Translations under genes and position numbers: made by a program | Notes under the pieces: generated by a model | What the model was told of the DNA's origin: nothing | Seen by the model: the letters and a program-made list of their open reading frames with translations, nothing else | Databases searched by the model: none | Shown here: positions 1 through 33,838 of the stretch, piece after piece | How positions within the stretch are numbered: the first letter of the stretch is position 1 | Layout: every line of letters starts with the position of its first letter | NCBI GenBank assembly: GCA_029865225.1 | Contig: JAOUHJ010000032.1 | Location: 1 to 33,838, forward strand | From: Nitrospira sp. | GTDB lineage: Bacteria; Nitrospirota; Nitrospiria; Nitrospirales; Nitrospiraceae | Length of the DNA stretch: 33,838 bases | Direction: 5' to 3'

Positions 1-64
1 GAGATTCACAGCCCTGCAATAAGTCATCGAGCAACGCATCCGTTTTTGTGTCTGACTTGGTCAT
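1..64 (-). CDS. IS256-family transposase, N-terminal fragment cut by the window edge
   Basis: An open frame starts at an ATG (64-62, minus strand) and runs off the left edge. The 21 full codons visible include the pattern DALLDDLLQGCES, which matches the usual opening of IS256-type (mutator-like, DDE) transposases, where a similar DALL-x-LL-x stretch precedes the conserved GLL-x-QLTK region. A strong ribosome site, AGGAGGGAG, sits 5 to 10 bases upstream. Whether the element is intact cannot be judged here. The family call rests on a short N-terminus, so it is likely but not certain. Confidence 0.6.
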   Translation of the reverse strand, partial: MTKSDTKTDALLDDLLQGCES

Positions 65-79
65 CAAACTCTCCCTCCT

Positions 80-209
80 ATACTGAAGAGGCATGATAAC
101 CAGTTACACAGTTATTCTTACACCCTCGGAATTTCAGCTGATCACGGAGGGGGGAGTTTCACACAATCGCTGACAATCCTTGAGGCGGCGGGGCCTATCA
201 CATAAACCC
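80..209. mobile_element. Probable outer end of the IS256-type element and flanking DNA
   Basis: This non-coding stretch lies upstream of the transposase fragment. On the minus strand it carries two close copies of GTGTAA (around 95-125), followed by a G-rich segment. Such short repeats fit the terminal region of an IS256-type element, but the exact boundary and the target duplication cannot be fixed because the other end of the element lies outside the window. No gene is visible. Confidence 0.3.
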
Positions 210-258
210 GGACATTTCTACTTTGGGAAGAAGAGGACATTTCTAAATTGGGTTGACA
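210..258. repeat. Tandem GGACATTTCTA repeats ending in TTGACA: insertion-sequence end
   Basis: Two 18-base copies that match at 16 positions, each beginning GGACATTTCTA and ending TTGGG, start at 210 and 235, giving a 25-base period. On the minus strand the block opens TGTCAACCC and continues with two AAATGTCC units. Repeated AAATGTCC-like units behind a TGT terminus are typical of IS21 and some IS481 ends. No transposase of either family is present here, so this looks like an orphan end left by deletion or by insertion of the IS256-type element. The outermost TTGACA faces the transketolase gene and resembles a -35 box. Confidence 0.5.
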
Positions 259-274
259 AGGGCGGACCTGTTCA

Positions 275-303
275 TTGACCTTCCTCGGTCGATTTGCTAG
301 CTT
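275..303 (+). promoter_or_regulatory. Candidate promoter upstream of the transketolase gene
   Basis: TTGACC at 275-280 is separated by exactly 17 bases from TAGCTT at 298-303. This is a good -35 box with a weak -10 box. It lies 87 bases upstream of the transketolase ATG and just outside the orphan insertion-sequence end. This is pattern matching only; no start-site information exists. Confidence 0.25.
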
Positions 304-389
304 CACACGCTATTTCTTTCTCAATTGTCCGTATGATATAGGCAATTGATTTACTACGGCGTTCGATCTCTATCCCGAAAGGATCTTCG

Positions 390-2255
390 ATGGCAGGTCT
401 AGTCACTTCCTCCGAACTACTTTCAACCTTGCGTAATAAAGCAACTCAACTCAGAATCGATAGTGTGCGGGCCACGAGCGAAGCAGGTAGTGGACATCCG
501 TCGAGCTGCGCTTCGGCGGCCGATATTGTCGCCGCCCTGTTCTTCTCCGTCATGCGGTACGATCCACGGAATCCGAAAGCGCTGAACAGTGACCGCTTCG
601 TTCTCTCAAAGGGACATGCCGCCCCATTGCTGTATGCAGCCTGGGCAGAAGCTGGACTCTTCCCGTCAACCGATCTCCTCAAATTGCGTACCCTCACATC
701 GGATCTGGAAGGACATCCCACTCCACGATTGCCATTTGTTGATATGGCGACCGGTTCACTGGGGCAAGGACTTCCGGTCGGTGTCGGCCTCGCATTGAAC
801 GCAAAATTCGTCGATCAACTCGACTACCGAACCTATGTTCTCTTGGGAGACGGAGAGTCCGTCGAGGGATCAGTTTGGGAAGCCGTCGAAATCGCGCGCC
901 AGTACGGGTTGGATAATTTGTGTGCCATTATCGATGTGAACCGACTCGGCCAGAGTGACCCTACGATGCTGCAACACGACATGGAAGCCTACCGTTCCCG
1001 CTGGAGTGGGTTCGGCTGGCACGCGATTGTCATCGATGGCCATGATTTTGGTGCCATACTCAAGGCGTTCGACGAAGCTGCTCAGACGAAAGAAAGACCG
1101 ACCGTGCTGCTCGCCCGAACCTATAAAGGGAAGGGCATTTCGTTCCTTGAAAACAAACCCGACTGGCACGGCAAGCCCCTCAAGAAAGGGGAAGAGACGC
1201 AGAAGGCGCTCGACGAACTCACCAAGCAATTAAGCCCTAACGGGGCGGTTCCTCACATCGTAAAACCATCGCCCGGCTCCATCCCTTCTCGGACTATCAG
1301 CACCATGCCGCCAGCCCCATACAAGATCGGGGAATCGGTCGCCACACGAGAGGCGTTCGGAGTCGCACTCGAGGCGCTAGGCTCTGTGAACCCCCTTGTC
1401 GTAGCCCTTGACGCCGATGTGAAGAATTCCACGTACAGTGACAAATTCGGCAAGAAGTTCTCGAATCGATTTTTCGAAAACTTTATCGCAGAACAAAACA
1501 TGGTGGGCGCAGCCGCGGGCCTGGCGGCATGCGGCAAGATCCCCTTCGCAGCCACGTTTGCCTGCTTCTTGAGCCGTGCCTACGATTTCATCCGCATGGC
1601 CGCGATCAGCGGCTCAAACATTAAGCTGGTCGGAACCCATGTCGGCGTCAGCATCGGCGAAGATGGGCCTTCCCAAATGGGTCTGGAAGACATCGCCATG
1701 ATGGCAGCCCAACCCAACGCAACGGTGCTCTACCCCTCTGATGGGAACTCAACCTATCACTTGGTCGAAGCAGCCGCTAACCACAAAGGGATGGTCTATA
1801 TACGTGCCGGAAGGCCGAAAAGTCTCGTTCTCTATGGACCGGAGGAACGATTCCACATCGGAGGCAGTAAGATTCTTCGACAGAGTTCATCTGATGTTCT
1901 CACAATCGTCGCCGCGGGTGTGACTCTCTTTGAAGCGTTGAAGGCTTACGATCAGCTGAAAACAGCCGGTCTCTCTGTTCGCGTCATTGATCTCTATAGC
2001 ATTGCTCCTATCGATAGAAACACCCTGTTAGATTGTGGAAGAGCGACGCAGGGCCGAATCCTCACGGTGGAGGACCACTATGCCCACGGAGGACTCGGTG
2101 ATGCCGTCTTGAGTGCCGTTGCGACCGAGGGCCTCAAAGTCCATAAACTGGCTGTTCGTGAAATCCCCCATAGCGGGAAACCGGAAGAACTGGTGGATCA
2201 TTATGGTATCGGAGTGCGGTCTATTGTCGAGGCAGCTAAACAATTTGTTACATAA
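390..2255 (+). CDS. tkt: Transketolase, full length
   Basis: Transfers two-carbon ketol units with thiamine diphosphate in the pentose phosphate pathway, in the cytoplasm. The 621 residues carry the three expected parts. The N-terminal ThDP domain has SGHPSS near residue 35, SKGHAAP near 73 and the GDGE metal/ThDP motif near 154. The middle pyrimidine-binding domain has FIAEQNMVGAA near 368. A C-terminal transketolase domain follows. The length and motifs such as INxNRLGQSDP-type (here IDVNRLGQSDP) are closer to the short, animal-type transketolases of about 620 residues than to the roughly 660-residue E. coli form. The start is supported by AAAGGA seven bases upstream. No other pentose-pathway gene is adjacent. 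The gene stands alone between insertion-sequence debris and a cytochrome gene. Confidence 0.93.
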   Translation: MAGLVTSSELLSTLRNKATQLRIDSVRATSEAGSGHPSSCASAADIVAALFFSVMRYDPRNPKALNSDRFVLSKGHAAPLLYAAWAEAGLFPSTDLLKLRTLTSDLEGHPTPRLPFVDMATGSLGQGLPVGVGLALNAKFVDQLDYRTYVLLGDGESVEGSVWEAVEIARQYGLDNLCAIIDVNRLGQSDPTMLQHDMEAYRSRWSGFGWHAIVIDGHDFGAILKAFDEAAQTKERPTVLLARTYKGKGISFLENKPDWHGKPLKKGEETQKALDELTKQLSPNGAVPHIVKPSPGSIPSRTISTMPPAPYKIGESVATREAFGVALEALGSVNPLVVALDADVKNSTYSDKFGKKFSNRFFENFIAEQNMVGAAAGLAACGKIPFAATFACFLSRAYDFIRMAAISGSNIKLVGTHVGVSIGEDGPSQMGLEDIAMMAAQPNATVLYPSDGNSTYHLVEAAANHKGMVYIRAGRPKSLVLYGPEERFHIGGSKILRQSSSDVLTIVAAGVTLFEALKAYDQLKTAGLSVRVIDLYSIAPIDRNTLLDCGRATQGRILTVEDHYAHGGLGDAVLSAVATEGLKVHKLAVREIPHSGKPEELVDHYGIGVRSIVEAAKQFVT

Positions 2256-2612
2256 CCAGGTTGCGTGGGGCTCGACCACGCGTTTGATCGGATGTTCTAG
2301 CTCTGGCTTCTGTGAGAAACATCAGCCACCCATTTGAGATAAGCTCGCGGAACTCGCCTCGTAGCATGATAAAACCATGGTCCACAAGTCGAATTCGTCG
2401 GAATACTCACAAATTTTTAAATGCCAAACAGTTACATCCTAAGCCGCACGGTAGTGGTTTTATGCTAACTACACCAGCCCATATGGAAACATGGCCTCCA
2501 CACCACGTTTTCATTTTTCCGCGAAATTGAGTGTGGTATAGTTGTTAACATTTTGACTCGGTCGAGCATGCAAAGAGGGAACACGTTCATTGCAACTAAC
2601 TAGGAGGTACGA
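2256..2612. other. Intergenic region without a recognisable gene
   Basis: The 357 bases between the transketolase and the cytochrome are AT-richer than the flanks. A 6-base stem (GCGTGG at 2263-2268 with CCACGC at 2276-2281) lies just after the transketolase stop and could be a weak terminator, but it has no real T tract. Short open frames on both strands have no recognisable content. A sequence GTGGTATAGTTG near 2533 has a -10-like TATAGT that might serve the cytochrome, but no convincing -35 box is seen. Confidence 0.5.
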
Positions 2613-3071
2613 ATGCGAAGAACAGTAGGCGCTTCAGTTTTGGTGATGGGATGTGCGCTAGTATTGTCTGGAGGGATCGTCTCCGCTGAAGATCTTCCCC
2701 CATTGGCTCCAGTTCCACCTGAGTATGCTGACAAGAAAATGCCGGCAGGTGGTTGGACGGATCCAAAGGCTATTGCGGAGGGCGGGAAGATTTACAAAGG
2801 CGAGTTCAAGACTGATGTCAACTGCAGCAGCTGTCACGGAGATGATGGCAAGCCAAAGAAAAAGGGCGCACGAGACCTCCGTGATCCAAAAATCGTCTGC
2901 CGATTCTCAGATGCGTACTGGTTCTGGCGCATTGCTGAAGGAATCCCAAAGACCAAGATGAAGGGCAATAAGGGACTTCTGTCCGAAGAGCAAATCTGGC
3001 AAGTGATGGCATACGAAAACCAGTTCTCGCACGACGGGAAGCCGGCAGACCGGTCCTGTTACAAACCCTGA
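2613..3071 (+). CDS. Exported monohaem c-type cytochrome
   Basis: A small periplasmic electron carrier. The 152 residues begin with a signal peptide (basic MRR, hydrophobic core, cleavage after VSA near residue 25). A class I cytochrome c domain follows, with the haem-attachment motif CSSCH at residues 71-75. Met116 in KTKMKG is the best candidate sixth ligand. Two further cysteines (96 and 149) flank the second half and could form a disulfide. AGGAGG at 2602-2607 fixes the start. A second cytochrome at 33145-33606 shares this layout and cysteine spacing, so the two look like paralogues. The partner enzyme is not evident: the neighbours are transketolase and, across a hairpin, an unrelated convergent pair. 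Confidence 0.85.
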   Translation: MRRTVGASVLVMGCALVLSGGIVSAEDLPPLAPVPPEYADKKMPAGGWTDPKAIAEGGKIYKGEFKTDVNCSSCHGDDGKPKKKGARDLRDPKIVCRFSDAYWFWRIAEGIPKTKMKGNKGLLSEEQIWQVMAYENQFSHDGKPADRSCYKP

Positions 3072-3117
3072 GGGGTGGGCGTTGTTGGGCTGAACGGGTT
3101 TTCGTCAGCCTGTTACA

Positions 3118-3158
3118 AGCAAGGGGGGAGCGGGCATGACGCCCGCTCCCCCCTTGCT
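3118..3158. terminator. Perfect 18-bp GC-rich hairpin between convergent genes
   Basis: Bases 3118-3135 pair perfectly with 3141-3158 around a five-base loop (ATGAC). The stem is almost entirely G:C. It lies between the stop of the cytochrome (3071, plus strand) and the stop of the cupin gene (3183, minus strand), the right place for a two-way terminator. No run of T follows on either side, so it may act through the hairpin alone or with Rho, or as an mRNA 3' end stabiliser. Confidence 0.65.
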
Positions 3159-3182
3159 GTTGATTGAGATGCCTCTCCTCCG

Positions 3183-3503
3183 TCAGCCTGGATTAGGAGC
3201 GACAAATACCAATACCTTGAGTCCCCCGCTTGTATGGTTTTTCACCCCGTGTTCTTCCCCAGCTGGAGCCATTGTGCCTTGACCCGCAACAAGGACTCGC
3301 TGTTCGGCGCCGACTTGAAATGTTCCTTGCCCCTCCAACACTATGTACACCTTATCTTGATCACGATGGACATGTCCTTTTTGGTCTTGTCCTGGCTCGA
3401 AGCAATAGATATCACAGAAGAATCGTTCTGTTTGAAAGATATTATTCTTCTTCATCTTCTCGCTGCTGAACTGTTGCAAATCTGTAAGCGTGACCACGTT
3501 CAT
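3183..3503 (-). CDS. Small cupin-domain protein
   Basis: About 106 residues forming a single conserved beta-barrel (cupin_2 type). The first cupin motif is visible as GHVHRDQDKVYIVLEGQG and the second as PAGEEHGVKN, giving the usual His/His/Glu/His metal-binding set. Substrate and reaction cannot be told from sequence; such small cupins include metal-dependent isomerases, dioxygenases and sugar- or auxin-binding proteins. No signal peptide. The ATG at 3503 is chosen over a longer upstream frame because AGAGGAG lies eight bases before it and the cupin homology begins just after it. It lies 25 bases downstream of the coiled-coil gene on the same strand, so the two are probably co-transcribed. 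Confidence 0.8.
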   Translation of the reverse strand: MNVVTLTDLQQFSSEKMKKNNIFQTERFFCDIYCFEPGQDQKGHVHRDQDKVYIVLEGQGTFQVGAEQRVLVAGQGTMAPAGEEHGVKNHTSGGLKVLVFVAPNPG

Positions 3504-3528
3504 CACCAATACTCCTCTAGTTTGGCAA

Positions 3529-3966
3529 TCACGGCAAATGAGCGAGCAGCCTCCGATATGAGCGTTTGACTTCATCCAGAGCGCTGTTCATCCTTTCCCG
3601 TACCTCATGCCACTTGGCATCCGTTGCGTATTTTAGTTCGTCCAGCTTTTCCCTCACTCCATCCTTTTTCTTCTCCAACTCGTTGAGCGACTGCTGAAGG
3701 TCTGCCCGAGTAGAATCAGAAGCTTTCTCGACCTTTGCCCGCAGCTCCAAAATCTGCTGCTGCATAACTGCCAGTTCCTCTTGTGCCTTCCGCTGGAATG
3801 TCTCTTTTTGCTGAACGGTATACTGCCTGGTCGCCTCGATTGTTTCTTGAGCTTCCTTCACCACCTTTTCGGCACTCACGGAGGATTCAGCGGCCATACC
3901 GGACATCGGGGCCAACCAAGCACCTATCACCCATGCTGCGCCTGCGATCAGCTGATTTCGATTCAT
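3529..3966 (-). CDS. Exported coiled-coil protein, possibly a stress-response family member
   Basis: About 145 residues with a signal peptide (MNRNQ, hydrophobic segment, cleavage near GMAA at 23-26). The rest is a long, highly charged helix rich in Glu, Lys, Gln and Ala with heptad-like spacing, ending in a short hydrophobic tail. The pattern of repeated Glu/Lys helices resembles the loosely defined sll1863-type stress proteins, but this is a weak resemblance and coiled coils match many things. The start at 3966 is preferred because GAGGA is positioned five bases upstream and the signal peptide begins there; a longer upstream frame overlaps the divergent HDOD gene. It probably leads the short minus-strand operon with the cupin. 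Confidence 0.72.
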   Translation of the reverse strand: MNRNQLIAGAAWVIGAWLAPMSGMAAESSVSAEKVVKEAQETIEATRQYTVQQKETFQRKAQEELAVMQQQILELRAKVEKASDSTRADLQQSLNELEKKKDGVREKLDELKYATDAKWHEVRERMNSALDEVKRSYRRLLAHLP

Positions 3967-4094
3967 ACGGTCCTCACAAGGACGATGAAGTATAGTCTGC
4001 CACCCTCCTAAAGTCACGACCGCTAAACTTTCTGAGGTAAGCAACCGACAAAGCACTGTCGTGAACAGTAGGGTCACAGCCCGGGATCCCTTCA

Positions 4095-4985
4095 ATGCCA
4101 TCTGAAGCACAACCAGCTTGGCCTCCTCTCGAACAGCTTGAACAGGCGTTGATTCAAAACATTGAGACCGGTGAAATTGAACTCCCCCTCCTCCCCCAGG
4201 CAGCCAGTCAAGTGATGGTGTTGGCGTCAGATCCTGCCGCCGATGCAGCGAAGCTCTCAACCTTAATTCACCAGGACCAGGCCCTCGCTGCACATGTGTT
4301 GCGGATTGCCAACTCTCCAGCCTACATGCCTCGTAGCCCCGTGGTATCTCTCCAACATGCCGTCGCTATGCTGGGCATCACTTTGCTGTCTGAAATTGCT
4401 TTTACCGCCTCCCTGAAATCCGGCGCCTTCCAAATACCAGGACATGAGGAGGATGTAAAACGACTCTGGCGGCACTCCCTCGCCAGCGGCGCATACGCTA
4501 AGGAAGTCGCCCGCATGCGGCGTGTCAACGTCGAAAGCGCCTATCTCTGCGGACTGTTACATGAAATCGGGAAACCTGTTGTCCTGCGAATAATCACGAC
4601 GATTGCTCAAAAGCGAAGCAACGATTGGGTTAAAGCACTGGCCGCGATATTGGATAACAAATCCCACATAAAAACATTGATCGAGGGCTACCATACCCGT
4701 GTGGGCATTCTGATCGCCGATAAATGGAGACTGCCCAAGCAAGTAGCGGAGGCGATCCAATATTACGGGGAATACGAGCATGCCACCGCCTTCCGCCAGG
4801 AATGCATGCTCACCTTTGTTGCGGATCAATTGGCAAGCCACCTCCTCACGCCTGATGAAATGCCTGAAGACAGTCTCCGCGATCATCCGGTATTCGCAGA
4901 GTTGAACCTGTACCCTCAAGACGTCGATAAACTCCTGGCAACCAAAGATCAGGTCTTAACCATTGTGAATGCGATGAGCCTATGA
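4095..4985 (+). CDS. HDOD-domain signalling protein
   Basis: A 296-residue protein with an HDOD domain, a non-enzymatic relative of HD phosphohydrolases often tied to regulation of motility, stress or cyclic-di-GMP circuits. The domain opens with the LPLLPQAASQVMVL-type stretch near residue 30, followed by the Asp/Pro-rich linker and HVLRIANSPAY near residue 73. The place of the HD motif is taken by GLLHEIGK (near 154), which is typical of this class. No receiver, GGDEF or EAL domain is fused, so its output is unknown. Its stop overlaps the start of the next gene (ATGA at 4982-4985), indicating translational coupling. No clear ribosome site precedes the ATG, but no better start exists. Confidence 0.85.
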   Translation: MPSEAQPAWPPLEQLEQALIQNIETGEIELPLLPQAASQVMVLASDPAADAAKLSTLIHQDQALAAHVLRIANSPAYMPRSPVVSLQHAVAMLGITLLSEIAFTASLKSGAFQIPGHEEDVKRLWRHSLASGAYAKEVARMRRVNVESAYLCGLLHEIGKPVVLRIITTIAQKRSNDWVKALAAILDNKSHIKTLIEGYHTRVGILIADKWRLPKQVAEAIQYYGEYEHATAFRQECMLTFVADQLASHLLTPDEMPEDSLRDHPVFAELNLYPQDVDKLLATKDQVLTIVNAMSL

Positions 4986-6397
4986 GCACAACAAGTACCT
5001 ATGACATTATCGTGATCGGAGGCGGTCCCGCCGGCCAAAAAGCGGCCGTCCAAGGCGCCAAGGCCGGGAAACGTGTCGCCTTGATCGAGCGAGAACGAGG
5101 TATTGGGGGAAGTTGTGTGTATCGCGGGACAATTCCCAGCAAGACGTTACGGGAAAGCGCGCTCCATCTCGATCAACTCAAGCGGGCGGGTGAGGCGCTC
5201 CAATTCACCCTCAAGCCCGACACGCAGATCGCCACACTGTTGAGTCGGCTCGACAACGTTGTTCAGGCACATGACTCCTTCATGAGTCAACAGCTACGGC
5301 GTAACGGCATTTCGCTCTTTCATGGACGGGCTCACTTCCTGAGTGAGCACATCATCGAGATGCAAACCGTTGACGGTGCACGGCAACAACTCACGGCCGA
5401 TACCATCATCATCGCCACCGGATCACGCCCCAGGGCCCCTAAAGAGATTCCTATCGACCATGAACACATTCTCGACAGCGATTCCCTCCTTTCCATGATG
5501 TACCTACCACAGTCTCTGACAGTCCTCGGTGGTGGAGTTATCGCGTGTGAGTATGGGTCAATTTTTTCGCTGCTTGGTGTGGAAGTCACCCTGATCGACC
5601 GAGCTCAGTACCCCTTGCAATTCATGGATCGCGAACTTGTAAAACAGTTCGTGCAGAGTTTTGAGCATCAGGGTGGCCGATACCTGGGAGGAAGGGAGAT
5701 TGCAGAGGTTCGTTGGGACAATGTGGCCCATGTCATCACCGTGTTGAACGACGGGACCACAATCAAAAGCGAGAAAATGCTCGTCGCTCTGGGTCGGCAG
5801 TCGAACGTCGAAGACTTAAATCTTTCGGCAGCAAAAATCTCAGTTTCTGAGAAAGGTCTCATTCCCACAAATCAATATTGCCAAACAGATATCCCGCACA
5901 TTTATGCGGTCGGCGATATGGCTGTAGGGCCTGCTCTCGCCTCAAAGGCGATGGAAGAGGGTCGGCGTGCCGTTCGCCATGCCCTGAACCTCCCAGTCGG
6001 CGATGCGGCCTCGACCATCCCACTGGGAATCTATACGATTCCTGAAATGGGGAGCATCGGGCTTGATGAAAAGGGCGCCCAGGAACGATACAAAGATCCA
6101 TTGATCGGACGGGCGAAGTTTGAAGAAGTGGCTCGTGCCCAAATCTCCGGGGCCGGCCATGGTTTACTCAAGATGGTGGCTGATCCTGAAGGAGAGCATC
6201 TCCTGGGCGTCCAGGTTGTCGGAGATTCCGCAACAGAGCTGGTACATATTGGGCAGTTGGCTCTCCAAAGTTCCGCTACGATTGAATCGTTTATCGACAA
6301 CATCTTCAATTTTCCGACCTATGCAGAAGCCTACCGAATTGCTGCCCTCGACATTCTAGGGCAGGTCGCAAAGCGCCGAGCGGCCAAAGCAGCGTAG
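4982..6397 (+). CDS. sthA: Soluble pyridine nucleotide transhydrogenase (SthA type)
   Basis: A 471-residue FAD flavoprotein of the two-dinucleotide-binding-domain family, expected to exchange hydride between NADPH and NAD+ in the cytoplasm. The N-terminal FAD fold has GGGPAG at 13-18. The region that carries the redox disulfide in lipoamide dehydrogenase and glutathione reductase has Cys45 but Thr50 in place of the second Cys (CVYRGTIPSK), exactly the change seen in SthA. The NAD(P) fold has GGGVIACEYG near 181 and the second FAD motif is YAVGDM near 304. It is coupled to the HDOD gene by a four-base overlap. A related, unnamed oxidoreductase role cannot be excluded, but loss of the second Cys argues against lipoamide dehydrogenase or mercuric reductase. 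Confidence 0.85.
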   Translation: MSTTSTYDIIVIGGGPAGQKAAVQGAKAGKRVALIERERGIGGSCVYRGTIPSKTLRESALHLDQLKRAGEALQFTLKPDTQIATLLSRLDNVVQAHDSFMSQQLRRNGISLFHGRAHFLSEHIIEMQTVDGARQQLTADTIIIATGSRPRAPKEIPIDHEHILDSDSLLSMMYLPQSLTVLGGGVIACEYGSIFSLLGVEVTLIDRAQYPLQFMDRELVKQFVQSFEHQGGRYLGGREIAEVRWDNVAHVITVLNDGTTIKSEKMLVALGRQSNVEDLNLSAAKISVSEKGLIPTNQYCQTDIPHIYAVGDMAVGPALASKAMEEGRRAVRHALNLPVGDAASTIPLGIYTIPEMGSIGLDEKGAQERYKDPLIGRAKFEEVARAQISGAGHGLLKMVADPEGEHLLGVQVVGDSATELVHIGQLALQSSATIESFIDNIFNFPTYAEAYRIAALDILGQVAKRRAAKAA

Positions 6398-6528
6398 AAC
6401 GTCAACTCCCCTCCTCATCTCGCGATCTGATGCTCATGACCCAACCAAGTTACGTGTTGGACGCACCACTTCCTTATGTCAGCAGAGTTCCGTGGAGGGT
6501 TACTCGACGAGGGTCATAGCCAAGAGAA

Positions 6529-6879
6529 TCATGCGACTTCGGTGTCTTCGTGATCTCGTTGAAACGGATGCACCTTCAACTCTCTGATCATGTGGTGGAG
6601 CCTGGCCCACTCATCAGGACTGAGGTTGACGAATTCACACCCGAAATTCCCAGCTCGACACCAGCGCACCACAGCCTGGGAAATATGGATGGGCGGTTTG
6701 TGATCAGCGGCATGGATCCGTAGCTGGAGGGCCGTCCCAGGCTTCACTTCAACTAGGCTAAAGACACGGCAGCCTCGGACGGAAAGATCGTTGAGGGTGC
6801 CGTCGCCGGATACAATATTCGCCGAGCTGAATGAACTTCGAAATTCAACTGGAAACCGAGTATCCTTTCGTTGTTCCAT
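6529..6879 (-). CDS. PilZ-domain protein
   Basis: A 116-residue stand-alone PilZ domain, a candidate cyclic-di-GMP receptor. Both ligand motifs are visible: the RxxxR motif as RKDTR at residues 4-8, and the second motif (D/N-x-S-x-x-G) as DLSVRG at 31-36. No membrane segment or output domain is attached. It lies alone, transcribed towards sthA, with about 130 bases between the two stops. The ATG at 6879 comes only three residues before the RxxxR motif, which is normal for small PilZ proteins. A role in regulating a surface process is inferred from the family only. Confidence 0.85.
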   Translation of the reverse strand: MEQRKDTRFPVEFRSSFSSANIVSGDGTLNDLSVRGCRVFSLVEVKPGTALQLRIHAADHKPPIHISQAVVRWCRAGNFGCEFVNLSPDEWARLHHMIRELKVHPFQRDHEDTEVA

Positions 6880-7128
6880 GGGTGCGACCCTACAATGGTG
6901 AGTGCCTACCTTCTATATCGCCGATCAGACGCAATCCCGCCACTGTTTTTGTGATTCTTGCACGATCGATGAAGTCGACAACTTCCGACAGTTTCATGTC
7001 GGCCGTCTCTGCCGATTCGGCATGGCCATATCGACTACGCTGTGAATACGACAGGATACCAGCACGCTAATCATGAAGCGGACAGATGGTGGGACAGCTA
7101 TTGATCTAACCGCGGAGGAAGTCTGCGG

Positions 7129-8277
7129 CTAGTCGAGTTCAAACACTTTGGGGAAATTAGTGAGGTTTCGGCAGCCATCCTTCGTAACCAAGACCATGTC
7201 TTCGATTCGCACGGCTCCCAGTCCGGGGTAGTACAACCCTGGTTCAACGGTGACAACGTGGCCTTCCTGAAGAAGTGACCCGGTTCGGCTGATGCGTGGC
7301 GCTTCGTGTATATCGAGTCCTACCCCATGCCCCGTGCCATGAAAATAGCCCTGCATCCGTCCGTTGAGCAAACCGGTCTTGTATCCGGCCTTTTCGAAAC
7401 GCGAGCAGATACCCTGATGAATCTTGACCCCATCGGCGCCGTCCTTGATCTTCGTGATCGCCTCTTCTTGAGCATCCTTCACGATGCCGTACAATCGCTT
7501 CAACTCAGGCCGGACAGTCCCGCGTATCACGGTGCGCGACATGTCTGCAAAATACCGGCTCGTGGCCGATCGGGGAAAGACGTCAAAAATGATGCTGCGA
7601 TGGGCCGGTAACGGTCCACTACCCTCATCATGCGGATCACAGGCCTGCTCGCCTCCCGCGACGATCGTGTGCTGTGCCACGCAGTTGCGTTCCATGAGTT
7701 TAACGTTGATCAGTTGCTTAACCCGCTCAGATGTTAAGACCGCTCCATCACTCCAGAGCGTTCCGTCCCGGATGGTTGCCCGCCGGAGCAGATCGTGGGC
7801 TGAGGCGACGGCTTCTTCAGTGGCGCGTTGGGACAGCTCAATATGTTGAACTTCTTCCCGGCTTTTCATCACACGCTGCTCATAAAACGGATCACGTTTC
7901 GGCTTGAGGCTGTACCCTAATTCCTGTAATCGCGTAGCGTAGATGAAAGGGAAATTGGCGGGCACCAGTAACCGACGGACTTTCAGCTCCTTTAAGACCA
8001 CGTGCACGATATCGATCGTTAGCGGCTGTTTGATCCCTTGTCTCTTGGCCTTCCGCTCGATTTCAGAATAGGACAGCACCCGATCCACGGTGGCCTGAGT
8101 CTTGGCGCGATCCATCTCAAGATCGCTCATCACCATCATCCGCTCGCCTTTGGCTTCTAGATAGATAAACGGGTCAGGGGCGATGAATCGTGTCGCATAG
8201 TAGAGATTGGAGTCGTACTCGCTGGCAGCGATGAACAGTGTCGCCGCTTCGGCATGAGAGGCGGTGGTGCGTTTCAT
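7129..8277 (-). CDS. M24-family metallopeptidase (Xaa-Pro aminopeptidase/dipeptidase type)
   Basis: 382 residues with the pita-bread fold of family M24. An N-terminal creatinase-like domain covers roughly residues 1-140 and the catalytic domain the rest. All five metal ligands are present: Asp232 (FDVFP), Asp245 (FADMSR), His317 (GTGHGVG), Glu345 (VEPGLY) and Glu359 (RIEDM). It should cleave peptides with proline next to the scissile bond, in the cytoplasm; whether it is an aminopeptidase P or a dipeptidase cannot be decided. No good ribosome site is seen before the ATG. It is transcribed in the same direction as the PilZ gene but 249 bases away, so it is probably its own unit. Confidence 0.87.
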   Translation of the reverse strand: MKRTTASHAEAATLFIAASEYDSNLYYATRFIAPDPFIYLEAKGERMMVMSDLEMDRAKTQATVDRVLSYSEIERKAKRQGIKQPLTIDIVHVVLKELKVRRLLVPANFPFIYATRLQELGYSLKPKRDPFYEQRVMKSREEVQHIELSQRATEEAVASAHDLLRRATIRDGTLWSDGAVLTSERVKQLINVKLMERNCVAQHTIVAGGEQACDPHDEGSGPLPAHRSIIFDVFPRSATSRYFADMSRTVIRGTVRPELKRLYGIVKDAQEEAITKIKDGADGVKIHQGICSRFEKAGYKTGLLNGRMQGYFHGTGHGVGLDIHEAPRISRTGSLLQEGHVVTVEPGLYYPGLGAVRIEDMVLVTKDGCRNLTNFPKVFELD

Positions 8278-8366
8278 AGAAGGGTGCCCTGAATTAGGAT
8301 AAGGAGTGACGCTAGCATGGGGGGAAGAGGTTGGTCAACAAGAGTTCGGTTAGCGATCGACCTCAG

Positions 8367-11300
8367 TCATGGAATGGCAGGAGCCGGCGAGATCGACAGG
8401 TCTCTTGGCTTCACCTCAGTTTCTTCATCGGGTGCCACGAGATCGATGGGAAGTCTCAGGGTGTTGGTGAGGACATCAACGGCAAGTTCGGCTAGTCCTG
8501 ATAGACCGGATGCAAAAGACTTCACTGGGAGATAGGTCACCTCAGGATCTTCGATCGCTCCCTTCGCGGTGAACATTGCAGTGGCAAGCCCCGTTCGTTC
8601 TCCTGCGATCACACGACCAAAGAGCGGAATGGTCTTGAGAAATTGCGAATAGGACCCAAACGGACTCACCGCGACGGCCAGATCCAGCTGATCAGTCGGC
8701 AAGTCATAATTTCCGGCAGCCGTAATCCGTAGAATCGGGCTATCGATGATCAGATTTTCTGTCTGGAACATACCGTGTTGAATCCCGACCGTCGCCGTAA
8801 TTCGGTTGTATGGCAATCCTTCCTTTTCCAGATCAACCTTCCCTTGCAACACCGCAGGCACGTTCAGCAAGCTGATGATTTTCCAGATCGCCCGCTCGTT
8901 CGATTTAAGAATACGCCCATTTTCCAACAGGAGTTCGATTTTTCCGTCCAATGAAGGATAGATACCATGGGGATTGCGTCCGTGCCCACGAACCACTCCG
9001 CTCAAGCGCGTTTCCCCAGACACACCATGAACCTGCGTTTTCGTCAGTCGCAAGAGATCATCAAACTCCACACCGGTCGCTCTAAACGAAAGATCCACCT
9101 CAGCTGGGGCCTTAGGAGGGAGCCGTACCACGAGCCGACCAGCTACGTGACCATGACTAGACGCCCCGGACAAACGGTCGATATCAAGTACGCCATCCTG
9201 AATATTGATCCGAGCGGACAGCCCGGTAAACTTCATCTGTTTGTAGTGCCCCCTCGCCACAGACGCAGTCATCGTGACTTGACTGGTCTCCGCCAAGGTT
9301 TCAAGGAATTCCCTCACCGGCGATCGCTCACCTTTAGGAATCACAAGGCTCAAATCGAGTTGGTCCGATTCGATCTTGCCGGCAATCGTGGGTTTCCCTA
9401 ACCAGTTTCGAACCGTGGCTTCCAGAGCAAGATCACTGCCTTGCAGCTTGAATGAGAGCCGCTTGAGGTCAACCTCATTCCGGGCAAACCGGACGCGAGC
9501 ATAGAGATCCTGGAGCTGGCCGTCGACCCCGCTCACAGCCATCAACCCGTTCGTCACTCCCATCCAACCCGTGACTCTCCACGCCTTCCAGTCTGTTCCT
9601 TTGCCTTTAATATCAAGCGAAAGATCAAGATTACCTGCTTCAAGCCCGGCTTTGGAAATCCATTCCGGCAAACTCGACATCGACAAGTTTCTTGTCGTGA
9701 TCGCCATATTAATCAGGAAGCGATCACCAAGGTGCATGGATCCCTTCGCAGGGATGGTGATCCTAGGTAAAACGAGCTCCACCCGATCCAATGTCATGCC
9801 GCTTCGGGGAGGCAGGATCCCGTCAAACTCTACAGTGGCGTGAGCTCCGATGGGTTTCTCCAGTGAGCCAAGGACCACTTTCGCTTCATCGAATACGAAT
9901 GAGCCTCGAATCTGTGGCTTCAATGTCGAGCCTGACAGTACCACCGTCGAGCTCAGCGTTCCCTCGAACGCCCCCTGCCCGACAGCTGGGGATCTGAACA
10001 GCCGCTCCAACTGAGACGCATCACCTCGTCCGGTGATGACAAAATCTTGAAAGCGACTCGTCGTCCCACCCGTAATCATCCCTTGGACTTGCAGAGCGGT
10101 GTTCCCAAGGTGCCCGACCACTTGCTCAAATTGTGCGGCTCCACCCTCCAAGATGAACCGCCCCTGGATTCCGGTCAACCGCTCCGGCAACGCCCCATGA
10201 CTTAGACTCATCTGTCGAGCCGTAATTTCCCCGCCTGCAAAAACGATCTTCTCGCCCTGATCCAAGGGACCGACGAGACGAAAGGTCGCCTCTGCCGTTC
10301 CTTCAGGATCGTGAATGCCTGCAATGATCTTTTGAACAGGCTCCACCTTGACGGTCTTGTTAAGAAATTCCACCAAGGGCGCTGCGGCCATTTCTCCTGT
10401 CACTTCCAACGTCAGCGTTGGGCCTTTCTCGAGAAACGACACGTCGGCCTTTCCGTCGGTAAGGCGCATCGCTCCATACGTTCCGCTCATTTTCGTGATG
10501 CGCACACGTCCCGTCTCCACCATGACTACTGCCGCCAAGTCTCTGACGGGCGTTCGGTCGCGACCAATGACAGCTTGGCCTTCACGAACATTGAACTCCC
10601 CCGTGGTTGACACTAGCGGCCCAGTCGTCGTGGACCCCGTTAGCGTCGCATGAACCGCCTGCACCTTGCCGTCGACCTCGTGATCCGCCAAGAGAGCCGG
10701 GAATTGTGGTGAAATCCAATCGGGAGGAATGGTGTTCACCAGCTTGCGAACCGCGACCGGAGCGCTGGAGAACGTGACGGAAAAGGTGGGTTGAGGAGTC
10801 AACAGCCCGGACAAGTTCGCGTGGCCTGTCAGAGCAATGTCGCTTAACCTCGCCGTCATCTCAGATAACACCATGTCATATCCGGCGACTCCCGGCATGA
10901 CTCGAACCATACCCTTGAGGCTCAGCGCACCCTGGAGCTGATCAGAAACAGGTCTAGGCCCTAAGAAGTCCACTGCGTCACGAATCTTCAGGTCCGCCGC
11001 ATCGATCTGCCCCTCAAATTGATACCCCGATGGCGATGTTCCTGCGGCTTCCCCCGTCAACGACACAGGAGCATCCGCTAGTTTGACTACGCCGTTGAGC
11101 GAAACTACCGAGACCCCTTGTGTGCCTTGATGACTAACCGATGCATGCACTTCCCCAAGTTCCTGGCCGGGCCGTATCACGAGACCAAATTTCACATGCT
11201 CCAGCTTGATCGACCGGATTCCATCAGGCCGTGCTGCATCAACAACCGTGATCGTACCGTTCTCGATGTTGGCCTCTGTGATTCTGAACGTCCTGGCCAT

Positions 11301-11765
11301 TACGTTCATCGCTCCGAGGTCGGCTTCAGTCTGGTCGTCTCCCTTATCGAAAATATTCCAACGGCCACCTTCATTCCGTCTTAGAGTCAACGTCGGTTCG
11401 TCGATCAGCAATCGTTTGCCGACGATTTGCTTTTTCAGGAGTGGCCAGAGACGCAGAACCAGATCGACCCGTTTTGCAGTCAACACCTCCTGTTCCGATT
11501 GCGGATCATGGATTGTAATATTGAAGAGTTCCGCACGAATGCTAGGGAAGAGGACGAATCGGACACGATGCACGTCGATTTTTCGTCCCAAGCTCTCTTC
11601 GAGTTGTTCCAGAACAAAGTCTTTGATGTAGTCTTCGCCGGTCAACTCTCGTGAGAACGCAAGAAAGGTACCGCCCAATACCACCAGGCTGAGTGCGATC
11701 AACAAACCCAGTCGAAAACGAGACACACCACCCCCCTCGGTACTACCTACAGTCCTTCTCGGCAT
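8367..11765 (-). CDS. Very large AsmA-like envelope protein
   Basis: A 1132-residue protein anchored by one N-terminal membrane helix (about residues 18-37). An AsmA-type N-terminal region follows, with EDYIKDFVLEQLEESLGRKI and FPSIRAELFNITI near residues 43-80. The rest is a long run of beta-rich repeats ending in the AsmA C-terminal region (VDLEKEGLPYNRI and GNYDLPTDQLDL). AsmA/TamB/YhdP relatives span the periplasm and are thought to move phospholipids between membranes or help outer membrane assembly. Length and layout fit this super-family; the exact member does not have a recognisable gene name. The stop lies 89 bases from the peptidase start, and the gene is divergent from pgm. Confidence 0.82.
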   Translation of the reverse strand: MPRRTVGSTEGGGVSRFRLGLLIALSLVVLGGTFLAFSRELTGEDYIKDFVLEQLEESLGRKIDVHRVRFVLFPSIRAELFNITIHDPQSEQEVLTAKRVDLVLRLWPLLKKQIVGKRLLIDEPTLTLRRNEGGRWNIFDKGDDQTEADLGAMNVMARTFRITEANIENGTITVVDAARPDGIRSIKLEHVKFGLVIRPGQELGEVHASVSHQGTQGVSVVSLNGVVKLADAPVSLTGEAAGTSPSGYQFEGQIDAADLKIRDAVDFLGPRPVSDQLQGALSLKGMVRVMPGVAGYDMVLSEMTARLSDIALTGHANLSGLLTPQPTFSVTFSSAPVAVRKLVNTIPPDWISPQFPALLADHEVDGKVQAVHATLTGSTTTGPLVSTTGEFNVREGQAVIGRDRTPVRDLAAVVMVETGRVRITKMSGTYGAMRLTDGKADVSFLEKGPTLTLEVTGEMAAAPLVEFLNKTVKVEPVQKIIAGIHDPEGTAEATFRLVGPLDQGEKIVFAGGEITARQMSLSHGALPERLTGIQGRFILEGGAAQFEQVVGHLGNTALQVQGMITGGTTSRFQDFVITGRGDASQLERLFRSPAVGQGAFEGTLSSTVVLSGSTLKPQIRGSFVFDEAKVVLGSLEKPIGAHATVEFDGILPPRSGMTLDRVELVLPRITIPAKGSMHLGDRFLINMAITTRNLSMSSLPEWISKAGLEAGNLDLSLDIKGKGTDWKAWRVTGWMGVTNGLMAVSGVDGQLQDLYARVRFARNEVDLKRLSFKLQGSDLALEATVRNWLGKPTIAGKIESDQLDLSLVIPKGERSPVREFLETLAETSQVTMTASVARGHYKQMKFTGLSARINIQDGVLDIDRLSGASSHGHVAGRLVVRLPPKAPAEVDLSFRATGVEFDDLLRLTKTQVHGVSGETRLSGVVRGHGRNPHGIYPSLDGKIELLLENGRILKSNERAIWKIISLLNVPAVLQGKVDLEKEGLPYNRITATVGIQHGMFQTENLIIDSPILRITAAGNYDLPTDQLDLAVAVSPFGSYSQFLKTIPLFGRVIAGERTGLATAMFTAKGAIEDPEVTYLPVKSFASGLSGLAELAVDVLTNTLRLPIDLVAPDEETEVKPRDLSISPAPAIP

Positions 11766-12004
11766 CTTACCGGATCAATCCTACGAAATCTATCAACTCA
11801 CCGATCTACAAGGGCTTTCTCAGCAAACGTCCTCACATATCGCCGTTGACTTTGAGTTGGCTTTTATATGAACGTCGGGGCCTTCATACGACCTGCCTGA
11901 CGCTACAGCATCATCATGATCTTCGTACAGTCAAAAGATCGACTCCATTCGGTTTTATCCAGCTCTTTAACAGTTGACAGAGACCGAACGATAGATCTAC
12001 ACCT

Positions 12005-13657
12005 GTGCCTATGAGTCTTCATTCACACGCAGGACAGCCCGCCCCCTCGTCAATCCTCGCTAACATAGAGAGGCTCTTAGCTCTCTATTCGAGTGAGAAA
12101 CCGGACACCTCGGATCGAGGACAACGTGTCGCATTCGGGACCTCAGGCCATCGAGGTTCCTCCCTGAAACGCAGCTTCAATGAGAGTCATATCGTCGCCA
12201 TTACGCAAGCAGTCTGCGAATACCGAACGACCCAGCACACCACCGGCCCACTGTATTTAGGAAAGGATACGCACGCACTGTCCGAACCGGCCTTCGCGAC
12301 CGCGCTCGAAGTCCTCGCAGCGAATGGCGTCGACGTCATGATCGATCAGGACGATGGATACACGCCGACCCCAGCCATCTCCCATGCGATTCTCACCTAT
12401 AATCGTGGCCGAACCTCTGGCTTGGCCGATGGCATTGTGATTACCCCCTCGCACAATCCGCCCGAAGACGGCGGCATCAAGTACAACCCACCTCATGGAG
12501 GGCCCGCCGACACCCAGGTCACCAAGTGGATCGAAGAGAGGGCTAATGCTCTTTTGACGAACAAACTCCACGGATGTAACCGGCTTCCGATTGAGCAAGC
12601 CCGGCAGGCTTCAACAACCCATCGACATGCCTACATCGACGCCTACGTGAACAATCTAGCGACAATTATCGAGGTGGACGTCATCAAATCAGCTACGCTG
12701 AAGCTCGGCATTGACCCTCTCGGTGGGTCCGGCGTGGCCTACTGGCGGCCGATTGCCGAGCGATATGGACTGAGCATCGAGATCGTCAATCCATCGGTCG
12801 ACCCAACATTTCGATTCATGCCACTGGACTGGGACGGCAAGATCCGTATGGACTGCTCATCTCCCTATGCCATGGCAAACCTCATCGCACTGAAAGATCG
12901 CTTTGATGTAGCGTTTGGGAACGATGCGGACAACGACCGCCATGGGATCGTCACCCGTTCCGGCCTGATGAATCCGAATCATTACCTTGCCGTCTCGATT
13001 GCCTACCTCTTCGCCAATCGTGCAGGATGGCAATCCGAGGCCGGCATCGGCAAGACGTTAGTCAGCAGCAGCCTCATCGACCGAGTCGCAGCCAAACTCA
13101 ACCGGAGGCTGGTCGAGGTGCCGGTGGGCTTCAAGTGGTTTGTCAACGGCTTGCTCGAGGGATCACTCGGCTTCGGCGGCGAAGAAAGCGCCGGCGCTTC
13201 GTTCCTCCGCCACGATGGAACCGTGTGGTCCACCGACAAAGACGGCATCATCATGAACCTGCTGGCAGCCGAGATGATGGCCAAAACTGGTCGCGACCCA
13301 TCCGAGTTGTACCGCGACCTCACACAAGAGTTGGGCGAACCCATCTATGAACGAATTGATGCCCCCGCCACACCTGAGCAGAAGACCATTCTTTCCAGGC
13401 TCTCACCAGATCAAGTCAAAGCCAAGGAATTGGCCGGTGACAAGATCACGGCCATGCTGACGACCGCTCCTGGCAACGGCGCAGCCATCGGTGGGTTGAA
13501 GGTGGTGACCGAAAATGGCTGGTTCGCTGCGAGACCATCCGGCACCGAAGATGTGTACAAACTGTACGCGGAGAGTTTCAAGGGGAAGGAGCACCTCAAG
13601 AAGATCCAAGACGAAGCTCAGGCGATCATTTCAGAAGCATTAACCCCACCAACCTGA
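12005..13657 (+). CDS. pgm: Phosphoglucomutase (alpha-D-glucose specific)
   Basis: Interconverts glucose 1-phosphate and glucose 6-phosphate in the cytoplasm, linking glycogen or nucleotide-sugar synthesis to central metabolism. About 550 residues, like E. coli Pgm. The motifs appear in order: FGTSGHRG near residue 44, the phosphoserine loop TPSHNPP near 148, the magnesium loop GNDADNDR near 304, the sugar-binding [10 protein letters not shown] near 392 and the phosphate-binding RPSGTED near 509. Two starts are possible, a GTG at 12005 and an ATG at 12011; neither has a clear ribosome site, and the difference is two residues. The methyltransferase follows 13 bases after its stop. Confidence 0.92.
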
Positions 13658-13670
13658 CTTCCCTTGTTCC

Positions 13671-14474
13671 ATGGATCCACACAAACTTCGCTGGCCTCTT
13701 CCCAAACACGACTATTGGTCCACACCATTTGCCGAGTCGTTACTTCAGCATTTACATCTTCGTACTGATCTGCAAATTCTCGACATCGCATGCGGCCACG
13801 GCATTCCGGCCTTCTACCTCGCTGAGCAGGTTGGGCCTGGTGGTGAAATACTGGCCATCGATCTCAGTGCCGGTCAGGTCGCGCGTGCAAGGGCCATTCA
13901 AGGCTCACACCTGCCATGGCTCCGGTTCGAATGTATGGACATGCGCGCTCTTCCGCCCAACCTACCGACGTTTGATCGAATCACTGGGAACCTGTCGGTG
14001 ATGTTCTTTCGTCCCAATCGGTTCGAAGCCGTCCGTGGACTGCTCCAACAGCTCAATTCAGGAGGCCAACTTGTCCTGACCTTTCCCTCTTACGGAACGT
14101 TCGATTCACTGTGGCAGCGGGTAGATCAATCGATGAGTGAGCTTGGCCTGACCGGTGAGCGAGAGCGATTCCAGACCTATCTGAACGAACGGCCATCGGC
14201 ACAGGAAGGGCAAACATGGCTGGAGAAGCTCGGTCTTGAACGTGTCGAAGCCATTGAGTACCCGCTCGAAGTCGCAACGGGTCCCGGTCCTGAATTCCTT
14301 CATCACCCGCTGCTTCGTGGCGGCTTTCTCGACGACGTGTACGAATGTTTTGAAGATCAGAGCCTCGCGGAAGAGTTTATGACAAAGATCTCCCAGGACA
14401 TTCATAGTTTCACCCCGCTCATTGCACAACGATGTGTATTGTCCGGCTGGGAAAAGAGTGCCGGCTCACCCTGA
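13671..14474 (+). CDS. Class I SAM-dependent methyltransferase of unknown substrate
   Basis: 267 residues. The SAM-binding motif I is ILDIACGHGIPA near residues 37-48, followed by a strand ending in the acidic ILAIDLS (motif II, near 63) and the MDMRAL motif near 89. The middle and C-terminal parts, which would determine the substrate, match nothing I recognise. Its start lies 13 bases after the phosphoglucomutase stop, so the two are probably co-transcribed, but this does not reveal the substrate. It ends just before a decayed lipA fragment on the opposite strand. Confidence 0.78.
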   Translation: MDPHKLRWPLPKHDYWSTPFAESLLQHLHLRTDLQILDIACGHGIPAFYLAEQVGPGGEILAIDLSAGQVARARAIQGSHLPWLRFECMDMRALPPNLPTFDRITGNLSVMFFRPNRFEAVRGLLQQLNSGGQLVLTFPSYGTFDSLWQRVDQSMSELGLTGERERFQTYLNERPSAQEGQTWLEKLGLERVEAIEYPLEVATGPGPEFLHHPLLRGGFLDDVYECFEDQSLAEEFMTKISQDIHSFTPLIAQRCVLSGWEKSAGSP

Positions 14475-14484
14475 AGCGAGGAAA

Positions 14485-14590
14485 TGAAATATTGACCAAT
14501 CACCATGATGTCAGAGCGACCTGCTTGAAGATCGCGTATCAACTCTCTCGCTTTACCGAGAGTTCCACCCATCCCAAGGATCACCTGGAC
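14485..14590 (-). pseudogene. Decayed fragment of a lipoyl synthase gene (lipA)
   Basis: Read on the minus strand, this stretch encodes ILGMGGTL, AR, RDL, DIMVIGQYF in the same order and spacing as ILGMGETL, AR, RDL, DIITIGQYL in the intact LipA encoded at 16287-17204. About 18 of 34 residues agree, and by eye roughly two thirds of the aligned bases match. No radical-SAM cysteines, no start and no C-terminus remain; stops close both ends. The divergence suggests an old paralogue or a foreign copy, not a fresh duplication. It lies between the methyltransferase stop and glnA. Confidence 0.72.
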
Positions 14591-14696
14591 CTGAGGTTGA
14601 CTCGGAAAGATGAAGCTATTACGTTAGTTGAATGTTGACGACCACCACTTGGAGAAACATTGAATTCGGTTCAATAAATCTAACGGTGACAGATCT

Positions 14697-16136
14697 ATGA
14701 ATAACGCGTTACTTCGAGACTTTCTTGAGATCCCGTACGACAAGCTTGAGGAGATGAACCTCTCTTATAAAGAGGAACGACTGGGCCGGGCCTCTGCTGA
14801 CCAGATCAGGGAGCGCCGACAGGCGTACCTCTCTGACGAAAAGCGCATCAAGGCCGTCACGGTATGCTTTACTGACCTGGAAGGCCGCCTGCATATGTTG
14901 GACTATGACAAGAAGTTCCTACTCAGGAACGACGACAACCTCACCTTTGATGGCAGCTCCATCCGCGGGTTTTCACAGCAAGCTGAGTCCGACTTGCGCT
15001 TGGCCATCGACTGGACAGCCTTCTACATGGTGCCCGCCGACATTTTTGGTCCGGGCAAGGTCGTGGTCTTCGGGGACGTGCTCGAGCGAGGTGGTCACCC
15101 ATACGGAGCCGACATGCGCCTGAAGCTCAAACAGTGGTGCGAGCAGGCCTATAAGAAAGACGGTACCGTCTTTCACGTTGCGACCGAGATCGAGGGTTTC
15201 CTCTTCAAGGGCAAAGATGCCGAGCGGCGCTACACCGAGTCCGGCAAGTTCGAGTTTGTGTCGACCGGCGGCTATTACCATTCACTGCCGGGCGATGCCC
15301 TCCGCACATTCATCGATCGCGCCGCCGAGGTACAGCGCGCGATGGGTTTCGAGAACGAGAAGGATCACCCGGAGGTCGCACCATCCCAATTCGAGATGAA
15401 CTTCTCATACTCGGACGCACTCGCCGCTGCGGATCAGGTGCAGCTCTACAAGCTCCTGTGTCGGCAAGTCGCCGCTCAGACCGACCTTACGGCAAGCTTT
15501 CTGCCGAAGCCAGTCACGGGCGTCAACGGCAGCGGCATGCATACGAACCTCAGTATCGCCCGTGCCGGTAAGAATCTGTTCCACGATCCCACGGGCAAGG
15601 ACGGGCTATCAAAAACTGGTTGGGACGTCATCGACCGCATCTTGACATCCGCGAACGACATCGCACTTGTCCTGAACCCCAGCGTCAACGCCTACCGCCG
15701 CCTCGACCCCCACTATGAAGCGCCGAATCAGATCACGGCATCTGCGATCAACCGCGGCGCCATGGTTCGCATTCCACTCGGCAACGAGCGTTCGGCGCGC
15801 ATCGAAGTCCGGTCGGTCGCCCCGGACGCGAATCCATACATGGTCTTCTATACCCTGATCCGCACCGGACTCGATGGCCCAACGTCACAGGAGGATGCAG
15901 AGACCAAGCGCAGCGGCATCCGCCTTTTGCCAGGCAACATTATCGATGCAATCCGACTGTTTAAATCGAGCGGGTTGACGTCGATGCTGTACGGTGAGGA
16001 GGTACGCGACAAGTTTGCCGAGTTGAAGCAGATGGCAGCGGACCGTTGTCCGAAGCAGCTCGGCACCTTGATCAAGCCGGCAGAGGTCCAATTCCACCAC
16101 GAGGTGACCAACCAGTGGCTGTGGTCAATGTTCTGA
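14697..16136 (+). CDS. glnA: Glutamine synthetase family protein (type I-like)
   Basis: Expected to join ammonia to glutamate with ATP. The 479 residues show the type I catalytic pattern: FTDLEGR in the N-terminal beta-grasp part, FDGSSIRGF near residue 84, the metal-binding ATEIEGFLF near 162, HPEVAPSQFEMNF near 221, NGSGMHTN near 277 and NRGAMVRIP near 352, then the RIEVRS substrate-binding stretch. The usual adenylylation site region of the GSI-beta enzymes (NLYDLP) is absent, so control by adenylylation is unlikely. The gene looks GC-richer than its neighbours and sits between a lipA relic and the intact lipA, which hints at transfer or rearrangement. A GGTGA lies upstream of the ATG; no sigma-54 promoter was found. 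Confidence 0.85.
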   Translation: MNNALLRDFLEIPYDKLEEMNLSYKEERLGRASADQIRERRQAYLSDEKRIKAVTVCFTDLEGRLHMLDYDKKFLLRNDDNLTFDGSSIRGFSQQAESDLRLAIDWTAFYMVPADIFGPGKVVVFGDVLERGGHPYGADMRLKLKQWCEQAYKKDGTVFHVATEIEGFLFKGKDAERRYTESGKFEFVSTGGYYHSLPGDALRTFIDRAAEVQRAMGFENEKDHPEVAPSQFEMNFSYSDALAAADQVQLYKLLCRQVAAQTDLTASFLPKPVTGVNGSGMHTNLSIARAGKNLFHDPTGKDGLSKTGWDVIDRILTSANDIALVLNPSVNAYRRLDPHYEAPNQITASAINRGAMVRIPLGNERSARIEVRSVAPDANPYMVFYTLIRTGLDGPTSQEDAETKRSGIRLLPGNIIDAIRLFKSSGLTSMLYGEEVRDKFAELKQMAADRCPKQLGTLIKPAEVQFHHEVTNQWLWSMF

Positions 16137-16215
16137 TTCAAAGGTTCGAGCTTATGCCGCACTTACAGCGCACACACGAGAAAGGGATTTACACAAAAGC
16201 CATCTGCAGCTCACC

Positions 16216-16245
16216 CAAGATGATAGGGTTATCCGCATCATCTTG
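16216..16245. terminator. Hairpin between convergent glnA and lipA
   Basis: CAAGATGAT at 16216-16224 pairs perfectly with ATCATCTTG at 16237-16245 around a 12-base loop. It lies in the 150-base gap between the glnA stop (plus strand) and the lipA stop (minus strand). On the plus strand it is followed by a T-rich TCCTTTCGATTT. This is a plausible weak terminator; the loop is rather large. Confidence 0.35.
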
Positions 16246-16286
16246 TCCTTTCGATTTGCCTTGCGCATCGAACCATGACCATATCT

Positions 16287-17204
16287 TTATACGTCTTGGT
16301 CGATCTGCTGTTCGGCATGGTAAGAACTTCTGACGAGCGGGCCCGATTCGATATGGGTAAATCCCATGGCGAACCCTTCTTTTTTTAACAGCGCAAATTC
16401 CGATGGATCGTAGTATCGGGCAACAGGAAGATGATCCTTGGTCGGTTGAAGGTACTGGCCAATGGTGATGATGTCGCAATGAACTGTTCGAAGATCCCGC
16501 ATGACTACTCGAGCTTCATCGAGCGTCTCCCCCATCCCCAGGATCAAGCCGGACTTTGTCCTTAGCCGATGCTGCTTTGCTCTCGCAAGTAAGTCGATCG
16601 ACCGTTGATACTTCCCTTGAGGGCGAATTGAAGGAAAGAGTCGCTGAACAGTCTCAATGTTGTGATTTAAAATGTCGGGTTTCTCCGCGCAGACTATCGC
16701 AAGCGCTGCCGCGTTACCTTCGAAATCCGGAATCAACACTTCGATCGTGCAAGTTGGATTCAGCCGCCTTGTCTGCCGAATCGTCTCGGCAAAGACCGAG
16801 GCCCCACCATCCGGCAATTCGTCACGATTCACCGATGTAATGACGACATGGCGCAAGCTGAGGGCTCGCACCGCTTCCGCAACACGCCCTGGTTCAGCCT
16901 CATCAATCGGGAACGGCCTTCCTGTTTCTACTGAACAATAGTGGCACCGCCTGGTGCAAATATCGCCGAGGATCAAAAACGTCGCAGTACGGGCATTCCA
17001 ACATTCCCATCGATTGGGACACCGAGCCTCTTCGCAGATAGTGTGAAGATCAAGCCGTTCTAGCGTTTGCTTGATCTCGAGATAGTCAAGACCGGTCTTC
17101 GCGCTGACCTTAAACCAAGATGGGAGCCGAGGTCGACTGGAAGCGAACGGCTGATCTTCAGAGGCCGATGAAGGTCGAAGGTCGCCCAACGGAATGAAGC
17201 TCAT
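16287..17204 (-). CDS. lipA: Lipoyl synthase
   Basis: A radical-SAM enzyme that inserts two sulfurs into octanoyl groups on lipoate-dependent proteins, in the cytoplasm. The 305 residues contain both iron-sulfur sites: the auxiliary cluster cysteines 57, 62 and 68 (CX4CX5C) and the radical-SAM cysteines 83, 87 and 90 (CX3CX2C). The C-terminal RSSYHA near residue 292 provides the conserved serine ligand. The intact gene ends the five-gene minus-strand operon with mrp, a Rieske protein and two unknown genes; the gap from the preceding gene is 23 bases. Sitting in a row with an Fe-S carrier fits its need for two clusters, one consumed per turnover. lipB is not in this window. Confidence 0.94.
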   Translation of the reverse strand: MSFIPLGDLRPSSASEDQPFASSRPRLPSWFKVSAKTGLDYLEIKQTLERLDLHTICEEARCPNRWECWNARTATFLILGDICTRRCHYCSVETGRPFPIDEAEPGRVAEAVRALSLRHVVITSVNRDELPDGGASVFAETIRQTRRLNPTCTIEVLIPDFEGNAAALAIVCAEKPDILNHNIETVQRLFPSIRPQGKYQRSIDLLARAKQHRLRTKSGLILGMGETLDEARVVMRDLRTVHCDIITIGQYLQPTKDHLPVARYYDPSEFALLKKEGFAMGFTHIESGPLVRSSYHAEQQIDQDV

Positions 17205-17227
17205 ATCGGCCGTCTGCCCTCAAACGG

Positions 17228-17566
17228 TCATCGGAACCAGCTCAACACTCTTCCCAAGAAGCTACTTCGCTCAGGCTGGGATTCTGGCGGATCGGGATAT
17301 TCTATCCAAAATTCCTGAGAACCAAGATACACACCGTTACGAAAACTCATCTGGGTTTTGAGTTGCCGATACCCTTGTGAGTGTAGGGTTTGTATCAAGA
17401 TCGCCAGGGCTTCGTTCTGAGTAAGATGCGCCTCGGTGGCGATGCGAAAAGTTTCATACCGGAGGATGGCCCGGTAGCTCTGTCCATCCTGTTCGAACTC
17501 GACAGGCCTGCTGAACCCTCGCTCCCGCTCATCCAACCCGGCGAGCTGATGTTTGTCAAGCCCCAT
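17228..17566 (-). CDS. Unrecognised small protein in the mrp-lipA operon
   Basis: 112 residues with no family I can name. No signal peptide or membrane helix is visible. The first part (VEFEQDGQSYRAILRYE) looks like beta strands, followed by an amphipathic helix (NEALAILIQTLHSQGYRQL) and another strand-rich part ending WIEYPDPP, then a basic, aromatic tail FLGRVLSWFR that could be membrane-associating. There are no cysteines, so it is not itself an Fe-S protein. TGGAGG lies directly before the ATG. It is 13 bases after the neighbouring unknown gene and 23 bases before lipA. The tight packing argues that it is a real gene and perhaps an accessory to cluster or lipoate work, but this is inference. 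Confidence 0.7.
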   Translation of the reverse strand: MGLDKHQLAGLDERERGFSRPVEFEQDGQSYRAILRYETFRIATEAHLTQNEALAILIQTLHSQGYRQLKTQMSFRNGVYLGSQEFWIEYPDPPESQPERSSFLGRVLSWFR

Positions 17567-17579
17567 CTACCTCCACAGC

Positions 17580-17945
17580 TCATGCGAGCGCTCTAAAGAC
17601 GGCAACCAGATCGCTGAGCGCGATGGTCTTGTGTTGGAGTACGGTACGCTCAGCTTGAATCCGCTCGCGTGTTGTTGCGTCGATCACACCCGATTTCAAA
17701 CAATCTGCCCCGAGAGTCAGAATCCTGTCACACTCGTCGGCCAGCTTCCTCTTCACGACCGGATTGACCGAGAGAAGCTCCATGAGCTGTTGCCGTGTCT
17801 CATCCAGATGTTTCTGCAGTTCGGAATCTGGGTAGCTCTTCCGAGCCGCATCATCGGAACATCGATCGAGGTACTGTGCCAAGAACACGTAGAGGCGCAC
17901 AAGCGCCGCCGCAACATCCGTCTGATCTTTTGAGGAAATAGCCAC
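17580..17945 (-). CDS. Unrecognised all-helical protein in the mrp-lipA operon
   Basis: 121 residues, mostly predicted helix, with no signal peptide or membrane segment and no motif I recognise. The start is a GTG at 17945, supported by AGGGAG upstream. Two cysteines (in DRCSDD and AECDR-like context) and a third (ADCLKSG) are present but not in a cluster-binding spacing. It is flanked by 32 bases (to the Rieske gene) and 13 bases (to the next unknown gene), so it is almost certainly co-transcribed with them. Similar short helical proteins can be scaffold or regulatory subunits; nothing in the sequence decides this. Confidence 0.68.
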   Translation of the reverse strand: MAISSKDQTDVAAALVRLYVFLAQYLDRCSDDAARKSYPDSELQKHLDETRQQLMELLSVNPVVKRKLADECDRILTLGADCLKSGVIDATTRERIQAERTVLQHKTIALSDLVAVFRALA

Positions 17946-17977
17946 TACCCTGCTCCCTTCACCAACTCATCCACCAA

Positions 17978-18283
17978 CTACAACAAGACCTTCACGTCAT
18001 CGCCTTCAACCTTGACCTGATAGGCCTCAACTTTGGCGGAAGGATTATTCTGGCACGCCCCGGTGGTGACGTTGAACCGCCAACCATGCCAAGGACATGT
18101 GACGATCTCACCGTCTAATTCTCCCTCTCCTAACGGACCCTCTCGATGACAGCAGGTATTGTTGATCGCATGGATCGTTCCGTCCACATTGAAGACAGCA
18201 AGGGCCTTGCCATGCGCCTCAGCGACAATACCATGCCCCGGCTTTACATCGGCAAGGGCTGCAACTCGAACAAACTCCGCCAT
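17978..18283 (-). CDS. Rieske-type 2Fe-2S ferredoxin
   Basis: A soluble 101-residue Rieske domain. The cluster ligands are Cys44/His46 (in TCCHREGPLG) and Cys63/His66 (in CPWHGWRF), the normal C-x-H and C-x-x-H pairs. It resembles the ferredoxins that serve dioxygenases and the small NirD-like subunit, but no dioxygenase or large nitrite reductase is near. Two longer starts exist, including a TTG that would overlap mrp; the ATG at 18283 is preferred because GGAGG lies six bases before it. It follows mrp after 23 bases. In this operon it may be an electron donor for, or a client of, Fe-S carrier and lipoate functions, which is inference. Confidence 0.88.
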   Translation of the reverse strand: MAEFVRVAALADVKPGHGIVAEAHGKALAVFNVDGTIHAINNTCCHREGPLGEGELDGEIVTCPWHGWRFNVTTGACQNNPSAKVEAYQVKVEGDDVKVLL

Positions 18284-18306
18284 ACTCATCCTCCCAATGA
18301 AGTCTG

Positions 18307-19182
18307 TCAATCCTTATTGAACGGCTGCTTGATCTTCTTGAGCATACTGTCGATGGACGGACCTTCCTTCCCAGCCTGTCCCAATGCCTCTGAGATCCTC
18401 TGTGCAATGTCTCGAAACGCGACGGCTTGTGGAGATTCAGGATTGGCCATGACGATAGGATGCCCGGTATCACCACCGTCCCGAATGGCCGGATCGATCG
18501 GAATACGTCCGAGGAATGGAACGCCAACCTTCGCGGCCGCCCTCTCCCCACCTCCATGTGAAAAAATCTCCGTCCGCTCCCCACAGTGCCCACAGACAAA
18601 GAAACTCATGTTCTCGACGATACCCAAAAGAGGGACGTTCACCTTCTGGAACATCGCCATACCTTTGCGTACATCGTGGAGCGCAACTTCTTGCGGCGTG
18701 GTCACGGTGATCGCCCCGGCCAACGGAACCATCTGCGACAAGGACAGTTGCACGTCGCCGGTCCCAGGAGGCAGGTCAATCAGCAGATAATCCAAGTCTC
18801 CCCACAAGACGTCGCGGAAGAAGGCCTGCAGATACTGGTGGACCATCGGGCCGCGCCAGACAAGTGGAGCTTCTTCCGGAACCAGAAAGGCCATGGAAAT
18901 GAGCTTCACCCCATAATTTTCCACAGGAAGAATTTTGCCGTCTTTCTGTTCCGGACCGGTTGTGCTTCCCATCATCATGGGAATATTAGGACCGTACAAG
19001 TCAGCATCCAGCAAGCCGACCTTCGCCCCGGTCAATGCCAAGGCACAAGCCAAGTTGGCCGCAACGGTTGACTTTCCAACACCGCCCTTCCCGCTACTGA
19101 TTGCGATGACATGTTTCACTCCAGGAATTAAGTTATCTGATGCCTGAGGCTGTTGAGCCCCATGGCCATGGTCGTCAGCCAT
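18307..19182 (-). CDS. Mrp/NBP35-family iron-sulfur carrier ATPase
   Basis: Carries and delivers 4Fe-4S clusters in the cytoplasm (family also called ApbC). The 291 residues show the deviant Walker A motif GKGGVGKST at 31-39, the DADLYGPNIP stretch near 60, the LIDLPPGTGD Walker B region near 135 and the cluster-binding pair Cys198-x-x-Cys201 (CGHC). The N-terminal MIP18-like (DUF59) domain found in many Mrp proteins is missing; instead there is a short His-rich start. GGGGAG precedes the ATG. It leads the minus-strand operon Rieske-unknown-unknown-lipA. The Mrp-LipA pairing makes biological sense because LipA needs cluster resupply. Confidence 0.92.
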   Translation of the reverse strand: MADDHGHGAQQPQASDNLIPGVKHVIAISSGKGGVGKSTVAANLACALALTGAKVGLLDADLYGPNIPMMMGSTTGPEQKDGKILPVENYGVKLISMAFLVPEEAPLVWRGPMVHQYLQAFFRDVLWGDLDYLLIDLPPGTGDVQLSLSQMVPLAGAITVTTPQEVALHDVRKGMAMFQKVNVPLLGIVENMSFFVCGHCGERTEIFSHGGGERAAAKVGVPFLGRIPIDPAIRDGGDTGHPIVMANPESPQAVAFRDIAQRISEALGQAGKEGPSIDSMLKKIKQPFNKD

Positions 19183-19350
19183 AGTGATTCTCCCCTTCGA
19201 TGATGCTCGACCGGCCTCATGTGTTTAGACAAGGCGATCAAGCCGCGATGATAACCAATTGTTTCAATCATAGCGATGCCACGAGCGAAATGATATGGGT
19301 CGCTCGGGCCATGGAACCGCATGGTTCAACCGGGGAACATATCCTGAGGG

Positions 19351-20214
19351 TCAAAAGACCGAGGGGTCGAGGCGGCGCAGATTGGTGGCCAGACCCGTCA
19401 GCGACAGCATGTAGATGATCCACTTGGATGGATCAAAGTTGTACCACTGCGGACCGTTCCGATAGTCCCTGGCATAGGTATGGTGATAGTTGTGATAGCC
19501 CTCGCCGAAGCTGATGAATGAGATCAGCCAGCTGTCTCTGCTGCTGTCCTCTCTCCCGTGAGGTTGGCTGCCGACAAGATGACAGAGGGAGTTGATAGTG
19601 AAGGTCGAGTTGAGCACCATGAACATCCGTAACAGACCGCCCATGAGGAGGCCGCTGATGCCGCCCAAGAAGGTGCCGTGCCACCACAATCCGATGCAGA
19701 AGGGAATGACCAGGCCGGAGCCGACGATCAGCCAGTAGTACTGGTGTTGCCACAGAATCACAGGATCGCGCCGCAGCCGGACTTCGTATTTGCCGACCCG
19801 ATGAGGCGTATTGTAGAAGAGCCACCCGCAGTGGCTGTGCCAGAACCCTCTGGTCGCATTGTAGGGGTCTTCGTCTGTGTCCGTACGCGCATGATGGCGG
19901 ATGTGGTCCGCCCCCCAGACCAGCGCCGAGTTCTGTAAGGCCCATCCGCCGGCGATCAACGCTAGACGCTTGACCCAATCTGGGCAGTCGAAACTTTGAT
20001 GCGCCACCAGCCGGTGATAGCCGACCGTGATCCCCATCCCCGTCACGATATACATGACGAAAAAGTGTATCCAGTCAAACAGCGTATAGCCGATATAGTA
20101 CCCATAGAAGGGCACACCAACGACAGTCGCAGCAGCGACTGCGCAGAAGAGCGCGCATGTCACATAGGAAAATCCTGATGTCAGGGGCGGGGGGATCCGT
20201 ACCGTCTCGGCCAT
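19351..20214 (-). CDS. Membrane fatty acid desaturase (acyl-CoA/acyl-lipid type)
   Basis: Introduces a double bond into fatty acyl chains at the inner membrane using a di-iron centre. About 287 residues with at least four hydrophobic segments. All three histidine boxes are present: HRLVAH at 67-72, HIRHH at 104-108 and HNYHH at 241-245 after GEGY, the pattern of the delta-9 type. The ATG at 20214 is chosen because AGAGGA sits just before it; a longer frame starting 60 bases earlier has no ribosome site. It is divergent from putA with about 200 bases between them, and the mrp operon begins 168 bases beyond its stop. Electron donor genes are not adjacent. Confidence 0.9.
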   Translation of the reverse strand: MAETVRIPPPLTSGFSYVTCALFCAVAAATVVGVPFYGYYIGYTLFDWIHFFVMYIVTGMGITVGYHRLVAHQSFDCPDWVKRLALIAGGWALQNSALVWGADHIRHHARTDTDEDPYNATRGFWHSHCGWLFYNTPHRVGKYEVRLRRDPVILWQHQYYWLIVGSGLVIPFCIGLWWHGTFLGGISGLLMGGLLRMFMVLNSTFTINSLCHLVGSQPHGREDSSRDSWLISFISFGEGYHNYHHTYARDYRNGPQWYNFDPSKWIIYMLSLTGLATNLRRLDPSVF

Positions 20215-20412
20215 GTGTCCTCTGGCTAATACCCAAGCTGAGGTCCACCATGGCAAACCGGCTCCGGTGAACATGTTGCGGGCTCCGCACTGTAGCGAAA
20301 CCGGCAGGCGTTTTCAACCGGTTTGTGCGCATGATTGACTCCCTAGTACTTCGTGCGACGGTGGTTGGGAGTATACTTACAACAGAAGCCGAGGCGACCG
20401 TCCGGAGGAGGT

Positions 20413-23367
20413 ATGGCGACCAATCCGTCAGGACTCGAACCAGCAATACTCCGAATCGGACAACAGCTGGCCCAGTTGTCCGCCGGTCTATCGCCCTCCA
20501 TATTCGATACTCGCTGGTGGTCTCATTCCGCCATCAATCTGGCGATGAAGGATCCGTCATTTAAGACTCGGTTGTTCCACTTCATCGATGTCCTACCTGT
20601 GATCGAGAGCGATGAGCGAGTGGTCTCACTCGCCGAGGAGTACTTTGGCCGAGAGAGCAGTGAATTGTTCGGACTGCAATGGGGTCTCAGGGCATTGACG
20701 GCAACCGGAATCGGCGCTCGCCTGACCGGAAAATCCATCAGAAAACAGATCGAACAGATGGCCAAGGCCTTCATCGCCGGTGCCTCGGTCGAGGACTCAG
20801 TTCCCGTTTTGTCCCAGTTGTGGAACGATGGGCGTGCATGGTCTGTCGATCTGCTCGGGGAGGCCACGATCAGCGAACAGGAAGCTGATCACTATCGAGA
20901 TCGGTGTTTGAACGCGTTACGAAAACTCAGTCAGGCGACTCAGACGTGGGCTTCTGCTCCCCTGCTCGAACGAGACCATTTGGGATCGATCCCCTCTGTG
21001 CAGCTGTCTCTCAAAATCTCGGCTCTGTCATCGCGGCTGGACCCGATCGATCCCGAGGGGAGTTATGAGTCGATCGCCGCCCGTCTCCGTCCCCTGGTGG
21101 ATCTGGCTCAGTCGCTCCCAGCAGGGTTGATATTCGACATGGAGCAGGCAGAAACAAAAGATTTGATCCTACATATCTTCAAGCAACTCTTCGCGGAGCC
21201 GGCCTATCGAGCTTATCCCTACGCCGGACTCGCGATGCAAGCGTACCACCGAGAAACAGAACGGGATATTCAGGATTTGATCGGCTGGGTCCGGACACGC
21301 ACCGCGCCGATTACCATTCGACTGGTGAAGGGCGCCTACTGGGATTCCGACACCGTACGGTATCGGCAAGCTGGCTGGCCGGTTCCTCTATTTGAGCATA
21401 AAGTGGAAACCGACCTTCAGTATGAACGACTGATTCCGGTTCTATTTGAGCACTCCGACCTGATCCGCCCCGCGTTCGGCACACACAATCTTCGCACATT
21501 AGCCGCCATCGAGGCACACGCCGAATCGTTCGGCATGCCGCCGGATGCACGCGAGTACCAAATGATCTTCGGCATGGCCGAGCCGTTCCAACAGGCTATG
21601 GTAAAGATGGGCCGTCGCGTGCGGCTCTACGCTCCCGTAGGCCGATTGCTCCCGGGTATGGCCTATCTTGTGCGACGATTGTTGGAGAATACATCCAACG
21701 AATCATTTCTACAGAAAGAGTATGTGGAGTCTCAACCGTTGAGCAGATTGCTCGCTCCACCCGATGCCTCGACGCTACATTCATCGATCCAAACGACCAA
21801 CCTTGCTCGCAGCTTTGCCAATGAACCACACAGTGACTTTTCAAAGGCTGATGTGCGTCATGCCATGCGCGAGGGGATGACATCAGTTCAAGCCCAGCTC
21901 GGGCGACGATGGCAAGGTGGAGTTTCCGACTCCAAACTGACTGGGCCATGGATCAAGTCTCAAAATCCCTGTCGGCCGAACGAGGTCGTGGCCCACGTGC
22001 AGGGCACAGCGGTGTCCGATCTGAGCCCAATCGTCGACCTGGCATTGAAAGAATGGGACAGCTGGCGATGCACCGCTCCAGAACGGCGAGCCGATATTCT
22101 GCGCAAGGCAGCGGGGGTGATGAGCCGTCGTCGCTTTGAACTCGCAGCCTGGGAGATCTTTGAAGTCGGCAAGCCCTGGCGGGAAGCTGACGCGGATGTT
22201 GCTGAAGCCATCGACTTCCTCCTTTACTACGCAGATGAGATGGACCGTCTGGCTCAGCCACGACGGTTAGGAGACCGTCCCGGCGAGCTGAACCAACGTA
22301 CCTATGGACCTCGGGGCCTCACCGTGGTGATCGCGCCATGGAACTTTCCTCTCGCCATCCCGGCTGGGATGGTCTCGGCGGCCCTCGTGAGCGGCAATCC
22401 TGTCCTCTTCAAGCCTTCCGAACGCTCATCTCACCTTGGAACGCTACTCACCGACATTTTGCTCGACGCGGGGATACCGGCCGGGTGCCTGACCTGCCTA
22501 CCTGGAGGACCAGAGATTGGGCAAGCCCTCGTCGTCCATCCTCAGGTGGCAACCATCGCGTTCACTGGATCAAAGGCCGTGGGGCTTCATATTCTGCACG
22601 AAGCCTCTCGGGTGAACCCAGGCCAGCGGATGGTCAAACGGGTGATCGCCGAAATGGGTGGAAAGAACGCCATCATCGTCGACGATACGGCAGATCTCGA
22701 CGAAGCGATCATGGGAGTTGTCACGTCGTTCTCAGGCTATGCAGGACAGAAGTGCTCAGCCTGTTCGCGCGTGCTCGTTCACCGTGCGGTCTACGACACG
22801 TTCATCGCACGGTTACGAGAGGCCTTATCGAGCTTACAGATTGGCGATCCAGTGGAACCGGGCACCAAAGTGGGACCAGTGATCGATGCACGGGCTCAAG
22901 CCGGCATTCAACGGTACATTTCCATCGGACGTGAGGAAGGGCAGCTCCTCGTGCAATGTCCCGTCACTAATGAGGGATATTTTGTCGGACCGACCGTCTT
23001 TGTCGATATCCAACCACATCACCGATTGGCCCAAGAAGAAATATTCGGACCGGTGTTAGCGGTTCTAAAAGCGGAGAGCTTCACTGAGGCCCTAGACATA
23101 GCAAACGGAACCGACTATGCGCTGACCGGTGGAGTCTATACGAGGAGTCCGGTCAATCTCGCGATCGCGCGTGAGCGCTTCGATGTGGGAAATCTGTACC
23201 TGAATCGACCGACCACTGGTGCCTTGGTCGCTCGTCAGCCGTTCGGAGGACACCGGTTTTCAGGGGTAGGCGCGAAGGCGGGCGGGGAAGACTACCTGGC
23301 GCAGTTCATGATCACCAGAGTGACCAGCGAAAACACCCTTCGCCGGGGATTCGAATCCATTCAATGA
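20413..23367 (+). CDS. putA: Bifunctional proline dehydrogenase / glutamate semialdehyde dehydrogenase
   Basis: Oxidises proline to glutamate in two steps. The 984 residues hold an N-terminal FAD-binding proline dehydrogenase barrel (LVKGAYWDSD near residue 302, with the following RYRQAGWP) and a C-terminal aldehyde dehydrogenase domain (APWNFPLAIP near 642, EMGGKNAI near 746 and the catalytic cysteine in GQKCSAC near 780). There is no N-terminal ribbon-helix-helix DNA-binding domain and no extra C-terminal domain, so this is a minimal form that should not repress its own gene. The ATG at 20413 follows GGAGGAGG; a longer GTG frame is ignored. A -10-like TATACT lies at 20372. The last 108 bases are overlapped by the convergent gene. 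Confidence 0.93.
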   Translation: MATNPSGLEPAILRIGQQLAQLSAGLSPSIFDTRWWSHSAINLAMKDPSFKTRLFHFIDVLPVIESDERVVSLAEEYFGRESSELFGLQWGLRALTATGIGARLTGKSIRKQIEQMAKAFIAGASVEDSVPVLSQLWNDGRAWSVDLLGEATISEQEADHYRDRCLNALRKLSQATQTWASAPLLERDHLGSIPSVQLSLKISALSSRLDPIDPEGSYESIAARLRPLVDLAQSLPAGLIFDMEQAETKDLILHIFKQLFAEPAYRAYPYAGLAMQAYHRETERDIQDLIGWVRTRTAPITIRLVKGAYWDSDTVRYRQAGWPVPLFEHKVETDLQYERLIPVLFEHSDLIRPAFGTHNLRTLAAIEAHAESFGMPPDAREYQMIFGMAEPFQQAMVKMGRRVRLYAPVGRLLPGMAYLVRRLLENTSNESFLQKEYVESQPLSRLLAPPDASTLHSSIQTTNLARSFANEPHSDFSKADVRHAMREGMTSVQAQLGRRWQGGVSDSKLTGPWIKSQNPCRPNEVVAHVQGTAVSDLSPIVDLALKEWDSWRCTAPERRADILRKAAGVMSRRRFELAAWEIFEVGKPWREADADVAEAIDFLLYYADEMDRLAQPRRLGDRPGELNQRTYGPRGLTVVIAPWNFPLAIPAGMVSAALVSGNPVLFKPSERSSHLGTLLTDILLDAGIPAGCLTCLPGGPEIGQALVVHPQVATIAFTGSKAVGLHILHEASRVNPGQRMVKRVIAEMGGKNAIIVDDTADLDEAIMGVVTSFSGYAGQKCSACSRVLVHRAVYDTFIARLREALSSLQIGDPVEPGTKVGPVIDARAQAGIQRYISIGREEGQLLVQCPVTNEGYFVGPTVFVDIQPHHRLAQEEIFGPVLAVLKAESFTEALDIANGTDYALTGGVYTRSPVNLAIARERFDVGNLYLNRPTTGALVARQPFGGHRFSGVGAKAGGEDYLAQFMITRVTSENTLRRGFESIQ

Positions 23368-24156
23368 GGCCTGACGGGGCTTTATCTCATACTCTTCAAG
23401 TTCCTCCATGATTTCTGTGACCACACCTCGATCCTCTTTCACGGCCGCTAGTTCCTGCCGCTCTGAGTACTTCACCAAACCGACGCCTTTCGCAAACCAT
23501 GCCGTCATGACGTCGCTGCCCGAGATGGTCCGACTGCTGCCGGACAAATGGATCCGCATCTTCATCCGCGCCTCGACTTTAATCGCGTCCTGAAACGTTC
23601 CGGCCGGAACCGAAATGTTTTCGCGACCGATCACCGCGCTCCAGCCCTGCGCATCGACTTTTTCATCCGTTCCGTCACGGTCCATGTCGGTGCCGAAATC
23701 AAGCCCGGCCCGATCAAACTGTTGGAATGAAGAAGGGATCGTGAGGGGAAACCGAAAGATCTGATAGGGGGTAATCTGTTCTTCTAGAGGTGTACCAGGC
23801 TCCGACCCATAGTACACAATCCCGGCCTGGTCTCGTCGATAGAAACTATCCGATGGCCCGTGATTGCCGGGGTTCGTATCATGAAACACCGTCACCTTGG
23901 CTCCATTGATGGTCTTAGTCCCAGACACCGTCGACACGTTCGTGAAGAATTTGAGTTCGACCATCTGGAGCGGCCCTTCGCTGATCTGGCCTCGATAGGT
24001 CCACCGGCTTTCAGGGGTATCGGGGAAATACTCCTCGGACTTTGCGATCGTGACCGGCTCCGCAGCACTCACAACCTCACTCCATGGGTGAAGTCCGGAC
24101 AGAAAGGATAGACCTATTATGGCTACCAATTGCGTGACGAGTGGTCGGTTCAGCAT
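23260..24156 (-). CDS. Exported protein of unknown function
   Basis: About 298 residues with a signal peptide (MLNRP, hydrophobic core, cleavage near VSAAEP at 32). The mature part shows SRWTYRGQI near 50, later VPAGTFQDAIKV and WFAKGVGLVKYSE. This layout, a strand W-x-Y-x-G followed far downstream by PAGTF and a GVG-x-V-K motif, is common in uncharacterised secreted bacterial proteins, but I know no function. The ATG at 24156 is preferred because TGGAG is seven bases upstream and the signal peptide starts there. The last 35 codons lie antisense to the end of putA. That tail (from about NGFESPAK on) shows no family pattern and may be a read-through extension. Confidence 0.75.
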   Translation of the reverse strand: MLNRPLVTQLVAIIGLSFLSGLHPWSEVVSAAEPVTIAKSEEYFPDTPESRWTYRGQISEGPLQMVELKFFTNVSTVSGTKTINGAKVTVFHDTNPGNHGPSDSFYRRDQAGIVYYGSEPGTPLEEQITPYQIFRFPLTIPSSFQQFDRAGLDFGTDMDRDGTDEKVDAQGWSAVIGRENISVPAGTFQDAIKVEARMKMRIHLSGSSRTISGSDVMTAWFAKGVGLVKYSERQELAAVKEDRGVVTEIMEELEEYEIKPRQASLNGFESPAKGVFAGHSGDHELRQVVFPARLRAYP

Positions 24157-24461
24157 GTTCGTGCTCCAGACAACGGGTTTTGACGGTATCATAGGAGTCC
24201 CAAGAGCAGCAAGCCGACGAGTCGAGCTCCGATCATGTTTCTTATCCGTACATCATTCCTTCCTTGAGCTCTGTCTCCTCACAGAGTCCGGAGTGCAGGA
24301 TCCCTCTGAGCCGAAGAGGCTGTATCTCAATCGATACATATAAGTAGAATTAGATACAGGTGGTCATGTAAGATTCCTCGCCTCGCGTAAGTACTCATGT
24401 CCCTAAAGTACTAACAAATGAGGAATCATGTGATCTCTCTGCATTCGGCACACGCTTTGTC
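24157..24461. other. Non-coding stretch next to a broken HEPN gene
   Basis: This stretch of about 300 bases lies upstream of the exported-protein gene. It is AT-rich around 24325-24360. On the minus strand a short frame near 24370-24410 encodes EYLREARNLT, a helix that could be a distant scrap of the HEPN gene's 3' end, but this is too short to claim. No other gene, RNA or clear promoter is visible. Confidence 0.35.
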
Positions 24462-24722
24462 TTACTCGCAAGTCAGCAGCCCACTCCTGTCACTCAGCTC
24501 GGATGGAAGTTCCGAGACATGGCTGATCTGGGATGGGTCGGTGCAAGGCTGGCCGGGGTACGGCGCGCCGCAGCGCTCAACGATGAGCCCTTTTAGGTGT
24601 TTCTCTACCGCCTATTGGCAGCAAGACAGCACGTACAGGTACCGACCGGTGGCCAGCATGGCCTCGGCTGTCCCGAGATCATATGCCGCGAACTCCCGCC
24701 ATCGTTCGGCATCAGGATTCAT
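24462..24722 (-). pseudogene. HEPN-domain toxin gene remnant with an internal amber codon
   Basis: The minus-strand frame from an ATG at 24722 encodes AERWREFAAYDLGTAEAML and GRYLYVLSCCQ, then a TAG (24614-24612), then continues in the same frame as AVEKHLKGLIVERCGAPYP. Together these match the first two helices of HEPN proteins, in which the stretch normally reads CQQA-x-EK. The stop is most simply a CAG-to-TAG change. After residue 60 the similarity fades and the frame closes at 24464-24462. HEPN proteins usually pair with a nucleotidyltransferase antitoxin (MNT). I looked for one on both sides and saw no such motif, so the system is dead or incomplete. Confidence 0.65.
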
Positions 24723-25080
24723 AACGGCAGTATAGGCAGGATCTTCTGTCGATTCAACGAAACGGACGTCTTCATCAACGGACAGGTTGCCGTAAGGACC
24801 TGGACCGGATCCTTTCAACGGAACTGGTGATCGACCGAGACCAGCTCCTGGCGATAACTACTCCACTGAACATGGTGTTGCAGAGCCATTCCGAAGCAGG
24901 CGTCCGATTTTCCTCCACTTGTCCATGATCGCCAAGGCCAGCAACTCACGCTCCATGCGGCTTCACCAGAGCTCCCGCATGAGCTACCTTGTGCATTTTG
25001 GAAAACCGCCCAGGGCTGGACATTGGCCATCGGCAAGACTACGATGAGCCACACCAGTTGCAGTCTATTACTGGGGGACG
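24723..25080. other. Region of debris without a recognisable gene
   Basis: These 358 bases lie between the broken HEPN gene and the HicB-like gene. Frames on both strands are interrupted by several stops, and none has a motif I can assign; in particular, no nucleotidyltransferase GS-x10-DxD motif was found. A minus-strand piece reading MERELLALAIMDKWRKIGRLL (cut by stops on both sides) looks protein-like and could be decayed coding DNA. Confidence 0.35.
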
Positions 25081-25290
25081 ATGATGCAGGAAGTGATCTT
25101 CGTGGTTGAAGAGGCGCCTGAGGGAGGGTACATCGCACGTGCGCTCGGCGTGTCGATCTATACCGAAGCAGACTCCCTGACCGAGTTGCCGGATAAGGTT
25201 CGGGATGCGGTCCGTTGCCATTTTGAGGAGGGAAAAGCTCCGAAGGTCGTGCGCTTGCACCATGTGCGCGAGGAAGTCATTGCTGTATGA
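25081..25290 (+). CDS. HicB-like antitoxin (small UPF-type protein)
   Basis: 69 residues with the pattern IFVVEEAPEGGYIARALG, SIYTEADSLTEL, VRDAVRCHF and VREEVIAV. This matches a family of small HicB-related proteins that sits beside HicA-type toxins and is often mislabelled a 2-oxoisovalerate dehydrogenase subunit. HicB proteins neutralise the HicA mRNA-cleaving toxin. No C-terminal DNA-binding extension is present, so this would be a bare partial-RNase-H-fold version. Two adjacent ATGs (25081 and 25084) can serve as start after GGGGGA. Its stop overlaps the start of the hicA frame (ATGA), the usual coupling. The frame itself is intact. Confidence 0.78.
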   Translation: MMQEVIFVVEEAPEGGYIARALGVSIYTEADSLTELPDKVRDAVRCHFEEGKAPKVVRLHHVREEVIAV

Positions 25291-25529
25291 GGCTTCCCCG
25301 CGATCTGTTGGGAGCCGATCTCGCCTAGGTACTTCACAAGCTGGGGTATGTGGTGACTCGCCAAACGGGGAGCCATCTAAGGCTGACGACCCAGGAACAC
25401 GGTGAGCATCATCTGACGATTCCGCAACACAGTCCTCTCCGTATCGGAACGCTTTCCGCAATCCTTGCAGACATTGCCAAGCATTTCGAATTAACTCGAG
25501 AGCAGTTGCTCCACAAGCTGTTTGGCTGA
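25287..25529 (+). pseudogene. HicA-type toxin gene interrupted by an amber codon
   Basis: The frame starts at ATG 25287, overlapping the antitoxin stop, and reads MRLPRDLLGADLA, then TAG at 25326-25328, then VLHKLGYVVTRQTGSHLRL and on to LLHKLFG with a stop at 25529. Apart from the stop it keeps full HicA length (about 80 codons) and the catalytic histidine in TGSHLRL. Relatives have lysine or arginine where the TAG stands, so a single base change is enough. A restart at the GTG codons near 25350 would keep the histidine but lose the first helix. Most likely the toxin is inactive while its antitoxin remains. Confidence 0.75.
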
Positions 25530-25658
25530 CCGAATACAAACCGCAACGATGTGTACGAACACCGACTGACAAAACAATGGGGGCTGTATTACCTCACGAC
25601 AAGCCTGAAACATCGCCACCGCTTGCCTTCATACCGCTCTCCTCGCATAATTCATCGC

Positions 25659-27775
<2,117 letters not shown>

Positions 27776-27780
27776 ATCAA

Positions 27781-28374
27781 TTACTGTTTGGACGGTCCCA
27801 ACGCCTTCTGCTTAACGATGCGAAAATGTGCTTCGAGTTCCTGCCGCATGGCCAGCGCCACCACCCAATCCGGCACCATGGATTTGATTTCGACCACCAA
27901 TTCGAAATCGGCACGAGTCTGGTTCCCTTCTCCGGCAGAAGCGAGCTTCCACACTCGATGATACCGTGTGAAGTCTCCACCAATGAGGTCGGTCACGAGT
28001 CCACCACTTTCCAATGTCCTCGACTCAGTAACGAGCCGATGCTCTCCAGGCATCAGCGCGTGCTCGATTCGAAGATCCACCGTGGCTACCCCATCCCGGA
28101 CAGTCAACTCGGCCACGCGCATGCGGACTTCAAAGAGATCAGGCCAATGGGGATAATCGGCCAGCATTGCTTGCACGACAGCTGGCGGTGCCGGGAGGAA
28201 CACCTGCGCCGTCGCGCGAACACCGCCTCCAGATTCTGTCACGACTTCTAACCGGTCCGACTCAGCCGCCACAAGCTGCCCTGCTCCCCATGCCAGTACT
28301 GACAGCAACACGGTTGGCACAACCAGCCGGACTGAAACGAAACGCGCTTTCCCTCGTTTAACCAACAATGGCAT
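27781..28374 (-). CDS. Exported START/SRPBCC-like protein
   Basis: About 197 residues. The N-terminus is basic (MPLLVKRGKAR), followed by a hydrophobic segment (about 14-36) and a likely signal cleavage after LVAA. The mature part resembles the START or polyketide cyclase fold: FLPAPPAVVQAMLADYPHWPDLF near 60 and a WKLAS strand further on. Such domains bind lipids or other hydrophobic molecules. The substrate is unknown. The start overlaps the end of the DGQHR gene by 17 bases, which suggests coupling; a longer frame inside that gene is less likely because it would delay the signal peptide. No clear ribosome site. Confidence 0.72.
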   Translation of the reverse strand: MPLLVKRGKARFVSVRLVVPTVLLSVLAWGAGQLVAAESDRLEVVTESGGGVRATAQVFLPAPPAVVQAMLADYPHWPDLFEVRMRVAELTVRDGVATVDLRIEHALMPGEHRLVTESRTLESGGLVTDLIGGDFTRYHRVWKLASAGEGNQTRADFELVVEIKSMVPDWVVALAMRQELEAHFRIVKQKALGPSKQ

Positions 28375-29470
28375 CCAGCAGCCGTTGATGAATCTTTCGC
28401 ACCCGTTCGAGTTGCCCTTTCGCCGGAAACCGTTCATAGAACCCATCGGCTCGAAACTCCTTGGTCAACGGCGCCCAGGGCTTGACGATCTCGGCAAACG
28501 GTTTGTGCGAGCGCTGCTCTTCCCAATCCGCGATAAGTTTGCGATCCACGATCAGGTCGTCGAGCACGCGGATCAGCGCCTTGAGCGTGACATCACGCGT
28601 GAACATGTACCGCTCATTCTGTCCCCACACCTCGCCCATCACGTCCTTAACACCCTTCAGATAATCACGGACCAACGCGTAACACCGGTCGGGTTTCATT
28701 CCGAGATGAGACTCCAGCCAACGTTTATGAACCGTGATAAGTTTTAATAGTTCGTTGAACACCTCGGACTGGAGAATCCACTTTTCCTGTTTGCTTCGCC
28801 CACCCAGTCGATTGATCTTGTACTGCAGCGGTGAGTCCGATTCACCATACAAGAGATTGACGACCTTCGCGGCGAATTTCTTTTCCGGACTTTCCCAGGA
28901 CACTTTTTCGTAGAGATCCACGAGATGCGATCGGTTGATCCTGGTATGGGTCGAGTTGATGATCACGAACATTTCTGTAGCAAAATCTGCGCTTCGCCCG
29001 TCGAAAAGCAAACAGGGCACCTCGACTTGCGCACTTTGATCCGGGTGCTTCTCATGGAAAAAATGCAGGCCGGCGAGACGATGTTGTCCGTCAATCACCA
29101 GATATTTCCCCTTCGGCTCGCTCAGATGGCCGATCGACTCGGACCCATCTGCCTTTTGAAACCGAAGCGTTTCATCGGTGAAAAGAAGTACGGTGCCAGG
29201 AATCATCGGCTGGACGACGACAGTCTCATAAAAATTCACGATCTGCTTGATCTTCTGTCGATTCAGGACCCGCTGAAAACCCTTTTCGCTACGCTCGATA
29301 CCCGCAATAAACTGCGCCACTTCATCGTGTTCCGAGATTTTAGATTGTTCGATTTCTTCACCCTCGAAATAGTAACGGCTCGTAAACCGAACTTTTTGCA
29401 ACAAGTCGCTGGCCTTGTAGGCGATAAAATAGAACATTCCCTCTTTTTGCGCGATCCGCGTCGCAAGCAT
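28358..29470 (-). CDS. Solo DGQHR-domain protein (DndB-like)
   Basis: 370 residues carrying the signature DGQHR at 127-131 (in VIDGQHRLAG), followed by NSTHTRINRSHLVDLYE near 172-188, the second conserved stretch of this family. DGQHR proteins include DndB, the regulator of DNA phosphorothioation, and relatives in other defence or nucleotide-modification islands. Here no dndA/C/D/E or dpt gene lies nearby; the neighbours are a START-like protein and thiE. It could be a relic, a regulator or an enzyme of its own kind. No membrane segment. GGGAGG precedes the ATG. The length is typical of the stand-alone members. Confidence 0.82.
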   Translation of the reverse strand: MLATRIAQKEGMFYFIAYKASDLLQKVRFTSRYYFEGEEIEQSKISEHDEVAQFIAGIERSEKGFQRVLNRQKIKQIVNFYETVVVQPMIPGTVLLFTDETLRFQKADGSESIGHLSEPKGKYLVIDGQHRLAGLHFFHEKHPDQSAQVEVPCLLFDGRSADFATEMFVIINSTHTRINRSHLVDLYEKVSWESPEKKFAAKVVNLLYGESDSPLQYKINRLGGRSKQEKWILQSEVFNELLKLITVHKRWLESHLGMKPDRCYALVRDYLKGVKDVMGEVWGQNERYMFTRDVTLKALIRVLDDLIVDRKLIADWEEQRSHKPFAEIVKPWAPLTKEFRADGFYERFPAKGQLERVRKIHQRLLDAIVG

Positions 29471-29565
29471 AGGGCCTCCCTTGGGTCGAATAGAAGCTGG
29501 CCGAGGATTCTACGCGGCCTTCTCCATGGTCGCAAGCCAAGCGACTATGTTACGATTCCGCCGCG

Positions 29566-29940
29566 ATGGTTTTGCAGCTATACAGACTCACCACTTTTAT
29601 CTCATTCGTCATTTTCCTAACGACGATCGCGTCGAGCGCTGTCGCTCAGGGACCGGAGGGTGCACGGGCAACCACGGAACTCTCCTGTAGCTTCTCGATG
29701 GAAAAAGATGAAACGGCAGAACCCTGTCACGTTCCATTCCCGAAGGGATGTCTGGTCGCCCAAATCCCAGGCACCACGCAACCCTGGACCTCCATTTCCA
29801 AGGGTGGCCGATTACAATGCCGGTTTGATGAAAAAAAGACCGATTGGAAGACGAACATCGTCGGCACGTGTGGTCGATGCCAATCGGTCCGCTGTTCGGC
29901 TCAGTTCAGCGTCCGCTTTGACTGTTCCGGCCAGCCATAA
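29566..29940 (+). CDS. Small secreted cysteine-rich protein of unknown function
   Basis: 124 residues with a signal peptide (hydrophobic LTTFISFVIFLTTIASS, cleavage near AVAQ at 28). The mature chain of about 97 residues has eight cysteines (in LSC, EPC, KGC, LQC, GTC, GRC, VRC and FDC contexts), an even number suggesting up to four disulfides outside the cytoplasm. It ends in a CGRC motif and a strand-rich tail. I know no family for it. The ribosome site is weak. queG starts 15 bases after its stop, so they may share a transcript, though their roles appear unrelated. Divergent from the DGQHR gene. Confidence 0.65.
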   Translation: MVLQLYRLTTFISFVIFLTTIASSAVAQGPEGARATTELSCSFSMEKDETAEPCHVPFPKGCLVAQIPGTTQPWTSISKGGRLQCRFDEKKTDWKTNIVGTCGRCQSVRCSAQFSVRFDCSGQP

Positions 29941-29955
29941 TTCCCCGTCTCACCG

Positions 29956-30963
29956 ATGTCCCTAGCTCACACCATCAAACAAGAATCTCGATCGTTGGGA
30001 TTCGATGCAGTCGGCATCGCATCGATCGACAACACTCATCCCTTTTCAGCCAACAGCAACCAGAAGACCGGCATTGGCGACGACCAAGCAGCCACGTTTC
30101 CACAGCGACTGTTTCATCGTCTCAGCCAATGGATCCAGCGTGGCTACCACGGGAGTATGGCCTGGATGGAACGGACACCTGAAAAACGTGCTGATCCTCG
30201 GCATGTGCTTCCTGGCTGCCGGTCGATTATTTCAGTGGGAATCAATTACCTGACCGAACATCGCGCCAACGAACAGCCGGGCTATGGGCGTATCGCCCGG
30301 TATGCCTGGGGAAAGGATTACCATAAGCTTTTTGACTCCAGACTGAAAAAGCTGGAACAACTCATTCATAAGATCCACCCCGAGGCTAAAACCCGTTCGT
30401 ACTCCGACACGGGCCCGATCATGGAAAAGGCGTGGGCCGAACGGGCGGGTCTCGGTTGGATCGGCAAACATTCGAATCTCGTCTCGGCTGAGCATGGCTC
30501 CTGGCTATTGCTCGGGGAAATCCTGACAACGTTGGATCTCGAACCCGATGAGCCGGCGACCGATCTGTGCGGGAGCTGTACGCTCTGTATTCAGGCCTGT
30601 CCGACGAAGGCCATCGCCGAACCCTATGTCGTCGACGCGACACGTTGCATTTCCTACCTGACGATCGAACTTCGCGGCGATGCCACAGCTATCCCACAAG
30701 ATTTGCGATCGAGAATGGGAAACAAGATCTTCGGATGCGACGATTGCTTGGATGTCTGTCCGTTCAACCTCCGAAGTGAGCCGACTCATGAAGAAGCCTT
30801 TCAGCCGACTGATTTGACCCTCGCGCCCGATCTCAACACTCTCTCCGAGCTGGACGAATCAACTTTTTCCGCATGGTTTCAGCACAGCCCGATTCGGCGG
30901 GCAAAGCTGCATGGGCTGCATCGCAATGTGGCAATCGCCCAACACAATATGAACTCCTCATAA
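29956..30963 (+). CDS. queG: Epoxyqueuosine reductase
   Basis: Performs the last step of queuosine synthesis in tRNA, reducing epoxyqueuosine with cobalamin and Fe-S clusters. 335 residues: an N-terminal DUF1730-type domain with YSDTGPIMEK near residue 149 and GLGWIGKH near 165, then two 4Fe-4S sites, CGSCTLCIQACP near 205 and CDDCLDVCPFN near 258, plus an intervening CISYLTIE. The usual C-terminal HEAT-like repeat tail of longer family members is missing, as is common. It follows the secreted cysteine-rich gene after 15 bases. No other queuosine gene lies here. Confidence 0.93.
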   Translation: MSLAHTIKQESRSLGFDAVGIASIDNTHPFSANSNQKTGIGDDQAATFPQRLFHRLSQWIQRGYHGSMAWMERTPEKRADPRHVLPGCRSIISVGINYLTEHRANEQPGYGRIARYAWGKDYHKLFDSRLKKLEQLIHKIHPEAKTRSYSDTGPIMEKAWAERAGLGWIGKHSNLVSAEHGSWLLLGEILTTLDLEPDEPATDLCGSCTLCIQACPTKAIAEPYVVDATRCISYLTIELRGDATAIPQDLRSRMGNKIFGCDDCLDVCPFNLRSEPTHEEAFQPTDLTLAPDLNTLSELDESTFSAWFQHSPIRRAKLHGLHRNVAIAQHNMNSS

Positions 30964-31407
30964 ACTCCACCTAAGATTTCTCGCAAGCCCACGAGGTGGA
31001 TCCAATTCGATACGAGGTGTATCTTTTTAGATTCTCCAACGATCCTCAACTATTTCAATCCAGGTACACATACGTTCTCGGTTAGGATCCTCCAAACGCG
31101 TGATAGGTCGTCAATTTTGCAAAGAAATTAAACCCGCCCGCTCTGGGGTAACAGTTGATGGTACACATCGTGCTTGATGCGAGTGATCGTCAACTTCACA
31201 TGACGGGAAGGAGGTTGCGCGTATCTGATATTGTCGCGACACGTCAAAAAAAATTGCATCCGATGGCAAGAACCATGTATTTTTTCACAAAAATTTGGTA
31301 GATAGTTGACCCGGCGTCTGCTTGGGTGAGTACGGGAGGGGGGGTCCATTCGCCGTACTTTTCCAGTGCAACGTCTTTTTTCCATACAAATTCAAAGGGA
31401 GGCGATT
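30964..31407. promoter_or_regulatory. Intergenic control region upstream of nirK, with candidate dyads
   Basis: This is a 444-base gene-free stretch. It contains three TTGA[T/C]G motifs: forward at 31155 and 31174, and inverted at 31188-31193. The last two form a TTGA-N12-TCAA dyad. A perfect palindrome TGTCGCGACA lies at 31232-31241, followed by an A8 run. The spacing does not match the classical FNR/NNR box (TTGAT-N4-ATCAA). TTGACC near 31307 could be a -35 box, but no good -10 box is found at the right distance. A GGGAGG ribosome site lies at 31397-31402. Confidence 0.35.
31009..31028 (+). terminator. Candidate terminator after queG
   Basis: GATAC at 31009-31013 and GTATC at 31019-31023 form a five-base stem around GAGGT and are followed directly by five T (31024-31028). 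It lies 46 bases after the queG stop in the same direction. The stem is short, so this is a modest candidate. Confidence 0.4.
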
Positions 31408-32361
31408 ATGCAGAGGTTTCGTTTACTCACATTAACTCTAGGACTTGGCGTCCTATTGGGAGCCAGCGGATGTATCACCATGCCTGGGTCCGCAGGGGCA
31501 AAGGTCCACGATGTCACATTCACGGCGACCGAATCCGAAATCGTCATCGACGGGAACGGGACGAAGTATAAGGCCTGGACCTTTAACGGTCAGATGCCAG
31601 GTCCGGTCGTCCGAGTCACCCAGGGCGATACCGTGAACTTCACCCTGATCGGTCATAAAGACAATGCTTTCCCACATTCGATGGACTTTCATGCGGCCGA
31701 GCTCGACTTCTTGAAGAACTACCACCGTACTGTGGGACCAGGAGAGACGCACAAGTTCTCCTTCGTGGCAAAGAAGCCCGGCGTGTTCTTCTACCACTGC
31801 GGTGCGAGCCCAATGATCCAGCACGTCGCGCGTGGTATGTTCGGTGCCATCATCGTGGATCCGAAGGATCCGAAGGTGTGGCCAAAGGCGGATCGCGAAT
31901 TCGTCCTCGTGCAATCCGAACTATGGCAGAACCCTGACAATGTGCAGGCGATGTTCGATCGAAAGTTTGATTACACCATCTTCAACGGCGGAATCTTCAA
32001 GCACCATCCCTTTATGCCGGGGGGAGAACCGCTGGAAGTCAAGGTGGGTGAGCGGGTACGGATCTATTTCGTGAATGCCGGCCCGAACGAGTTCTCTGCA
32101 CTCCATCCAATCGCGGAAATCTGGGACAACGTCTATGAAAGCGGGAACCCGGCGAACAAGTTCACGGGTGTCCAGACTTATGTGGTCGGCCCTGGCAGCG
32201 CAGCCACGTTTGATATGATCGCTGAGTCACCGGGGGCCTACCCGGTCGTGACCCACTCTCTCACGAGCGCCCTCCGGGGGGCGATTGCCGTGGTGATTGC
32301 AAACGAGAACCCCAAGGACTATAAGGGTCAGTTGATGCCAAACACCCCCTGGAACCCGTAA
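31408..32361 (+). CDS. nirK: Copper nitrite reductase, AniA-like lipoprotein
   Basis: Reduces nitrite to nitric oxide in the periplasm. About 317 residues of two cupredoxin domains. The signal ends in a lipobox (ASGC, Cys22), so it should be lipid-anchored, as in Neisseria AniA. Both copper sites are complete: type 1 His90, Cys131, His139, Met144; type 2 His95, His130, His283; with the active-site Asp93 and His233. The spacing Cys131 to His139 (eight residues) fits AniA-type enzymes, not the longer-loop Alcaligenes form. The ATG at 31408 follows GGGAGG; a longer GTG frame is rejected. The exported globin gene follows after 62 bases. A laccase-like role is less likely, given the full NirK ligand set. 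Confidence 0.9.
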   Translation: MQRFRLLTLTLGLGVLLGASGCITMPGSAGAKVHDVTFTATESEIVIDGNGTKYKAWTFNGQMPGPVVRVTQGDTVNFTLIGHKDNAFPHSMDFHAAELDFLKNYHRTVGPGETHKFSFVAKKPGVFFYHCGASPMIQHVARGMFGAIIVDPKDPKVWPKADREFVLVQSELWQNPDNVQAMFDRKFDYTIFNGGIFKHHPFMPGGEPLEVKVGERVRIYFVNAGPNEFSALHPIAEIWDNVYESGNPANKFTGVQTYVVGPGSAATFDMIAESPGAYPVVTHSLTSALRGAIAVVIANENPKDYKGQLMPNTPWNP

Positions 32362-32423
32362 GGAATGAACGGGGTACAGAGGTTTTATCGATCAGTTCAT
32401 TCTCACACAAAGGAGTTGACGAT

Positions 32424-32867
32424 ATGACACTGAGTAAGAAGATTGTTTGTGCGGCGGTCGCCGTGGCAGCCGCCTGGACGCTGAGCACCTCGACGTCCTT
32501 TGCCGCAGACCGGTCGCTCTATGAACGCCTGGGTGGACAAGGCGCAATCCAAGCCGTTGTCACCAAGTTCATCGGCAACGTGGGAGCGGACAAGCGCATT
32601 AATGGCTATTTCGCGAATGCCGACCTCAAGAAGCTCAACAAACTCTTAGTTGAGCAAGTCTGTATGGCAACCGGTGGGCCCTGCACGTACTCAGGCCGCG
32701 ACATGAAGACCACACACAAGGGCATGAAGGTCACTACTGCGGCCTTCAACGCCCTCGTGGAAGACCTGGTCAGCGCGCTGGATACCTTCAACGTGCCGAA
32801 GAAGGAAAAAGATGAGCTGATCGGCATCCTCGCACCGATGAAAGGCGACATTGTTGAAGTTCCCTAG
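32424..32867 (+). CDS. Exported group I truncated haemoglobin
   Basis: 147 residues. Residues 1-27 form a signal peptide (MTLSKK, Ala/Val-rich core, cleavage at SFA). The mature 120 residues are a 2-on-2 globin: YERLGGQGAI at 33-42, GPCTYSGRDMKTTHKG at 85-100 with the proximal His98, and LAPMKGDIV near the end. Ile50 stands where TrHbN has its distal tyrosine (B10). Group I globins bind O2 and NO and can oxidise NO. Most are cytoplasmic, so export is notable. It lies 62 bases after nirK with its own AAGGAG, and a good hairpin follows, so nirK and this gene form a likely two-gene unit. Confidence 0.9.
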   Translation: MTLSKKIVCAAVAVAAAWTLSTSTSFAADRSLYERLGGQGAIQAVVTKFIGNVGADKRINGYFANADLKKLNKLLVEQVCMATGGPCTYSGRDMKTTHKGMKVTTAAFNALVEDLVSALDTFNVPKKEKDELIGILAPMKGDIVEVP

Positions 32868-32925
32868 ATGACGCATCCTGGGCTCGCAGTGGCAATCGCT
32901 ACAGTGTGGTCCACAGTTAGTCTTT

Positions 32926-32958
32926 CGTGGGCCCGGACCTTTCAGGTCAGGGCCCACG
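32926..32958 (+). terminator. Strong hairpin after the globin gene
   Basis: A 15-base stem (32926-32940 with 32944-32958) around a TTC loop, with a single mismatch and a CGTGGGCCC core. It lies 58 bases after the globin stop and before the second cytochrome. Only a short ATACTT follows, so it lacks a full T tract, like the hairpin at 3118-3158. Confidence 0.55.
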
Positions 32959-33144
32959 ATACTTCATGTTGACATCCTAAACCAGCCTCCAACTCTAGGA
33001 CGATTCAAACACCTTTCGACGGGATATGGGCACTGCCACTTAGGACAATATCGTGGTACGATGTGTGCGGAATTTAGGCCTCTGGCCACGCGGCTCAGGA
33101 AGCCATCCAGCCGCGACATCAGAGGTAATCACCAAGGAGGAATC

Positions 33145-33606
33145 ATGAGAGGGACGCGTTTGTTGATGATAGCCTGTAGCCTCGTGGCCGTTGCCTCGTG
33201 GAGCACCGTGGGATGGACCGCGCCCGAAGCCGATCCATTGAAACCACGTGTCCCAGACGCTGAGCGTGGTGAAGCGCGAAAAATGGAAAGTACGGTCAAG
33301 GCTACCCCTGAGGTGCTCGCCAAAGGCAAGGAGCTTTACGAAGGGAAGGGTACCTGCGCGAACTGCCATGGCGTGAACGGAGATGGCACGGGTCCGGGTG
33401 GTATGCTGCTGGCACCAGGACCACGAAACTTCACGAACTGCAAGTTCCACAAGAAGCGGAAGGACGGGGAACTATTCTGGGTCGTCAAGAACGGGAGCCC
33501 GGGAACCGGTATGCCGGGCCTTGTGAAGGGAGGCATCCTCACCGAGGAAGAAGCCTGGACGATCATTGCGTACGAGCGGTCGTTCTGTAAGGATACCAGC
33601 GAATAG
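33145..33606 (+). CDS. Exported monohaem c-type cytochrome, paralogue of the one at 2613-3071
   Basis: A periplasmic electron carrier of 153 residues. The signal peptide covers about 1-26 (cleavage near WTA). The class I cytochrome domain has the haem motif CANCH at residues 71-75 and a likely axial Met123 in GTGMPG. Cys99 and Cys148 correspond in position to Cys96 and Cys149 of the other cytochrome in this window, suggesting a shared disulfide. AAGGAGG four bases before the ATG at 33145 sets the start; a longer frame upstream is rejected. It lies 277 bases after the globin gene, behind a hairpin, so it is probably a separate transcript. A role as electron donor to NirK is plausible but not shown. 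Confidence 0.87.
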   Translation: MRGTRLLMIACSLVAVASWSTVGWTAPEADPLKPRVPDAERGEARKMESTVKATPEVLAKGKELYEGKGTCANCHGVNGDGTGPGGMLLAPGPRNFTNCKFHKKRKDGELFWVVKNGSPGTGMPGLVKGGILTEEEAWTIIAYERSFCKDTSE

Positions 33607-33624
33607 CACCTGAGCTGTTTTGCC

Positions 33625-33662
33625 GGCGGGTTGTTCATTGAACTTTCAACGGACAACTCGCC
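33625..33662 (+). terminator. Imperfect hairpin after the second cytochrome
   Basis: GGCGGGTTGTT at 33625-33635 can pair with GACAACTCGCC at 33652-33662 with a mismatch and a wobble pair, around a 16-base loop. It starts 19 bases after the cytochrome stop. The loop is long and no T tract follows. Confidence 0.3.
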
Positions 33663-33771
33663 ACCCACGGCAGCAGTCGGTTTAATTCCACTATCAGCTC
33701 CCCCACATTGTTATAGCCAAGCCCTTAATTACTGATGGACATTGGTGGTGGACTTTGGCGATCATGGGGGT

Positions 33772-33838
33772 ATGAGATGCTCACCAGATTTGCGCCAACG
33801 GGTCGTGGAGTTTGTTCGTGGTGGAGGCAGCAAGGCCG
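33772..33838 (+). CDS. IS630-family transposase, N-terminal fragment cut by the window edge
   Basis: An ATG at 33772 opens a frame that runs to the edge and encodes DLRQRVVEFVRGGGSKA. This is the usual first helix of IS630-type transposases (SxDLRxRVxxxVxxGxSxxxAA), part of the helix-turn-helix that binds the element's ends. The sequence TATAGCCAAGCCC at 33710-33722 could contain the TA target and the element's end, since IS630 inserts at TA. Completeness cannot be judged. Confidence 0.7.
   Translation, partial: MRCSPDLRQRVVEFVRGGGSKA

Follow-up and report, generated by a model that had tools for sequence, protein, structure and literature searches.

We analysed a gene for a DGQHR-domain protein in a 33,838-nucleotide stretch of Nitrospira DNA (the window), and find that it belongs to a known family, whose members have been described in DNA modification and restriction, and represents a separate orphan subfamily within it that evolves slowly. 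From its conserved motifs, predicted fold and constraint, we suggest that this one is a nucleotide-switched, nucleic-acid-binding regulator belonging to a stand-alone chromosomal DGQHR subfamily outside phosphorothioation, a reading to which we give a probability of about 0.4. In the openly accessible papers and listings on DGQHR and DndB proteins, we recognised no description of this orthologue group.

A DGQHR family member encoded ahead of START and thiE

The initial annotation had called a DGQHR-domain protein at 28358-29470 with two family signatures, and both parts of that call were borne out. The open reading frame is real and carries the two signatures, with DGQHR spanning residues 127-131 and NSTHTRINRSH residues 172-182; the coding strand is the minus strand, and the plus-strand reading of the same interval contains three stops. 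The gene, its motifs and its neighbours are as follows:

27101..27775, minus strand: thiE, thiamine phosphate synthase, assigned by family profiles
27781..28374, minus strand: START/SRPBCC-like protein whose N-terminus resembles a signal when judged by eye; the ORF reaches 28446, with a likely start at ATG 28374
28358..29470, minus strand: DGQHR-domain protein, 370 aa, from ORF reading, family profiles, models and fold comparison
28925..28957, minus strand: NSTHTRINRSH motif, residues 172-182; a 43-row alignment shows no variation at N172, which belongs to the FxxxN motif
29078..29092, minus strand: DGQHR motif, residues 127-131, consistent with GxxR, the nucleotide-binding P motif of the ParB fold
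29270..29275, minus strand: QR pair, residues 66-67, invariant in the 43-row alignment that includes nine viral-contig relatives
29507..29535, minus strand: promoter-like TTGCGA-17-TAGAAT ahead of DGQHR-START-thiE, a pattern seen in 35 of 40 upstream regions
29566..29940, plus strand: small protein rich in cysteine, judged by eye to be exported and encoded divergently from the operon, with no family match over cut-off
29956..30963, plus strand: QueG-like epoxyqueuosine reductase, divergent, which served as a tree marker

The score against TIGR03187, the DGQHR domain family (133.7 bits, cut-off 58.85, E 1e-38), rules out a chance occurrence of the motif, and the protein also passes the gathering cut-off of PF14072, the Pfam DndB family (38.6 against 29.1 bits, E 8.5e-10). 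It falls below the cut-offs of the DndB equivalog TIGR03233 (15.7 against 328 bits), of DpdB, NF041060 (54 against 300 bits, aligned over residues 59-312), of DGQHR_dnd_1, TIGR04172 (55 against 450 bits, with the N-terminal 246 residues aligned), and of GmrS / DUF262, PF03235 (20.1 against 33.2 bits, E 7.7e-04). Neither ParBc nor HTH was among its Pfam matches at E <= 1, so the protein does not qualify as a canonical ParB, and the Pfam scan returned no other DNA-binding domain and no HNH domain. PADLOC gave partial matches to DpdB (8.3e-16) and DndB (1.5e-05), and PHROGs labels the protein ParB-like (7.8e-05).

DGQHR, START and thiE lie on one strand and are closely packed, as had been seen at the outset: given the ATG at 28374, a start picked by eye, START shares 17 nt with the end of the DGQHR gene, and thiE begins 5 nt past the end of START. 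The promoter-like pattern is missing from five of the 40 upstream regions (L065, L066, L068, L070 and L092). Because a scan of 2.7 kb found two such sites where 1.2 were expected, support for this promoter comes from its conservation, not from the match. On the divergent side, the small protein has a match over most of its length in 37 of the 49 loci searched. There are 45 ORFs of at least 120 aa in the window, 28 of which were scanned with Pfam and 13 with PADLOC. No dnd or dpd gene was found among the ORFs scanned, in keeping with the original remark that no modification genes lie nearby. The genes recognised by Pfam are metabolic, including transketolase, glutamine synthetase, PutA, lipoyl synthase, and BioD-like and QueG-like proteins. 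Besides the DGQHR protein, the one PADLOC match was mad2, to a protein in which Pfam recognises methyltransferase domains, and we read it as generic.

Genome searches support an orphan gene

The initial annotation weighed an orphan gene against a displaced regulator of a complete dnd locus elsewhere in the genome whose own dndB is missing. In its own genome (G000; 4.12 Mb, 169 contigs, 99.98% complete) this gene is the only one for a DGQHR protein, by protein, TIGR03187 and PF14072 searches alike (in a control, TIGR03187 had matches in 4 of 14 well-known genomes, one of them over the cut-off). Family searches of the same genome gave no match for DndC, DndE or DpdA, and the best match for DndD reached 18.5 bits against a cut-off of 245.85. 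The search for dndCDE thus found no full locus without a dndB, and supports the gene being an orphan and not a displaced dnd regulator. Since no core dnd genes were found in its own genome, the protein probably has another job.

That the protein is nevertheless a displaced DndB, regulating a phosphorothioation system encoded elsewhere in the genome, is hardly credible unless such a locus is missing from the assembly. The PF14072 match would suit such a role, as would genome G020, in which an orthologue and DndC co-occur. However, the own genome has no DndC, DndE or DpdA and no DndD over the cut-off, the TIGR03233 score is 15.7 where 328 is required, and DndC is found in one of the 68 genomes of the order that carry an orthologue. 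Across the 235 genomes of the order, DndC matches in six and exceeds its cut-off in five, with G020 alone also carrying an orthologue; among 32 genomes with distant orthologues it matches in four and exceeds its cut-off in three.

In G020 the DndC match lies on a 7.7-kb contig (L131) in two overlapping pieces, perhaps frameshifted. They are followed by ORFs of 672 and 123 aa, which we took as dndD and dndE by size alone. No dndB-sized ORF was noticed ahead of DndC on its strand in this 7.7-kb contig, and the orthologue of the DGQHR gene is on a different contig.

Orthologues are frequent in Nitrospira and patchy beyond it

Searching 235 genomes of the order, we obtained a match at E <= 0.001 in 80, which we read as 68 with orthologues (59-100% identity, E below 1e-130, some truncated by contig ends), six with remnants or fragments (G005, G072, G075, G076, G077 and G138) and six with distant relatives only (G110, G171, G187, G192, G215 and G234). 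Within the genus, the gene is present in 46 of 79 genomes (G000 and G061-G138) and was not found whole in 33, some of these assemblies being incomplete. START was found in 164 of the 235 genomes against 68 for the orthologue, and in G016 and G020 the two are on different contigs; in other genera of the family, several loci retain the two as a pair.

A search of GTDB contigs gave 93 relatives; we kept the 80 best, and 44 of these rows went into a tree. A Nitrospirota clade is separated with support of 100/100 from a mixed clade of Myxococcota, Verrucomicrobiota, Fibrobacterota and gammaproteobacteria, plus two further bacteria. One metagenome-assembled genome labelled Deltaproteobacteria (L073) has an orthologue with 69% identity nested in the Nitrospirota clade, which reflects either a transfer or a mislabelled bin. 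Full-length orthologues occur in 6 of 236 genomes sampled around a Verrucomicrobiota genome, the centre included, and in 14 of 240 sampled around a Myxococcota genome, eight of which were already known carriers; the orthologue is therefore patchy outside Nitrospira.

The gene is strongly constrained, yet has been lost in several genomes

The strength of selection was compared at the 30 of 50 loci where DGQHR, START, ThiE and QueG were all usable (435 pairs, uncorrected pN/pS). Median pN/pS was 0.059 for DGQHR, 0.357 for START, 0.259 for ThiE and 0.233 for QueG, ratios that are rough because pS is near saturation, and DGQHR had the lowest pN of the four genes in all 435 locus pairs. In wider sets, in which the rows differ for each gene, a copper oxidase neighbour gave 0.097 to the 0.081 of DGQHR, so one neighbour is about as constrained. 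An alignment of 44 rows has 111 invariant columns. The gene is under strong purifying selection within Nitrospira. Its distances also track those of its neighbours (Mantel r 0.66-0.73, equalled by none of 2000 permutations). This supports vertical descent, and we take the gene to show signs of vertical inheritance in the genus.

Five genomes (L118-L122) have a disrupted or deleted gene but retain the promoter pattern, START, QueG and thiE, the last at least in part. Among 18 further START loci without an orthologue, the pattern is found upstream of START in five (L146, L148, L149, L152 and L153); in L158 a promoter match lies farther from START, and the others have different upstream sequence. 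In one of these loci (L146, genome G078), the DGQHR position ahead of START is occupied by sequence that has inverted ends (TGGCCCACATTATTCATGA and, nearly complete, its reverse complement) and a run of N. This sequence between the promoter pattern and START is perhaps a mobile element. We then placed presence and absence on a QueG tree. It covers 63 of 74 loci, of which 42 have the gene and 21 lack it; the other 11 had too little QueG. Eight gains or losses are needed (7-9 across bootstraps, at least five forced by well-supported branches), and several absences nested among holders point to recent losses, with the gene lost repeatedly.

The gene is thus conserved but dispensable, a dispensable passenger of the START operon in position, though not in constraint. 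This bears on the housekeeping role that the initial annotation had raised as one option. A role outside conflict is plausible, given the signs of vertical inheritance, the low pN/pS and the absence of an orthologue from phage, plasmid and viral scans. An indispensable role does not fit a gene of which no whole copy was found in 33 of the 79 Nitrospira genomes, incomplete assemblies among them, and for which the QueG tree needs about eight gains or losses.

Orthologues in other phyla have no recurrent neighbour

Mapping the neighbourhoods of homologues had been recommended with the initial annotation, and doing so with our own ORF calls (138 flanking proteins from 38 loci beyond the close Nitrospira set, although six of these loci still belong to Nitrospirota) revealed no recurrent neighbour of the orthologues in other phyla. 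A partner conserved across phyla was sought and rejected, since no Pfam or PADLOC family occurred in more than five of the 138 proteins. Flanks matched 73 PADLOC families at 1e-10, and the top ones among the 25 families listed appear to be generic kinases and ATPases. Neighbours at individual loci include a kinase, an FAD/Fe-S oxidoreductase, a citrate transporter, a PLP enzyme and, at L081, an SNF2 helicase of a kind likewise met in defence loci. In a sister family, the gene comes after a MacB-type ABC transporter.

A phage or plasmid origin also found no support. The phage scan contained no orthologue, its one record (PfAC19) being 26.4% identical; the plasmid scan contained none among 29 records, all below 60% identity, the 20 listed lying at 23.5-28.5%; and of 29 stretches of viral contigs that fit a pattern, none codes for a relative.

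Of the distant relatives examined in the order, at least three have restriction or dnd genes close by: after a type I restriction protein in L135 (2915-6304; 1.6e-170), after a type III methyltransferase in L136 (2408-5308), and about 4 kb from DndC in G110. Distant DGQHR proteins at L133:5033-7059, L134:5480-7410, L135:6375-8306, L136:5344-7382 and L137:843-2992 are each directly followed on the same strand by a gene for a protein of 318-344 aa, forming a recurrent two-gene pair. The partners in L133-L136 had no PADLOC match, and neither the two that were also scanned with Pfam nor the two scanned with PHROGs had a match there.

The N-terminal half is predicted to adopt a ParB/sulfiredoxin fold

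Two AlphaFold models of middling quality (pLDDT 69.9 and 73.2, pTM 0.51 and 0.52) agree on an alpha/beta structure for the N-terminal half and on helices for the C-terminal half. With the second model, 18 of the first 19 rows in VIA-align are ParB, Noc, PadC, KorB, sulfiredoxin, SspE and SbnI, the odd one being Atu1540, which is listed without a family name; the best match has a Z of 7.9 with an rmsd of 2.6 A over 96 residues, a score under 8 from a model of pLDDT 73.2. The first model places the same group on top, with a best Z of 6.8. Foldseek found no match in the PDB at E <= 0.001 for either model, and gave seven matches among viral models, including a 'DNA-sulfur modification-associated protein' (2.1e-04) and a 'Sulfur modification protein' (2.8e-04). 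From these models, residues ~5-177 are predicted to form a ParB/sulfiredoxin fold. This agrees with the available part of PMC4619093, in which DGQHR, DUF262 and ParB/Srx are linked and a DGQQR-like motif is described.

With nine viral-contig relatives of 17-21% identity added to the alignment (43 rows), the invariant residues still include F65, Q66, R67, D127-R131, F168 and N172, and a profile comparison with five distant members gave 98.8% over 233 columns. GxxR is the nucleotide-binding P motif of the ParB fold according to the portion of PMC12704722 available to us, which reports that a DndB-like ParB-fold protein bound ATP and GTP, that changing the P-motif arginine abolished binding in that set, and that 17 of 28 purified proteins showed no binding.

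For the C-terminal half no fold match was convincing: in VIA-align it mostly retrieved designed helical repeats and unrelated helical proteins, with Z up to 4.2, level with SerK. Residues 178-370 have a pI of 9.4 and a charge of +7.2, and this basic half leans towards nucleic acid, with the pI counting as weak evidence. DndB itself is described in the accessible text of PMC4507180 as binding its own promoter region.

A proposed function and its alternatives

We propose that the QR, DGQHR (GxxR) and FxxxN residues of the ParB/Srx-like N-terminal half would hold a nucleoside triphosphate, and that its binding would toggle the protein between states while the basic helical C-terminal half may bind DNA or RNA. 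The DGQHR protein would then be an NTP-switched regulator, as reported for DndB, with a target other than the dnd operon. In favour of this proposal we counted the passed TIGR03187 and PF14072 cut-offs, the invariant QR, DGQHR, F168 and N172, the ParB-group fold matches and the ParB-like PHROGs label, as well as the reported NTP binding by a DndB-like protein and promoter binding by DndB (both from partial texts), the basic C-terminal half (pI 9.4, +7.2), the low pN/pS and the lack of an orthologue in the phage, plasmid and viral-contig scans. Against it stand the absence of an HTH or any other DNA-binding domain among the Pfam matches, model pLDDT of 69.9 and 73.2, Z under 8 and no Foldseek match in the PDB. 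Nothing points to autoregulation, because the promoter is kept in genomes that lost the gene; an autoregulatory operator, sought by eye in the promoter, is not supported, as the same block outlives the gene.

A metabolic enzyme is a rather unlikely alternative. In this view the protein would work alone, like SerK, SbnI or sulfiredoxin, as a phosphotransferase dependent on NTP or ADP, with a small molecule or a protein as its substrate and no role at DNA. A 43-member profile searched against the PDB returned only free serine kinase chains and a like Pyrococcus chain, with a match that spans LiiDGQHR / LIVDGHHR (residues 120-142), but at E 0.13-0.19 this match lacks significance, and it is only about 23 residues long. 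There is precedent in a protein annotated as ParB that proved to be an ADP-dependent serine kinase (in the part of PMC5120207 available), and a stand-alone gene with ordinary neighbours and enzyme-like constraint would fit; however, ParB and Noc come closest in fold by Z (7.9, against 4.2 for SerK), and no metabolic neighbour recurs beyond a few of the 38 loci scanned.

Low pN/pS and signs of vertical inheritance are unlike most defence genes, and together with the metabolic genes scanned in the window, the lack of any defence family in more than five of 138 flanking proteins, and the absence of an orthologue from phage, plasmid and viral scans, they make unlikely a defence system of this one gene, whose product would be a sensor with NTPase or nuclease activity that acts on foreign or modified nucleic acid with no partners. 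Such a protein would account for the distant relatives in restriction or dnd loci (L135 type I, L136 type III, G110 about 4 kb from DndC) and for the patchiness outside Nitrospira (6/236 and 14/240) and repeated loss; nuclease or nucleotide-degrading roles have been raised for DndB in the available text of PMC10853773. Very unlikely is a service to the START-thiE operon, for example in regulating or coupling an envelope lipid or thiamine function. The tight operon, with START overlapping the DGQHR stop, and the pairing with START at several loci in other genera of the family are what one would expect of it, but START and thiE remain after gene loss, at several loci behind the same promoter, 164 of the 235 genomes have START whereas 68 have the orthologue, the two lie on separate contigs in G016 and G020, and START is absent from the 25 Pfam families listed for the flanks of 38 more distant loci. 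Because promoter, START and thiE stay after DGQHR loss, the operon partners look incidental, and we rejected a functional tie to them as the main reading; the packing noted in the initial annotation is real, but a tie in function is not supported.

Significance and comparison with known systems

If the subfamily indeed lies outside modification and restriction, is inherited vertically and evolves more slowly than ThiE and QueG, then the family has a role beyond conflict. Tentatively, we view the regulator as a DGQHR/DndB-family protein recruited from genome conflict into core cell biology, NTP-switched and regulating or modifying something in nitrifiers, Myxococcota and Verrucomicrobiota, with stronger constraint than ThiE or QueG and conditionally dispensable. 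The biochemistry of the DndB family, namely which nucleotide and which ligand, would then become testable on a clean single-gene case. In addition, a 'DndB' or 'DGQHR' annotation in Nitrospira is by itself no evidence for phosphorothioation.

Compared with DndB/DptB (TIGR03233), a reported ATP-modulated dnd regulator, the protein shares PF14072, the QR, DGQHR and FxxxN motifs and a similar length. It differs in its score (15.7 against 328 bits), the lack of core dnd genes found in its genome, its slow evolution, and a conserved C-terminal GFYERFPAKGQ region of its own. With DpdB (NF041060), of 7-deazaguanine DNA modification, it has the DGQHR domain in common (residues 59-312, 54 bits), whereas the score is below the 300-bit cut-off and its genome has no DpdA match. 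TIGR04172, DGQHR_dnd_1, resembles it over the N-terminal 246 residues, but at 55 against 450 bits, and phosphorothioation genes were not found.

Beyond the DGQHR family, the predicted ParB/Srx N-domain and GxxR are shared with the ParB/Noc/KorB CTPases and with the orphan ParB-fold proteins described in the available part of PMC12704722, although our protein has no ParBc or HTH in Pfam and no ParA among its immediate neighbours. GmrS/DUF262 and SspE resemble it in the PF03235 match (7.7e-04) and a DGQQR-like motif (PMC4619093, in the part available), but the PF03235 score is 20.1 against 33.2 and an HNH domain match is lacking here. Finally, SerK, SbnI and sulfiredoxin have the same predicted fold class and a DGHHR-like motif; they differ in giving no significant sequence match, and the Nitrospira protein carries an extra C-terminal half of ~190 residues.
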